A stretch of 64,000 nucleotides of DNA from Campylobacter vicugnae. Its GTDB lineage: Bacteria; Campylobacterota; Campylobacteria; Campylobacterales; Campylobacteraceae. The notes beneath the pieces were generated by a model. That model did no database searches and was not told the DNA's origin. It saw nothing but the letters and a program-made list of their open reading frames with translations. The DNA is taken from the NCBI RefSeq assembly GCF_002139875.1, contig NZ_CP018793.1, positions 1 to 64,000 of the forward strand, in the 5' to 3' direction. The number at the start of each line of letters is the position of its first letter. Within the stretch, counting starts at the first letter, position 1. The translations under genes and the position numbers were made by a program. Positions 1 to 64,000 of this stretch are shown here, in pieces.

Positions 1-1311
1 TTGCTAGGCAAAGAAGCACTTGATATTTTAAGTCAAGAGATCTCAAAAAGTGAAGTAGATAACTACATTTCACAAATCAAATTTAGCGAAAAAGGCTCAA
101 ACTCTCAAAGAGTCGTTTTTATCGCTCCAAATGAGCTTATAGCTAAATTTATACAGACAAAATATGCAAATAAACTAGCTAACATATATGAGATTCATAC
201 TGGTTCAAAACCACAAATTCTCATCACTACACAAAAAGCAGATCTAAACAAAAAATCAAAAGAGGTAAATGTCAAAGAGATAAGAAGTCAAAGCTCTTTA
301 TTAAACCCTAGCTATACATTTGATAATTTTGTCGTTGGAGATTCAAATCAATTTGCATTTATTAGCTCTAAACAAGTAGCAAATAATCCTGGAAAAGCAT
401 ATAATCCACTATTTATTTACGGTCCTACTGGACTTGGCAAAACGCATCTTTTGCAATCAATTGGCAATGAGTGTTTAGAAAATGGCAAAACTGTAATTTG
501 TATCACAAGTGAGCAATTTACAAGTGATTTTATACGCCATCTTGAAAATCGCACAATGAATAAATTTAAAGAAAAATATCGTAATTGCGATGTTTTACTC
601 ATTGATGATGTGCAATTTTTTCATAAATCAGAAAAGACTCAAGAGGAGTTTTTTCACACCTTTAATGAAATTCACGCCAAAAAAGGTCAAATCGTAATGA
701 CCTCTGATAAACCACCAAAGATGTTAAAAGATTTTGAAGAGAGACTAAAGAGTCGATTTGAGTGGGGATTAATGGCTGATATTACGCCGCCTGAACTTGA
801 TACTAAAATCAGAATTATTAAAACAAAATGTGAATTTGATAAGATAGAACTAAGTGATGATATTATCGAATATATCGCCTCAAATATGGGTGATAACATA
901 AGAGAGATAGAAAGTGCAATAATAAATATAAATGCATTTGCTAATATCATGCGTCAAGATATCACTTTAGAATTTGCTAAAAATGTAATAAAAGATCAAA
1001 TAAAAGAGAAAAAAGAGGCAATAAGCCTAGAAAATATCATAAAATATGTATCTCATGAGATGAATATTAAACCAAGTGATATAAAGAGTAAAAACCGTAC
1101 AAAAAATATTGTAGAAGCTCGTAGAATTTGTATATATCTAGCCAAAACTCTCACTCCAAACTCTATGCCTCAGCTTGCATCACACTTTGGATTAAAAGAC
1201 CACAGTGCAGTAAGCCACAATATCAAAAAAATAAATAATTTAATGGAGAGTGATAGCTACTTTAAAGCTAGATTAGAAGAGTTAAAAAATAAAATATTAT
1301 CAAAGGAATAG
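1..1311 (+). CDS. dnaA: Chromosomal replication initiator protein DnaA
   Basis: Binds DnaA boxes at the origin and opens the duplex to start replication. The 436 residues begin with TTG at base 1, and the window seems to have been rotated to this gene. The AAA+ core shows Walker A GPTGLGKT at residues 141-148 and Walker B LLIDDVQ near 198-204. The C-terminal domain IV carries the DNA-binding signature around DHSAVSHN (about 399-406). Length is normal for Campylobacterota. dnaN follows after a 133-bp gap with DnaA-box-like sites. The upstream region is outside the window, so the promoter cannot be judged. Confidence 0.98.
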   Translation: MLGKEALDILSQEISKSEVDNYISQIKFSEKGSNSQRVVFIAPNELIAKFIQTKYANKLANIYEIHTGSKPQILITTQKADLNKKSKEVNVKEIRSQSSLLNPSYTFDNFVVGDSNQFAFISSKQVANNPGKAYNPLFIYGPTGLGKTHLLQSIGNECLENGKTVICITSEQFTSDFIRHLENRTMNKFKEKYRNCDVLLIDDVQFFHKSEKTQEEFFHTFNEIHAKKGQIVMTSDKPPKMLKDFEERLKSRFEWGLMADITPPELDTKIRIIKTKCEFDKIELSDDIIEYIASNMGDNIREIESAIININAFANIMRQDITLEFAKNVIKDQIKEKKEAISLENIIKYVSHEMNIKPSDIKSKNRTKNIVEARRICIYLAKTLTPNSMPQLASHFGLKDHSAVSHNIKKINNLMESDSYFKARLEELKNKILSKE

Positions 1312-1444
1312 TGAATATGTGTGAAAATTCTCTTATGAGTTTTTCAATAAAATTTATCAGATATTACGGCGTTTTGTGTAGTTATTCACAAAATCAACTA
1401 AACAACTAAAAATAAAAAATAAAATTTAAAAATAAAGGCAAAAA
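1312..1444. other. Candidate oriC / DnaA-box cluster between dnaA and dnaN
   Basis: This AT-rich spacer holds a TTATTCACA at 1382-1390, an epsilon-type variant of the TTATCCACA DnaA box. Two weaker opposite-strand matches lie near the dnaA stop: AGTGAATAT at 1310-1318 and TGTGAAAAT at 1320-1328. An A/T-only run at about 1405-1440 could serve as an unwinding element. Origins flanking dnaA are established for related Campylobacterota such as H. pylori. Calling this one an origin is inference from motif and position. Confidence 0.55.
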
Positions 1445-4866
<3,422 letters not shown>

Positions 4867-4874
4867 GGATTAAA

Positions 4875-5318
4875 ATGGAAAATTTAAAATACGGTGAAAA
4901 AATTATAGCTGAATTTGATCTTGATAAGGATTTTGAAATATGGCCAAATAGTGCAAATAAAGACTATGCAATCCATATTACTCTTCCTGAATTTGCTTGT
5001 TTTTGCCCAAGAAGTGGATATCCAGATTTTGCAACAATTTATGTAACATATGTTCCTGATAAATTCGTAGTAGAGTTAAAAGCACTAAAACTATATATCA
5101 ATAGTTTTTTAAATCGTCATATTAGTCACGAATCAAGCGTAAATGAAATTTATGATACTTTAGATAGTAGATTAAAACCAAAATATTTAAGAGTTGTAGG
5201 TGATTTTAACCCAAGAGGCAATGTCCATACAGTAGTTGAAGTTGATAGCAATATGTCAAGAGAAGAAAAATATGATACAAGTTCTATCACCACTCAAAGT
5301 AGTAGGAAATTTAATTAA
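4875..5318 (+). CDS. queF: NADPH-dependent 7-cyano-7-deazaguanine reductase QueF
   Basis: Reduces preQ0 to preQ1 in queuosine tRNA-modification synthesis. The protein is of the short single-domain type. CFCPRSGYPDFATIY holds the active-site cysteine region, VVELKALKLYINSF contains the substrate-binding stretch, and GDFNPRGNVHTVVE is the conserved C-terminal block. At 147 residues it has roughly 20 more C-terminal residues than the C. jejuni protein as I remember it; that tail is Ser/Thr-rich. It overlaps the next ATG by one base, indicating coupled translation. Confidence 0.95.
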   Translation: MENLKYGEKIIAEFDLDKDFEIWPNSANKDYAIHITLPEFACFCPRSGYPDFATIYVTYVPDKFVVELKALKLYINSFLNRHISHESSVNEIYDTLDSRLKPKYLRVVGDFNPRGNVHTVVEVDSNMSREEKYDTSSITTQSSRKFN

Positions 5319-6568
5319 TGATAAACTCAAAGCTTATTGAGCATATTTTTAAAGCAGCTAATATCTCAAGATGGAATGACTATCCTAAGATGGTTGATCT
5401 AGTAGAGTTAGATAAACAAGCTCATAAATTTATCATCGCATATTTTATCGCAAAGCTTGAAAATGATGTAGATATGCGTTATATAATTGAAGGTGGAGTT
5501 TTTGAGTTTTTAAGTAGAGTTATAGTAACTGATATTCGCCCAGATGTATTCCATTATATACAAAAGAATAAGGCTGATCAGATAAATAGCTGGATTTTGA
5601 CAAATTTAGAGCCATTAATAGAAGATATTGATGAAGGTAAATTTTTAGAGAGATTTAAAAGCTTTCAAGAAGATAAAGATCATCAAAAAGAGAAATTAAT
5701 CTTAAAAGCTGCAAGCTATTTAGCTACAAAATGGGAATTTAGTATAGTATATCAAACTAGCAAATTTTTAAATGATATAGATGAATTAAAACAAAAAGTA
5801 GATGAAGAATTAGAGGATTATTATGAGCTAATTGGCGTAAGGAAAATCGCTATGAATCAAAAATTAGCTCGTATAATTGATTTAAGTGGTCGTTTAAGAT
5901 TTCAAAAGCGTTGGGCGCAAACTGAGCGAATTCCAAAGACCGCAGTTCTTGGTCATATGCTTGTAGTAGCAATATTTGGATATTTTTATTCATTAAAAGT
6001 TGGTGCAAATTCAAAAAGATTAGAAAATAATTTTTATTGTGCTTTATTTCATGATCTTCCTGAGAGTTTAACTCGTGATATCATTAGTCCTGTTAAATAT
6101 GGTATAGATGGATTAAATGAGATAATTAGCGAGTATGAGATGAGACTCATTGAAGAGAGAATTCTTCCATATATACCACAAAGTTTTAGGGCAGAGTTTA
6201 GCTATATTTTAGGCGTTAGAGATGAAAACGGAGTATTAAAAAAAGATGAATTTGAAAATAGAATTTGTCGCACAACTTCGCAGCCATATCATGGAAGTAT
6301 GAATAATGTAAATAGTGATGAGTATAATAGTATCGATGGCAAAGCACTTAAATATTGCGATAATTTAGCTGCTTTTGTAGAAGCTGGATTGTCTATTAGC
6401 TACGGGGTTAAAAGCAAAGATTTAGTTAAAGGGTTTAAAAATATAAGAGCTAAATTTAAGAAAAATCCAAAAATCGAAGGTGTAGATTTTGATAAAATTT
6501 GCATAGAATTTATGAAAGATTTAGATATAGAAAACCTCTCCCCAGATGACTGCGGCACACACCTGTAA
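5318..6568 (+). CDS. HD-domain (YfbR-like) phosphohydrolase family protein
   Basis: A 416-residue protein with an HD metal-binding motif, CALFHDLPESLTRDI, near residues 243-257. A preceding His in KTAVLGHMLVVA (about 208-219) gives the H...HD pattern of YfbR/HD_3 hydrolases. Those families hydrolyse nucleotide monophosphates or related phosphoesters; the substrate here is unknown. It starts on the queF stop (TAATG overlap) and is probably in the gyrB-queF transcript. Its last eleven or so codons (residues ENLSPDDCGTHL) lie antisense to the 3' end of the SRP RNA gene, which probably explains the unusual tail. Confidence 0.85.
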   Translation: MINSKLIEHIFKAANISRWNDYPKMVDLVELDKQAHKFIIAYFIAKLENDVDMRYIIEGGVFEFLSRVIVTDIRPDVFHYIQKNKADQINSWILTNLEPLIEDIDEGKFLERFKSFQEDKDHQKEKLILKAASYLATKWEFSIVYQTSKFLNDIDELKQKVDEELEDYYELIGVRKIAMNQKLARIIDLSGRLRFQKRWAQTERIPKTAVLGHMLVVAIFGYFYSLKVGANSKRLENNFYCALFHDLPESLTRDIISPVKYGIDGLNEIISEYEMRLIEERILPYIPQSFRAEFSYILGVRDENGVLKKDEFENRICRTTSQPYHGSMNNVNSDEYNSIDGKALKYCDNLAAFVEAGLSISYGVKSKDLVKGFKNIRAKFKKNPKIEGVDFDKICIEFMKDLDIENLSPDDCGTHL

Positions 6569-6640
6569 AAAGTGCTCTGCTATGTTCCCATCCTGAAGCG
6601 GTGCTTTTTAAAAGCATTGCACAGGTCTAAGGAAAGGCAA
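6533..6640 (-). ncRNA. ffs: Signal recognition particle RNA (small bacterial type, 4.5S)
   Basis: RNA scaffold of the SRP; binds Ffh and directs nascent membrane proteins to the translocon. On the minus strand the helix-8 signature is complete: UCAGG, AUG, the GGAA tetraloop (plus-strand TTCC at 6585-6588), CAU, AGCAG. The asymmetric loop follows as CACC opposite a single A, closed by AAAAAG/CUUUUU. A terminal helix CCUUUCC (6631-6637) pairs with GGAGAGG (6535-6541). GUGUGCCG also occurs in the 3' arm of E. coli 4.5S RNA. A minus-strand TATAAT sits at 6646-6651. Ends are approximate to a few bases. Confidence 0.88.
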
Positions 6641-6645
6641 CTTGG

Positions 6646-6651
6646 ATTATA
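6646..6651 (-). promoter_or_regulatory. -10 box of the SRP RNA promoter
   Basis: TATAAT on the minus strand (ATTATA on plus), 6-12 bases before the first base of the predicted SRP RNA. This spacing fits a sigma-70 start. In Campylobacter the -35 is poorly conserved, and none is obvious here. Confidence 0.7.
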
Positions 6652-6676
6652 TCTATATTTTACTTAAAATAGGATT

Positions 6677-7108
6677 ATGATGAGCTATAAATTACATTTT
6701 TTATCTATTTTTCGTGAGTTATTTGTCCCACATTATCGATCACTAGAGTTTAGAGCTAAGATTTTAGCAGCTATGTTAATTGCTAAAAAAAACCTTGTAG
6801 ATAGTGATTATGAAGATGTAGCACAAATAGCAAAAGATATTTACGGTGATGATAAAAAGCGAATCCATATTCTAGTTCAAACGGTCAAAGAGTATGTAGA
6901 TAAGGCTACTCAAGGCGGTGAGTTAAATTTAGATAGTTTATTAAAAGATATAGATTATGAGCTAAAAAATATCAAAAGATATGTAAAAAAGATTGATTTT
7001 GCAGACCTTAGAAGATTAATGATTAATAGCGATGAAGTTGATGCGCATTTCCAGCAGCAAGTTTATGAGTTTTTCTTAAATGAAGTTAAAATTTATTCGA
7101 ATAATTAA
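6677..7108 (+). CDS. Conserved hypothetical protein
   Basis: A 143-residue, mostly helical, charged protein with no motif I recognise, no signal peptide and no membrane segment. The start is ATGATG; the second ATG at 6680 gives better spacing to AGGA, so the first Met may not be used. It follows the ffs locus and diverges from it, and stands alone with an AT-rich spacer after it. Even composition and codon use like its neighbours support a real gene. The function cannot be inferred from the sequence. Confidence 0.75.
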   Translation: MMSYKLHFLSIFRELFVPHYRSLEFRAKILAAMLIAKKNLVDSDYEDVAQIAKDIYGDDKKRIHILVQTVKEYVDKATQGGELNLDSLLKDIDYELKNIKRYVKKIDFADLRRLMINSDEVDAHFQQQVYEFFLNEVKIYSNN

Positions 7109-7283
7109 TTTTTAATTATTTAAATTTAAATCATATTATATTGCATAAGTTTATAAAATATAGCTTTGATATTAAAATTTATTATATAAAAATCCATAAT
7201 CACTATTAATTTAGTAGATAGTAATCTTTATCTATTTTTACTTAAAATAATATTTGACTTTTAGTATCGTATTGGATTTGTAG

Positions 7284-8348
7284 TTAACTAAGCCCTACAG
7301 CCCACTGCCAAAATGGCATTACATTATATGTGATTTTTTCAAATTTAGCTGTTTGACTTTGTGAATTTGAGATTATATCTACTCTTTTTAGACCTAGTTC
7401 ATTGCAGTGGTTGCTTAGTTTTTTAGCTTTTAGTATTGCAAGTTCAGATGGCAAAAATGGCAAAATCAAAATCCCATAACTCATATTAGGGATGATAAAA
7501 TCAATTTGATTGCTATACTTTATCTCTTTTTTAAGCTTTAAAAGTTCGCAAAATACCATATTTGCTATTGTTGCTTTGGGATCTTTATGTAGGCTAAGAG
7601 CTGATTTTAAAGCAAAATCACTAAAATATACACGCTTTAGAGTGATACTATCATTGATATGCAAGATAGTTTTTATGAGATTTTGATCTTCTAAATCAGC
7701 TATATTTTGATAAAGTTTATCTTTGCTAAGCTTTATATGAGCTTTTAAATTTTTATAAATTTTAAATGAATTTAGTGGTTGATGCATAAAATTTGCGATA
7801 TTTGCTAATATCTTGATATTTAAATCACCTTTTGATGCTTTTATATGCTTTTGTAAAAATGCTGTAGTTTCAAATTCGCTTAAAAATGGACTAAAAGCCA
7901 AATTCCCACGAATTAAAAAGTGACTAAAAAGCGTTCTAGCTTCATAATTTTTACGATAAAATAGTATAAACTCTTCATAATCTAGCCCGAATATTTTAAG
8001 CTGATTTAATCCATCTATATGCAAAGAATTTAGATCAGTAGAGATGATAATATTATCACAAATAGGCAGTTCTATTTTGGATTTTAGATTTTCAATTGCT
8101 AAGGCTTTGATATTTTTAGCCTTGATAAACTCATTTAAGTTATTAAGTTCTATACCAAAACTTCGTATATCATCTAAGTCTATATATAAAAAATTATCAA
8201 ATTTACTTAAATGATTTAAAATTAATGAGCTTTTGCCACTTCCATTGGCCCCTTTTAGTAGAATTTTAGAGCCTTCTATGTGTATTTTTCGCTCTAAAAA
8301 CTCTCTTGATTTTGGCGGGTTTTGATATAAATTTTCTAAGATATTCAA
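7284..8348 (-). CDS. P-loop ATPase (AAA family, ATP-binding protein)
   Basis: A 354-residue protein with Walker A KGANGSGKSS at about residues 33-42 and a candidate Walker B region FLYIDLDD near 54-61. The rest suggests an AAA+ fold followed by a winged-helix/DUF4143-like C-terminal region (AVGLS end). Related bacterial ATPases of this architecture have no firm role. The start overlaps the stop of rnhB by 4 bases (ATGA), so it is translated downstream of rnhB. It lies tail-to-tail with the preceding plus-strand gene; no hairpin stands out in the 175-bp AT-rich gap. Confidence 0.8.
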   Translation of the reverse strand: MNILENLYQNPPKSREFLERKIHIEGSKILLKGANGSGKSSLILNHLSKFDNFLYIDLDDIRSFGIELNNLNEFIKAKNIKALAIENLKSKIELPICDNIIISTDLNSLHIDGLNQLKIFGLDYEEFILFYRKNYEARTLFSHFLIRGNLAFSPFLSEFETTAFLQKHIKASKGDLNIKILANIANFMHQPLNSFKIYKNLKAHIKLSKDKLYQNIADLEDQNLIKTILHINDSITLKRVYFSDFALKSALSLHKDPKATIANMVFCELLKLKKEIKYSNQIDFIIPNMSYGILILPFLPSELAILKAKKLSNHCNELGLKRVDIISNSQSQTAKFEKITYNVMPFWQWAVGLS

Positions 8349-8914
8349 ATTTCATCCCCAAATAGCGAAGCCTCAAGTGCTTTTGGTTTAAAACTTTGTC
8401 TAGTTAATTCATTTGGGCCATATTTTTGTAGTGCTTCTATATGAGCTTTGACTCCATAGCCTTTATGTTTTGCGTAGCCAAAGTATGGATAAAAGCTATC
8501 AAAACGGCACATTTGCAAATCTCTACTAACTTTAGCAATTATACTAGCAGCGCTAACTTGTGGAATTTTAGCATCAGCTTTAATAATTGTCTCAATCCCA
8601 TCAATACCATAATTACAGTTTCCATCATATATTATTTGATATTCTCTAAAGTGAAATTTAATCACCCTTAAAGCTCGTCTTAGACAATTACTAAGCCCGA
8701 TTTCATCTATAATTTTATTATTAAAATATATGGTTATAAAATCGCATTGTTGGATTAAGCTTGTATATATTTGTTCTCTTTTTTTAGGAGTTAGCTTTTT
8801 AGAATCAGTTAAATTTAACTTACTTACATCGCTATTAAAAGCACATCCACATACAACTAGCTCACCAGCTAAAGCGCCTCTACCGGCTTCATCTACACCA
8901 CAAATATTAGCCAT
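8345..8914 (-). CDS. rnhB: Ribonuclease HII
   Basis: Cleaves RNA in RNA-DNA hybrids, removing misincorporated ribonucleotides and primers. At 189 residues it has the family signature CGVDEAGRGALAG at residues 5-17, with Asp8 and Glu9 as metal ligands. The second conserved block KIPQVSAASIIAKVSRD is near 116-132. Overlaps the upstream membrane-protein gene by 8 bp and the downstream ATPase gene by 4 bp, so the three form one minus-strand transcript. Confidence 0.96.
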   Translation of the reverse strand: MANICGVDEAGRGALAGELVVCGCAFNSDVSKLNLTDSKKLTPKKREQIYTSLIQQCDFITIYFNNKIIDEIGLSNCLRRALRVIKFHFREYQIIYDGNCNYGIDGIETIIKADAKIPQVSAASIIAKVSRDLQMCRFDSFYPYFGYAKHKGYGVKAHIEALQKYGPNELTRQSFKPKALEASLFGDEI

Positions 8915-9878
8915 GAAATTTTCTTTTATACAAAGAGTGAATAAAAGCCAAAGCTATAAAAATCAAGCTAGTAGTCCCAGTAATAATCTCGCTAACTTCA
9001 TGAAATACTTTTATAAACATTATTATCGCAAGAGCTAAAATTGCATAGTGAGCACCGTGTTCTAGGTATATAAAGCTCTCAAGAATCTTTTGCCTAACCA
9101 TATAGATAGTAAGACTTCTTACAAACATAGCCCCAATACCAAGCCCGATCATAATAATAAAAATATCTTGACTCATAGCAAAAGCTCCAATAACTCCATC
9201 AAAGCTAAAGCTAGCATCTAAAACTTCAAGATATAAAAAACCCATTATCCCGCTTTTTACTCCACTAGTGCTAAACATCTCATCAAACATCTCTAACCCA
9301 AGATGAAGTAACACAGCGCTAAAATATGCTATAGCATAGGTTGGATTTTGAGTTAATGCAATAAGAACTATACCAGCTAAAATGGCAATAGATAAGATTA
9401 TATTTTTAGATTTAGTAAGGATTTTGATTAGATAATTATCCTCTAATATTCCAATCCATTTAATCTCTTTTTCTTCAAAGAAAAATGAGAGAAAAACCAT
9501 AAGCAAAAAAGCACCACCAAAGATATAAATTTGATTTTTATTATTAGAAAGAGCATTGTGATACTCATCTGGATTGTTAAGAGCTAAATTTAGCGTTTGA
9601 ATCATCTGCATATCTGCAGCTATTGAGACTATTAATATAGGAAATAAAAATCGCATACCAAAGACAGCAATAGGAATTCCATATATGATAAATCTTCTTT
9701 GCCACGCAGCACTCATACCACGAAGAACCCTAGCATTTACTACAGCATTATCAAAGCTTAAACTCACTTCTAAAATAATAAGAAGTATGCATATATAAAC
9801 AGCTATAAACCCGCCTAAAAAATATGCAGCTACAAGTCCTAAAAATGTCAAAATAAATGATGAATAAAAGTACTTCAT
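8907..9878 (-). CDS. DUF475 / TerC-superfamily integral membrane protein
   Basis: A 323-residue polytopic membrane protein with about eight or nine hydrophobic segments. The conserved acidic motifs typical of DUF475 and TerC are present: EVSLSFDNAVVNA near residues 37-49 and EVLDASFSFDGVIGAFA near 217-233. TerC relatives are linked to metal-ion export or metal supply to exoenzymes; the substrate here is unknown. The 3' end overlaps rnhB by 8 bp. It is separated from the AMIN gene upstream by about 40 bp. Confidence 0.88.
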   Translation of the reverse strand: MKYFYSSFILTFLGLVAAYFLGGFIAVYICILLIILEVSLSFDNAVVNARVLRGMSAAWQRRFIIYGIPIAVFGMRFLFPILIVSIAADMQMIQTLNLALNNPDEYHNALSNNKNQIYIFGGAFLLMVFLSFFFEEKEIKWIGILEDNYLIKILTKSKNIILSIAILAGIVLIALTQNPTYAIAYFSAVLLHLGLEMFDEMFSTSGVKSGIMGFLYLEVLDASFSFDGVIGAFAMSQDIFIIMIGLGIGAMFVRSLTIYMVRQKILESFIYLEHGAHYAILALAIIMFIKVFHEVSEIITGTTSLIFIALAFIHSLYKRKFHG

Positions 9879-9920
9879 ATAAGCCTTTTGGGTAATTTAG
9901 CCTTAAGCTAAAGGCTAAAT

Positions 9921-10631
9921 TTATCTAAGTGTTAATGTATATCCATTGCCACTTTGGCGAATAGCATAGTGGTAATTACCATCTAAAAATAAAACAACTC
10001 TATAATAGCCTTTGTGAGCTCCAATTGTTGCTTTTTTTAGTGGGCCTTTATTGACTTTTATAGTTTGTGTGCTAAATTCAACATTTTTCTTAAAATCAAT
10101 TACAATTTTATCAGGTTTATTAATGATAAAATCTCTTATCATCTGATCTTTATTGATAATCTCAATTTTTGAATTAAATATATCAAATTTTATCAAATCC
10201 ATAAATGCCACACTCTTTAGTGGTGGTTCTATCTTTGGCGGTATGCTAAGAGGCTTTGGCGCAGCTTGTTTGGCAGCAGCTTGTTTGGTCTGTTCATCAG
10301 TAGTTGTTACTGATACATCAAGAGCTGGAGTGGCTTCATCTGTTACTGGTGATTGTGATGAGATTACGATATCATCATGCCAGTCAAAGCTTGCATTAAT
10401 ATCAATACTTTTTTGTTTAATGCTACCATCTACTGATTTATAGCTAAAAGTCGCACTTACTAACTCTCTAGCATCACTTGGGAATTTAGCTATTACTTTA
10501 TCTAGCTGTGGAGCGTTTTGGTTTATATTTGTTGAGTCTAATGTAGTGATATTGATATCATCAGGGACAAAAGGATTTTCTCTAGCTATTAAGGCTAGAG
10601 TACAGCTTGCTATTAAAATAATTTTTTTCAT
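9921..10631 (-). CDS. AMIN-domain periplasmic protein (CgpA-like)
   Basis: A 236-residue protein with an N-terminal signal peptide (MKKIILIASCTLALIA, 1-16), a low-complexity Ala/Lys/Pro linker near 110-140 and a C-terminal AMIN-like domain ending GYTLTLR. AMIN domains bind cell-wall or envelope components. Position after eno and the FtsB-like gene matches the C. jejuni locus that I recall encoding the glycoprotein CgpA. Two bacterial N-glycosylation sequons of the form D-X-N-X-S/T occur: DINIT at 25-29 and DINAS at 77-81. Modification is inferred, not shown. Confidence 0.8.
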   Translation of the reverse strand: MKKIILIASCTLALIARENPFVPDDINITTLDSTNINQNAPQLDKVIAKFPSDARELVSATFSYKSVDGSIKQKSIDINASFDWHDDIVISSQSPVTDEATPALDVSVTTTDEQTKQAAAKQAAPKPLSIPPKIEPPLKSVAFMDLIKFDIFNSKIEIINKDQMIRDFIINKPDKIVIDFKKNVEFSTQTIKVNKGPLKKATIGAHKGYYRVVLFLDGNYHYAIRQSGNGYTLTLR

Positions 10632-10637
10632 TTATAC

Positions 10638-13191
<2,554 letters not shown>

Positions 13192-13385
13192 AATTTTCCT
13201 CATTGTTTTGGTTATGAAAATAGGGTTATTTTATCTTAAAAAAGCTAATAGGCTAATAAAATTTGATATTAAATTTAAATTTATAAAGAGTTTTTAGATT
13301 GAAGTGTTGATTTTGAATTTAATATTTTATAGCATTTGATTGAATTAAAAATTATTACAATAATAAATAAAATAAAATATTTAAC

Positions 13386-13415
13386 CCCAAAGAGACTAGA
13401 TTTAGTCTCTTTGGG
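13386..13415 (-). terminator. Rho-independent-type hairpin after flagellin gene
   Basis: A 13-bp perfect stem, CCCAAAGAGACTA at 13386-13398 and TAGTCTCTTTGGG at 13403-13415 with a 4-base loop. It begins 12 bases past the flagellin stop codon on the minus strand, followed by an AT-rich tail. Strong hairpins like this are usual after highly expressed flagellin genes. Confidence 0.85.
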
Positions 13416-13427
13416 TATTTAATTAGA

Positions 13428-14996
13428 TTACTGAAGCAGTCTTAAGATGTTTTGTTGTACTGAGTTAGCTTGACTCATAGCATAGCTACCACTTTGAGCT
13501 AGGATATTAAATTTAGAGAAGTTTGCACTCTCACTAGCAAAGTCTACATCTCTTATTTGAGATTCAGCTGATTTTACATTTACTTGGGTAACTGTAATAT
13601 TGTTTATAGTAGCTACAAGCTGATTTTGAACCGAACCTAGATCAGCTCTTAATTTATCTAGAGTTTTTCTAGCTGCTTCAGCTACATCTATCATAGCTTG
13701 AGCGCCACCATAGCTATTTACACCACCTACTTGATCTACCCAACCATCAACTGAAGCTCCACCATTAAAGAAGCCCATAGCTTTAGCCATAGCAGCACTA
13801 ATCGTGCCAGAGTTCATATATTTAAGATTTACACTTGATTGATTATATGCATCAGAAGCATCAGAAGCATTTGTTATTGCTGCATTTCCACTAAAAATAG
13901 CTGAAGCAACAGTAGACATACCATTTAAACCCACTTTAATATCTCTAGCATCTTGGCGTATAAATGTAAGCTGCCCTAAATATAATGCTCCTCCGGCCGT
14001 ATTTCCAGTTGGCTTTCCAGCAACTTGACTAAATCCACCAGTTGATTTTGTATCAATTCTAATAGCTCTACCATCTTTAGCTGCTAGAACTAATTTACCA
14101 TTTTCTACGCTAGCTTCCACGCCAGTTTCATCTTTTTTAGCGTTGATTGCTCCGATTAGTACAGCGTCGCTATCGTTTGCTTTAACAGTTACATCGCCTA
14201 TCATTACACCATTTATCTCTAAACCGTGCAATACACCACCAGTTATAGCACCAGACATAATTTGAGTATTATTAACTTTAACTTTTACACCAGTTTTATC
14301 TGAAACTCCGTTCATCATCTCAGCTACAGCTTTATAACCATCTGTTTTTAACACGCCATTGCTAATAGCTTGAAACACATAGCCATTAGGATATCCATCT
14401 ATACCACTAAGTTTTACAGTTAAATCACCAACAGCAGCACTTACGGCTGATACATGAGTATTTAAAGTAGTCTCAAACCTAGTATGTCCAATAGTATTTG
14501 AGTTTGTAGCACCTATACTTACTTTAGCTGTTTCATTACTATAAGCACCAATTTGGAAGTTTTTATTTGAGAAATTTCCATTTAGTAGTTGTTGGCCATT
14601 AAAGCTTGTAGTAGTAGCTATCATATCTAGCTCTTCAAGTAGTCTGCTAATATCATTTTGAAGTGCTCTTCTAGAGTCACTATTTTGACCATCTTGTGCT
14701 GCTTGGATAGCTTTAGTTTTAATAGTATCAAGTATTTTAATCTGTTCATCCATAGCTTTATCTGCAGTTTGAACAATACCAATTGCATCATTACCATTAG
14801 CAATTGCTTGACCTAAAGAGTTAGCTTGGCTTTTTAATGAATCAGCAATAACAAGACCAGATGCATCATCAGCTGCTGTTTGAATTCTAAGACCTGAACT
14901 TAGGCGACCAAGTGAGCTAGTAAGCTCTCTATCAGTAATAAGTGAGTTAGCATGTGCATTCATAGCTGCAATGTTAGTGTTAATTCTAAAACTCAT
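13428..14996 (-). CDS. flaA: Flagellin (filament protein)
   Basis: Structural subunit of the flagellar filament. The start at 14996 ([15 protein letters not shown]) is chosen because all flagellins begin so and AAAGGATA precedes it; 24 upstream codons in frame are leader. The 522 residues comprise the conserved N-terminal D0/D1 coil ([12 protein letters not shown]...DDASGL), a variable Gly/Ser/Thr-rich middle about 180-430 where O-glycans are usually placed, and a conserved C-terminus ([15 protein letters not shown]). Only one flagellin copy is visible here. The sigma-28 promoter and G13 tract upstream are listed separately. Confidence 0.96.
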
Positions 14997-15059
14997 TGTA
15001 TATCCTTTAAAGTAAAATATTTGGCTTAAACTTAATCCTTTGTTTAAGCATATACCATT

Positions 15060-15086
15060 ATATCGCACACAATATTAATTTATTTA
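15060..15086 (-). promoter_or_regulatory. Sigma-28 (FliA) promoter of the flagellin gene
   Basis: On the minus strand a -35 TAAA (15083-15086) is followed by 17 bases and then CGATAT (15060-15065). This matches TAAA-N15-GCCGATAA closely; only the two bases before CGATA differ. It lies about 65 bp before the flagellin ATG. Sigma-28 control of major flagellin is established in Campylobacter. Confidence 0.85.
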
Positions 15087-15089
15087 TAT

Positions 15090-15102
15090 GGGGGGGGGGG
15101 GG
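15090..15102. repeat. G13 homopolymer tract immediately upstream of the flagellin -35
   Basis: Thirteen consecutive G on the plus strand (C13 on the flagellin strand), 3 bp upstream of the -35 TAAA. Tracts of this length in Campylobacter are normally hypermutable by slippage. It is intergenic, so length changes could alter promoter geometry rather than reading frame. Confidence 0.95.
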
Positions 15103-15526
15103 AATTTGATATATTTTTCATAAAATTTGCAAATTTCTTTATAAATTTAATAGAATTTGAGTTAAATTTGATAAATGTAACTATTTTATCATAAGATGAA
15201 ATTTGAGAAATTTTAAAGAATTTAGCCAAATAGTTAAAATGTAATGCAAGTGTAATTAAATTTAAGAGATTTGAGGTTTTAGTTGAGAATAAGGGGAGAG
15301 ATGGGTGGTTATTGTTTGGTAATTAGTGATTATTTGAGTTGGGATTACTACTAAATATTATAGTGGCAATGGTTTTGCAATGATTGGAGTTTGGGCTATC
15401 ATTGCAAAAATAAGGATAATTATAATTTTAAAGTTATAATATTAATGCATTATAATATTAGCAGATATCACCAAGTAAATCTATCACCGATTTTTATCTT
15501 ATCATCATATTTAAATTCTGTAATCT
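15103..15526. other. AT-rich intergenic region between flagellin and formyltransferase genes
   Basis: About 420 bp without an intact gene. It holds a 12-bp inverted repeat, TTTTGCAATGAT at 15373-15384 and ATCATTGCAAAA at 15398-15409 with a 13-base loop, which may be a terminator for the minus-strand formyltransferase. From 15468 to about 15552 the minus strand encodes what looks like the lost C-terminal tail of that gene in another frame. A G-rich plus-strand patch (15291-15350) has no open frame I can support. Confidence 0.6.
15373..15409. repeat. 12-bp perfect inverted repeat, intergenic
   Basis: TTTTGCAATGAT and its exact complement are separated by 13 bases. It could fold into a stable hairpin on either strand, and lies about 60 bp beyond the reconstructed stop of the formyltransferase (15468). 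No clear U-run follows on either side, so terminator function is possible but unproven. Confidence 0.6.
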
Positions 15527-16390
15527 CTAAGGCTTTATCTTTGCACTTGACCAAAATCCACTTGAAGTAAGCCCTACAATAGCGCCATTTATACACTTAT
15601 AATTTGGAGCATCTAAGTGATATATAGCACGCGATATCTTCATCTCTTTGTCTTTTAGTGTTGTTCTAGCAATTGGGCCAGGATGAGTTATAGCGCGTAT
15701 TAGATTGAAGATTTCTCTAGCAGTTTGATCCCAGTTAATAATCTCATCGCCAATTTTTCGCTGAGTGCAATAAAAGCCATATTTATCAATGCTTGATTGT
15801 TTAGTAGTTTTAAAATCTTTAGATAACATCATCTCTAATGCTTGGCATAGAAGATTAGCGCACTCTGTATGAGCTGTTTGAAGTAGAGTATTATAGTCAT
15901 CGTTATCGCTGATTTGGTAGAACTTTTGTAAGATTATATCGCCTGTATCTATGCCTTCATCTATATAATGCACTGTGATACCAAAGCTTTTTTCATCATT
16001 TATTAACGCCCAGTTTAAAATATTTCTACCACGGTAAAATGGCAAAGCTCCAGCGTGGCAGTTGATCGCCTTTAGTGGAGTAAGGTTTATTAATTGCTTT
16101 TTAAATATCTGATCAAAAGACATAGATACCAATATATCGCAGTTAAATTTAGTAATTTTAGCGATGAATTTAGGCGAGTTTATATCTTTATCTTCTAAAA
16201 GTTCTATGCCATAATCTTTAGCAAATTTAGCTAGAATTTTATCATTTGAGCCATATCTAGTGCAGATAAAGCTAATTTGCATATTTGGATTTTGTATAAT
16301 CTTTTTAAAAGCATTATGCGCCCAAATTCCATCAGCAAAGTAGCCAATTTTTAGTATTTTATTAGGGCTAGAACCCCCCCCTATAATCAT
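15527..16390 (-). CDS. Formyltransferase (sugar N-formyltransferase-like), phase-variable, frameshifted tail
   Basis: An N10-formyltetrahydrofolate-dependent formyltransferase-fold protein. The active-site block NCHAGALPFYRGRN, with the catalytic Asn and His, is near residues 109-122, and IDEGIDTGD holds the conserved Asp. By its flagellar and Maf neighbours it may formylate an amino-sugar used on flagellin or surface glycans; that is inference. The start is ATG after AGGAGG. Codons 4-6 are a G8 tract, in frame at this length. A one-base loss in a T-run (15553-15556) replaces the last about 27 residues (VKCKDKALEI...GDRFTW) with WSSAKIKP. Confidence 0.8.
   Translation of the reverse strand: MIIGGGSSPNKILKIGYFADGIWAHNAFKKIIQNPNMQISFICTRYGSNDKILAKFAKDYGIELLEDKDINSPKFIAKITKFNCDILVSMSFDQIFKKQLINLTPLKAINCHAGALPFYRGRNILNWALINDEKSFGITVHYIDEGIDTGDIILQKFYQISDNDDYNTLLQTAHTECANLLCQALEMMLSKDFKTTKQSSIDKYGFYCTQRKIGDEIINWDQTAREIFNLIRAITHPGPIARTTLKDKEMKISRAIYHLDAPNYKCINGAIVGLTSSGFWSSAKIKP
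16374..16381 (-). repeat. G8 tract within codons 4-6 of the formyltransferase gene
   Basis: Eight C on the plus strand, read as GGG GGG GG on the coding strand directly after ATG ATT ATA. With eight bases the frame stays open; seven or nine would terminate early because no start codon follows the tract nearby. This is the usual form of a translational phase-variation switch. Confidence 0.9.
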
Positions 16391-16409
16391 AACAACCTCC
16401 TAAATTAAA

Positions 16410-17252
16410 TTAATTTACAAAATTTCTAAGCATTTGAATTTCATCAGCCCAGATACTCTCATCTATGGTTTCTAAAATTAATGGAATCTCATCTATATTA
16501 GGATCATTCATTATGCATTTAAAAGCCTCTTTGCCAATAAGTCCTAATCCTAGGCTATCGTGGCGATCTTTGCGTGAGCCAAGTGCGCCTTTGCTATCAT
16601 TAATATGCATTCCACTAAGATATTTATATCCTACTATTTTATCAAATTGAGCCATTGTTTGAGCATAGCTATTGCTATCTCTAATATCATATCCACTAGC
16701 AAAAAGATGGCAAGTATCTATACAGACTCCTACACGGCTACTATCTTTACTCATAGCAATTAAAGCTGCAAGGTGTTCGAATTTATATCCTAAGTTGCTG
16801 CCTTGACCGGCAGTATTTTCGATAACTAGCTTAATATTAGATGATCTTTCTAGTAAGGAATTCATCTGTGAGGCGATGAGTTCTAGACACTTATCTTCGC
16901 TAATTTGCTTAAGATGTGAGCCTGGATGAAAGTTAATAAGTTCAATGCCTAGCTCTTGACATCTATTTATCTCATCTAAAAATGCATTAAAACTCTTAGC
17001 TCTAGCTTCCTCATCTGGATGGCCTAAATTTATTAAATAGCTATTATGTGCTAAAATATGCTTAGGTTTAATGTTGGCTTTGGCTAAATTTGATTTAAAA
17101 TCATTTATATCTTTTTGGGTTAGTGGTTTTGCGCTCCATTGTCTTTGATTTTTGACAAACAGAGCAAAGGCGTCAGCCTTGATATTTGCGGCATTTTGTG
17201 GAGCGTTTGCTACGCCACCACTTGCGCTGACATGCGCTCCGATTCTTTTCAT
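16410..17252 (-). CDS. nfo: Endonuclease IV (AP endonuclease)
   Basis: Zn-dependent apurinic/apyrimidinic endonuclease of base-excision repair. The 280-residue TIM-barrel protein starts [18 protein letters not shown] and shows the family blocks [62 protein letters not shown] and PLILETI. These hold the His, Glu and Asp ligands of the trinuclear zinc centre. It overlaps the upstream lipoprotein-like gene by 4 bp, and the formyltransferase follows 19 bp downstream, so all three may be cotranscribed. Confidence 0.97.
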
Positions 17253-17770
17253 TGTAGCTCTCTTATTATGATTTTTACTCTATTTTTGTTATCTATAAAT
17301 TTTATCAAATTATCACAAACTTCGTATTTTATCATTTTATTAATTATATTTTGTTCAAACCCGCAACTTGTCTGCTTAAGAGTATTGCTATCATAAATTG
17401 GGCGTTTGGAGATTATATCATCCATAATTTCATCATAGTGAGTAGATTTTAGGTATTTGGTATTAAATATTTGGCGATTATAGCAAACGCTATTAATGCA
17501 TATATTTTGGGCTAATTTTAAATTTAAAATCACAGCACCGCTGCTATAAATTTGAATTTGGCTTTCATTTGCGTAGTGATGGATAAATCCAGCATCACTA
17601 ATGCGAAAATCAGGAGTAATAAAACTAAATAAAATACTATTAGAACGCTGTGGCTGATGTGAAAAACAACCTAAAAATAGTATAGAAAATAGCAATAAAA
17701 TAGCAAATTTAAAACCAAATTTATAGATACTCAAAGCCAAACCTTTTAATAAAGTTGGTAAATTATACAT
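17249..17770 (-). CDS. Putative lipoprotein of unknown function
   Basis: A 173-residue protein with a hydrophobic segment at 19-34 followed by a lipobox-like FLGC (Cys35), so export and lipid attachment are plausible. The motif is not ideal and about 18 residues precede the hydrophobic core, so a later start is possible. Five further cysteines lie after the lipobox ([20 protein letters not shown]). No known domain is recognised. Overlaps nfo by 4 bp. Confidence 0.65.
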
Positions 17771-17821
17771 CTTTTTTGTAAATCGCTATGATATTTAAGT
17801 CTTATTTAAGTCTTATTCTTG

Positions 17822-17827
17822 TATAAT
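17822..17827 (+). promoter_or_regulatory. -10 box of the tRNA-Glu promoter
   Basis: TATAAT ends 20 bp before the first base of tRNA-Glu, leaving room for a short 5' leader. No conserved -35 is seen, as is common in Campylobacter. Confidence 0.7.
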
Positions 17828-17847
17828 TCCACTCACACAACCGCAGT

Positions 17848-17922
17848 GGCCCCTTCGTCTAGCGGTTAGGACATCGCCCTTTCACGGCGGTAACACGAGT
17901 TCGAGTCTCGTAGGGGTCACCA
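17848..17922 (+). tRNA. tRNA-Glu (anticodon UUC)
   Basis: A 75-base cloverleaf. The acceptor stem GGCCCCU pairs with AGGGGUC (one G-U), the anticodon loop is CUUUCAC with anticodon UUC, and the T-arm is GAGUUCGAGUCUC. The discriminator A is at 17919 and CCA is encoded at 17920-17922. It is a single tRNA between the nfo operon and the Maf gene. Confidence 0.97.
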
Positions 17923-18063
17923 CTTCATTTTTTTAATCTCGTTTTTTTATTACTTTCTTATTTATTTTTATTAAGTTATCATTTAATTTTATTAATTTTA
18001 AATTTATTTTCTATTTATTCTTTAAATTAAGCCAAATTTGACTACAATAAAGCCTAGAAAATC

Positions 18064-18069
18064 CGATAT
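18064..18069 (+). promoter_or_regulatory. Possible sigma-28 -10 element before the Maf gene
   Basis: CCGATATAA with CGATAT at 18064-18069, 26 bp before the preferred ATG of the Maf gene. A TACA at 18043-18046 has the right 17-base spacing but is a weak -35. The match to the flagellin promoter suggests coregulation with late flagellar genes. Confidence 0.45.
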
Positions 18070-18094
18070 AAAAGCTAAATTTAAAAGGAAAATT

Positions 18095-20161
18095 ATGCAA
18101 AATGGTGAAAAAAAAGATATTAATGAGTTAAAAAACGACATCTCAAAAAAAGATGAACGAGATCTAACAGAAGATGAGAAAAAGTTCAAAGAACTAGATG
18201 CCAAAATAGCTCAAAAAATCCAAAATGAAGAAGAGATAACAACCCTTGATAAAAACATAACTGCAATGATGCCGTATGCTATTGATACATCTCTTACGCT
18301 TTTTGGTCTAGAAGAAAATAAAAAATTTGGCGTATATATGGGTAAGGATCCGCTAGATTTAAATATCATAAATCTTGAAACTAAAGAGTATCTATATAAT
18401 AGTCCAGCTAAAGATGTAGAAAAGAAGATAATCGAGTTTGAAGAGGAGTATGCCAGACATAGAGCATTATTTATCTATGGAATTGGCAATGGTGTATTTT
18501 TAAAATCGATTTTGGCTAATCCAAGCCATAAAAAGATCTTTGTATTTGAACCTGAGATTGAAATATTATATGCTGCACTTAGCTTGATTGACTTTTCTAG
18601 GGATATTTTTACCGATAGGCTTGTTATTCTTGATTCGCATAAGGTTACATTTTTGCAATTTTATATTATATGTAAAATGCCTGATGTATTTCATAGTTTT
18701 AGGCTGTATAATATGCATATTATAGATGATTATTATAATAATGAAAAATATCAAGAAAATATCTTAGAGTTAAATAAAACAATGCAAAAAGCAATTGTTC
18801 AAACCTTATATGAACGTGGTAATGATTCTAAAGATTGTCTATTAGGTATGATTCAAACAACTCAGCACCTACCAGATGTATTTGGCGCTATACCTCTTAG
18901 AGATATTATCAATAAACGCAAAGGCAAGATTGATTCAGCTGTAGTTGTATCTACTGGTCCATCACTGCACAAGCAGCTTCCAATCCTTAAAAAGCTAGCT
19001 CCATATACTGTAATAGTAGCAGTAGATGCAAGCTATCCAATTTTAAAAGAGTATGGGATTAAGCCTGATTATGTTACTTCGATTGAGAGAATTCAGCCTA
19101 CTCCAGATTTTTTCAAACCTGCTAGAACTAAATTTGATGATGGAATAATTTTTGTCGTAGCGTCTCTTACTCATCATGAATCAGTAGAAAATTTACATGA
19201 TAAAGATGTTTGTTATGCTATGAGACCGCTTAATTATGAGATGAGTTTTAAAGATTTTAAATTTGGCTATATCGGTGGCGGACAAAGTGCTGCGCATATG
19301 GCATGGAATATAACTCAAGCTTTAGATTGTAAAGATGTAATGCTAATAGGCCAAGACTTAGCATATGGAGAAGATGGCACTAGCCACTCTAAAGGGCATA
19401 TATTTAAAGAGACAGAGATTCCAGTAGAAGAAGTGCCTATAATGACTACAAAATATGGCGGACAAGGCGAAATTCAAACTACTTTTGTGTGGAATTTATT
19501 TAGGCAGTATTTTGAGCATAATATCGCAATGCTACAAAGAAGCAATCCGGACTATAAGCTATATAATTGTACAGAAGGTGGCGCAAGGATAGAAGGAACA
19601 ACTGAGGTGCCATTTAAAGAGATGGCTGAAAAGATTATCGCAAAAGGTAAAAAGAAAAACTTTAAGCCTATTATGCCAATAAGCAAAGAAAAACAAGAAC
19701 AGCACCTTAAAAAAGCGATTAAAAACATAACTGGAATTTTCAAAACTGGCCATAAAATTCAAAAAAAATGCGAACGCCTATATCTAAAAATTGCCAAAGA
19801 GATAGAAAAAGGCAAAAAGCTAAAAGAGCAAGATAAAGCAGATAAAATCAACTATGATAAGTTACAAAAACTCTCATTTGAGATTGATAGCCTAAAAGAA
19901 TATGTCTTTAAAGATAAAATTTTTATGTCTTCATTTTATGGAATTTGTGGTGCGATGCTAAATAGCCAAGAGTTAGAATTGGCTGTAATTTCAGCTCGTA
20001 GAGCCGATACTGATGAAGAAAAAAACGATAAATTGTTTGAGTGGGTTTCATGCCAAAGCTACTGGATATTTAGTTTAGCTGGAAGTATAGATGCGACTTT
20101 AGGCAAACTAGCTGATGCGGCTAGTGGATTTATGGATAGCCATAAATTATTAGAACAATGA
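18095..20161 (+). CDS. Maf/DUF115 motility accessory factor family protein
   Basis: A 688-residue member of the motility accessory factor family (DUF115, 6-hydroxymethylpterin-pyrophosphokinase MptE-like). Some members transfer pseudaminic- or legionaminic-type sugars to flagellin. The central conserved block STGPSLHKQLP, then VAVDASYPIL and IKPDYVTSIER, spans about 282-330, and IGGGQSAAHMAWN is near 395-407. Met at 18095 (MQNGEKKD) is chosen: AAAAGGAAAA precedes it, and the 19 earlier codons contain the CGATAT promoter-like element. The charged N-terminus and C-terminal coiled region are typical. Overlaps the next gene by 4 bp. Confidence 0.88.
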   Translation: MQNGEKKDINELKNDISKKDERDLTEDEKKFKELDAKIAQKIQNEEEITTLDKNITAMMPYAIDTSLTLFGLEENKKFGVYMGKDPLDLNIINLETKEYLYNSPAKDVEKKIIEFEEEYARHRALFIYGIGNGVFLKSILANPSHKKIFVFEPEIEILYAALSLIDFSRDIFTDRLVILDSHKVTFLQFYIICKMPDVFHSFRLYNMHIIDDYYNNEKYQENILELNKTMQKAIVQTLYERGNDSKDCLLGMIQTTQHLPDVFGAIPLRDIINKRKGKIDSAVVVSTGPSLHKQLPILKKLAPYTVIVAVDASYPILKEYGIKPDYVTSIERIQPTPDFFKPARTKFDDGIIFVVASLTHHESVENLHDKDVCYAMRPLNYEMSFKDFKFGYIGGGQSAAHMAWNITQALDCKDVMLIGQDLAYGEDGTSHSKGHIFKETEIPVEEVPIMTTKYGGQGEIQTTFVWNLFRQYFEHNIAMLQRSNPDYKLYNCTEGGARIEGTTEVPFKEMAEKIIAKGKKKNFKPIMPISKEKQEQHLKKAIKNITGIFKTGHKIQKKCERLYLKIAKEIEKGKKLKEQDKADKINYDKLQKLSFEIDSLKEYVFKDKIFMSSFYGICGAMLNSQELELAVISARRADTDEEKNDKLFEWVSCQSYWIFSLAGSIDATLGKLADAASGFMDSHKLLEQ

Positions 20162-21714
20162 TAAATAAAGATATTAAATCTACTTATGATGAGCATACTT
20201 ATGACTCATACTCATATGGTCAGACATGGATAGATTATCTATATGCTGTAGCTAGATTACATGGCCTAGCTGCTAGTGATCCATATAGCTCTAATATACT
20301 TGAGATAGGGTGTGCTATGGGTGGCAATATTATTGGCCAAGCTATAAATCACCCAAACTCAAATTTTATAGGAATCGATCTAAGTAGCGAACAAATTGCT
20401 ATAGGTAAGCGTGCTATTGATGGTATAGGATGTACAAATATTAAGCTAATTGAGATGGATATTTGTAATTTAGTGAGCGAATTTAAAGGCAAGATTGAAT
20501 TTGATTATATCATCTGTCATGGGATTTATAGCTGGGTGCCTGATTTTGTGCGAAGTGCGATTCTTGATAGTTGCAAGGAGCTATTAAGCAAAAATGGTGT
20601 AGCGTTTATTAGCTATAACTGTTATCCAGGGTGGAAATATGTAGAGCCATTACGCGATTTTATGCGATTTAGTGCTGTAAAAAGTAGTGGAAATGTGGCT
20701 GATTTAGAACCTGGATTAAACGCTATAAAATTCCAAAAAGCTTTTTACGCTAAATATATGCCAAATGAATCAAGTGCAACGCATATTAAAAGTTTAAATT
20801 TAGAGTATATAAATCATATTCAAAGCTATCCAAAAAGCTATGTAGCTCATGAATATATGGAGATTTGCAATCAGCCATTTTATTTTTTAGATTTTGTAGC
20901 TGATGCAAATGATCATGGGCTTTGCTATATAGCAGATGCGACATATCATTTTGATCCTTCGTTTTTACCTGATGGTGCTATAAGTCAGTATTTTAAGCTA
21001 TCTTTTGATGATTATATATCTGCAAATCAAGCTTATGATTTTTTATATTCTATTAGATTTAGAAGCTCAATCATCACTAAAGCGCAAAACCAAAATACTC
21101 TAATAACAAGTGATGAGCATAAGGCAGAGTTTATAAAAGATCTACATTTTAAACTCACAAAACCAACCCCACAGCTCATAAATTCAGCTAAAAATACATA
21201 TATCGAGCCACTAGCAAAGGCTTTAAATGATCTATTTCCTGCTACTTTAAGTTATGATGATGTAAAAGCAGTTTATCCAAAAGATGATATTGTATTTAGA
21301 TATTATGATATTAGAACTGTAACAAATAATGCTCTTACTATCACCTATAAGCCTTGTAAAAAGCTTTTGTATATTCCAGGTAAAACTAGGTTAAAAAGTG
21401 CTTATATACCATATCTAAAATATTTTTTAGAAAATGATTGCGCAATTGGAGTGGCAACTCCATTAAATGATAGATTAAATGCAGATAAGCATACGCTTGA
21501 ACTTGCTTTAATGTTTGATGGAAACCATACTACAAAAGATATCTATAATCATATAAAAGCTAAATTTGAACAAGAGAAGTTAATCCCAACTATCCAAAAA
21601 GATGGTAAAAATATTCCACTCCAAAGCCCAAAAGAGCAAAGCCAATACTTCAAAGATGCAGTAGAGACTATCAAGCTATCACTAATTAATGGCCTAATGT
21701 TAGAAGAGTACTAA
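20158..21714 (+). CDS. SAM-dependent methyltransferase with regulatory domain
   Basis: A 518-residue class I methyltransferase. SAM-binding motif I EIGCAMGGN is near residues 49-57, followed by FIGIDLSSEQI and the motif III/IV-like IICHGIYSWVP. The long C-terminal half resembles the MethyTransf_Reg (PF10119) type found with such enzymes. The substrate is unknown. The ATGA overlap with the Maf gene indicates coupling, so methylation of a flagellar glycan or protein is a reasonable inference. Confidence 0.82.
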   Translation: MINKDIKSTYDEHTYDSYSYGQTWIDYLYAVARLHGLAASDPYSSNILEIGCAMGGNIIGQAINHPNSNFIGIDLSSEQIAIGKRAIDGIGCTNIKLIEMDICNLVSEFKGKIEFDYIICHGIYSWVPDFVRSAILDSCKELLSKNGVAFISYNCYPGWKYVEPLRDFMRFSAVKSSGNVADLEPGLNAIKFQKAFYAKYMPNESSATHIKSLNLEYINHIQSYPKSYVAHEYMEICNQPFYFLDFVADANDHGLCYIADATYHFDPSFLPDGAISQYFKLSFDDYISANQAYDFLYSIRFRSSIITKAQNQNTLITSDEHKAEFIKDLHFKLTKPTPQLINSAKNTYIEPLAKALNDLFPATLSYDDVKAVYPKDDIVFRYYDIRTVTNNALTITYKPCKKLLYIPGKTRLKSAYIPYLKYFLENDCAIGVATPLNDRLNADKHTLELALMFDGNHTTKDIYNHIKAKFEQEKLIPTIQKDGKNIPLQSPKEQSQYFKDAVETIKLSLINGLMLEEY

Positions 21715-21720
21715 ACTCTT

Positions 21721-22989
21721 CTATAAGGCATTTGCGATTAACTCTATTGGATTAGCGCATTTTGTGCTGCTACCATGAATATGCAAGGCGTTGTTTAGCT
21801 GCATTTTACATGCGCTACATTCACTTCCTACGCAGCTAGCATCTACGGCGTTTATCTGCGCGGCTCTGCTTTGACCAGCTTGGCGACTTAGGTGATATTT
21901 TTCACTTTGCATTGTTACACCACCAAACCCACAACAGCTATGATTATCACTCATCTCATTTAATATATATGCACGCTTTAAAAGCTCTCTTGGCTCTTTC
22001 CACACGCCTTGCATTTTTCTTGCGTGACAAGGGTCGTGATATGTTATTTTAGTTTTTTGTTTGTTTTTATTTTTTTCATCTAGAATTTGAGCTAAATTTG
22101 TAAATTTGACAAAATATTCAGTAGCTAGATATATCTTTTTACTTATATTTATCGCTCTTTGTCTCCACTGCTCATCATTGTGAAAATAGTGTTCATAATC
22201 AACCTTTATCATCGCTGAACAGGTCGCTTCAGGAATTATAATGGCTTCTATTTTGGAGCTATTAATTAAGCTTTCAAAATACTCAATATTTTTTTTAGCT
22301 AGATAATCAACTGTGTTAAAATCTCCTGTAAAATATGCTGGAGCCGAGCAGCACCCTTGCGATTTCATCAAGTGAGCATTTATTTTTAACTCTTTTAAGA
22401 TTTTTAACAATCCTTTTCCGATATCGGTATAAGCGTAGTTTCCCATACAGCCAATAAATATCCCAATAGTTTTATCTCCGCCATTATCTATAAATTCAGG
22501 GTTTGAGTTTAAAAAGCTCTTTTTAGATGCAGTTGGCAAAAGGCGTTCTTTTTTCATCATTGGAAAGCTAAATCTTGGGCTCATATTGCCATCTTTAATC
22601 TTAAATCCACAGCTTTGAAATACATAGCCAAGTCGTGCTGCAATATCCATAATCTTTCTATTTCTAAGCAACCAAAAAAATGCTCTTTTATACCATGCAA
22701 TTCCAAATTTAGCTGCTATATCGGCTCTTACATTTTCTATCATAGTATCAGTTGGCAGTGATGCTGGGCAGTCTTGAACGCAATTAGTACATAAAAAACA
22801 GCTCTCAAAAACATCTTTTAAATCCTTATCAAGCTCAATCTCACCCCTATGATATGCGCCTAAAAGATCTAAAAACCCTCTAGGACTTCTAACCTCATCG
22901 CCGCTAATTTTATATATCGTGCAGTTTGGTTTGCACTTTCCACATTTGACACACGCATCGCTTACTGCGCTAAAATTATAATTTCCCAT
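21721..22989 (-). CDS. Fe-S oxidoreductase of the GlpC/GlcF (CCG-domain) type
   Basis: A 422-residue (Fe-S)-binding protein. Two ferredoxin-type clusters are at the N-terminus: CVKCGKCKPNC (Cys13, 16, 19, 23) and CFLCTNCVQDC near 64-74. Two CCG-type cysteine-rich blocks follow (SQGCCSAPAYF near 209 and SCCGFGGVTM near 347, with HDPCHARKMQG between). Such subunits pass electrons from glycolate, lactate or glycerol-3-phosphate dehydrogenases. No flavin subunit lies next to it here, so the electron donor is unclear. One base separates it from proC, so they are cotranscribed. Confidence 0.87.
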   Translation of the reverse strand: MGNYNFSAVSDACVKCGKCKPNCTIYKISGDEVRSPRGFLDLLGAYHRGEIELDKDLKDVFESCFLCTNCVQDCPASLPTDTMIENVRADIAAKFGIAWYKRAFFWLLRNRKIMDIAARLGYVFQSCGFKIKDGNMSPRFSFPMMKKERLLPTASKKSFLNSNPEFIDNGGDKTIGIFIGCMGNYAYTDIGKGLLKILKELKINAHLMKSQGCCSAPAYFTGDFNTVDYLAKKNIEYFESLINSSKIEAIIIPEATCSAMIKVDYEHYFHNDEQWRQRAINISKKIYLATEYFVKFTNLAQILDEKNKNKQKTKITYHDPCHARKMQGVWKEPRELLKRAYILNEMSDNHSCCGFGGVTMQSEKYHLSRQAGQSRAAQINAVDASCVGSECSACKMQLNNALHIHGSSTKCANPIELIANAL

Positions 22990-23730
22990 TTATCCTCTTT
23001 GTTTTGTCAAACTTGAATTTACTGCTTGCATAAAAGCACTTCTAACTCCAGCTTTTTCAAGCTCATACACGCCCTCAATTGTCGTTCCAGCTGGCGAGCA
23101 AATGCTATCTTTTATCAAAGCCGGATGAGTATCATTAATTAAAGTAGCAAAACTAGTAAATAATCCACTTGTCATCGCCTTAGCGTCATTAGTTTTAAGT
23201 CCTGAGCGAACAGCAGCATTGCTAATAGCTTCAGCTACTAAGGCTAGATATGCTGGAGCACATCCGCTAATTATACTTGCAGCATCAAATTCAGCCTTAG
23301 AGTCAAATTTAACCGCCTTGCCAAAACCATTTAAAATATACTCTATATTATCTGTTTGTGCATTTGCCATATATGGATTAATGCTAGCTCTATTTTTGGC
23401 TGCTATATTTGGTAGGCAAATGGCGTGAGCGTCTGAATTTAATGTTTGAATTTGCTCTAGATCAGTGCGTGCTAGAACGCTAATTATTAAATTTGCTTTA
23501 CCGTTTATAATATTGGCAAACCATTTAAACGCATTTGGTTTAATGGCTAAGATAATATTTTTGCCATCTATATTGTAATTATCATCAATAATCTCAATTT
23601 CAAATTCACTACTTAAACTTTGTAGTTTAGGGTTAGCTCTACTAGCTAAAGTAACGCTAAATCCAGAAGACTTTAGCCCTTTAGCCATTGCTAGACCCAT
23701 ATTCCCAGCACCAACTATTACAACTTTCAT
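22990..23730 (-). CDS. proC: Pyrroline-5-carboxylate reductase
   Basis: Last step of proline synthesis, NAD(P)H-dependent. The 246 residues start with a Rossmann motif VGAGNMGLAMAKGL at 5-18. The C-terminal signature includes ISGCAPAYLALVAEA and SPAGTTIEGVYELEKAGVRSAF. It is slightly shorter than the approximately 270-residue E. coli enzyme, as I would expect for Campylobacter. Overlaps the upstream gene by 4 bp. Confidence 0.95.
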   Translation of the reverse strand: MKVVIVGAGNMGLAMAKGLKSSGFSVTLASRANPKLQSLSSEFEIEIIDDNYNIDGKNIILAIKPNAFKWFANIINGKANLIISVLARTDLEQIQTLNSDAHAICLPNIAAKNRASINPYMANAQTDNIEYILNGFGKAVKFDSKAEFDAASIISGCAPAYLALVAEAISNAAVRSGLKTNDAKAMTSGLFTSFATLINDTHPALIKDSICSPAGTTIEGVYELEKAGVRSAFMQAVNSSLTKQRG

Positions 23731-24545
23731 CTTACTTCCTGTCTTAGTAGTGAGACATCGTTTGGTAGTTTTGAGCCGTTTTTAATAGCATTTGTGATAG
23801 TATCTAGATCAAATTTAGTATGATCAAATGCTACTACATAGCAGATATCTCCAGATTTTAGATATCTGTTTTTGCCAGCTTCTTCATATCTTGTAGCTCC
23901 AATTGTGATTAACATCTCTTTTGGATAGTTGGCATTTTTTAAGATATTTGATAAATTTTCTAATACAGCATAATCTTGTTGAGTATTTAATTTATCTTTT
24001 ATCCACTCAAGAAGCTTTTGATAAAAGTATGAATATCCACTTAGTTTAGCACATTCTCCATATCTGATAAACTCATCTTTATTTTGCAAAAATGATACTA
24101 GACTATAATTATCGCATACTCCTCCTATGCTAAATTTATCTATATCAATCTCATTGCCAAAACCTTTTGAGCCAGTGCTAAAGTTTTTCTTTTGTGAAAT
24201 TTTAGTAGCTGTTGTATCGTTTCTTACTGAGGCATCATTAAAAGCACAAAATTTAATTGGTTTTATATTTAAAACCTTGTTATTTTCATATTCTAAAAGA
24301 CATCTTAATGCTATTTCTGGTTCCATCTGTACATTTAAATTTATATCTTTAGGTAGATGTAAAATATTATTATCAATGCAATACCTACTCAAAAAGCTAT
24401 CATGCCCATTTACATAAAAAGGAAAAATTCCCTTAGGTGCGTACTCATCATCGGTTTTAACTAGTGCAAAATCATCGGCCTCACCAGCTTGTTCTAGATG
24501 TAAAGCAAAATTTCCAGCTATACCAAATCCTATAATCTCTTTCAT
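23727..24545 (-). CDS. Conserved hypothetical protein (DUF5718-like)
   Basis: A 272-residue soluble protein starting MKEIIGFGIAGNFALHLEQAG. I associate it from memory with DUF5718, found across Campylobacterota. The beginning recalls the fumarylacetoacetate-hydrolase-like 'GFGIAGNF' pattern, but no catalytic motif is certain. Located between hemN and proC on the minus strand with a 4-bp overlap with proC, it seems to be part of that transcript. The biochemical role is unknown. Confidence 0.75.
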   Translation of the reverse strand: MKEIIGFGIAGNFALHLEQAGEADDFALVKTDDEYAPKGIFPFYVNGHDSFLSRYCIDNNILHLPKDINLNVQMEPEIALRCLLEYENNKVLNIKPIKFCAFNDASVRNDTTATKISQKKNFSTGSKGFGNEIDIDKFSIGGVCDNYSLVSFLQNKDEFIRYGECAKLSGYSYFYQKLLEWIKDKLNTQQDYAVLENLSNILKNANYPKEMLITIGATRYEEAGKNRYLKSGDICYVVAFDHTKFDLDTITNAIKNGSKLPNDVSLLRQEVR

Positions 24546-24554
24546 TTAATCCCT

Positions 24555-25910
24555 TTAAACAGTCTTTGAAAAGCTATTATTAACACCTTTAAATTTAGCC
24601 ATATATTCATCAAAACACATTGCAATATTGCGTATTAATAGCGTTCCAGTTGGATTTATCTCTATTTTATCATTATTAATATTCATAAATTGCACTAAAT
24701 CCCCAAGCTCATCAAGTTCAGCTTTAAAATGCTCAAAGAAGTTAATGCTAAATTCGCTTTCAACTCTTTTAATATCAAGAGCAAAATTTGCCATTAGCTC
24801 CATGATTACAGATTTTCTAAGTCTATCTTCGCTGTTTAGATATATACCTTTTGCATTTGGTAGTTTGCCAGCATCAATTGCAGCTTCATAGCTAGCCATA
24901 TCTTTGTAGTTTTGAGCATAATAGTCATCACCTTCTCCAATACTTGTAAGGCCAATACCAATTAACTGAGCTCCACCTTTTGTAGTATATCCTTGGAAGT
25001 TTCTATGTAGCGAGCCATTTTCAAGAGCTTTAAATAGCTCATCTCCAGGCTTGGCATAGTGATCCATACCAATCATCTTATAGCCATGGTTTGGCAGATA
25101 TTCCATTGTGTATTTTAAAATTTCAAGCTTAGTTTTTGGTGAAGGTAGAGTAGTTTCATCAAATTTTCTCATACTCTTTTTTATCCATGGTACATGGGCG
25201 TAATTAAATATAGCAAATCTATCTGGATTTAGGCTAACTCCTAGCTCAAGAGTGCGCTTAAAACTCTCTAAACTTTGATACGGCAAGCCATAAATTAAAT
25301 CTGTATTTACGCTTATCATACCATATTTTCTAGCTAAATTTACTGCATTTTGGGTGATATCATATGGTTGAATTCTATGTATCTCTTTTTGGACTTGCTC
25401 ATCAAAATCTTGAACGCCAAAACTAACTCTATTAAATCCATGCGAGCTAAGGACTTGTAACTGCTCTTCATTTAAAAATCTTGGATCTATCTCACAGCTA
25501 ATCTCAGCATCACTTGCAAAGTTTTTAAAGTGCTTTTTGATAGCTTTTATAATCCTATCAAGCTCGCTTGCGCTATAAAATGTTGGCGTGCCACCACCAA
25601 AGTGCATCTGGACAACACTTCTATTTGTATCTACTATGCTAGATAAAATCTCAAGCTCACGCTCTAAATAGTCTAAGTATCTACTCATCTTATCGCTTTT
25701 GCTGGTATATATAACATTACACCCACAAAAGTAGCAAGCCGAACGACAAAATGGCAAGTGAAAATATAAAGAAAGTGGCTTATCGCACTCTTTTAGACGC
25801 TTGATATACTCATCATAACTAAACTCATCGCTAAACTCTAAAGCAGTTGGATAGCTTGTATATCTTGGTCCTGGTTTTGAGTATTTTACAAATGCTTCAA
25901 AATCTACCAT
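24555..25910 (-). CDS. hemN: Oxygen-independent coproporphyrinogen III oxidase
   Basis: Radical-SAM enzyme that decarboxylates coproporphyrinogen III to protoporphyrinogen IX without oxygen. At 451 residues it is full length. The PRYTSYPTA start motif and the radical-SAM cluster CRSACYFC (Cys55, 59, 62) are present, then GGGTPTF, VSFGVQDFD and IYGLPYQ. Together with hemB nearby it shows haem biosynthesis adapted to microaerobic growth. The hemN-UPF0763-argF-hemB order agrees with C. jejuni as I recall it. Confidence 0.96.
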   Translation of the reverse strand: MVDFEAFVKYSKPGPRYTSYPTALEFSDEFSYDEYIKRLKECDKPLSLYFHLPFCRSACYFCGCNVIYTSKSDKMSRYLDYLERELEILSSIVDTNRSVVQMHFGGGTPTFYSASELDRIIKAIKKHFKNFASDAEISCEIDPRFLNEEQLQVLSSHGFNRVSFGVQDFDEQVQKEIHRIQPYDITQNAVNLARKYGMISVNTDLIYGLPYQSLESFKRTLELGVSLNPDRFAIFNYAHVPWIKKSMRKFDETTLPSPKTKLEILKYTMEYLPNHGYKMIGMDHYAKPGDELFKALENGSLHRNFQGYTTKGGAQLIGIGLTSIGEGDDYYAQNYKDMASYEAAIDAGKLPNAKGIYLNSEDRLRKSVIMELMANFALDIKRVESEFSINFFEHFKAELDELGDLVQFMNINNDKIEINPTGTLLIRNIAMCFDEYMAKFKGVNNSFSKTV

Positions 25911-25912
25911 AA

Positions 25913-26338
25913 TTACTCCTTGCCTACAATTGAACGCATATCTAAAAAGAGATTTGGATGCTCTTTTTTAATCTTTGCGATTACTCGATCTAAATTTGGC
26001 TCTTTTTTATAATTTGCTTTTTTTATCTCTTCAATAGCTACAGTCCAGACATCACCAAAATCAATTGGTAAATTTTGCAAAATGGATCTTTCTAGCTTTA
26101 ATTCAAAATTCTCTTTTTGTGCATTTTTGAGTGCATTTATTACCGCTTCAAATAGTTCTGCTGGCACAAGCGCACATGGCTTATCTCCATACATACCAAA
26201 CCACGGCGTATTGAAATTTGGCTTACCTTTATAGCTTAGCTTCATCTCATTATTTTCAAGTGGCTCTAGTTCAAAAGTAGTACGACGCCTTTTGCTAATG
26301 CCTAGAGTTTGGCTAATGCTTTCTAAATGTCTATTCAT
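25913..26338 (-). CDS. UPF0763 / DUF2603 family protein
   Basis: A 141-residue protein of a Campylobacterota-restricted family of unknown function. It contains [20 protein letters not shown] near 17-36 and [21 protein letters not shown] near 47-67. Predicted soluble, with no signal or membrane segment. It sits 2 bp upstream of hemN and overlaps argF by 8 bp, so it is cotranscribed with them. Confidence 0.8.
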
Positions 26339-27260
26339 TTCTCATCCTATCGCACCAAACCATTACTCCTTTTTGTGCGTGAAGTCTATTGTGAGCCTCA
26401 GCAAATATCTCATCAGCGTGCAACTCAAAGATATCTTCGCTAACTTCATAACCTCTATATGCTGGTAGGCAGTGGAGGAATTTTGCCTTAGGAGCTGCTA
26501 GATTCATCATATCTTTATCAACGCAAAATCCATTAAATTCAGCTACTCTTTTAGCTTTTTCATCTTCTTGACCCATAGAAACCCAAGTATCTGTAGTTAC
26601 TACATCGGCGCTATTTATAGCCTCTTTTGGATCATTTCCTATTTTGATAATTGCTCCGCTTTGTTTAGCATTTTGCAAGGCTATATCTACTACCCATTTT
26701 GGTGCTTCATATCCTTTTGGCGTAGCAACTCTTAGCTCAAATCCAAGCTTAGAAGCAGCCATCAGCCATGAGTTTGTCATATTGTTTCCATCGCCTACAT
26801 ATGCAACTTTCATAGAGGTAATATCTACTCCAAGCTCATCAAGAGTGAGTAAATCAGCCATTAATTGAACTGGATGGAAGTCATCGCTTAGCCCATTTAT
26901 AACTGGTAGATTGCTAAATTTAGCTAACTCTTCAAGGTCGCTTTGCTTATAAACTCTAGCCATAATCATATCAACCATTCCACCAAGAACTCTAGCTGTA
27001 TCTTTAATAGGCTCACCACGACCTAATTGGATATCTTTATTGCTTAAAAATAGAGCCTTTCCGCCTAGTTGTTGCATTCCAACCTCAAAGCTTACTCTAG
27101 TTCTTGTAGAGCTTTTTTCAAATATCATGGCTAAAAATTGATCTTTTAAATATGGTTTATACTCTTTATTTAATGCTTCTTTTTTGATATCTTTAGCAAT
27201 CTGTAAAATATCTAAAATTTCATCTTTGCTTATATCATTTAGAGTTAAAAAATGTCTCAT
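26331..27260 (-). CDS. argF: Ornithine carbamoyltransferase
   Basis: Makes citrulline from ornithine and carbamoyl phosphate in arginine synthesis. The 309 residues include the carbamoyl-phosphate site STRTR at 51-55, [22 protein letters not shown] for ornithine, and the [11 protein letters not shown] signature with the catalytic Cys. HCLP distinguishes it from aspartate carbamoyltransferase. Two bases separate it from hemB. Confidence 0.97.
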
Positions 27261-27262
27261 AG

Positions 27263-28243
27263 CTATCCCTTGTTTGAATTTAAAATCTTAGCAACCTCTT
27301 TAGCGTGGTAACTGATAATAAGATTAGCACCTGCTCTTTTAAAAGATATCATAGTCTCCATCATTACACGCTCATAATCTATAACTCCAGCTTTTTGTCC
27401 AGCTTTTAATAGGGCATACTCTCCACTTACATTATAAACACATAGTGGCAATCTGCTACGCTCTTTAATATCTCTTATTATATCTAAATAGGCAAGAGCT
27501 GGTTTGACCATTAAAATATCTGCACCTTGAGATTCATCTTCTAAACTTTCGCTAATTGCTTCTAATCTATTGGCTGGATCCATTTGATAGCTCTTTCTAT
27601 CGCCAAAACTTGGAGCGCTTTGGGCTACATCGCGAAATGGACCATAGTAGGCAGAAGCAAATTTTGTCGAATAGGACATAATAGGCAGATTTTCATATCC
27701 ATTTTCATCTAATGCTTTGCGTAAAGTATAGATTATGCCATCCATCATTCCGCTTGGCGCTATCATATCAGCTCCAGCTTTAGCGTGGATTAGGGCTTGT
27801 TTGGCTGAGATCTCAAGAGTAGCATCATTATCTACGCTTTTGCATACATGATCTAAAATTCCACAATGCCCATGATCTGTGTATTCACAAAAACATAGAT
27901 CGGTGATTACAAAAAGGGTTGGAAATTTCTCTTTAATAGCTCTTAATGAGCGAGCAATTATCCCATTTTCATCAAGGGCGTCGCTACCAATGCTATCTTT
28001 TAAATTTGGAATTCCAAATAAAATTATAGATTTTATGCCTAGATTTATTATCTCTTGGCACTCTTTTAAAATTTCATCTAAACTCATCTGAAATACACCA
28101 GGCATTGAGCTTATCTCATTTTTAATTCCTTGACCTTCAACCACAAAAAGTGGATATATAAAATCATTAACAGATATATTATTCTCTCTTACCATATCAC
28201 GCAAGGATTCATTTAAGCGTAATCTTCTATATCTTTTAAACAT
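27263..28243 (-). CDS. hemB: Delta-aminolevulinic acid dehydratase (porphobilinogen synthase)
   Basis: Condenses two aminolevulinate molecules to porphobilinogen. The 326 residues show the metal-binding block [14 protein letters not shown], whose three Cys indicate a Zn-dependent active site. The Schiff-base lysines lie in [16 protein letters not shown] and [13 protein letters not shown]. Start motif [12 protein letters not shown] is typical. First gene of the minus-strand hemB-argF-hemN block, diverging from ribA. Confidence 0.97.
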
Positions 28244-28359
28244 TATTATTCTCCTGCAAATTTAGTGATTATAGCAGAATTTAATTTAATCAAAAATAAT
28301 TGATTTTGTTTAGATTTAATTGCAAATGATACAATTAAAAGAAAAACTAAGGACAAAAA

Positions 28360-28920
28360 GTGCATATAGAGATATCTAAAGTTGCAAATTTACCAACTAA
28401 ATTTGGAAATTTTAAAATTAAAGCATATAAGGAAAATGATAAAGAGCATTTAGTAATTTTTAGTTCAAATTTAAGCGATCCATTAAATCTTAGAATTCAC
28501 TCAGAGTGCCTTACAGGTGATGCGTTAGGAAGCAGAAAATGCGACTGCGGAGAACAGCTAGAAGCTGCGCTTAAGTATATATCAGATAATGGTGGAATGG
28601 TGATATATCTTCGTCAAGAAGGTAGAAACATCGGTCTATTAAATAAAGTAAATGCTTATAATCTTCAAGATTTAGGTCTAGATACCATAGAGGCTAATCA
28701 TCAATTAGGATTTAAAGCTGATGAGAGAACATATGAGATGGTGGATTTTATCTTAGATGATTTTGGGATAAAAAGTGTGAATTTATTAACCAATAATCCG
28801 CTTAAACTCTCAAGCATAAAAGCTCAAATAGTAAGCCGAATTCCGATACAAATAGAGGCAAATAAATACAATAAAGATTATTTAAATATTAAAAAAGAGC
28901 AGATGGGGCATATGCTATGA
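28360..28920 (+). CDS. ribA: GTP cyclohydrolase II
   Basis: Opens GTP in the first step of riboflavin synthesis. This is the stand-alone 186-residue form without a fused RibB domain. Zinc ligands are Cys50, Cys61 and Cys63 in RIHSECLTGDALGSRKCDCG, and the catalytic LRQEGRNIGL block follows. The start is GTG with AAGGACA 5 bases upstream. Its stop overlaps rsmG by 4 bp. Confidence 0.96.
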   Translation: MHIEISKVANLPTKFGNFKIKAYKENDKEHLVIFSSNLSDPLNLRIHSECLTGDALGSRKCDCGEQLEAALKYISDNGGMVIYLRQEGRNIGLLNKVNAYNLQDLGLDTIEANHQLGFKADERTYEMVDFILDDFGIKSVNLLTNNPLKLSSIKAQIVSRIPIQIEANKYNKDYLNIKKEQMGHML

Positions 28921-29456
28921 GTTTGAAATTTTGGGAGAGTGTGGCTAAGTTTGATGAGGTCTTAAAAAAATTCAATAAAATCCATAGCCTAACAAACTAT
29001 AAAGATATAAAGCCAGTAGCTCTTGATAGTATAGAAGCGATAAAGCTTTTAGATTTTAAGCCAAAGATTTGTGTAGATGTAGGTAGTGGGGCTGGGTTTC
29101 CAGCAATATTTTTAGCTATGGTTTTAGATGAATGCGAGTTTCATCTATATGAACCAATAGCTAAAAAATCAAGCTTTTTATCTTATGCAGCTTTGAGTTT
29201 AAATTTGCAAAATATCACCGTCCATAGTGGTAAAATTGAAAATTGCGATAAGATAAAAGCAGATTTGATAACCTCTAGAGCGTTGATGAATACAGCAGAT
29301 TTGATTAAAATTTGTCAAGGTTTTTATGATGAAGAGACTACATTTTTGCTCTATAAGGGCTCAAATGCTAAATTTGAGATAGAAGAGCTTAAATGTTATA
29401 AGAAAATTTATCAAGAAAATGAGCGAAATTATGTGATATTAAAGGGTGTAAAATGA
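28917..29456 (+). CDS. rsmG: 16S rRNA (guanine-527-N7)-methyltransferase RsmG
   Basis: Methylates G527 of 16S rRNA; loss gives low-level streptomycin resistance in other bacteria. The 179 residues are short for the family but include HSLTNYKD, the SAM motif CVDVGSGAGFPAIFLA near 53-68, FHLYEPIAKKSSFL and SRALMNTADL. Overlaps ribA and the next small gene by 4 bp each, so it is in a coupled run of five genes up to htpX. Also known as gidB. Confidence 0.93.
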   Translation: MSLKFWESVAKFDEVLKKFNKIHSLTNYKDIKPVALDSIEAIKLLDFKPKICVDVGSGAGFPAIFLAMVLDECEFHLYEPIAKKSSFLSYAALSLNLQNITVHSGKIENCDKIKADLITSRALMNTADLIKICQGFYDEETTFLLYKGSNAKFEIEELKCYKKIYQENERNYVILKGVK

Positions 29457-29647
29457 TAGCTAAAGTCATAATATTTGTATTAATTATAGCGATAATTTAC
29501 TTTTTTATACTACCTAAATTTAGATCTAAAAAGCCTAGCGGTGAAGAGCAAAGCTTTGTTGAGTGTAGTAAATGCGATACATTTGTAGAGTTAAAAGATA
29601 GCACACTAAGAAATGGTAAATATATATGCAAGGAGTGTCTAAAATGA
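29453..29647 (+). CDS. Small membrane-anchored zinc-ribbon-like protein (PP0621 type)
   Basis: A 64-residue protein: one N-terminal transmembrane helix at 4-22, a basic linker, then a CSKCDTF...CKEC two-CxxC knuckle (about 38-62) likely to bind zinc. This resembles PP0621-family proteins of unknown function. Translationally coupled to rsmG through ATGA, and the next gene's start lies at its 3' end. Confidence 0.75.
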   Translation: MIAKVIIFVLIIAIIYFFILPKFRSKKPSGEEQSFVECSKCDTFVELKDSTLRNGKYICKECLK

Positions 29648-29955
29648 TTATAATTGGTAGTGATTTAATAGCTTATGAGCCGGTGTTTTTATCTAAATTT
29701 GAGCCAAAAAATTTAAACCCAAAGTGTAATTTTATTGTAGTTTCTAATATTAAAGAGGCGTTAATTGCTAATGCTAATGGAGTTAAATTTATCGTATGCG
29801 ATACTATAAAACTAGCTAAAAAACTACAAAAATTAGCCAATAATTATCTATTTGATAGCAAAATCGCCTTAATAATTAATAGCGATAATGAGCTAGAAAA
29901 AGCAGCTAAAAAACAGATTGACGCAGTTATATACCTAGGAGCAATAAGGGGATAA
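29644..29955 (+). CDS. Conserved hypothetical protein
   Basis: A 103-residue protein; the start is placed at 29644 (MIIIGSDLIAYEP) because AAGGAG precedes it by about 8 bases and the upstream six codons belong to the previous gene. Alternating hydrophobic strands and helices (FIVVSNIKEALIANANGVKFIVCD) suggest a small alpha/beta fold. No catalytic motif is recognised. Two bases before htpX, in the same operon. Confidence 0.72.
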   Translation: MIIIGSDLIAYEPVFLSKFEPKNLNPKCNFIVVSNIKEALIANANGVKFIVCDTIKLAKKLQKLANNYLFDSKIALIINSDNELEKAAKKQIDAVIYLGAIRG

Positions 29956-29956
29956 G

Positions 29957-30838
29957 ATGGAGATTTTTAAGACTGTATTTTTTATGGTAGCTCTTATGTT
30001 GCTTTTTATTGTTGTTGGCGGTATGATAGGTGGGACTAGCGGTATGATAATAGCATTTTGTATTGCACTGGCTATGAATTTTTTTAGCTACTTTTATAGC
30101 GATAAGCTTATTTTAAAGCGATATAACGCTCAAGAGCTTAATAGCTCACATCCATTATATCATATGACTAAAAGGCTATGTTTTAAGGCAGGATTAGAAC
30201 TACCAAAGCTATATATAATTAGCGACTCTGTTCCTAATGCATTTGCTACTGGTAGAAATCCAGCCAATGCTGCTGTGGCTCTAACTACTGGATTGCTCGA
30301 TACGCTAAATGATGATGAGATAGCAGCGGTTATAGCTCATGAATTAGGCCATGTAAGACACTATGATATTTTAACTGGCTCTATTGCAGCAGTATTTGCA
30401 GGTGGAATTGCGATTTTGGCAAATTTTGCTCAATTTGGTGCAATGCTAGGTAATAATCAAAATCGCCAAAATCCACTTTTAATAATAGCTTTATCTATTA
30501 TAATGCCTCTAGCTGCTACTATTATTCAGATGAGTATATCACGCTCAAGAGAGTTTGAAGCTGATAGATTCTCAGCCTCTATTACAAACCCAAATGATTT
30601 AGCAAATGCTCTATTAAAGCTAGAAGGAAGTAATGCTCATACTATGGTAAAAAATGCCAATGAACAGACTGCACATATGTTTATAATAAGTCCATTTAGT
30701 GGCAAAAATATTGCTAGTGGTATATCAAATTTATTTCGCACTCATCCTACAACTAGGCAAAGAGTAGAGCGATTAAATGAGTTAAGCCGTCATAATAAAA
30801 ATTATCAAAGCCCAGCTAGAAAGTATTTTAATAGCTAA
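29957..30838 (+). CDS. htpX: Protease HtpX homolog
   Basis: Zinc membrane metalloprotease that degrades damaged membrane proteins. The 293 residues contain two N-terminal transmembrane segments (about 7-45), the zinc motif HELGH at 128-132, two more hydrophobic segments around 145-195, and the downstream ligand region SREFEADRFSA. TRQRVERL closes the family pattern. It overlaps the following gene by one base (TAATG). Confidence 0.95.
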   Translation: MEIFKTVFFMVALMLLFIVVGGMIGGTSGMIIAFCIALAMNFFSYFYSDKLILKRYNAQELNSSHPLYHMTKRLCFKAGLELPKLYIISDSVPNAFATGRNPANAAVALTTGLLDTLNDDEIAAVIAHELGHVRHYDILTGSIAAVFAGGIAILANFAQFGAMLGNNQNRQNPLLIIALSIIMPLAATIIQMSISRSREFEADRFSASITNPNDLANALLKLEGSNAHTMVKNANEQTAHMFIISPFSGKNIASGISNLFRTHPTTRQRVERLNELSRHNKNYQSPARKYFNS

Positions 30839-31467
30839 TGAATAATATTGAAATTTTAGAACAAAATCGTAAGAATATACGCTTAAAACTTATAGGTATT
30901 TTAGCACTTTGTGCAATAGTTGATTTTATTGTTACTCTTGGGCTTTGGATATTTGATTTAACAGCAGCTATAGTTGGGGGATTGCTTGCTGGACTTAGTT
31001 TATATTTTTATCTTAAATTTAGATATTTTTCTGGTTTTGAAGAGAGTTTAAAAGAGCTTATTAGAGATGAGATCTTAAAAAATCTAGACTTAAAAGCTCT
31101 TACAAAATCTTTGCAAGTTGATGATATAAATAGCCATTTTAATAATATGGTAAAAAATATTGGAGAATTTGGATTATTTAAATTTGATGAATTTGAGGTG
31201 CGTGATATCTGTGTAAGAGATAAGAGTGAGATTTTATTTTATGGGATATTAATTAGGGGCAAAGATATAAAATTGGAGCTTAAAAAAGATTTATTAAATT
31301 TGCCTACTTCATACTTTAATGATGATGAAATAATAAGTATATATATCGCTACTCAAAGCGATACAGTAGTAGCAAATCTCAAGACTCCATTAAAACAGAG
31401 TTTTGAGATTGCTAAAGATAATATACAAAGTATTATTAAAGAGATTAAGCAACTAAAAGCTGCTTAA
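30838..31467 (+). CDS. Conserved hypothetical membrane protein
   Basis: A 209-residue protein with two adjacent transmembrane helices at about 19-37 and 43-60, then a soluble alpha/beta domain of about 145 residues. No recognisable motif. Coupled to htpX by a TAATG overlap, so a role with the protease is possible but only by position. The 3' end faces dcuB tail to tail, 3 bp apart. Confidence 0.7.
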   Translation: MNNIEILEQNRKNIRLKLIGILALCAIVDFIVTLGLWIFDLTAAIVGGLLAGLSLYFYLKFRYFSGFEESLKELIRDEILKNLDLKALTKSLQVDDINSHFNNMVKNIGEFGLFKFDEFEVRDICVRDKSEILFYGILIRGKDIKLELKKDLLNLPTSYFNDDEIISIYIATQSDTVVANLKTPLKQSFEIAKDNIQSIIKEIKQLKAA

Positions 31468-31470
31468 ATT

Positions 31471-32865
31471 TTATAGATATCCAGCCATTCCAGTAAAGAT
31501 ATAGCCAAACACACAAGATACACCAACACCTAAAAGACCTGGGATTATGAAGCTATGATTGACTACATATTTGCCAATTTTAGTTGTGCCTGATCGGTCA
31601 AATTGAATTGTTGCTAGATCGCTAGGATATGTAGGTAAGATATAATAACCATAGCATGCTGGAGCAAAGGCTACTATAATGGCTGGATCAACCCCAATGC
31701 CAAGTGCAAGAGGAACAAATGCTGCAAGTGCTGCTGCTTGAGAATTTACAAATTTAGAAATTAAAAGTAGCATTATTGCATAAGTCCATGGATATAGCTG
31801 AACTACGCCACCAAGAGCAGTTTTAAGCATAGGAGTATGCACGCTAAACATAGTATTAGCCATCCAAGAGATACCAAATACAGCCACAATAGCTATCATA
31901 CCAGAGCGGAATATCGCATTTTGTGCTATATCATTTACTTTAACTTTTGTACAAACGATTAAAATTGAACCAGTAATAAGCATAAACATTTGAATAACAG
32001 CTACCATACTCATTGGTTTCATTACGCCTTTGCCATTATCAAATGCAGGACGAAGCTCAGGGAAGGCACCAAGAATAGCTACAATAGCAATCGCACCTAA
32101 GAATATCCACATAGCAGCCCACTGAGAAGCTGGAAGTTTCACATCTAAAAGTGTCTTAGAATCGCCATAAACATATTTTTTAAATTCAGGATCATTTGCG
32201 ATTTTTTCTTGGAATTCACTATCTTTATCAAGATCTTTACCTCTAAACCAGCTAAAAATACCTACAGCTAAAACACCAATTAAAGTAGCAGGAATAGTAA
32301 TAGCAAGTAAATTTAAATACCCATCAAACCCTTCTAAATGCTTAACTCCTGGAGCTAAAAGCATTGCAGTTAGTGAAACTACAGCCACACTTACTGGGCT
32401 TGCTATAATACCCATTTGTGAGCTTACAGATGCTGCTGCCATTGGGCGTTCTGGACGGATTCCATTTTTGATAGCGATATCGTAGATGATTGGCATCATA
32501 GTATAAACAACATGGCCAGTACCGCATAAAATTGTTAAAAATGCAGTTACAAATGGAGCTAGAATTGTTAAGAATTTAGGATTTTTTCTTAATATTCTCT
32601 CAGCAATTTGTAGCATTACATCAAGACCACCGCTTGCAAGCAATGTGGCACTAGCTACAACCACACATAAAATAGTAAAGATTACATCAATTGCTGGCTT
32701 ACCAGGACTTACGCCAAATCCAAAGGTAAGCACAAACATACCTATGCCACCAAGTAAGCCAAGAGCAATACCACCCTTTCTAGCCCCATAAAATAGACAA
32801 ATTAAAACGATTAAAAGCTGAATGGTAAATTGCTTGCCATCGCTTAAGTTCATTAAAAACTCCAT
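31471..32865 (-). CDS. dcuB: Anaerobic C4-dicarboxylate antiporter DcuB
   Basis: Exchanges fumarate/aspartate for succinate across the inner membrane during fumarate respiration. The 464-residue polytopic protein follows E. coli DcuB closely in the stretches I can recall, for example [51 protein letters not shown] and [20 protein letters not shown]. The N-terminus is about ten residues longer ([13 protein letters not shown]). It diverges from the SbmA-like gene. Confidence 0.93.
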
Positions 32866-32971
32866 CTATTCTCCTTTCAATTCTAAAATATTTTAATATA
32901 ATTTTATATGCATTTAAATTATATTAAACTTAAATTTGATTATAAAAATATAAAAATTAAAAAATCTCTAG

Positions 32972-32977
32972 TATAAT
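32972..32977 (+). promoter_or_regulatory. -10 box before the SbmA-like gene
   Basis: AGTATAATC with TATAAT at 32972-32977, 25 bp ahead of the ATG. The 137-bp divergent region to dcuB is otherwise A/T-rich with no operator that I can name. Confidence 0.6.
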
Positions 32978-33002
32978 CAGCAAATTTTTTATAAGGTTAA
33001 TT

Positions 33003-33968
33003 ATGTTTTCTACATTTTTTAAGAGCAAAAAGTGGGCCATATGGGCATATGGTGGATTATTTGTTATTATTGTTTCTCTTATATTTCAAACTAGATTGAA
33101 TGTTGCTATAAATGATTGGTATAAGGACTTTTATGATATTATGCAAAATGTACAAAATCACAGCGTAGATGAGTTTTGGGAGCAGATTTATAGATTTTTG
33201 CTTATTGCTATGCCTTATGTGATTATTGCTACGCTTACTACTTTTTTTGCTAGCCACTGGGTTTTTAGGTGGAGAGAGGCTATGACATTTGGCTATCTTG
33301 GCAAATGGAGAGAGTGCGAGCATGATATAGAAGGCTCAAGTCAAAGGATGCAAGAAGATGTATATAGGTTTGCTAAGATTACTGAGACTTTGGGTTTGCA
33401 GGTTTTAAAAGCTATTATGATATTAATTGCTTTTATCCCAGTTTTATGGGGGCTTAGTAGCGGAGTTGATCTGCCATATCTTAAAGATATTCCAGGTTCG
33501 CTTGTTTGGGTGGCTTTGGCTGTGAGTATAGGAGGACTTGTGGTTTCGTGGTTTGTAGGTATTAAGCTACCAAAGCTAGAGTATAATATTCAAAAAAGCG
33601 AAGCTGCTTTTAGAAAAGAGCTAGTTTATGCAGAAGATGACAAGATAAATTATGCTAGTAATGAGAGCGTAATAGCTCTATTTAGTGGTCTTAGATTTAA
33701 TTTTTATAGATTATTTTTACATTATGGTTATTTTAATATTTGGCTTATCTCATTTTCTCAATTTATGGTAATTGTTCCATTTATTATTATGGGAGGTGGG
33801 CTTTTTACCGGAGTGATTACTCTTGGAATTTTGATACAAGTTAGCAATGCTTTTGATCAGGTTCGTAGTAGTTTTAGTGTATTTATAGATAATTGGACGA
33901 CTATTACAGAGCTTAGAAGTATTCATAAAAGGCTTGATGAATTTGAGAAAAATATCAAATTTAATTAG
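33003..33968 (+). CDS. SbmA/BacA-like peptide-uptake membrane protein
   Basis: A 321-residue membrane protein of the SbmA/BacA family (ABC-transporter-like transmembrane domain without ATPase). These proteins import peptides such as bleomycin or proline-rich peptides using proton motive force. The typical segments are [13 protein letters not shown] near 32-44, [17 protein letters not shown], the [12 protein letters not shown] motif near 114-125, and repeated hydrophobic helices. It ends shortly after [14 protein letters not shown], as in family members. A monocistronic gene between dcuB and rpmI. Confidence 0.82.
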
Positions 33969-33996
33969 TTTTATATAGTTTTAAATTCAAATTTGG

Positions 33997-34002
33997 TATA
34001 AT
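33997..34002 (+). promoter_or_regulatory. -10 box of the rpmI-rplT operon
   Basis: TTTGGTATAATCC with TATAAT at 33997-34002, 31 bp before the rpmI ATG. The same GGTATAAT form occurs before rpsJ. Confidence 0.7.
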
Positions 34003-34033
34003 CCTCGCTCATTTTAGAGTAAAGGAAAAGCGC

Positions 34034-34225
34034 ATGCCAAAGATGAAATCTGTTCGCGGTGCAGCTAAACGCTTTAAAGTTGGCAAAAACAAGATTAAAA
34101 GAGGCTCAGCATTTAGAAGCCATATCTTGACTAAAATGTCGCCTAAGCGTAAAAGAGACCTAAGACAATCTCAATATGTAGATAGTACAAATGTCTCAGC
34201 TGTTAAAAAAATGCTTTGTATATAA
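34034..34225 (+). CDS. rpmI: Ribosomal protein L35 (bL35)
   Basis: A 63-residue, strongly basic 50S protein with the [15 protein letters not shown] start and the [19 protein letters not shown] core. AAAGGAAAAGC provides the ribosome-binding site. infC, which precedes rpmI in many bacteria, is absent here. rplT follows after an 84-bp spacer with small hairpins. Confidence 0.97.
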
Positions 34226-34309
34226 GTTTTTGACGATTTAAAGTCATTCTAACCTCCCTATAATGGGACAAGTTCCAGCTTATTGGACGCCAATTTGTAA
34301 AGGATAAAT
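34226..34309 (+). promoter_or_regulatory. Structured spacer between rpmI and rplT
   Basis: Two small stems are visible: TCCC/GGGA enclosing TATAAT (34255-34268) and ATTGG-ACG-CCAAT (34282-34294). In several bacteria L20 represses this operon by binding mRNA that mimics its rRNA site; this spacer could serve so, or the TATAAT could be an internal promoter. Neither is proven. Confidence 0.4.
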
Positions 34310-34663
34310 ATGGCAAGAGTTAAAACTGGTGTTGTAAGACGCCGCAGACATAAAAAGGTTCTAAAACTAGCTCGTGGTTTTTATAGTGCTAGACACAAAC
34401 ACTTTAGAAAAGCTAAAGAGCAATTAGAAAGAAGTTTAGTATATGCGTATCGTGATAGACGCGCTAAAAAACGCGACTTCCGCAGATTGTGGATTATCCG
34501 TATTAATGCAGCTTGCAGACTAAACGATATTAGCTATTCAAGATTTATAAACGGCCTTAAAAAAGCAAACATCGAACTAGACAGAAAAGTCTTGGCAAAT
34601 TTAGCTATGAATGACGCAGCAGCATTTGCTAGCATTGTAGCAGAAGTTAAAAAAGCTTTATAA
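34310..34663 (+). CDS. rplT: Ribosomal protein L20 (bL20)
   Basis: A 117-residue 50S assembly protein. [25 protein letters not shown]-type N-terminus, [22 protein letters not shown], and [18 protein letters not shown] are the L20 signature segments. AAAGGATAA lies just upstream. Followed by a terminator hairpin at 34670-34687. Confidence 0.98.
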
Positions 34664-34669
34664 TAACTC

Positions 34670-34687
34670 GCCTAGCTTTTGCTAGGC
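34670..34687 (+). terminator. Terminator hairpin after rplT
   Basis: A 7-bp stem GCCTAGC (34670-34676) and GCTAGGC (34681-34687) with a TTTT loop, followed by TACTTTTA. It ends 7 bases before the ung ATG, so ung is probably reached by readthrough or has its own start. Confidence 0.7.
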
Positions 34688-34694
34688 TACTTTT

Positions 34695-35372
34695 ATGTAT
34701 TCAAATTTAATATCATATTTAGATCCAGACTGGCAAGAGTTTTTAAAAGATGAGCTTAATAGTTTAAATTTTGCTAAGATAATTTCATTTTTAAATTCTC
34801 AAACTGCTACGATTTATCCACCAAAAGAGCTTATTTTTAATGCTTTTAATCTATGCAAGCCAAGTAATTTAAAGGTTATAATTATCGGTCAAGATCCATA
34901 TCATAATGCTGGTGAAGCAATGGGATTAGCCTTTAGCACTCCAAATAATATAAAAACACCGCCAAGTTTGAAAAATATCTTTAAAGAGCTTTTTGATGAT
35001 TTAGATTGTGATATATTTACTAGTAGAAGCAGTGATCTAACTAGCTGGGCAAATCAAGGAGTTTTGTTATTAAATAGTGCTTTAACAGTAGAGCATAATC
35101 GCCCTGCTTCGCACTCTAAAATTGGTTGGCAAATCTTTACTGCTGGCGTTATCCGCACTATAAATGCTAAATTTGAACATTGTGTATTTATGCTTTGGGG
35201 AAATCACGCAAGAGCGTTATCAAGTCTTATCAATCCAACTTCTCATTTAGTATTAGAAGCAGCTCATCCTAGCCCGTTGGCACGTGGGGCATTTTTTGGC
35301 TCAAGGCACTTTAGTAAGTGTAATGAGTATTTGCTTTTTCATAATAAAAAAGCAATCCAATGGCTCATATAA
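34695..35372 (+). CDS. ung: Uracil-DNA glycosylase
   Basis: Removes uracil from DNA by base excision. The 225 residues contain the water-activating motif GQDPYHNAGEAMGLAFS near 65-81, VLLLNSALTVE, and the DNA-intercalating HPSPLARGAFFGSRHF. All family-1 UNG catalytic elements are intact. No obvious Shine-Dalgarno sequence lies before the ATG, which sits right after the rplT terminator hairpin. Confidence 0.96.
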   Translation: MYSNLISYLDPDWQEFLKDELNSLNFAKIISFLNSQTATIYPPKELIFNAFNLCKPSNLKVIIIGQDPYHNAGEAMGLAFSTPNNIKTPPSLKNIFKELFDDLDCDIFTSRSSDLTSWANQGVLLLNSALTVEHNRPASHSKIGWQIFTAGVIRTINAKFEHCVFMLWGNHARALSSLINPTSHLVLEAAHPSPLARGAFFGSRHFSKCNEYLLFHNKKAIQWLI

Positions 35373-35439
35373 ATAAATCAGCAAGATAAAATATATTTTA
35401 TTATTTTCGATAATTTTACTCTTATTTAAAATCTTTAGT

Positions 35440-35445
35440 TATAAT
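35440..35445 (+). promoter_or_regulatory. -10 box of sodB
   Basis: AGTTATAATTTAGG with TATAAT at 35440-35445, 33 bp before the sodB ATG. The preceding A/T-rich run (GATAATTTTACTC region) might hold a Fur site but I cannot match one with confidence. Confidence 0.6.
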
Positions 35446-35478
35446 TTAGGCTTGTGAATTTAATTTAAAGGATATGAT

Positions 35479-36129
35479 ATGTTAGAGTTAAGAACGCTTC
35501 CATTTGATGCAAATAGTAATGCAGTTGTAAGCAAAGAGGCCTGTGATTACCACCATGGCAAACATCACCAAACATATGTAAATAATTACAATAATTTAAC
35601 AAAAGATAGCGAGCTTGCAAAAGCTAGTTTATTTGATGTGCTTTTAAACTCAGAAGGCGGATTATTTAATAACGCTGCTCAAGTGTATAATCACGACTTT
35701 TACTGGGATTGTATAGCTAAAAAAAGCGATAAGAGTAGCGAATTAGAAGCAGCATTACAAAGTGATTTTAATGATTTTAAAGCAGAATTTATCAGCTCTG
35801 CTACAACTCTTTTTGGTTCAGGTTGGACATGGTTAGTTTATAATCCAGCTACTAGCAAACTAGAGATCAAAAACACTTCAAATGCTGCTACACCAGTAAC
35901 TGATGGTCTAGTCCCACTATTAGTAGTAGATGTATGGGAGCATGCATATTATATAGATAGTCGCAATGCTCGTCCTGCTTATTTAGAGAAATTTTATGAA
36001 AATATTAACTGGGATTTTGTAAGTACAGCTTATGAATGGGCTAAAAAAGAGGGAATTAACTCTGTAAAATTCTATATCGATGAGCTTCACCCAGTAGCTA
36101 GCTGCTGTGGTCACTGCGGTTGTAATTAA
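35479..36129 (+). CDS. sodB: Superoxide dismutase [Fe]
   Basis: Detoxifies superoxide. The 216 residues include metal ligands His26 (DYHHGKHHQTYV), a second His in YNHDFYWDC, and Asp/His in DVWEHAYYID, the SodB/SodA signature. The family type is iron, consistent with Campylobacter. Most of the length is conventional, but the last 9 residues, SCCGHCGCN, form an extra Cys/His-rich tail (208-216) unlike the usual end. AAAGGATATGAT precedes the ATG. Terminator hairpin follows. Confidence 0.95.
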   Translation: MLELRTLPFDANSNAVVSKEACDYHHGKHHQTYVNNYNNLTKDSELAKASLFDVLLNSEGGLFNNAAQVYNHDFYWDCIAKKSDKSSELEAALQSDFNDFKAEFISSATTLFGSGWTWLVYNPATSKLEIKNTSNAATPVTDGLVPLLVVDVWEHAYYIDSRNARPAYLEKFYENINWDFVSTAYEWAKKEGINSVKFYIDELHPVASCCGHCGCN

Positions 36130-36139
36130 TACCCAATAT

Positions 36140-36161
36140 CTTAGCCCTTTTAGGGGCTAAG
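36140..36161 (+). terminator. Hairpin terminator after sodB
   Basis: CTTAGCCC (36140-36147) and GGGCTAAG (36154-36161) form an 8-bp stem with a TTTTAG loop, 10 bp past the sodB stop, followed by CTTTAA. Confidence 0.75.
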
Positions 36162-36229
36162 CTTTAACCTAAATTTATATATTCTTATCTATTGTCATAT
36201 ATCTGACAAACTCGAACTCCATTTTAGTT

Positions 36230-36235
36230 TATAAT
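36230..36235 (+). promoter_or_regulatory. -10 box before the cytochrome/molybdoreductase operon
   Basis: TTTATAATTG with TATAAT at 36230-36235, 32 bp before the cytochrome gene ATG. Confidence 0.6.
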
Positions 36236-36267
36236 TGTCTTGTTATTTCTAATTTAAAGGATTCAGC

Positions 36268-36837
36268 ATGAAAAAGCTAATCTTAGCCGGCTTGCTCGTC
36301 TCTAGTGCGCTTAATGCTAGTACGTTATATCCTACAGATGTCAAGTCAGTCTATTTAACACAAGATTCTAAAGATGTAGCCGGAAAGTTGCTACCTACAA
36401 ATGCTATAGAGGTATTAAAACAATCAGCCGGTAAAATTAAATTTAGTCTAAAAGGCTATGTAAATCCAGCTGCTCCAAATGTAATATACTATAGCAATCA
36501 AGATCGTATTATAGCCCTATCATTTGCTAAAACTAAAACGCCAAAATATGAGATAATCAAAAAAGGCGAGACTGGCAAGTGGGACGAGGTTAAAGTAATA
36601 GCCTATACAACAAAAGATAACCTAGAAAAAGATCTAAAACCTATGCTAGATAGAGCTAAACAAACATATCAAGAGAGCTGTTCGATCTGCCATCATTTAC
36701 ACAAAGAGAGTCAATATAATCCAAATCAGTGGCCATCACTATTTAAATCAATGCTATCTCGTACCCCAATTGATAAAAAAGATGAGTGGCTAATAATTCA
36801 ATATCTACAAAAAGCTTCAAAAGGAGATATCAAATGA
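36268..36837 (+). CDS. Monohaem c-type cytochrome, partner of the molybdoreductase
   Basis: A 189-residue exported cytochrome. It has a signal peptide (MKKLILAGLLVSSALNA, cleavage after about residue 17) and a single haem-attachment motif CSICH at 138-142. It probably donates electrons to the adjacent Tat-exported molybdenum enzyme. The pair resembles C. jejuni Cj0265c/Cj0264c, a S- and N-oxide reductase system, as I recall. Its TGA stop overlaps the ATG of the next gene (ATGA), showing translational coupling. Confidence 0.85.
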   Translation: MKKLILAGLLVSSALNASTLYPTDVKSVYLTQDSKDVAGKLLPTNAIEVLKQSAGKIKFSLKGYVNPAAPNVIYYSNQDRIIALSFAKTKTPKYEIIKKGETGKWDEVKVIAYTTKDNLEKDLKPMLDRAKQTYQESCSICHHLHKESQYNPNQWPSLFKSMLSRTPIDKKDEWLIIQYLQKASKGDIK

Positions 36838-39347
36838 AAACCAATAGAAGAGAATTTTTAAAACTAGGCGCAGCTTTAAGTCTTGCTCCAATGCTTCCTA
36901 GCAATCTATTTGCTGGAGCAAATACACAAGTGGTTAAAAATGGAGAAATATTCACAGCGGCTCACTGGGGTATGCTAAAAGCCACAGTAAAAGATGGCAA
37001 AATCATAAGTTCTAAACCATATCAAACGCTATCAAAAATCCCAAATCCACTTCAAGATACAATGGCGGATTTAGTATATAAAACTAGAATTACTGCTCCA
37101 ATGGTAAGAAAAAGCTACCTAGAAAATCCAGATAGTCCAAAACCAGAATTAAGAGGTATAGATGAGTGGGTAGAGGTAAAATACGAAGATGCTATTAAGC
37201 TAGTAGCAAGAGAGCTTAAAAAGACAAGAGAACAAAAAGGTATGCAAAGTATATTTGCAGGAAGTTATGGATGGTATAGTAGTGGTAAATTACACAATCC
37301 TAGAATTTTGTTGCATAGATTTATGAATTTAAGTGGTGGTTTTGTGGGAACTTTGGGTGATTATTCAACTGGCGCTAGTCAAGTTATTATGCCTCATGTG
37401 GTTGGAAGCATTGAAGTTTATGAGCAACAAACTAGTTGGCCAGTAGTGCTAGAACACTCAAAAGTTGTAGTTCTATGGGGTATGAATCCGATCTCAACTC
37501 TAAGAATCGCATGGAGTGCTACAGATGATCAAGGGTTTAAATATTTTGAGCAGTTAAAAGATAGCGGTAAAGAGATTATTATAATTGATCCTCTTTGGAG
37601 TGAAACTGGTAAATTCTTTGGCGATAAAGCCAAATGGATTGCTCCAAGACCAAATACAGATACAGCTATGATGCTTGGTATGGCACATCACCTATATACT
37701 ACAGGTAAATATGATAAAGAATTTATAGCTAATTATACAACTGGATTTGATAAATTCTTGCCATATTTACTAGGCAAAAGTGATAAAACTCCAAAATCAG
37801 CCAAATGGGCATCAAAAATTTGTGGCATAAAAGAGAGTGTGATTAAAAATTTAGCTGAAACAATATATGCTAATCGCACAATGCTAATGAGTGGCTGGGC
37901 TATGCAAAGAGCTCATCACGGCGAACAGCCTCACTGGATGCTTGTAACTTTAGCTTCTATGTTGGGTCAAATTGGCTTACCAGGCGGTGGGTTTGGTCTT
38001 AGCTATCATTACAGCAATGGTGGTGCTCCAACATGTGCTGGTGGTGTTTTAGGCGGTATAAATGCTGCAAGCGTAGGTATAGTAGAAAATGGAAAATATA
38101 AAGGTCTAGCCAGTCAAGCAAAAGGTGGTGAATCAGCTCAAAGCTGGTTAAATGCTGGTACGGATTATGCATTTCCAGTAGCAAGAGTAGCTGAGGCTAT
38201 TTTAAATCCAGGTAAAACTTTAGAGCATAATGGTACAAAAATAACATATCCAGATATTGATTTTATCTACTGGGCAGGCGGAAACCCTATAACTCAGCAT
38301 CAAGATGTTAATACAAATATAAAAGCATGGCGTCGCCCAAGAACTGTTGTAGTAAATGAAATTTATTGGACTCCAACGGCTAAAATGGCTGATATTGTAT
38401 TCCCAGTAACTACTCAATATGAAAGAAATGATTTGACAATGACTGGGGATTATTCAAATCAAAATATTGCTCCAATGAAACAAGTAGTAGAAAAACAACA
38501 TGGGGCAAAAGATGACTATCAAATCTTTAGCGATCTATCTAAAGCCTATGCAGATGGCCTTGTAGAGGCATTTACAGAAGGTGGCAAAACTGAGATGGAT
38601 TGGCTAGAAGAGTTTTATAATGTAGCTGCTAATGCAGTTAATGCCAACACAGCATTAGGTATTACTATGCCTAAATTTGATGAGTGGTGGAATAAAAATG
38701 AGCCAACTACATTTGCTCCAACTTTAGAGAGTGAAAGCTGGGTAAGGATGGCTGAATTTAGAGAGGATCCAATCTTAAATGCGCTAGGTACGCCATCTGG
38801 TCTTATAGAGATTTATAGCGATACAATAGCAGCTATGAATTATGATGATTGTGCTGCGCATCCTAAGTGGTTTGAACCAGTTGAGTGGCTAGGAATGAAA
38901 AATAAACCAGCTAAATTCCATCTAATCACAGTTCATCCAACTGATAGGTTGCACTCTCAACAAAATAATACATCTTTAAGAGATAACTATGCTATTGCAA
39001 ATCGCGAACCATTACTTATTAACACTAAAGACGCTGCTAAGCTAGGTATTAAAAATGGCGACCTTGTAAGAGTATATAATGCTCGTGGTGAGGTGTTAGC
39101 TGGTGCTGAGGTTAGTGATGATATTATCCCTGGTGTTGTAAGACTTAGAGAGGGTGCGTGGTATGATGGATTTGGCGATGGTCTATGTAAAAATGGATGT
39201 GCAAATACCTTAACAATCGATATCCCAACAAGTAAATTAGCCAATGGTAATATTTCTCATACTGGTCTTGTAAATGTAGAAAAATACAAAGGCGCAGCTC
39301 CAGAACTCACAGCATTTAAAGCTCCAAAAGGTGCAAAAAATAGCTAA
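36834..39347 (+). CDS. Tat-exported molybdopterin oxidoreductase (TMAO/DMSO/biotin-sulfoxide reductase type)
   Basis: Terminal reductase for S- or N-oxides in the periplasm. I start it at 36834 (837 residues). The earlier in-frame Met would put 16 residues of cytochrome-gene sequence ahead of the twin-arginine signal RREFLKLG (Arg5-Arg6). Molybdopterin-binding blocks include YGWYSSGKLHNPRILLHRF, STGASQVIMPHVVG and SGWAMQRAHHGEQPHW, with the typical GGGFGLSYHYSN. There is no N-terminal 4Fe-4S motif, as in TorA/BisC. GDYSTGAS suggests a Ser Mo-ligand, fitting TorA/DMSO types. The physiological substrate cannot be fixed. Confidence 0.88.
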   Translation: MKTNRREFLKLGAALSLAPMLPSNLFAGANTQVVKNGEIFTAAHWGMLKATVKDGKIISSKPYQTLSKIPNPLQDTMADLVYKTRITAPMVRKSYLENPDSPKPELRGIDEWVEVKYEDAIKLVARELKKTREQKGMQSIFAGSYGWYSSGKLHNPRILLHRFMNLSGGFVGTLGDYSTGASQVIMPHVVGSIEVYEQQTSWPVVLEHSKVVVLWGMNPISTLRIAWSATDDQGFKYFEQLKDSGKEIIIIDPLWSETGKFFGDKAKWIAPRPNTDTAMMLGMAHHLYTTGKYDKEFIANYTTGFDKFLPYLLGKSDKTPKSAKWASKICGIKESVIKNLAETIYANRTMLMSGWAMQRAHHGEQPHWMLVTLASMLGQIGLPGGGFGLSYHYSNGGAPTCAGGVLGGINAASVGIVENGKYKGLASQAKGGESAQSWLNAGTDYAFPVARVAEAILNPGKTLEHNGTKITYPDIDFIYWAGGNPITQHQDVNTNIKAWRRPRTVVVNEIYWTPTAKMADIVFPVTTQYERNDLTMTGDYSNQNIAPMKQVVEKQHGAKDDYQIFSDLSKAYADGLVEAFTEGGKTEMDWLEEFYNVAANAVNANTALGITMPKFDEWWNKNEPTTFAPTLESESWVRMAEFREDPILNALGTPSGLIEIYSDTIAAMNYDDCAAHPKWFEPVEWLGMKNKPAKFHLITVHPTDRLHSQQNNTSLRDNYAIANREPLLINTKDAAKLGIKNGDLVRVYNARGEVLAGAEVSDDIIPGVVRLREGAWYDGFGDGLCKNGCANTLTIDIPTSKLANGNISHTGLVNVEKYKGAAPELTAFKAPKGAKNS

Positions 39348-39352
39348 TAATC

Positions 39353-39383
39353 TTAATCTCTCTCTTACAAAGAGGGAGATTAA
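39353..39383 (+). terminator. Terminator hairpin after the molybdoreductase gene
   Basis: TTAATCTCTCTCTT (39353-39366) pairs with AAGAGGGAGATTAA (39370-39383), with one G-U and a 3-base loop. A stem of 14 bp close after the stop is a convincing end of transcript; the following ATATT is only weakly U-rich. Confidence 0.8.
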
Positions 39384-39389
39384 ATATTA

Positions 39390-39446
39390 AAATTTAATTA
39401 ATCTAAAGATGCAGATTGAGTTTGCAATTTTAGATTAATTAAATTT
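39390..39446. repeat. 18-bp perfect inverted repeat before a Crp/Fnr-type gene
   Basis: AAATTTAATTAATCTAAA at 39390-39407 and its exact complement at 39429-39446, spaced by 21 bp. It lies just after the terminator and 22-35 bp before the regulator's start. It may be an operator, a second transcript end or cruciform DNA. Confidence 0.75.
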
Positions 39447-39480
39447 ATGCTAAATTCAAAAAATTTAAATGGTGGCTGCG

Positions 39481-40089
39481 ATGAATATTAGTAGATTTGA
39501 TCAAGATAATTATGCTGATTTTGAGCTGCTTAGCAGTGAAGATTTGGCATTATTTCGTCAAATAAAATATAATAAATCTGAATTAGTATATGCGCAAAAT
39601 ATCAAATTTATAATTCTCAAAAGTGGCCAAGCAAAGTTAAGCTATATAAGTGGAATAAATGAATTTATCATAAATTTTATAAGCAAAGGCTCTATAGTTT
39701 TGGTGGATAAAGATAGTGTTTTGGAGTTTTTGAGTGATTCTGAGACAATGGAGCTAAATCTTTGCGATATAAAAGAGCTTTTTGAAAATGAGAAATTTAG
39801 TATGGCAATGATAAATTCTCTCATACGCACTACAATAATGACTAGACAGATTGTCACTGATATAGTTTTTGGTAGTTTAGAGAGTCGTATTATTAACTTT
39901 TTAGATAATCTTGCTAATGAACAGCATACAATGGTGCGGGATAAAAAGCTAGTTGAGATTCCATTTTCTATTGCTACACTATCTAATCTTTTAGGCGCAC
40001 AAAGACAGAGTGTCTCTACTATATTTAATAAACTTATTAAATCAGGTAAGCTTAGCAAATATGGCAAAAATAGCTATATTATAAGCTAA
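39481..40089 (+). CDS. Crp/Fnr-family transcriptional regulator
   Basis: About 202 residues from Met 39481 (MNISRFDQDNY). The other in-frame start, MVAA at 39469, is possible; GGTGG before 39481 gives the later one a weak Shine-Dalgarno. An N-terminal cyclic-nucleotide-binding-like beta domain (FIILKSGQAKLSYISG) is followed by a long dimer helix and a C-terminal winged helix-turn-helix (SIATLSNLLGAQRQSVSTIFNKLIKSG). No Cys cluster for a Fe-S sensor is visible. Its position after the molybdoreductase suggests it may control that operon. Confidence 0.82.
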   Translation: MNISRFDQDNYADFELLSSEDLALFRQIKYNKSELVYAQNIKFIILKSGQAKLSYISGINEFIINFISKGSIVLVDKDSVLEFLSDSETMELNLCDIKELFENEKFSMAMINSLIRTTIMTRQIVTDIVFGSLESRIINFLDNLANEQHTMVRDKKLVEIPFSIATLSNLLGAQRQSVSTIFNKLIKSGKLSKYGKNSYIIS

Positions 40090-40398
40090 ATTTAGCCTAT
40101 AAATATCTTAAATTTAATTAAATTACGATACAAAATTTAATAATAAATCTATATTTTAAATTTAAATTCGCATTGCCAAATTTAGAAAATATTCCTTATA
40201 AAAAGGAAAAAAATAAAACAAAATTTGCAAAAATAGCGGTAAAATTTGATTTTAAAACTTTATTTGGGTATAATTCGCGTCTTTTGATGAGAAGCGTAAG
40301 CTTTGCTTGCATGCTTGAGAGATTGATAATAAGCCTCTGCAAGAGCATTATATCAAAAGGTCGCAAGTTGGCGACAAGTTATTTTTAAAGGAAAAAAC
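40090..40398 (+). promoter_or_regulatory. Promoter and structured 5' leader of the S10 ribosomal operon
   Basis: The extended -10 GGGTATAAT has TATAAT at 40269-40274. From about 40280 a leader follows with a long-range 8-bp stem CTTTTGAT (40281-40288) / ATCAAAAG (40352-40359). A second hairpin GTCGC-AAGTTG-GCGAC (40360-40375) lies 23 bp before the rpsJ ATG. Regulatory leaders, often bound by L4, are known for S10 operons. The upstream part (40090-40268) is A/T-rich without a supported gene. Confidence 0.65.
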
Positions 40399-40710
40399 AT
40401 GGAAAGAATTAGGCTTAAGCTAAAAGCTTATGACCACAGAGTTCTAGACCGCACAGTTGCAGCCATAGTAGAAGCTGTCAAACGTACTGGTGCTGATGTA
40501 CGCGGACCAGTGCCAATGCCTACAAAGATTAAACGCTATACAGTGTTAAAATCTCCACATGTCAATAAAGATTCTCGTGAGCAATTTGAGATGAGAATTC
40601 ATGCTCGTATGCTAGATATCGTAGCAGCTACACCTGATACAGTTGATAGCCTAACAAAACTTGACCTTGCCCCTGAGGTAAATGTCGAAGTTCGTGCTAT
40701 GGGCAAGTAA
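40399..40710 (+). CDS. rpsJ: Ribosomal protein S10 (uS10)
   Basis: A 103-residue 30S protein; also NusE, part of transcription antitermination complexes. It has [20 protein letters not shown] and the signature [43 protein letters not shown] precedes the ATG. First gene of the long ribosomal cluster. Confidence 0.99.
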
Positions 40711-40728
40711 GCATAAAAGGAAGAAATG

Positions 40729-41307
40729 ATGGAATATATCGTAGAAAAAATAGGTATGAGCAGAACTGTCTCAAACCCAAGTACTCCTGTTACATTGCTT
40801 AGACTTTTACCAGCTAAAGTGTGCGAAGTAGGTGAAAATAGCAGAGCTATCGTGGCTTATGCTCATACAAAAGCAAATAATAAAGCTATTAAAGGTCAGC
40901 AAAAAAAATATGGCTTAAGTAGCGAATTTAACCAATTTGCAACTCTAAGTGTAGCAAATAGCGAAGCTGGTGATTTGGATACAACCCCACTAAATGAAGC
41001 AAAAGTTTTAAAAGTTAGCTTCAATACAAAAGGTAGAGGCTTCCAAGGTGTTATAAAAAGACATGGCTTCTCAGGCGGCCCTGCAAGTCATGGTTCAAGA
41101 TTTCACCGCAGACCAGGTTCTATAGGTAACTGCGAATGGCCAGGTCGTGTTCAACCAGGTAGAAAAATGGCAGGACACTATGGTAATGAAAAAACTACTG
41201 TTAAAAACGAAGTTGTAAGCTTTGATAGTGCTAATGGAATTTTAGTATTAAAAGGCTCAGTTCCAGGATTTAACGGTGCTATGGGTAGAGTAAGGATAGT
41301 TAAATGA
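40729..41307 (+). CDS. rplC: Ribosomal protein L3 (uL3)
   Basis: A 192-residue 50S protein reaching the peptidyl-transferase centre. The start is set to the second of two adjacent ATGs ([14 protein letters not shown]). It includes [26 protein letters not shown]. Stop overlaps rplD by 4 bp. Confidence 0.97.
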
Positions 41308-41918
41308 GTAAAATAGCAGTTTTAAATGATAAATTTGAAAAAACAAGCGAACTAGAACTTCCAGCAAGTTATGCTGAGGTAAATTCGCACAATTTATATC
41401 TGTATGTTAAAAGCTACCTTGCTAGTATGAGAGCAAACTCAGCCCACACAAAAGGTCGCTCAGATGTAAGCGGTGGTGGTAAAAAGCCTTGGCGTCAAAA
41501 AGGACGTGGCGGTGCAAGAGCTGGTTCAACTAGAACTAACGTTTGGGTTGGCGGTGCTGTGGCATTTGGTCCTAAAAATAATAGAAATTACAACCAAAAA
41601 GTTAATAAAAAACAAAAAAGATTAGCGCTTGAATTTGCCCTAAACGAAAAAGTTGCAAATGGTAAATTCTATGCAGTAGATAGTATTGCTATTGAAAGTG
41701 GTAAAACAAAAGATGCAGCAGCTATTATCAAAAAACTTGGTATTAGAGATGCGTTAATCATCAAAAACGAACTTGATGCTAAGACTCTTTTAGCATTTAG
41801 AAACCTAGCAAACTGCTATGTAGTAGACGCTAGCGAAGTAAATGCATATTTAGTCTCAGTCTATAGTGCAGTTATAGCTGAAAAATCAGCACTACAATCA
41901 ATAGTAAAAGAGGGCTAA
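41304..41918 (+). CDS. rplD: Ribosomal protein L4 (uL4)
   Basis: A 204-residue 50S protein and in other bacteria the autoregulator of the S10 operon. The RNA-binding loop [18 protein letters not shown] and [16 protein letters not shown] are conserved. Overlaps rplC. Confidence 0.98.
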
Positions 41919-41920
41919 AA

Positions 41921-42202
41921 ATGGCAGATATAACAGATATCAAAACTATAGTATATACAGAAAAAACTCTTGGCCTTCAAGAACAAGGTGTAGTAGTAAT
42001 CCAAACTTCACCAAAAATGACTAAAAATGGTCTAAAAGAGGTATTAAGAGAATATTTTGGTGTAACGCCACTTAGAGTAAATTCACTTAGAATGGATGGC
42101 AAAGTTAAGCGTTTTAGAGGTAGAGTTGGCGTAAGAAATGACTTCAAAAAATTCTATGTCAAATTACCAGATGGCGTAAGCCTAGCAAGTCAGGAGGCAT
42201 AA
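41921..42202 (+). CDS. rplW: Ribosomal protein L23 (uL23)
   Basis: A 93-residue 50S protein at the tunnel exit, where SRP and trigger factor dock. It begins [17 protein letters not shown] and contains [18 protein letters not shown]. Two bases from rplD. Confidence 0.98.
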
Positions 42203-42203
42203 G

Positions 42204-43034
42204 ATGGCAATAAGAAGTTTTAAACCTTATACTCCAAGTAGAAGATTTATGACTGGTCTAAGCAGTGAGGATATCACAGCAAAAGCTAGTGTAAGAAGCC
42301 TACTTGTTAAAATTCCTGCCGCAGCTGGTAGAAACAATAATGGTAGAATTACAAGTCGCCATAAAGAAGCTGGTGCTAAAAAACTATATCGTATTATAGA
42401 TTTTAAACGCCGCAAATTTGGAATTCCTGGTAAAGTTGAAGCGATTGAATACGATCCAAACAGAAATTGCCGTATCGCTTTAATCTCATACGCAGATGGT
42501 GAGAAAAGATATATCATTCGCCCTAGTGGTTTAAATGTAGGTGATGTAATTAGTGCTGCTGAAGCTGGCCTAGATATTAAACCAGGCAATGCGATGAAAT
42601 TAAAAAATATCCCAGTTGGTACAATCGTACATAACATTGAGTTAAAACCAGGCAAAGGCGCTCAAATGGCTAGAAGTGCTGGTGGCTATGCTCAACTTAT
42701 GGGTAAAGAAGAAAAGTATGTAATCTTAAGACTTCCAAGTGGTGAGATGAGACAAGTTCTAGCTGAGTGTATGGCTACTGTAGGTGTAGTTGGCAATGAA
42801 GATTGGGCAAATGTTACAATTGGTAAAGCTGGCCGTAACCGCCATAGAGGTATTCGCCCTCAAACTAGAGGTAGTGCGATGAACCCAGTAGATCACCCAC
42901 ACGGTGGTGGTGAAGGTAAGAAAAACTCAGGTCGTCACCCAGTTACTCCATGGGGTAAACCAACTAAAGGTGCTAAAACTCGCCGTAAAAAAGCTAGTGA
43001 TAGACTTATAATTTCTAGAAGAAAGGGTAAATAA
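42204..43034 (+). CDS. rplB: Ribosomal protein L2 (uL2)
   Basis: A 276-residue 50S protein near the peptidyl-transferase centre. It contains [18 protein letters not shown], the [15 protein letters not shown] block and the C-terminal signature [20 protein letters not shown] with the conserved His. Confidence 0.99.
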
Positions 43035-43036
43035 CG

Positions 43037-43318
43037 ATGGCTAGATCGCTAAAAAAAGGTCCTTTTGTAGATGACCACGTAATGAAAAAAGTCATCGCTG
43101 CAAAAGCTGCTAACGATAATAAACCAATTAAAACTTGGTCAAGAAGAAGCACAATCACTCCTGAAATGATAGGTTTGACATTTAATGTGCATAATGGCAA
43201 AAGCTTTATCCCTGTATATGTAACAGAAAACCATATAGGCTATAAGCTAGGCGAATTTGCACCAACAAGAACATTTAAGGGTCACAAAGGCTCTGTTCAG
43301 AAAAAAATCGGTAAATAA
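43037..43318 (+). CDS. rpsS: Ribosomal protein S19 (uS19)
   Basis: A 93-residue 30S head protein. [19 protein letters not shown] and [16 protein letters not shown] are the family segments. Ribosome-binding site lies over the end of rplB. Confidence 0.99.
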
Positions 43319-43327
43319 GGGGAAGTT

Positions 43328-43666
43328 ATGAGTAGAGCAATTATTAAATTCATCAGACTATCTCCAACAAAAGCTAGATTAATAGCTAATGAAGTTCAAG
43401 GTATGAATGCTGAATTAGCATTAGCAAGCCTTAGCTTTATGCCAAATCGTGGTGCAAAATATATCGCAAATGCAATCAGTTCTGCTGTTGCAAATGGCGG
43501 TTTTGAGCCTGAAGAGGTAGTTGTGAAAAGTTGTAGAGTAGATGCAGGTCCTGTATTAAAAAGATTCCGCCCAAGAGCAAGAGGAAGCGCAAGTAGAATT
43601 CGCAAACCTACTAGTCATATCTTAGTAGAAGTAGCTAAACCAGCAAAAACAGAGAAGGAAGCATAA
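43328..43666 (+). CDS. rplV: Ribosomal protein L22 (uL22)
   Basis: A 112-residue 50S protein lining the exit tunnel, where the tip loop [20 protein letters not shown] is intact. A site of macrolide-resistance changes elsewhere; none can be judged here. AAGGGGAAGTT upstream. Confidence 0.98.
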
Positions 43667-43667
43667 A

Positions 43668-44366
43668 ATGGGACAAAAAGTTAATCCAATAGGTCTTAGA
43701 CTAGGTATAAATAGAAACTGGGAGTCTAGATGGTTTCCATCAAAAGCAACTCTTCCAGAAAACATAGGCGAAGACTATAAAATAAGAAAATTCCTAAAAG
43801 CTAAGCTATATTATGCTGGTGTTAGCCAAATTTTAGTTGAAAGAACAGCTAAAAAATTAAGAGTAACAGTAGTGGCTGCTCGTCCTGGTATTATCATCGG
43901 TAAAAAAGGTGGCGAAGTAGAAAATTTAAGATTAGAAGTTGCTAAACTAGTCAATAAAGATGTAGCTATTAACATTAAAGAAGAACGTAAAGCAGGTAGC
44001 TCAGCTCAATTAGCAGCTGAAAATGTTGCTATGCAACTAGAGCGTCGTGTGGCGTTCCGCCGTGCTATGAAAAAAGTAATCCAAGGTGCTCAAAAAGCTG
44101 GTGCCAAAGGTATTAAAGTAAGCGTAGCAGGTCGTTTAGGTGGTGCTGAAATGGCTAGAACTGAGTGGTATCTAGAAGGCCGTGTACCTCTACACACTTT
44201 AAGAGCTAGAATAGATTATGGTTTTGCTGAAGCTCACACAACTTATGGTAACATAGGTGTAAAAGTATGGATATTTAAAGGTGAAGTACTTCAAAAAGGT
44301 ATCCAAGAGCAAAAGAGCGAAGAGACAGCTCCTAAAAAAGCAAAACGCGCTAGAAGGGGTAAATAA
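43668..44366 (+). CDS. rpsC: Ribosomal protein S3 (uS3)
   Basis: A 232-residue 30S protein with a KH domain ([20 protein letters not shown]) and the C-terminal [26 protein letters not shown]. The tail is rich in Lys/Arg. Its stop shares one base with the rplP ATG. Confidence 0.99.
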
Positions 44367-44791
44367 TGTTATTACCAAAAAGAACGAAATATCGTAAAAT
44401 GATGAAAGGCCGCAATCGTGGCTATGCAACTCGTGGTACAGCTCTAGCACTTGGCGAATTCGGTTTAAAAGCTGTAGAAGCTGGCAGAATAAACTCTCGC
44501 CAAATAGAGTCAGCTCGTCAAGCATATACTCGTCATGTTAAAAGACAAGCTAAAACTTGGATTAGAGTATTCCCAGATAAGCCTATTACTAAAAAACCTT
44601 TAGAAACTCGTATGGGTAAAGGTAAAGGTGGCGTTGAAGAGTGGGTAATGAATATCAAACCTGGTAGAATAATTTTCGAAATGGCTGGAGTATCTGAAGA
44701 GCTTGCTAGAGAGGCTCTAACATTGGCTATGCACAAACTACCATTTAAAACTAAGTTTGTAACAAGAGAGAGCGAAAATGAAATATACTGA
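44366..44791 (+). CDS. rplP: Ribosomal protein L16 (uL16)
   Basis: A 141-residue 50S protein near the A site. [19 protein letters not shown], then [14 protein letters not shown] and [15 protein letters not shown] are diagnostic. It overlaps rpmC by 14 bp. Confidence 0.99.
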
Positions 44792-44963
44792 TATAAGTGG
44801 AAAAAATTTAAGCGAACTTAACGCTTTATTAAAAGAGAAAAAGGTGCTTTTATTTACACTTAGACAAAAGCTAAAAACTATGCAGCTAACTAACCCTAAT
44901 GAGATCAGAGAAACTAAAAAAGATATCGCTAGGATTAATACTGCAATTAGCGCTGCGAAGTAA
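44778..44963 (+). CDS. rpmC: Ribosomal protein L29 (uL29)
   Basis: A 61-residue helical-hairpin 50S protein. It starts inside the end of rplP (14-bp overlap). [22 protein letters not shown] and the helical [17 protein letters not shown] fit the family. Confidence 0.96.
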
Positions 44964-44973
44964 GGGGTAAATG

Positions 44974-45231
44974 ATGGCAGTAGAAATGAAAAGAGAAATT
45001 CAAGGTGTCGTAGTAGCGATAGCTGGGAATAAAACTGCAACTATATTAGTTGAAAGAAGAGTTATGCACCCAAGATATCACAAATTTGTAAAACGCTTTA
45101 AAAAGTATCTAGTCCATGATGAAAAAAATGTACTAAAAGTTGGAGATACTATATCAGCTGTTGAGTGCAGACCGCTAAGCGCTAGAAAAAATTTCCGCTT
45201 ACAATCAGTTTTGAAAACAGGAGTTGAATAA
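44974..45231 (+). CDS. rpsQ: Ribosomal protein S17 (uS17)
   Basis: An 85-residue 30S OB-fold protein from the second of two tandem ATGs, chosen for spacing from [30 protein letters not shown] and [22 protein letters not shown] are conserved. Shares one base with rplN. Confidence 0.96.
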
Positions 45232-45599
45232 TGATACAAAGTTTTACAAGACTAGCAGTAGCAGATAACAGTGGCGCAAAAGAGCTAATGTGTATAAAAG
45301 TTTTAGGTGGTAGCAAAAGACGATATGCAAGCCTTGGCGATGTTATCGTTTGCTCAGTTAAGAAAGCTCTACCAAATGGCAAAATTAAAAAAGGTCAGGT
45401 AGTAAAAGCAGTAGTTGTAAGAACAAAAAAAGAGGTTCAAAGAGACAATGGTTCTTTAATCCGTTTTGATGAAAATGCTGCTGTTATTCTTGATAATAAA
45501 AGAGAACCAGTAGGTACTCGTATATTTGGCCCAGTGGGTAGAGAAGTAAGATATGCGAATTTTATGAAAATCGTATCTCTTGCACCGGAGGTTCTATAA
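45231..45599 (+). CDS. rplN: Ribosomal protein L14 (uL14)
   Basis: A 122-residue 50S protein. [27 protein letters not shown] and FGPVGREVR are the signatures. TAATG overlaps at both ends tie it to rpsQ and rplX. Confidence 0.99.
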
Positions 45600-45832
45600 T
45601 GGCAGTAAAATATAAAATCAAAAAAGGCGATGAAGTAAAAGTAATCGCAGGCGATGACAAAGGTAAAGTTGCTAAAGTTTTAGCAGTACTTCCTAAAAAA
45701 GGTCAAGTAATAGTAGAAGGTGTAAAAGTTGCTAAAAAAGCTGTAAAACCAAGCGAAAAAAATCCTAATGGTGGCTTTATAAGCAAAGAGATGCCTATTG
45801 ATATTTCAAATGTAAGCAAAGTTGAGGGCTAA
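45599..45832 (+). CDS. rplX: Ribosomal protein L24 (uL24)
   Basis: A 77-residue 50S assembly initiator with the KOW motif [20 protein letters not shown] near residues 8-27. It is short, lacking the longer C-terminal part found in some bacteria. TAATG overlap with rplN. Confidence 0.98.
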
Positions 45833-45834
45833 GT

Positions 45835-46377
45835 ATGAGATTAAAAACTAAATACGCAGAGAGTATTAAACCAGCTTTAGTTAAAGAATTTGATATTAAA
45901 AACCCTATGCTTATACCAGCAATTGAAAAAATCGTAATTAGCGTTGGTGCTGGCGAAGGAGCAAAAGATCAAAAATTGCTTCAAAATATGGCTGATACTA
46001 TATCTTTGATAGCTGGTCAAAAAGCAGTTGTTACAAATGCTAAAAAGTCAGTAGCTGGTTTTAAAGTACGTGAAGGCTTCCCAGTAGGTATCAAAGTAAC
46101 TCTAAGAAAAGAGCAAATGTATGCATTCTTAGATAAGCTAATCAGCGTTGCACTTCCTAGGGTAAAAGACTTCCGCGGTCTTCCTAGAGATGGATTTGAT
46201 GGTCGTGGTAATTATAACTTTGGTTTAAATGAACAACTAATGTTCCCAGAAGTTGTATATGATCAAATTCTAAGAACACATGGTATGAATATAACTATAG
46301 TTACAACAGCACCAGATGACAAGCAAGCGTTCAAACTACTTGAACTATTTGGCATTCCATTTGCAAAAGGAAAGTAA
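45835..46377 (+). CDS. rplE: Ribosomal protein L5 (uL5)
   Basis: A 180-residue 50S protein that binds 5S rRNA. It includes [23 protein letters not shown] and [18 protein letters not shown]. One base before the rpsN ATG. Confidence 0.99.
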
Positions 46378-46378
46378 T

Positions 46379-46564
46379 ATGGCAAAAAAATCAATGATAG
46401 CAAAAGCAGCACGCAAACCTAAATTTAGCGTGCGTGGATACACTAGATGTCAAATTTGTGGTCGCCCACACTCTGTTTATAAAGATTTTGGAATTTGCCG
46501 TGTGTGCCTAAGAAAAATGGCTAACGAAGGACTAATACCAGGTCTTAAAAAAGCAAGTTGGTAA
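46379..46564 (+). CDS. rpsN: Ribosomal protein S14, zinc-binding type Z (uS14)
   Basis: A 61-residue 30S protein of the short zinc form: Cys24, Cys27, Cys40 and Cys43 in CQICGRP...CRVC. The start is [10 protein letters not shown] at 46379 because AAAGGAAAG lies just ahead; an earlier in-frame ATG would run inside rplE. C. jejuni-type ribosomes use this form too, to my knowledge. Confidence 0.97.
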
Positions 46565-46574
46565 GGGAAGCAAT

Positions 46575-46970
46575 ATGATAAATGATTTAATTTCAGATGG
46601 ATTAACACGCATTAGAAATGCAGCTATGAGAAGATTAGATACAACTCAACTTTTACACTCAAATGTTGTTGAGGCTACTCTAAAAATTCTAGCGCAAAAA
46701 GGTTATATCGAGAGCTATAATGTAATTGAAGAGAATAATAAAAAATTCATTAATGTAGTTCTAAAATATGATGAGCGTGGCAGAAGCGTGATAAATGAGC
46801 TAAAAAGAGTTTCAAAACCAGGAAGAAGAGTTTATCAAGGTAAAGATGAAATTAAAAGATTCAAAAATGGTTATGGAACAATCATCGTTAGTACTAGCAA
46901 GGGCGTTTTAAGCAATGATGAAGCGCATAAAGCTGGTGTTGGCGGCGAAGTACTTTGCAGCGTTTGGTAA
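46575..46970 (+). CDS. rpsH: Ribosomal protein S8 (uS8)
   Basis: A 131-residue 30S protein. [16 protein letters not shown] and the [23 protein letters not shown] signature are present. In E. coli S8 regulates the spc operon; here it precedes an unusual 112-bp gap with hairpins. Confidence 0.98.
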
Positions 46971-47082
46971 TAGTTGAATTGGCTTTTGAGTTTAAATTTA
47001 AAACTCAAGGCTAATCTTTTTATGGCATTGGGTATCCATTCGCACAGCGTAGAAATACCCTAGACAAGTAAAAAGGAAAAAT
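46971..47082 (+). promoter_or_regulatory. Hairpin-rich spacer between rpsH and rplF
   Basis: Elsewhere in this cluster genes touch, so 112 bp is exceptional. Stem TTGAGTTT/AAACTCAA (46986-47008) is extended by G-C pairs on both sides and followed by a T-rich run. GGGTAT (47030-47035) can pair with ATACCC (47055-47060). This looks like an attenuator or internal leader for L6 and later genes. Confidence 0.5.
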
Positions 47083-47619
47083 ATGTCAAGAATTGGAAAA
47101 CAGCCAATATCTATTCCAAGTGGTTTAGATGTTAGTTTAAATGGTTCAGTTTTAGTGTTTAAAAAGGGCAATGCTACTAAAGAATTAGACACTAAAGGTA
47201 ATGTTAATGTAGAAGTTAAAGATGGTAATATCACATTTGCTAGCAAAGGTGATGATAGACAAAGTAGAGCATACTGGGGTACATACCGTGCGTTAGCTAA
47301 TAATATAGTAATTGGCTTAACAGCTGGATTTACTAGACAATTAGAGATTAATGGTGTTGGTTATAAAGCTGCAGCAAAAGATAAAGTACTAGAACTAGCT
47401 CTAGGTTTTTCACATCCTATTAACTACGAACTTCCTGAAGGTGTTGAAGTAAGCGTTGAGAAAAACATTATCACTATTAAAGGTAGCGATAAACAAGTAG
47501 TTGGCCAAGTAGCAGCTGAAGTAAGAGGCTTTAGACCGCCAGAGCCATATAAAGGCAAAGGTGTTAAATATGTCGAAGAGCGCATAATCCGTAAAGCCGG
47601 TAAAACATCTAAGAAATAA
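47083..47619 (+). CDS. rplF: Ribosomal protein L6 (uL6)
   Basis: A 178-residue 50S protein of two repeated alpha/beta domains. [14 protein letters not shown] and the signature [17 protein letters not shown] are present. AAAAAGGAAAAAT forms the ribosome-binding site. Confidence 0.99.
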
Positions 47620-47628
47620 GGGTAAGCA

Positions 47629-47985
47629 ATGGTAGCAAACGTATTAAAAAGAAAATTATCTCTAAGAATTAAGAGAAAAAGAAGAATTAGAGCTAAAATT
47701 AGCGGTACTCCAACTTGCCCTAGAATTTCTATATTCAAATCTAATAGAACTCTATACGTCCAAGCGATAGAAGATATCAACGCTACAACACTTTGTGCTA
47801 GCGATGGTAGAAAACTAGGCATCAAAGCAAATAAAGCTGGCGCAGCAGTATTAGCTAAAGATATTGCTAGCAAGCTAGATAAAGCTGGAATCAAAGAAGC
47901 GGTATTTGATAGAAATGGCTATCTATATCATGGTGTAGTTGCAGCATTTGCTGAAGCTCTAAGAGAAAATGGCATTAAGCTATAA
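47629..47985 (+). CDS. rplR: Ribosomal protein L18 (uL18)
   Basis: A 118-residue 50S protein that binds 5S rRNA. The basic N-terminus [20 protein letters not shown] and the C-terminal [23 protein letters not shown] fit the family. Confidence 0.98.
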
Positions 47986-47999
47986 CGCAAGGATTGTTG

Positions 48000-48443
48000 A
48001 TGGAAAAGTATAATAGAGAAGAATTCGAAGAAGTAATCGTCGATATTGGTCGCGTTACTAAGGTTGTTAAAGGCGGTAGAAGATTTAGATTTACAGCTCT
48101 TGTTGTTGTAGGTGATAAAAAAGGACGCGTAGGCTTTGGTTTTGGTAAAGCTAAAGAGGTTCCAGATGCTATGAGAAAAGCAACTGATGATGCGTTTAAA
48201 AATATCGTTGAAGTTAAATTAAAAGGAAGTACTATTCCTCACGATATCGAAGTTAAATACAACGCAAGTAGAATTCTACTAAAACCAGCTAGCGAAGGTA
48301 CCGGAGTTATCGCTGGTGGTGGCGCTCGTCCAGTTGTAGAGTTAGCAGGTATTAAAAACATACTTACTAAATCTCTTGGTTCAAACAACTCTGCAAATGT
48401 TGTTCGTGCTACAATTAAAGCGTTAAGTATGCTAAAAGGTTAA
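48000..48443 (+). CDS. rpsE: Ribosomal protein S5 (uS5)
   Basis: A 147-residue 30S protein controlling decoding fidelity. ATG at 48000 ([11 protein letters not shown]) is preferred over two TTG codons upstream because AAGGA then has correct spacing. [22 protein letters not shown] and [16 protein letters not shown] are conserved. Confidence 0.98.
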
Positions 48444-48452
48444 GGAGAGAGC

Positions 48453-48854
48453 ATGGGATTAGAAAATTTACAAAAAGCCGCAGGCTCAACTCGCAATACT
48501 AAAAGAATTGGTCGTGGACAAGGTAGTGGCTGGGGTAAAACAGCTACAAAAGGTGGTAAAGGTCAAACAGCTAGAAAAGGTTATAATGAAAAAAGAGGTT
48601 TTGAAGGCGGTCAGCAACCACTTCAAAGAAGACTACCAAAAGTAGGCTTTACTTCTAAATTTGAAAAACCATATGCAATTAGCATTGACAAAAACCCTGC
48701 TATTAAAGAGTTAAGCGAGATCACACTAGATACTCTTAAAACAGTACATAAATTCTCAAATAGCATCAAAAAAGTTAAACTAATTGGTGCTGGAGCTAAA
48801 GATTTAGCTTCTAAAATTAAAGATGAGAATATAAAGGTAACTGGAAATAACTAA
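48453..48854 (+). CDS. rplO: Ribosomal protein L15 (uL15)
   Basis: A 133-residue 50S protein. It has [24 protein letters not shown] and [18 protein letters not shown]. Shares a base with the secY ATG, as usual for the spc operon. Confidence 0.98.
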
Positions 48855-50116
48855 TGAACAGAGCATTAATCAACAAGATATTAATTACGCTTGGATTTTT
48901 GTTTGCTTATCGGGTGCTGGCTTATGTGCCAGTACCTGGTGTAAATATTGATGTTATTAGGGAATTTTTCACTTCAAATAGTTCAAATGCACTTGGTATG
49001 TTTAATATGTTTAGCGGTGGCGCTGCTGAGCGTTTAAGCATTATCTCACTAGGTATTATGCCTTATATTACAGCTTCTATTATTATGGAGCTTTTGGCAG
49101 CTACATTTCCAAATTTAGGTAAAATGAAAAAAGAGCGTGATGGTATGCAAAAATATATGCAAATTATCCGCTATGCTACTATAGTAATCACTGTTATACA
49201 AGCTATTGGTGTAAGTATTGGCTTGCAAAGTTTAACTGGTAGAGACGGTGCAAGTGCTATAATGATAGATATGAATTTATTTATTGGTATTAGCTGTGTT
49301 TCTATGCTAACTGGTACAATGCTGCTTATGTGGATAGGTGAGCAAATTACTCAAAGAGGCATTGGAAATGGTATAAGTCTTATCATTTTTGCTGGTATAG
49401 TAAGCGGTATTCCAAGTGCTATTGGTGGTACGATTGATTTAGTAAATACTGGCGAGTTAAATTTCTTAGTAGTTATCGCAATTGCTTTAGTGATATTAGC
49501 TACTGTAGGCGTGGTAATTTATGTAGAAATGGGCGAGAGAAGAGTGCCAATTTCATATTCTCGTAAGACTGTTATGCAAAATCAAAATAAGAGAATAATG
49601 AACTATATTCCAATTAAAGTAAATCTTAGTGGTGTTATTCCACCAATTTTTGCTAGTGCTATTTTAATGTTCCCTGGGACAATTTTGCAGGCAAGTACAA
49701 ATGAGTTTATAGTAGCTATCAATGATTTTTTAAATCCAAATAGTTACTTTTTTAATATTTTAACATTTTTGTTTATTCTATTTTTTGCATATTTTTACGC
49801 TTCGATTACATTTAATGCAAAAGATATAAGCGAAAATTTAAAAAGACAAGGTGGATTTATCCCTGGTGTTAGACCTGGTGAAAGTACAGCTAATTTCTTA
49901 AATGAAGTAGCAAGTAGGCTTACATTAACTGGTTCTATATATTTAGGTCTTATCTCGACTCTGCCTTGGGTTTTAGTTAAATTTATGGGCGTACCATTTT
50001 ATTTTGGTGGTACATCTGTGCTAATCGTAGTTCAAGTAGCGCTTGATACAATGAGAAAGATAGAAGCTCAAGTATATATGAGCAAGTATCAAACTCTAAG
50101 TGCAGTTGGACTATAA
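48854..50116 (+). CDS. secY: Preprotein translocase subunit SecY
   Basis: Channel-forming subunit of the Sec translocon. The 420-residue protein has ten predicted helices, the plug region near 60-75, GIMPYITASIIMELL, and the C-terminal loop GFIPGVRPGESTANFLNEV. It is the last Sec gene here, followed immediately by map. adk, which often lies between secY and map, is absent. Confidence 0.98.
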   Translation: MNRALINKILITLGFLFAYRVLAYVPVPGVNIDVIREFFTSNSSNALGMFNMFSGGAAERLSIISLGIMPYITASIIMELLAATFPNLGKMKKERDGMQKYMQIIRYATIVITVIQAIGVSIGLQSLTGRDGASAIMIDMNLFIGISCVSMLTGTMLLMWIGEQITQRGIGNGISLIIFAGIVSGIPSAIGGTIDLVNTGELNFLVVIAIALVILATVGVVIYVEMGERRVPISYSRKTVMQNQNKRIMNYIPIKVNLSGVIPPIFASAILMFPGTILQASTNEFIVAINDFLNPNSYFFNILTFLFILFFAYFYASITFNAKDISENLKRQGGFIPGVRPGESTANFLNEVASRLTLTGSIYLGLISTLPWVLVKFMGVPFYFGGTSVLIVVQVALDTMRKIEAQVYMSKYQTLSAVGL

Positions 50117-50117
50117 T

Positions 50118-50879
50118 ATGGCTATAGGTATTAAAACTTTAAAAGAGATAGATAGTATGCGCGCGGCTAATAAAATAGTCGCGGCTACTTTAGATCATCT
50201 TCACACAATCATTCAGCCTGGAATTTCGCTACTTGAAATTGATAAAATTTGCGAAGATATGATAATTGCTGCTGGAGCTAAACCTGCGTTTAAAGGGCTT
50301 TATGGATTTCCTAATACTGCTTGTATTAGCGTAAATGAAGTAGTAATACATGGGATTCCAAATAACTATATTTTGCAAGATGGTGATATAGTTTCAGTAG
50401 ATATTGGTTCAAATTTAAATGGTTTTTTTGGCGATAGTGCTAGAACATATCCAGTAGGTAATATCTCAAAAAGCGATGAAGATCTCATAGCTTGTAGTAA
50501 AGACGCTCTATATTATGCTATTGATGAAATTAAAGTTGGTATGCATTTTAAAGAGCTATGTTATAAACTTGAGCAGTTTATCTTGGGTCGCGGATATGTG
50601 CCTTTAAGGGGATTTTGTGGGCATGGTATAGGTCGCAGACCTCACGAAGAACCTGAAATTCCAAACTATTTAGAAGGAACAACTCCAAAAGCTGGTCCAA
50701 AAATTAAAAATGGTATGGTGTTTTGCATTGAGCCGATGATCTGTCAAAAAGATGGAACACCAAAGATTGCAGCAGACAAATGGACAGTTACTAGCGTAGA
50801 TGGATTGCGAACAAGTCACTATGAACACTGCGTAGCTGTAATAAATGGTAGGGCTGAGATACTTAGCGTAGCTGATTGA
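50118..50879 (+). CDS. map: Methionine aminopeptidase, type I
   Basis: Removes the initiator Met from nascent proteins. The 253-residue pita-bread enzyme shows VDIGSNLNGFFGDSARTY (Asp ligands), GHGIGRRPHEEPEIPN (His), FCIEPMI (Glu) and the final Glu in HYEHCVAV. The start at 50118 (MAIGIKT) is used; an in-frame Met 18 bp earlier lies in secY. Follows secY by one base. Confidence 0.97.
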   Translation: MAIGIKTLKEIDSMRAANKIVAATLDHLHTIIQPGISLLEIDKICEDMIIAAGAKPAFKGLYGFPNTACISVNEVVIHGIPNNYILQDGDIVSVDIGSNLNGFFGDSARTYPVGNISKSDEDLIACSKDALYYAIDEIKVGMHFKELCYKLEQFILGRGYVPLRGFCGHGIGRRPHEEPEIPNYLEGTTPKAGPKIKNGMVFCIEPMICQKDGTPKIAADKWTVTSVDGLRTSHYEHCVAVINGRAEILSVAD

Positions 50880-50918
50880 AATTTATTTAAATTTAAGAGT
50901 TTATTTAAGGAGATAAAT

Positions 50919-51137
50919 TTGGCAAAAGATGATGTAATAGAGATAGATGGTAATGTAGTAGAGGCTTTACCTAATGCTACATTTAAAGTAGAACTTGATA
51001 ATAAGCATATAATTTTATGCCATATAGCTGGTAAGATGAGAATGCACTATATCAAGATTATGCCAGGCGACAGGGTTAAGGTAGAATTAACTCCATATAG
51101 CTTAGATAAAGGTAGAATCACATATCGTTATAAATAA
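50919..51137 (+). CDS. infA: Translation initiation factor IF-1
   Basis: A 72-residue OB-fold factor that blocks the A site during initiation. It starts with [25 protein letters not shown], and ends [23 protein letters not shown] is a strong binding site. In relatives I recall, rpmJ and rpsM follow directly; here a regulator and hcp intervene. Confidence 0.97.
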
Positions 51138-51140
51138 TGC

Positions 51141-51758
51141 ATGATAAATGATTTAAAAGATAAACTCAAAAGACTTGGTGTAGTTTCGCAGGATTTAGAT
51201 AGAATAGAAGAATTTTTGCAAATTAGAAAATTTAACGATGGTGAGCTACTTACAAAGAGTCATTATGGACTTTTGATAATTGGTTCTGGGCGTCTTAGAG
51301 TTTATACTATTTTTGGCAGTCAAGAAAAGACAATTCTCACCCTTGAAAAGGGTGATGAGTGGGTAATATGCCAAATTTGCACTCAAAAATCACTTCAGTT
51401 AGAGTTAAATCTTCAAGCGCTCGGTGATTTAGAAATTATTACAATTCCAGATAATATTTTTAGAGGTTTAAGGGAGAAATATCCTAAGCTTAGTGAGTAT
51501 ATTTTAACTATTTTTGCTAAGCAATTTGCTAAGAGTATAGAGGTGGCTTCAAAAAGTAAAACTATACCGTTTCGTGATAGGCTGGTTGAATTTATCAAAA
51601 ATAATGCTATAAATGGCAGCATAGATATTACTCATCAGCAAATAGCAAATCATCTAGGCGTAACAAGAGAGAGCGTATCTAAAAATCTTAAACAGCTAGA
51701 AAAAAATGGATTTTTAACTCTGTTAAGAGGTAAAATTTTTTTAAAAAATGTGAAGTGA
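51141..51758 (+). CDS. Crp/Fnr-family transcriptional regulator
   Basis: A 205-residue regulator with an N-terminal sensor beta-barrel (DGELLTKSHYGLLIIGSGRLRVY) and a C-terminal winged helix with Crp signature ITHQQIANHLGVTRESVSKNLKQLEKNG (about 164-191). It contains only two Cys (ICQICT at 77-80), which is too few for an Fnr-type cluster. It is 3 bp after infA and 62 bp ahead of hcp. This pattern resembles HcpR/NssR-type regulators of nitrosative-stress genes, an inference from position only. Confidence 0.83.
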   Translation: MINDLKDKLKRLGVVSQDLDRIEEFLQIRKFNDGELLTKSHYGLLIIGSGRLRVYTIFGSQEKTILTLEKGDEWVICQICTQKSLQLELNLQALGDLEIITIPDNIFRGLREKYPKLSEYILTIFAKQFAKSIEVASKSKTIPFRDRLVEFIKNNAINGSIDITHQQIANHLGVTRESVSKNLKQLEKNGFLTLLRGKIFLKNVK

Positions 51759-51820
51759 TTACATACAAAAATATAAAAATTCTATAAAATCTAAATTTAA
51801 TTTATTTTTAAAGGATTTTT

Positions 51821-53146
51821 ATGGATTTAGAGATGTTTTGTCATCAGTGCGAGATGAGTGCAAATGATGGCTGTGGCTCTAAGGGGCAAAGTATGGGAAC
51901 CTGTGGTAAAGATGCTACGCTAGCAAGACTACAAGATATGATGATATTTGCCCTAAAGGGCTTAAGTGCGTACCGCCATCATGCAAATGAATTAGGGGCC
52001 AATACAAAAAATGTAGATGATATAATGGCTCAAACTCTATATTTTACACTTACAAATATGAATTTCAATTTCGATCAGCACATTGAACAGCTACTAAAAG
52101 TAGGCAAGGCTGGTGTAGAAGTTATGGATATTTTAAGCAATGCTCATACTAACAAATTTGGTATTCCAGCTCCTGTGAAAATCAGTCAAAACAAAGCAGA
52201 AGGCAAAGCTATTTTAGTAAGCGGACATAATCTTCATGCGTTAAAAGAGTTGCTAGAACAGACTAAAGATAAAGGAATTAATATCTATACTCACTCTGAA
52301 ATGCTTCCAGCACATGGTTATCCAGAGCTTAAAAAGTATCCACACTTAAAAGGAAATTTAGGTAAGGCATGGTTTGATCAAACTGATCTTTTTAATAAAT
52401 TTGGTGGAGCTATCTTAATGACTACAAACTGCATTGTTCCACTTCGTAAAAGTGCTACATATAGCGATAGATTGTTTGGATATGATATTGCAAGTACTAA
52501 AGGCATAGCTCATATTAATGGTGATGATTTTACTCCGCTAATTAATAAGGCTTTAGAGCTTGATGATGTCAAAGGCTTTGATAGTGATGAAGTAATCAGC
52601 ACAGGTCATCACTATAAGGCTATTTTGCCTATGGCTGGTGAGATTTTAGAAGCGATTAAAAGTGGTAAAATTCGTAGATTTTTTGTTATAGCAGGATGCG
52701 ATGCACCAGGCAAAGGTAGAGAGTATTATAGAGAGCTAGCTCTTAGTGTGCCAAAAGATTGCGTGATATTAACTTCAAGCTGTGGTAAATTCAGATTTAA
52801 TGATATAGATTTTGGTCTAATTGAAGGGACAAATATCCCAAGATATTTAGATTTAGGTCAGTGCAATGATAGTAATGGTGGAGTAAAAATAGCTATGGCT
52901 TTAAGCGAAGCTACTGGAATTGCTATAAATGATTTACCACTTTCAATAGTGCTAATGTGGATGGAGCAAAAAGCTATAATAATCTTAGTAGCGCTCTTAT
53001 ATTTGGGTGTAAAAAATATACATATAGGACCTAGTTTGCCACAATTTTTAAATAGCGAAATACTAAATTTCTTAGTAGAAAAATATAATTTATCGCTAAT
53101 TGGCAAAGATCCAAAAGCGGATTTAGAGAAGTTTTTAAACTCTTAA
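51821..53146 (+). CDS. hcp: Hybrid-cluster protein / hydroxylamine reductase, short (class III-like)
   Basis: Redox enzyme of nitrosative-stress defence; NO or hydroxylamine reduction has been proposed for the family. At 441 residues it is over 100 shorter than E. coli Hcp, as in class III forms lacking the second helical bundle. N-terminal Cys7, Cys10, Cys18 and Cys28 (C-X2-C-X7-C-X9-C) would hold the proximal cluster. The hybrid-cluster blocks FVIAGCDAPGKGREYY, CVILTSSCGKFRFN, GQCNDSNG and WMEQKAI are intact. No hcr reductase lies beside it. AAAGGATTTTT precedes the ATG. Confidence 0.9.
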   Translation: MDLEMFCHQCEMSANDGCGSKGQSMGTCGKDATLARLQDMMIFALKGLSAYRHHANELGANTKNVDDIMAQTLYFTLTNMNFNFDQHIEQLLKVGKAGVEVMDILSNAHTNKFGIPAPVKISQNKAEGKAILVSGHNLHALKELLEQTKDKGINIYTHSEMLPAHGYPELKKYPHLKGNLGKAWFDQTDLFNKFGGAILMTTNCIVPLRKSATYSDRLFGYDIASTKGIAHINGDDFTPLINKALELDDVKGFDSDEVISTGHHYKAILPMAGEILEAIKSGKIRRFFVIAGCDAPGKGREYYRELALSVPKDCVILTSSCGKFRFNDIDFGLIEGTNIPRYLDLGQCNDSNGGVKIAMALSEATGIAINDLPLSIVLMWMEQKAIIILVALLYLGVKNIHIGPSLPQFLNSEILNFLVEKYNLSLIGKDPKADLEKFLNS

Positions 53147-53152
53147 GTTTTC

Positions 53153-53172
53153 AACAGGGCTACGGCTCTGTT
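53153..53172 (+). terminator. Terminator hairpin after hcp
   Basis: AACAGGGC (53153-53160), loop TACG, GCTCTGTT (53165-53172) with one G-U pair, 7 bp after the hcp stop, then an A/T-rich tail. It separates hcp from the rpmJ-rplQ operon. Confidence 0.75.
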
Positions 53173-53243
53173 AAATTTAAAAATTATTTTGATTATTTTT
53201 AGCTTTTAAATTCAAATTTATAAATTTTAAAGTATATTTTAGA

Positions 53244-53384
53244 TACAATTCGGAGCTTTGCATCCAAACTGGATAAAGAAGTGTTTTCAAAGCATGCCAC
53301 TGTTTTGAAAATAGTTGGTTTAGGCGTGTTCTTAGACCTAAGTGCAGTCTAGTAAAAGTGGTAATAAATTTTTAGGAGACTAAA
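53244..53384 (+). promoter_or_regulatory. Promoter and structured leader of the rpmJ-rpsM-rplQ operon
   Basis: A GATACAAT -10 (TACAAT at 53244-53249) is followed by about 128 bp of leader. It contains TTTTCAAA paired with TTTGAAAA in the 53284-53311 region and a second stem with TTAGG/CCTAA (about 53320-53341). Alpha-operon leaders are bound by S4 in E. coli; the sequence here is unrelated in detail, so only a similar role is suggested. Confidence 0.55.
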
Positions 53385-53498
53385 ATGAAAGTTCGTCCTT
53401 CTGTAAAGAAGATGTGTGACAAATGTAAAATTGTCAAACGCAAAGGCATAGTGCATGTAATTTGCGAAAATCCAAAACATAAACAAAGACAAGGATAA
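53385..53498 (+). CDS. rpmJ: Ribosomal protein L36 (bL36), zinc-binding form
   Basis: A 37-residue 50S protein: [15 protein letters not shown]...[12 protein letters not shown]. Cys11, Cys14, Cys27 and His32 make the zinc site of the C+ form. TTAGGAGACTAAA supplies a strong ribosome-binding site. Four bases before rpsM. Confidence 0.97.
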
Positions 53499-53501
53499 GG
53501 T

Positions 53502-53870
53502 ATGGCTCGTATTGCAGGTGTTGATTTACCAAAGAAAAAAAGAGTTGAGTATGGCCTTACATATATCTATGGTATAGGTCTATATACTTCAAGAAAAATT
53601 CTTGATGCTGTAGGTATCTCTTATGATAAGAGAGTTTACGAGCTTAGCGAAGATGAAGCTGCTGCTATAAGAAAAGAGATCCAAGAAAACTATATGGTTG
53701 AAGGTGATCTAAGAAAAAGCGTAGCTATGGATATCAAAGCTTTAATGGATTTAGGTAGCTTTAGAGGCTTAAGACACAGAAAAGGTCTGCCAGTGCGTGG
53801 TCAAAAAACAAAAACTAACGCAAGAACAAGAAAAGGCAGAAGAAAAACTGTTGGTGCTGCTACTAAATAA
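53502..53870 (+). CDS. rpsM: Ribosomal protein S13 (uS13)
   Basis: A 122-residue 30S head protein at the subunit interface. [26 protein letters not shown] and the [25 protein letters not shown] tail are diagnostic. Confidence 0.99.
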
Positions 53871-53879
53871 GGATAAAAT

Positions 53880-54272
53880 ATGGCAAAAAGAAAAGTAATT
53901 AAGAAAAAAGTAGTTAAAAAAAATATAGCTAGAGGTATCGTATATGTCTCTGCTACATTTAATAATACAATGGTTACAGTTACTGATGAAATGGGCAATG
54001 CTATTGCATGGAGCAGTGCGGGTGGTTTAGGCTTTAAAGGTAGCAAAAAATCAACTCCGTATGCAGCTCAACAAGCCGTAGAAGATGCACTATCAAAAGC
54101 TAAAGAACACGGCATTAAAGAAGTTGGTATCAAAGTTCAAGGCCCAGGTAGCGGTAGAGAAACAGCAGTAAAAAGTATCGGTGCAGTAGAAGGAATTAAG
54201 GTGCTATATCTAAAAGATATAACTCCACTAGCTCACAATGGCTGCAGACCACCAAAACGCCGCCGCGTGTAA
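53880..54272 (+). CDS. rpsK: Ribosomal protein S11 (uS11)
   Basis: A 130-residue 30S platform protein. [25 protein letters not shown] and the C-terminal [16 protein letters not shown] are conserved. Confidence 0.99.
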
Positions 54273-54300
54273 TTGTAGATAGAATTTAGGAGAAATTATA

Positions 54301-54927
54301 ATGGCAAGATATAGAGGACCAGTTGAAAAATTAGAAAGACGCCTAGGTGTATCTCTTGCACTTAAGGGCGAAAGAAGACTAGCTGGCAAGAGCGCAGTAG
54401 AAAAAAGACCATACGCTCCAGGCCAACACGGACAAAGAAAAGCAAAAATTAGCGAATATGGTTTGCAACTAAGAGAAAAACAAAAAGCTAAATTTATGTA
54501 TGGTGTAAGCGAAAAGCAATTTAGAAGATTATTTGCCGAAGCTGCAAGAAGAGAAGGGAATACTGGTGCGCTTCTTATCTCTTTACTAGAACAAAGATTA
54601 GATAATGTAGTTTATAGAATGGGTTTTGCATCTACTCGTAGATTTGCAAGACAACTAGTAACTCACGGTCATATCCTTGTAAATGGTAAAAGAGTTGATA
54701 TCCCATCATACAGAGTAAGAGCTGGTGAAAAGATAGAAATTATTGAAAAAAGCAAAGAAAATCCACAAATCGTTCGCGCTATTGAACTTACTAATCAAAC
54801 AGGTATGGTAGCTTGGGTTGATGTAGAAAAAGATAAAAAATATGGAATTTTCACTAGAATTCCAGAACGTGAAGAGGTTATCATTCCAGTTGAGGAAAGA
54901 TATATAGTCGAGCTTTACTCTAAATAA
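54301..54927 (+). CDS. rpsD: Ribosomal protein S4 (uS4)
   Basis: A 208-residue 30S assembly initiator with an S4 RNA-binding domain ([30 protein letters not shown], about 98-127). It lacks the N-terminal zinc Cys set of some S4 proteins. Confidence 0.99.
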
Positions 54928-54937
54928 TAAGGATAGT

Positions 54938-55939
54938 ATGATGAGAAAGATAACAACATCAGCTTACATGCCTACTGATATAGAGGTTATCCCAGTAAGT
55001 GAAAATGTAGCTAAAATAGTAGCATATCCGTTTGAAACTGGTTATGCAGTTACTCTAGCTCATCCGCTTCGCAGACTACTTTATACAAGTACAGTTGGAT
55101 TTGCTCCAACTGCTGTTAAAATCGAGGGTGTATCTCACGAATTTGATAGTATGCGTGGTATGCTAGAAGATGTAACGCTATTTATCATAAATCTTAAAAA
55201 TTTACGTTTTAAGCTTAAAAACGATTCAGAGCATGAAGTTATAGAGTATAGCTTTAAAGGACCAAAAGAGATTACAGGCGCAGATCTATGCAATGATATA
55301 GTTGAGATAGTAAATCCTGAATCATATCTAGCTACGATCAATGAAGATGCTGAATTAACTTTTTCTTTGGTAATAGAAAAAGGTATTGGCTATGTGCCTA
55401 GTGAAGAGATTAGAGAGAGCGTAGAGAGTGGCTATATTGCACTTGATGCATTCTTTACTCCTGTTAAGCATGCGGTCTATGAGATTGAAAATGTTTTGGT
55501 TGAAGATAATCCAGACTATGAAAAAATTGTTCTTACTATAACTACAGATGGTCAGGTATCACCTTTAGAAGCGTTTAAAAACTCAATCGAGGCTATGTAT
55601 AAGCAAATGGCTATATTTAACAATATTTTAAATATAGATATAAATATGGCTATGACATCATCTCAAGGCTCTAGTGAGCATTCAAAACTTCTAGAGAACA
55701 TTGAGAATTTAAATCTATCAGCTAGAAGCTTTAATTGCCTAGATAAAGCTGAGATTAAATTTATCGGTGAACTTGCTTTAATGGAAGAGAGTGAGCTAAA
55801 AGAACTTAAAAATCTAGGTAAAAAATCTCTTGATGAGATTAAAGCTGTAATGGCTGAAATTGGCTATCCATTTGGTGAAAATAAGCTAGGTGATAGCAAA
55901 GAATCGCTCAGAAAAAAGATAGCTGAGTTAAAATCATAA
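54938..55939 (+). CDS. rpoA: RNA polymerase subunit alpha
   Basis: A 333-residue scaffold of RNA polymerase. N-terminal assembly domain ([24 protein letters not shown], about 41-64). C-terminal DNA/activator-binding domain ([46 protein letters not shown], within about 255-302). Starts ATGATG; either Met is possible. Confidence 0.98.
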
Positions 55940-55955
55940 AAGCGAAGGAAATATA

Positions 55956-56312
55956 ATGAGACATAATCACGGATATAGAAAACTAGGCCGCACTAGCTCT
56001 CACCGTGCTGCTTTGCTTAAAAACCTTACGATTGCAATCGTTAAGGCTGGTAGAATTGAAACTACACTGCCAAAAGCAAAAGAGCTAAGAAGCTACGTAG
56101 AGAAATTAATCACAAGAGCTAGAAAAGGCGACTTCAATGCTCATAAATATGTATTTGCATATTTACAAGATAAAGAAGCTACTAATAAACTAGTAACTGA
56201 AATTGCACCAAAATATGTAAATAGAAATGGTGGCTACACTAGAATCATCAAAACACGCGTTAGAAAAGGCGATGCTGCTGAAATGGCTTATATCGAGCTA
56301 GTTTCTGAATAA
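55956..56312 (+). CDS. rplQ: Ribosomal protein L17 (bL17)
   Basis: A 118-residue 50S protein. [24 protein letters not shown] and the C-terminal [24 protein letters not shown] are typical. Last gene of the ribosomal cluster, followed by a terminator. Confidence 0.99.
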
Positions 56313-56318
56313 TATTTT

Positions 56319-56336
56319 GCTAGGAGCAATCCTAGC
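56319..56336 (+). terminator. Terminator hairpin after rplQ
   Basis: GCTAGGA (56319-56325), loop GCAA, TCCTAGC (56330-56336), then ACTATTTTC. It closes the rpmJ-rplQ transcript. Confidence 0.8.
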
Positions 56337-56581
56337 ACTATTTTCATTTAAATTTAGTTTAACATTACCTTCTTTATATTTATTAAATTTCCTATATAAA
56401 ATACTAAATATTTTACTATATTAGCGATAAATCATTGCATAGCTGGAACTTCTTATTATTTTTATATAATTGATATAGCACTACGGTTGTGCTTAGCTAA
56501 GTTTATCAATTATTGATTAAGCCCAAAAGTCTAGTAATTTAGAAAATTAAACGACAAAAAATCAAATATATTCTCTAATAA

Positions 56582-56758
56582 TATAGAAATTTATTTTATT
56601 TAAATTTAATTAGTAAAGCATTTAATTTTAAAACTAGAAATTTATCTTTAATATATGTAATTAATAAAGATACATATAAAGCAGAATATGCTAGTAATAA
56701 ATTTATCAATCAAGATAATCTAATCAGCATAGCTTCTACCATAGTAGAGATTAAATAA
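56582..56758 (+). pseudogene. Possible 3' remnant of an unidentified gene
   Basis: The reading frame opens after a TAA at 56579 and ends at a stop at 56756-56758. It reads about 58 codons with ordinary amino-acid content and no start with a Shine-Dalgarno sequence. A strong palindrome follows immediately. The parent gene is not recognised. Confidence 0.35.
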
Positions 56759-56759
56759 T

Positions 56760-56786
56760 AAGATAGAGCTTATTTAGCTCTATCTT
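56760..56786 (+). terminator. Perfect 11-bp palindrome after the gene remnant
   Basis: AAGATAGAGCT and its exact complement around a TATTT loop. It follows the remnant stop by 2 bases, so probably the original terminator; A-run rather than U-run follows. Confidence 0.6.
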
Positions 56787-56959
56787 AAAAAGCCTAAATA
56801 TATATAGTTTATTTGTTAAAATATAGCCTAAAATAACAGCTTAATATATCTAGTTAAGGTTTTAAATATTTTATAGTAAATTAAAATTAAATTTGATACA
56901 ATCGGCAAAGTATGTAGTTTATCAATATTTTGCTACTTTATTATTCAATGGAGTCATAA

Positions 56960-58489
56960 ATGAAAAATATATTTACAATTCTATTACTCTCGCTACTATT
57001 TATAGGGTGTGCCATATCTGAAAAAGGCAAGACTCATGAGCTTGTGATTTTGCATACTAATGACCATCATGGTGCTATTTTGCCTATTAATTCTAAAGGT
57101 GGGTTAGCTCAACGCTCAACATATATTAATAGCGTTAAATCTACTAGTCCTAATCTTTTAATCCTTGATGCTGGAGATATGAATACTGGTAGCGTTGTAT
57201 CTGATATGTTTGATGCTTTGCCTGATATAGAGGCATATAATGCTATAGGTTATGATGCTGTTACTTTGGGTAATCATGAATTTGATGGTGGGTATCAAAA
57301 GCTATTAAAACAGATTAAACATTCTAAATTTAAATGGCTCTCAGCCAATGTATTAGATCAAAATAAAACTCCAATTGTAGATCCTTTTATAATTAGAGAT
57401 TTTGATGGTTTTAGGGTTGGAGTTTTTGGAATTACTACTTTACAAACTAAGTCAAGTTCATCTCCGGGCTCTGAATTAATATTTGAAAATGAGATAAGTA
57501 GCGCTAAAAAATATATAAAAATTCTAAAAGATACCTATAAAGCTGATATTATCATAGCTTTAACTCATCTAGGTTCAGATAAAGAATCACCAGAGCAGAT
57601 AACATCTATAATGCTAGCCAAAGCTACTAGCGGCATTGATCTTATCGTAGATGGGCATTCTCATACCAAATTTCAAACTCCATTATATGTTAATCAAACC
57701 GCTATAGTCTCAGCAAATGAGTGGGGTAAATATGTAGGCAAGGCAAAGCTAATAATAAAAGATAAAAAACTAGTTGATATACAATGGAAAGATACAGCCA
57801 TTACAGAGCAAGAGTTTGTTGCCGATCCTAAAATTTCTAAAATATTAAATCCATATATAGAAGAGGCAAACCAAAGCTTAAACGAAGTTATCGGCGTCTC
57901 TAGCGATAAATTTGAATTTAAAAACAATATAACTCGCTACCAAGAGAGCACCATAGGCAATCTTGTCTGTGATAGTATAGTTGGATATCTCAAAGATCAT
58001 AATATTAGTGTAGATTTTGCGATGATGAATGGTGGAGGTATACGCTTTGGACTACCAAAAGGAGAGATAAAAAAAGAGGATATCCTTACAGCATTGCCAT
58101 ATAAAAATAATATATATGTGGTAAAAATTGATGGTAAAACTCTTTTAGAGCTTTTTGATGCAGTTGCTAAAGTGCCACAAGGAAGCGGATCATTTATGCA
58201 AGTATCTTCGGCTGTTTCTCATACTATCTTGTATGAAAAAGATAATAAAAATGGCAAACTTTTAAATCTTAAGTTAAATTCAGCTCCTATAGATATAAAT
58301 CGCACCTACTATTTAGCGACTAATGACTATGTGATTTATAGCGATCCACGCTATAAAGATATATTTAGCAATTTAGAAATATTTGATAATTCAGTGCTAC
58401 TTAGTCAAGTGGTAATAGACTATATCAAAAGCCAAAAAACCAAAATAACCCCAATAATAGATGGTAGAATTACAATAATTAAGCAATAA
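56960..58489 (+). CDS. UshA-like 5'-nucleotidase / metallophosphoesterase lipoprotein
   Basis: Likely surface or periplasmic nucleotidase or sugar-nucleotide hydrolase. The 509-residue protein has a lipoprotein signal ending LLFIGC (Cys17). A two-metal phosphoesterase domain follows with LHTNDHHGA (31-39), DAGDMNTG, LGNHEFDGG, LTHLGSD and DGHSHTKF. The C-terminal 5'-nucleotidase domain starts at about 310 and includes NTI-like MNGGGIRFGLPKGEI. Single gene with its own terminator; the substrate is not determined. Confidence 0.9.
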   Translation: MKNIFTILLLSLLFIGCAISEKGKTHELVILHTNDHHGAILPINSKGGLAQRSTYINSVKSTSPNLLILDAGDMNTGSVVSDMFDALPDIEAYNAIGYDAVTLGNHEFDGGYQKLLKQIKHSKFKWLSANVLDQNKTPIVDPFIIRDFDGFRVGVFGITTLQTKSSSSPGSELIFENEISSAKKYIKILKDTYKADIIIALTHLGSDKESPEQITSIMLAKATSGIDLIVDGHSHTKFQTPLYVNQTAIVSANEWGKYVGKAKLIIKDKKLVDIQWKDTAITEQEFVADPKISKILNPYIEEANQSLNEVIGVSSDKFEFKNNITRYQESTIGNLVCDSIVGYLKDHNISVDFAMMNGGGIRFGLPKGEIKKEDILTALPYKNNIYVVKIDGKTLLELFDAVAKVPQGSGSFMQVSSAVSHTILYEKDNKNGKLLNLKLNSAPIDINRTYYLATNDYVIYSDPRYKDIFSNLEIFDNSVLLSQVVIDYIKSQKTKITPIIDGRITIIKQ

Positions 58490-58507
58490 TTCTAATTTTG
58501 CATAAAT

Positions 58508-58540
58508 CCCCAGCCTATTCATTAGTATTAAGGCTGGGTT
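58508..58540 (+). terminator. Terminator after the nucleotidase gene
   Basis: CCCAGCCT (58509-58516) and AGGCTGGG (58531-58538) make an 8-bp GC-rich stem with a 14-base loop, 19 bp after the stop, then TTAATATATT. Confidence 0.75.
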
Positions 58541-58578
58541 AATATATTCTCTTTAGCCATAAAGCTAGTGAATTATGA

Positions 58579-58584
58579 TATAAT
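58579..58584 (+). promoter_or_regulatory. -10 box of the autotransporter gene
   Basis: ATGATATAATC with TATAAT at 58579-58584, 20 bp before AAGGAG (58605-58610). AAGGAG lies 6 bases before a TTG at 58617, the likely native start. Confidence 0.7.
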
Positions 58585-58616
58585 CTAAGCTATATTTTAA
58601 AATTAAGGAGTGTAAT

Positions 58617-59746
58617 TTGGCAAAGATTAAGTTATCCGCACTTGCGTGTGCGATTCTTGTTGGGGGGGGCAGTTAGTTGCTGAGGATTTCTATGACATAC
58701 CAGAAATAGATCTTAGCCTTTCTATGGATACTGGCCACTTGCAGTCTGTCGACATTAACAGTGAAGAAAAATGGATAATGGGTGATGCCACGGATGCAAT
58801 TATTAATGTAGATAACAATGGAGAGCTAATATCTTATATTATATCCTTTGTTCAAGCCGATATAAACATTAAAAATAATTCAAATGCAATTTTTGAAAGG
58901 CACCCATCTAGAAGTGAAAATCTTGCAAGTTATGAAAGTAAAATATATGTTGTTAATAATAGTAAACTAGAGATTAATAATAATGCAGAATTTTATGATG
59001 GAGCGCATCTTATTGTTAAAGATAACTCAAATGCTACAATTAATGCCACACTAACCGTAAATGACTCTGGTACTATTGAATTTGTAGATGGCGAATTTGT
59101 TGTAAATGATGGTGGTATTAAGATTGATAAATCAAATTTAAATGTTGAAGGTGAAGCAACTTTTGGTAATTCTGATACAGAGTTAAATAATAGTTCAATT
59201 GTAAATTTCAAAGATAAATTAAATCTTTTTGATAGTGCTATGCTTCTTAAAAATGGTAGCACATTAGATGTTGGCGGCGTGGCTGACTTTGAAGACTCTG
59301 CTCTTGTTGTTCAAAATGGTTCTAAGGTGATGTTTAATGATAGCTTTACAATGAAAAATGAAGCTGAAAAAAGTATAATTATACTAGATAATGGTTCAGA
59401 AATTAATGTCAAAGGGGATTTTGAAAACCATGGTGTAATCTATTATGGAGCGAGTGCAGATAATGTCCCTAAAATCACAGTTGATGGTAAAACAACTTTA
59501 AAAGATACCACAGAGATTGGAGTCTATGCAACAAGTGGCGATATATCAAATTTAAATCAAGTAGTATTTTTAGAGAGTAAAGAAGCGATAGAAAATCAAG
59601 CAACCGATGAAAATATCTATGCAATGTATTTTGATCCAAATAATGAAGATGCAAATGAAGAGGGCTTAGTAAAATATGATCAAAATATAATTGATGCTGT
59701 TTTAAATTTAAGTAAAGATAGCAAAAAGCTATTAGCTCAAATTTAA
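58617..59746 (+). pseudogene. Autotransporter passenger domain, phase OFF and ended by an in-frame TAA
   Basis: With AAGGAG 6 bases upstream, TTG at 58617 begins MAKIKLSALACAILVGGG, a signal peptide. The G8 tract (58662-58669) shifts the frame and a TAG stops it at once. One more G (G9) gives MAKIKLSALACAILVGGGQLVAED..., in frame with the long downstream reading. That reading is a beta-helix passenger of repeated short strands with Asn/Asp/Gly turns (for example VNDGGIKIDKSNLNVEG). It ends at TAA 59744-59746, and the barrel continues in the same frame. A GTG at 58646 opens the current frame, but without a signal. Confidence 0.8.
58662..58669 (+). repeat. G8 tract in the autotransporter signal-peptide codons
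   Basis: Eight G within the signal-peptide sequence. Nine or six would align the TTG start with the passenger frame; eight or seven stop quickly. This is a typical Campylobacter phase-variation switch in the OFF setting. Confidence 0.92.
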
Positions 59747-61009
59747 ATGTCTGATGATATGCAAAACAAACCAATTAACGAAAAAATCGATTTTGTAGCT
59801 AAGTCTGCTCAAACAACAGGTGTAAATCTAACCGCCCAAGATTTAGATATCATCACATCACTATTTGCTATAGAAGATGCTAAAGGCAATGGCTTATTAG
59901 CAACTGAGGTTATAAAGCTAGCTGCTCAAGCCGCACAAGGTAATCAAGAAGCTGCTCAAACAATATCTAAAACAATATCTAAAACCGCTCAATCTATTCA
60001 AAAGAACTCACAAGATTCTATAACTGCTACTTCAAATTTGATAAATACATTTAACTTGGCTACCAAAAATGAAGTAAGCAAAAGAATTTCAAATGTTACA
60101 ACTCGCTCAAATGCGAGCCAACTTGCAAATTTTATTGAATCTCTTGAGGGGCAAAAATTTGCTGATGCTAGCAGTGGTGTGCTTCTTTCAATGATGGCTG
60201 ATGAGATGGCTGCGTATCAAAACTCATTTTATCTAAATGCCCTAGGTGCTAAAGGCGACTTTAAAGATGGCACAAATCCAAAAATCTACGGCGCAATTTT
60301 AGGCTATGATAGAATGATAGATGACTTGCTAATTGGTGGTTACTTCTCATATACAAACTCAGAAACTGAAAATATCGAGCTTGATAGCGATATCTATGAA
60401 CTTGGTCTTTATTCTAGATATTTTTTAGATAATAATGAATTTGGCTTTAATATAGCTGGAGGTTATGGTAAAAATGATTTAAGCTATACTCAAAATATAT
60501 TTGGGATAAATAAAATCTTGCAATCTAATTTTGACTCATCATATATTGCTTTAGGATTAGATTATGGTTATAGATTTGCTATCAATGATAATGCAAGTAT
60601 TAAACCATATATTGGAGCAGACTATCTATATTCTAAAACTCAAAACTACACTCTAAAAGATGAAACCGGAGCAGACTTTCAAGAAGTACAAAGCAATACA
60701 GTTAAGAATTTAAAAGCTAAACTAGGTCTTGAGATGGTTAAAAGCTTTGATGAAATTTCAATCTATGCAGATGCTAAAATCAAAAGAGATTTAATCAATG
60801 ATGAAGGATTTACTAGAAGCTCATTTGCAGGTTCAAGTGCTGGATTTAATATCCAAGGCAATGATAAAAAACATACAAATTTCGCAATTGATACTGGAAT
60901 TGTATATAATGCAACTAAAAATCTAAGTATAAATCTAAACCTAGGAGCTGATGTAAATAGCGATGATAAAATATATAGCACAAGCTTTGGAGCTGCTTAT
61001 AAATTCTAA
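59747..61009 (+). pseudogene. Autotransporter beta-barrel (translocator) domain, separated from its passenger
   Basis: A 420-residue open frame in the same frame as the passenger; TAA ATG joins them. The first about 145 residues are a helical linker (AQAAQGNQEAAQTISKTISKTAQS). The rest alternates amphipathic strands (YGAILGYDRMIDDLLIGGYFSY..., LGLDYGYRF...) and ends in YKF, with the terminal Phe of outer-membrane beta-barrels. No signal peptide and no ribosome-binding site precede ATG 59747, so it is unlikely to be made or exported alone. Confidence 0.82.
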
Positions 61010-61015
61010 CAATTC

Positions 61016-61033
61016 GAGCCTAGAAATAGGCTC
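61016..61033 (+). terminator. Terminator after the autotransporter
   Basis: GAGCCTA (61016-61022), loop GAAA, TAGGCTC (61027-61033), then TATTTAATC. It lies 7 bp after the barrel stop. Confidence 0.8.
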
Positions 61034-61061
61034 TATTTAATCTAAATTTTTTATACTGCTA

Positions 61062-61067
61062 TATAAT
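61062..61067 (+). promoter_or_regulatory. -10 box of the NifU-like gene
   Basis: CTATATAATTA with TATAAT at 61062-61067, 24 bp before the ATG. The stretch before it resembles the region upstream of the gene at 61605. Confidence 0.65.
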
Positions 61068-61091
61068 TATTAAAAATACAAAAGGATAAAA

Positions 61092-61367
61092 ATGATACCA
61101 TTTAGCGATGAAGAGCTATATGAGCCAGTTTTAGAAAGTCTTAAAGTTGTAATGCCTATGCTTGAGCGTGATGGTGGCGGTATGAAGCTTTTGGGGATTA
61201 AAAATGGAGTTGTTTATGTGCAATTAACAGGACATTGTAACGGCTGTGCTGCAAGTGGTCAGACGCTTAAATTTGGGATTGAAAAGCAGATTCGCAACGA
61301 TATTCATCCAGAATTAACAGTAGTAAATATTCCAATTGGTCAAGAATTTGATATTCAAAAGATTTAA
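61092..61367 (+). CDS. NifU C-terminal domain (Nfu-type) iron-sulfur scaffold protein
   Basis: A 91-residue protein with only the NifU C-terminal domain. The CNGCAAS motif (Cys49, Cys52) is the Fe-S ligand pair, and VMPMLERDGGGMKLLGI is the usual N-terminal block. Such proteins carry clusters to targets. The order NifU-like, hypothetical, murE matches C. jejuni as I recall it. Confidence 0.92.
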   Translation: MIPFSDEELYEPVLESLKVVMPMLERDGGGMKLLGIKNGVVYVQLTGHCNGCAASGQTLKFGIEKQIRNDIHPELTVVNIPIGQEFDIQKI

Positions 61368-61551
61368 ATCAAAAGTCCTATATTTAGCAAATTTAAATTT
61401 GACTAATTAAATAATAATTATAAATTATATTGCAAACTTTAGATATCATATAGGTTTTGTCAAAGTAATAATTTAAATATTTAATATGCATAATGCTTAA
61501 AATAGGGCTTAGTAATAGACGCTATTTAAACTAAATTTTTTATATTTTGTG

Positions 61552-61557
61552 TATAAT
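61552..61557 (+). promoter_or_regulatory. -10 box before the gene at 61605
   Basis: GTGTATAATTA with TATAAT at 61552-61557, 47 bp before the ATG. The 237-bp gap from the NifU-like gene is A/T-rich, with no other feature noticed. Confidence 0.65.
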
Positions 61558-61604
61558 TAACCAAAAAATCTAAGTTATAGCATAATGCTTTTAAGAGGAA
61601 ATAG

Positions 61605-62150
61605 ATGGGGCAAGATTATAAAGAGATCGCAATCAAGCTATTTAAACAGGGGAAATTTGATCTAGCAAAAATAAGCTTTAATATTGCATTTAATGAGACT
61701 CCAAGCGATGAATTGCTGGCATTTATAGAGCTTTGTGATATGGCAAAAGATAGCCCAAGCGATGCGCTTACACTATTTGAGATATATTTTGATCCAGCTA
61801 ATGATGATAGCGCTCAAAGCATTAATGAGATTATAGATATTATGCAAAGCTCAGTCCAGCAAAGCACTATGGAGATAGAGAGTCAAAATGCTATTACCTA
61901 TGCAGATTTTAAAAATTTATTAAATCAAAATGATTTTAGAACTCTTTTTGAGAGCATACTATTTTCTACAAGAATTATAATTACACATAAAGATGAGCTT
62001 TTTGAGCTTGTAAATTTTTTGGTTGATCATGGATTTTTAGATATTGGATTAAAATATTTAGAGGGTTCGGCTAAGATGTTTATGGGTGATGAGAGAATGG
62101 AGCTTATGCTAGAAAAGATTAGAGGTAAAGATGAAAATAGCCTTAAATAA
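61605..62150 (+). CDS. Conserved hypothetical protein upstream of murE
   Basis: A 181-residue soluble, helical, acidic protein starting MGQDYKEIAIKLFKQGKFDLAKISF. The spaced helices suggest a TPR-like fold. No motif or signal peptide recognised. It overlaps murE by 20 bp, so the two are coupled. AAGAGGAAATAG precedes the ATG. Confidence 0.78.
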   Translation: MGQDYKEIAIKLFKQGKFDLAKISFNIAFNETPSDELLAFIELCDMAKDSPSDALTLFEIYFDPANDDSAQSINEIIDIMQSSVQQSTMEIESQNAITYADFKNLLNQNDFRTLFESILFSTRIIITHKDELFELVNFLVDHGFLDIGLKYLEGSAKMFMGDERMELMLEKIRGKDENSLK

Positions 62151-63411
62151 TACATTTATTACTGATAACTCTAAAGATGTTGAGTCTAGATGCTATTTTG
62201 TAGTAACTAATTCAAATTCTAAATATGCCGATGATGCCTTAGATAGTGGTGCGAATTTAATTAGTCCAAAGCAAGCTATGGAGCTTTTAGGGCTTAAAAA
62301 TTGTATAAAAATTATTGGAATTACTGGCACAAATGGAAAGACTACAACTGCGTTTTTACTCGCTCATACTCTATCAAATTTAGGTCATAAAAGCGCAGTT
62401 AGCGGGACATGTGGCTCATTTATAGATGATAGACAAATAGCTAAAAAAGGATTGACAACAAGTCAAATTCTAGAGACTATAAGTTATATAAAACAAGCTG
62501 TTGAGAGTGGATGCGAGTATTTTATTATGGAGGTTAGCTCTCATGCTATAGCACAAAATCGCATTGAGGGATTAGAGTTTGAGTTAAAGATTTTTACAAA
62601 TCTAAGCCAAGATCATCTAGACTATCATAAAAGTTTTAGTGAGTACGCTAGAGTAAAATCTAGCTTTTTACTAGATGAATGTAATAAAATTATAAATGGT
62701 GATGATTTAAATATTAGTTATAATAATACAAACTTGCTTACATACTCGCTTTTTAGCGGAGATATTTACGCAAGTAGTTTTGAGTTAAAAAGCGGTATAA
62801 ATGCTACTATAAAAAACAGTACCGAAGAGGCCAATTTAAGCCTTGATTTACACGGTAAGTTTAATCTATATAATGCGCTTGGAGTAATTGGCGCTACTAA
62901 AAAGCTTTTAAATTTGGATTTACAATCTATATGCGATGGGCTTAAGGGCTTTAAAGGCGTAGCTGGTAGAATGGAAATAGTATCTCATAAACCAGCTATT
63001 ATTGTAGATTTTGCACATACTCCAGATGGGATTGAAAAGGTCTTAAGCTCACTAGAAGAAAGTGAGCTGATTGTGGTTTTTGGTGCTGGAGGTGATAGGG
63101 ATAAAAGCAAGCGTCCTATAATGGGTCAAATAGTTGCAAAATATGCTAAGGTTGCAATCGTAACAAGCGATAATCCTCGTAGCGAAGATCCAAATTCAAT
63201 AATAGAACAAGTCGCTTCTAAAATGCCGCCAAATACCATTAAAATTACCGATCGTAAAGAGGCCATTAAAAAGGCAATAGATATACAAAATGGCGAAATT
63301 TTGCTAATTTTAGGTAAGGGCGATGAGGATTATCAAGAGATAAATGGAGTAAAATATCCATTTAGCGACCAAGAAGTTGTCAAAGAGATATTAAATAAAA
63401 AGGATAAATAA
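62131..63411 (+). CDS. murE: UDP-N-acetylmuramoyl-L-alanyl-D-glutamate--2,6-diaminopimelate ligase
   Basis: Adds the third residue of the peptidoglycan stem peptide in the cytoplasm. At 426 residues it is short, as in other Campylobacter MurE. ATP loop GITGTNGKT is at 63-71, STQ/S-type loop [10 protein letters not shown] near 110, [12 protein letters not shown], and the C-terminal [11 protein letters not shown] with the DNPR motif that recognises meso-diaminopimelate. Overlaps the hypothetical gene by 20 bp and shares one base with panD. Confidence 0.96.
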
Positions 63412-63758
63412 TGAAAATAGAAATGTTAGCTAGTAAAATTCACAGAGCTACAGTTACGGATGCGAATTTAAACTATGTAGGCTCAATTACAATAGATGAA
63501 AAATTAATGAAAGCTGCTAATTTGCTTGAGTTTCAAAAAGTTGAAATTTTAGATGTAAATAATGGTGAAAGATTTGCTACATATGTGATAAAAGGGGATA
63601 AAGAGGGCGAAATCTGTCTAAATGGAGCAGCTGCTAGAAAAGTTTGCATAGGAGATATAATTATCATTGTAAGCTATGCTACAATGAGTATTAAAAAAGC
63701 TAAGAAATTTATACCAACTATCGTTCATGTAGATGCTAATAATAAAATAGATAACTAA
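63411..63758 (+). CDS. panD: Aspartate 1-decarboxylase (pyruvoyl-dependent)
   Basis: Makes beta-alanine from aspartate for pantothenate and CoA. The 115-residue proenzyme is cleaved between Gly24 and Ser25 (YVGSITID) to form the pyruvoyl group. [20 protein letters not shown] is the family N-terminus. AAGGATAA precedes the ATG; TAATG overlap with murE. In C. jejuni I recall panD being elsewhere, so this placement may differ. Confidence 0.95.
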
Positions 63759-63785
63759 AAAAGCCAATTTTAAAGGCTCTTTTGC

Positions 63786-63791
63786 TATAAT
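63786..63791 (+). promoter_or_regulatory. -10 box before the YbaB/EbfC gene
   Basis: GCTATAATCGCC with TATAAT at 63786-63791, 24 bp ahead of the ATG at 63816, with a weak AGAAGG near it. Confidence 0.6.
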
Positions 63792-63815
63792 CGCCAAAAT
63801 TTAGAAGGTAGATAT

Positions 63816-64000
63816 ATGTTTAAGGATTTTGATTTTTCAAAGATGGGTGAAATGCTAGCTCAAGCTCAGCAAAAGGCAAATGAATTTGAAGCTCAAATCG
63901 CTGCAAAGGAGTTTGAGAGCAAGTCTGGCGGTGGGTTAATTAGTGTAAAAATTAATGGTAAATCTGAAATTTTAGATATTTGCATAGATGATTCCTTGCT
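63816..64000 (+). CDS. YbaB/EbfC family nucleoid-associated protein (5' part only)
   Basis: The first 61 codons are visible before the window ends. The sequence MFKDFDFSKMGEMLAQAQQK, then a helix and GGGLISVKINGKSEILDICID, matches the YbaB/EbfC fold, a DNA-binding dimer that coats the nucleoid. Its role in Campylobacter is unknown. It stands next to murE in related genomes as I recall, here after panD. Confidence 0.88.
   Translation, partial: MFKDFDFSKMGEMLAQAQQKANEFEAQIAAKEFESKSGGGLISVKINGKSEILDICIDDSL

Follow-up and report, generated by a model that had tools for sequence, protein, structure and literature searches.

Poly-C tracts beside the sigma-28 promoters of dispersed flagellin genes: candidate promoter-linked phase variation in the Campylobacter lanienae clade

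The stretch of DNA analysed here (the window, 64,000 nucleotides) carries a flagellin gene with a sigma-28 promoter in which a run of 13 C residues lies just upstream of the -35 element, and similar tracts recur at the promoters of flagellin genes scattered through the same genome (G000, 1.61 Mb) and through the genomes of its relatives. From the sequences alone, we think it probable that several dispersed flagellin genes are phase-variable through these promoter tracts, with tract slippage and displacement of UP-like DNA grading the output of each gene. The features of the locus in the window are:

13386-13415, minus strand: terminator-like hairpin CCCAAAGAGACTA-AATC-TAGTCTCTTTGGG, directly past the stop codon; the 3' edge of the cassette, common to the three sigma-28 copies
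13428-14996, minus strand: sigma-28 driven flagellin gene of 522 aa; Pfam Flagellin_N 2.7e-42, Flagellin_C 3.7e-28, Flagellin_IN 7e-12
14997-15325, minus strand: upstream part of the cassette (promoter and leader), near-identical in the three sigma-28 copies by identity profile and flank sequences
15060-15065, minus strand: -10 element CGATAT of the sigma-28 promoter, present in all examined sigma-28 flagellin promoters of the genus
15083-15086, minus strand: -35 element TAAA, 17 bp from the -10, with the same fit in tractless sister-species flagellin promoters
15090-15102, minus strand: poly-C tract C13 (G13 on the plus strand)
15103-15172, minus strand: AT-rich (87%) region, putatively UP-like by composition and palindrome scan, with the palindrome AAATTTGCAAATTT inside

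Read along the flagellin strand the order is C13-ATA-TAAA-N17-CGATAT and then the flagellin ATG at 14996, with 3 bp (15087-15089) between tract and -35 and 63 bp between -10 and ATG. The original prediction, a G13 run whose end is 3 bp away from the -35 in a sigma-28 promoter that has a well-formed -10, is exact as to position, and its promoter assignment is confirmed: the -35 is correctly placed, since TAAA-N17-CGATAT also fits the tractless flagellin promoters of sister species, and the elements expected of a sigma-28 promoter, correctly spaced, precede a flagellin gene in a genome in which fliA (encoding FliA) is detected. Relative to the putative start site the tract would occupy approximately -37 to -49, the zone in which contact by the C-terminal domain of the RNA polymerase alpha subunit (alpha-CTD) is expected. 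By simple arithmetic the expected count of a 13-long run of G or C in 64 kb at 33% G+C is about 1e-5, and the only other G or C runs of at least 8 in the window are two 8-mers. The tract is beside the promoter and outside coding sequence; an ORF check at the locus found no ORF of substance across it, and frameshift switching by the tract is therefore rejected.

G000 contains four full-length flagellin genes, each at a locus of its own, the paralogs being at C1:902837, 959977 and 1133956. Three have sigma-28 promoters that are near letter-identical and carry tracts of C13, C12 and C10, and the fourth lacks a tract and is preceded by a sigma-54-type promoter (TGGAACACCATTTGC). Each sigma-28 flagellin is a complete cassette of about 330 bp of common upstream DNA, the gene and the hairpin, with homology ending soon after. 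The paralogs have conserved ends and centres that have diverged to about 50-85% DNA identity, and switching of the expressed gene would therefore alter the exposed region of the filament and so its surface. A tract in this position had been predicted to change flagellin transcription step by step, and this is supported in part, in that the tract is noncoding, adjoins the -35 and is hypervariable between identical promoters; the prediction considered one flagellin, however, and missed that there are three copies of the tract. With three dispersed tract-bearing flagellins, a choice or mixing of flagellin variants is the likely consequence, in addition to a change in the amount of a single flagellin. 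We note that two of the sigma-28 flagellin genes may sit beside rRNA operons, as their common neighbouring spurious ORFs resemble, by appearance, antisense reads of such operons.

Comparison with other genomes of the genus places these tracts in a single clade. According to the available text of PMC11261738 (citing Miller et al. 2017), the C. lanienae or selenium-negative clade, with members C. lanienae, C. devanensis, C. porcelli and C. vicugnae, is marked by the absence of selA and by four to ten non-identical, unlinked flagellins. G000 is selA-negative and has four flagellins at four loci, and the window therefore belongs to this clade. All tract-bearing genomes lack selA, and no tract of this kind is present at the flagellin upstream regions of seven selA-positive sister genomes; in the incomplete G013 genome (83%) there is neither a selA match nor a tract at the one flagellin observed. 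Three relatives of the clade with complete genomes, G001, G005 and G009, have 10, 6 and 7 flagellin genes respectively, and the comparison of related upstream regions that the original prediction had proposed reveals a tract (C7-C12) at the same place in 17 of their 18 sigma-28 flagellin promoters and in none of their five sigma-54 flagellin promoters. The tract lies 3-5 bp from the -35 (about 6 bp in L123), and the spacing of the core is fixed because the tract is outside it. One relative has as many as seven dispersed flagellin genes, each with its own tract, and the promoter tract is also present in two Campylobacter genomes assembled from metagenomes, one of sheep cecum and one of yak rectum.

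The sole tractless sigma-28 promoter of the 18 is L116 (G005:C1:34727), in which the tract was lost or never present. Its flagellin, if expressed, does so with no tract at all, which counts against the proposed role of the tract, and could be a constantly expressed copy; in G009 the 532-aa counterpart, L123, carries a C9 tract whose distance differs slightly. Across 399 genomes sampled from the order, the motif poly-C, TWAA, N16-18, CGATAT occurs at 13 sites in three clade genomes only, all of them mapped flagellin promoters, and neither the reversed-pattern control nor the G version of the motif gave a match in the same 399 genomes; an independent origin elsewhere in the order is thus rejected for this sample. 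The chromosomal location of the flagellin loci is largely not conserved between species, and cassettes of about 2 kb with their own promoter and terminator hairpin are found at mostly different places in each species (L147, L148; G001, G005, G009).

Tract length varies between promoters that are otherwise the same. A set of G001 promoters without a single difference in the 120 bp upstream and the 95 bp downstream has tracts of C10, C9, C7 and C7, and a further identical pair in this genome has C9 in one and C8 in the other; between the G000 copies the flanks show no more than one substitution and one indel, with tracts of 13, 12 and 10. This is variation between paralogs and not between cells, and it is not seen everywhere, as G009 has C11 in four of its five main-type tracts. 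We regard the differences between paralogs as good evidence of a fast-changing tract, and not of switching within a culture, as paralogs are no population and their tract lengths could have drifted slowly. No mutS1 match above the cut-off was found, and a MutS-like ORF (a 735-codon frame) gives a weak match (37 bits) only; this is consistent with poor repair of slippage and would favour it.

The alternative that the tract mutates without any effect on transcription, and is maintained through copying and gene conversion between the dispersed cassettes, seems to us improbable. It does account for the clear exchange of sequence among cassettes and the homogenisation of promoters within a genome, and Campylobacter genomes are rich in G/C tracts, with 35 of at least 9 in G000, many within ORFs, among which the flagellin tracts are some of the longest. 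It does not account for a tract that remains pure C and in place while its flanks have diverged between species at 26-42% of aligned sites, that is limited to sigma-28 flagellin promoters, and that is absent from sister species with paralogous flagellins. The chance of no substitution in the tract is about 2e-4, a rough value that treats the tract as ordinary sequence and is weakened by slippage-driven purging of interruptions. For a noncoding tract that lies beside the -35, is hypervariable between identical promoters and is kept in place, graded transcriptional control is the natural reading.

The most likely scenario for such control is that slipped-strand mispairing alters the length of the C tract independently at three dispersed, self-contained cassettes, each with promoter, gene and terminator. 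With the TAAA-N17-CGATAT core fixed, each C gained or lost would shift the upstream AT-rich, UP-like DNA by one base and rotate it by roughly a tenth of a helical turn, and the changed distance and rotational phase of this DNA to the -35 would alter RNA polymerase binding, probably via the alpha C-terminal domains. The output of each flagellin would then shift in steps, and subpopulations would assemble filaments from different flagellin variants or mixtures of them, with the tract-free sigma-54 flagellin as a constant component. We infer slippage within a strain, the effect on transcription, the alpha-CTD/UP mechanism and the consequence for the filament. The 70 bp upstream of the tract are 86-89% A+T, and AT-rich DNA directly adjoins the -35 in several tractless promoters of sister species; the tract thus resembles a GC spacer of variable length inserted between the core and an UP-like region.

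The closest parallel in the position of the tract is Helicobacter pylori sabA, in which a T tract directly upstream of the -35 tunes output in a graded, roughly helical-period fashion (PMC4081817). Both systems have a homopolymer upstream of the -35 (by 3-5 bp here) with AT-rich UP-like DNA beyond it; they differ in that sabA is a single adhesin gene with a T tract and a sigma-70 promoter, whereas here C tracts precede the sigma-28 promoters of several flagellin copies. Graded output through alignment of the core and UP-like DNA has been demonstrated for sabA, and for the flagellin promoters we propose it by analogy.

A different use of the tract would be as an on/off switch, in which it sets the spacing between a bound trans-acting activator and the core such that only one or two lengths are transcribed. 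Long palindromes upstream of the tract in three of the five promoter types (AAATTTGCAAATTT, TAAATTTTTTAAAAAATTTA and CACTTTTTTTAAAAAAAGTG; shuffle p of 0.063, 0.008 and 0.01) could mark the binding site; however, they share neither sequence nor distance to the tract (27, 17 and 17 bp) and are missing from the other two types, and a conserved activator site upstream of the tract is rejected on these grounds. Campylobacter is not known to have an activator for its sigma-28 flagellin promoters, which also counts against such a switch, and we consider it unlikely. A precedent for it exists in the Bordetella pertussis fim promoters, at which BvgA acts and 14C is on and 13C is off (PMC10172299). The fim2 and fim3 genes come nearest to the flagellins in layout, being dispersed paralogous subunit genes of a surface filament, each with its own independently varying promoter C tract of similar length (PMC10172299). 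The fim tract, though, occupies part of the promoter itself, separating the -10 from the BvgA-bound region, and transcription there requires the activator and responds to the tract in a near on/off manner (PMC10172299), whereas the flagellin tract is upstream of an intact -35 and -10 with a constant 17 bp spacer, in a sigma-28 promoter with no known activator; the subunits are fimbrial in one case and flagellar in the other, and there is no homology between them.

One promoter in G009 bears on whether the tract is mainly a common block of homology at which cassettes and promoters are spliced between loci or species. L117 (G009:C1:509792) is a chimera joined at the tract, in which the upstream part is that of L118 in G009 over 154 contiguous bases and the downstream part that of L111 in G005 over all 85 bases to the ATG. 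This is one clear case only, long homology on both sides would recombine better than ten C's, and the exact position of the tract 3-5 bp from the -35 is left unexplained, such that we judge this a very unlikely main role. More tentatively, the preferred reading of graded control could be extended to a flagellin repertoire: a genome would have three to seven cassettes, every one under a promoter rheostat of its own, that together would give a combinatorial, graded mixture in the filament, and the tracts would serve also as recombination joints between loci and species; we regard this extension as possible but doubtful.

Alternative flagellins are switched at the level of transcription in Salmonella, where Hin inversion together with a repressor selects between two alternatives, fliC and fljB. 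Graded control by tract length would likewise switch alternative flagellins by transcription; it differs in that no inversion is seen here, with independent variation expected at three or more promoters. Within the Campylobacterota, flagellar phase variation has so far been described in coding sequences or glycan genes, by homopolymer slippage in flgR, flgS, fliP and flagellar glycan genes of Campylobacter and Helicobacter (PMC3930126; PMC6321876); those tracts are within the coding sequences of regulatory, basal-body and modification genes, whereas the tracts considered here are at the flagellin promoters. Multiple unlinked flagellins have already been published for the C. lanienae clade (PMC11261738), and the available text of that paper mentions no promoter tracts. 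We found no description of promoter-linked flagellin tracts in the literature searched, and Miller et al. 2017 may already mention them. If correct, graded control would provide many-state flagellin variation without an invertase, would account for the retention of four to ten unlinked flagellins in the clade, and would have a bearing on serology, phage receptors and typing. The near-identical natural promoters that differ only in the tract form a ready-made panel on the tuning of sigma-28 promoters by a tract outside the -35.

Among other candidate phase-variable sites, we note that directly upstream of the flagellin in the window is a formyltransferase-like gene (15527-16390, minus strand; Pfam Formyl_trans_N 7.9e-23) with a G8 run at 16374-16381, near its start codon. 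This gene is a candidate for phase variation by frameshift, possibly for a formylated sugar. The second G8 run of the window is at 58662-58669. Elsewhere in G000 three G9 tracts with near-same flanks lie within 3 kb (C1:156969, 158095 and 159764). They are found towards the 3' ends of three ORFs, each about 375-383 codons long, which form a tandem family of candidate phase-variable genes. In a selA-positive sister species (L090, the G006:C1:281371 region), a flagellin has G11 between an upstream ATG and a GTG start; the frame of the upstream ATG crosses the G11 into the flagellin, so that variation of this copy may be translational and not transcriptional.
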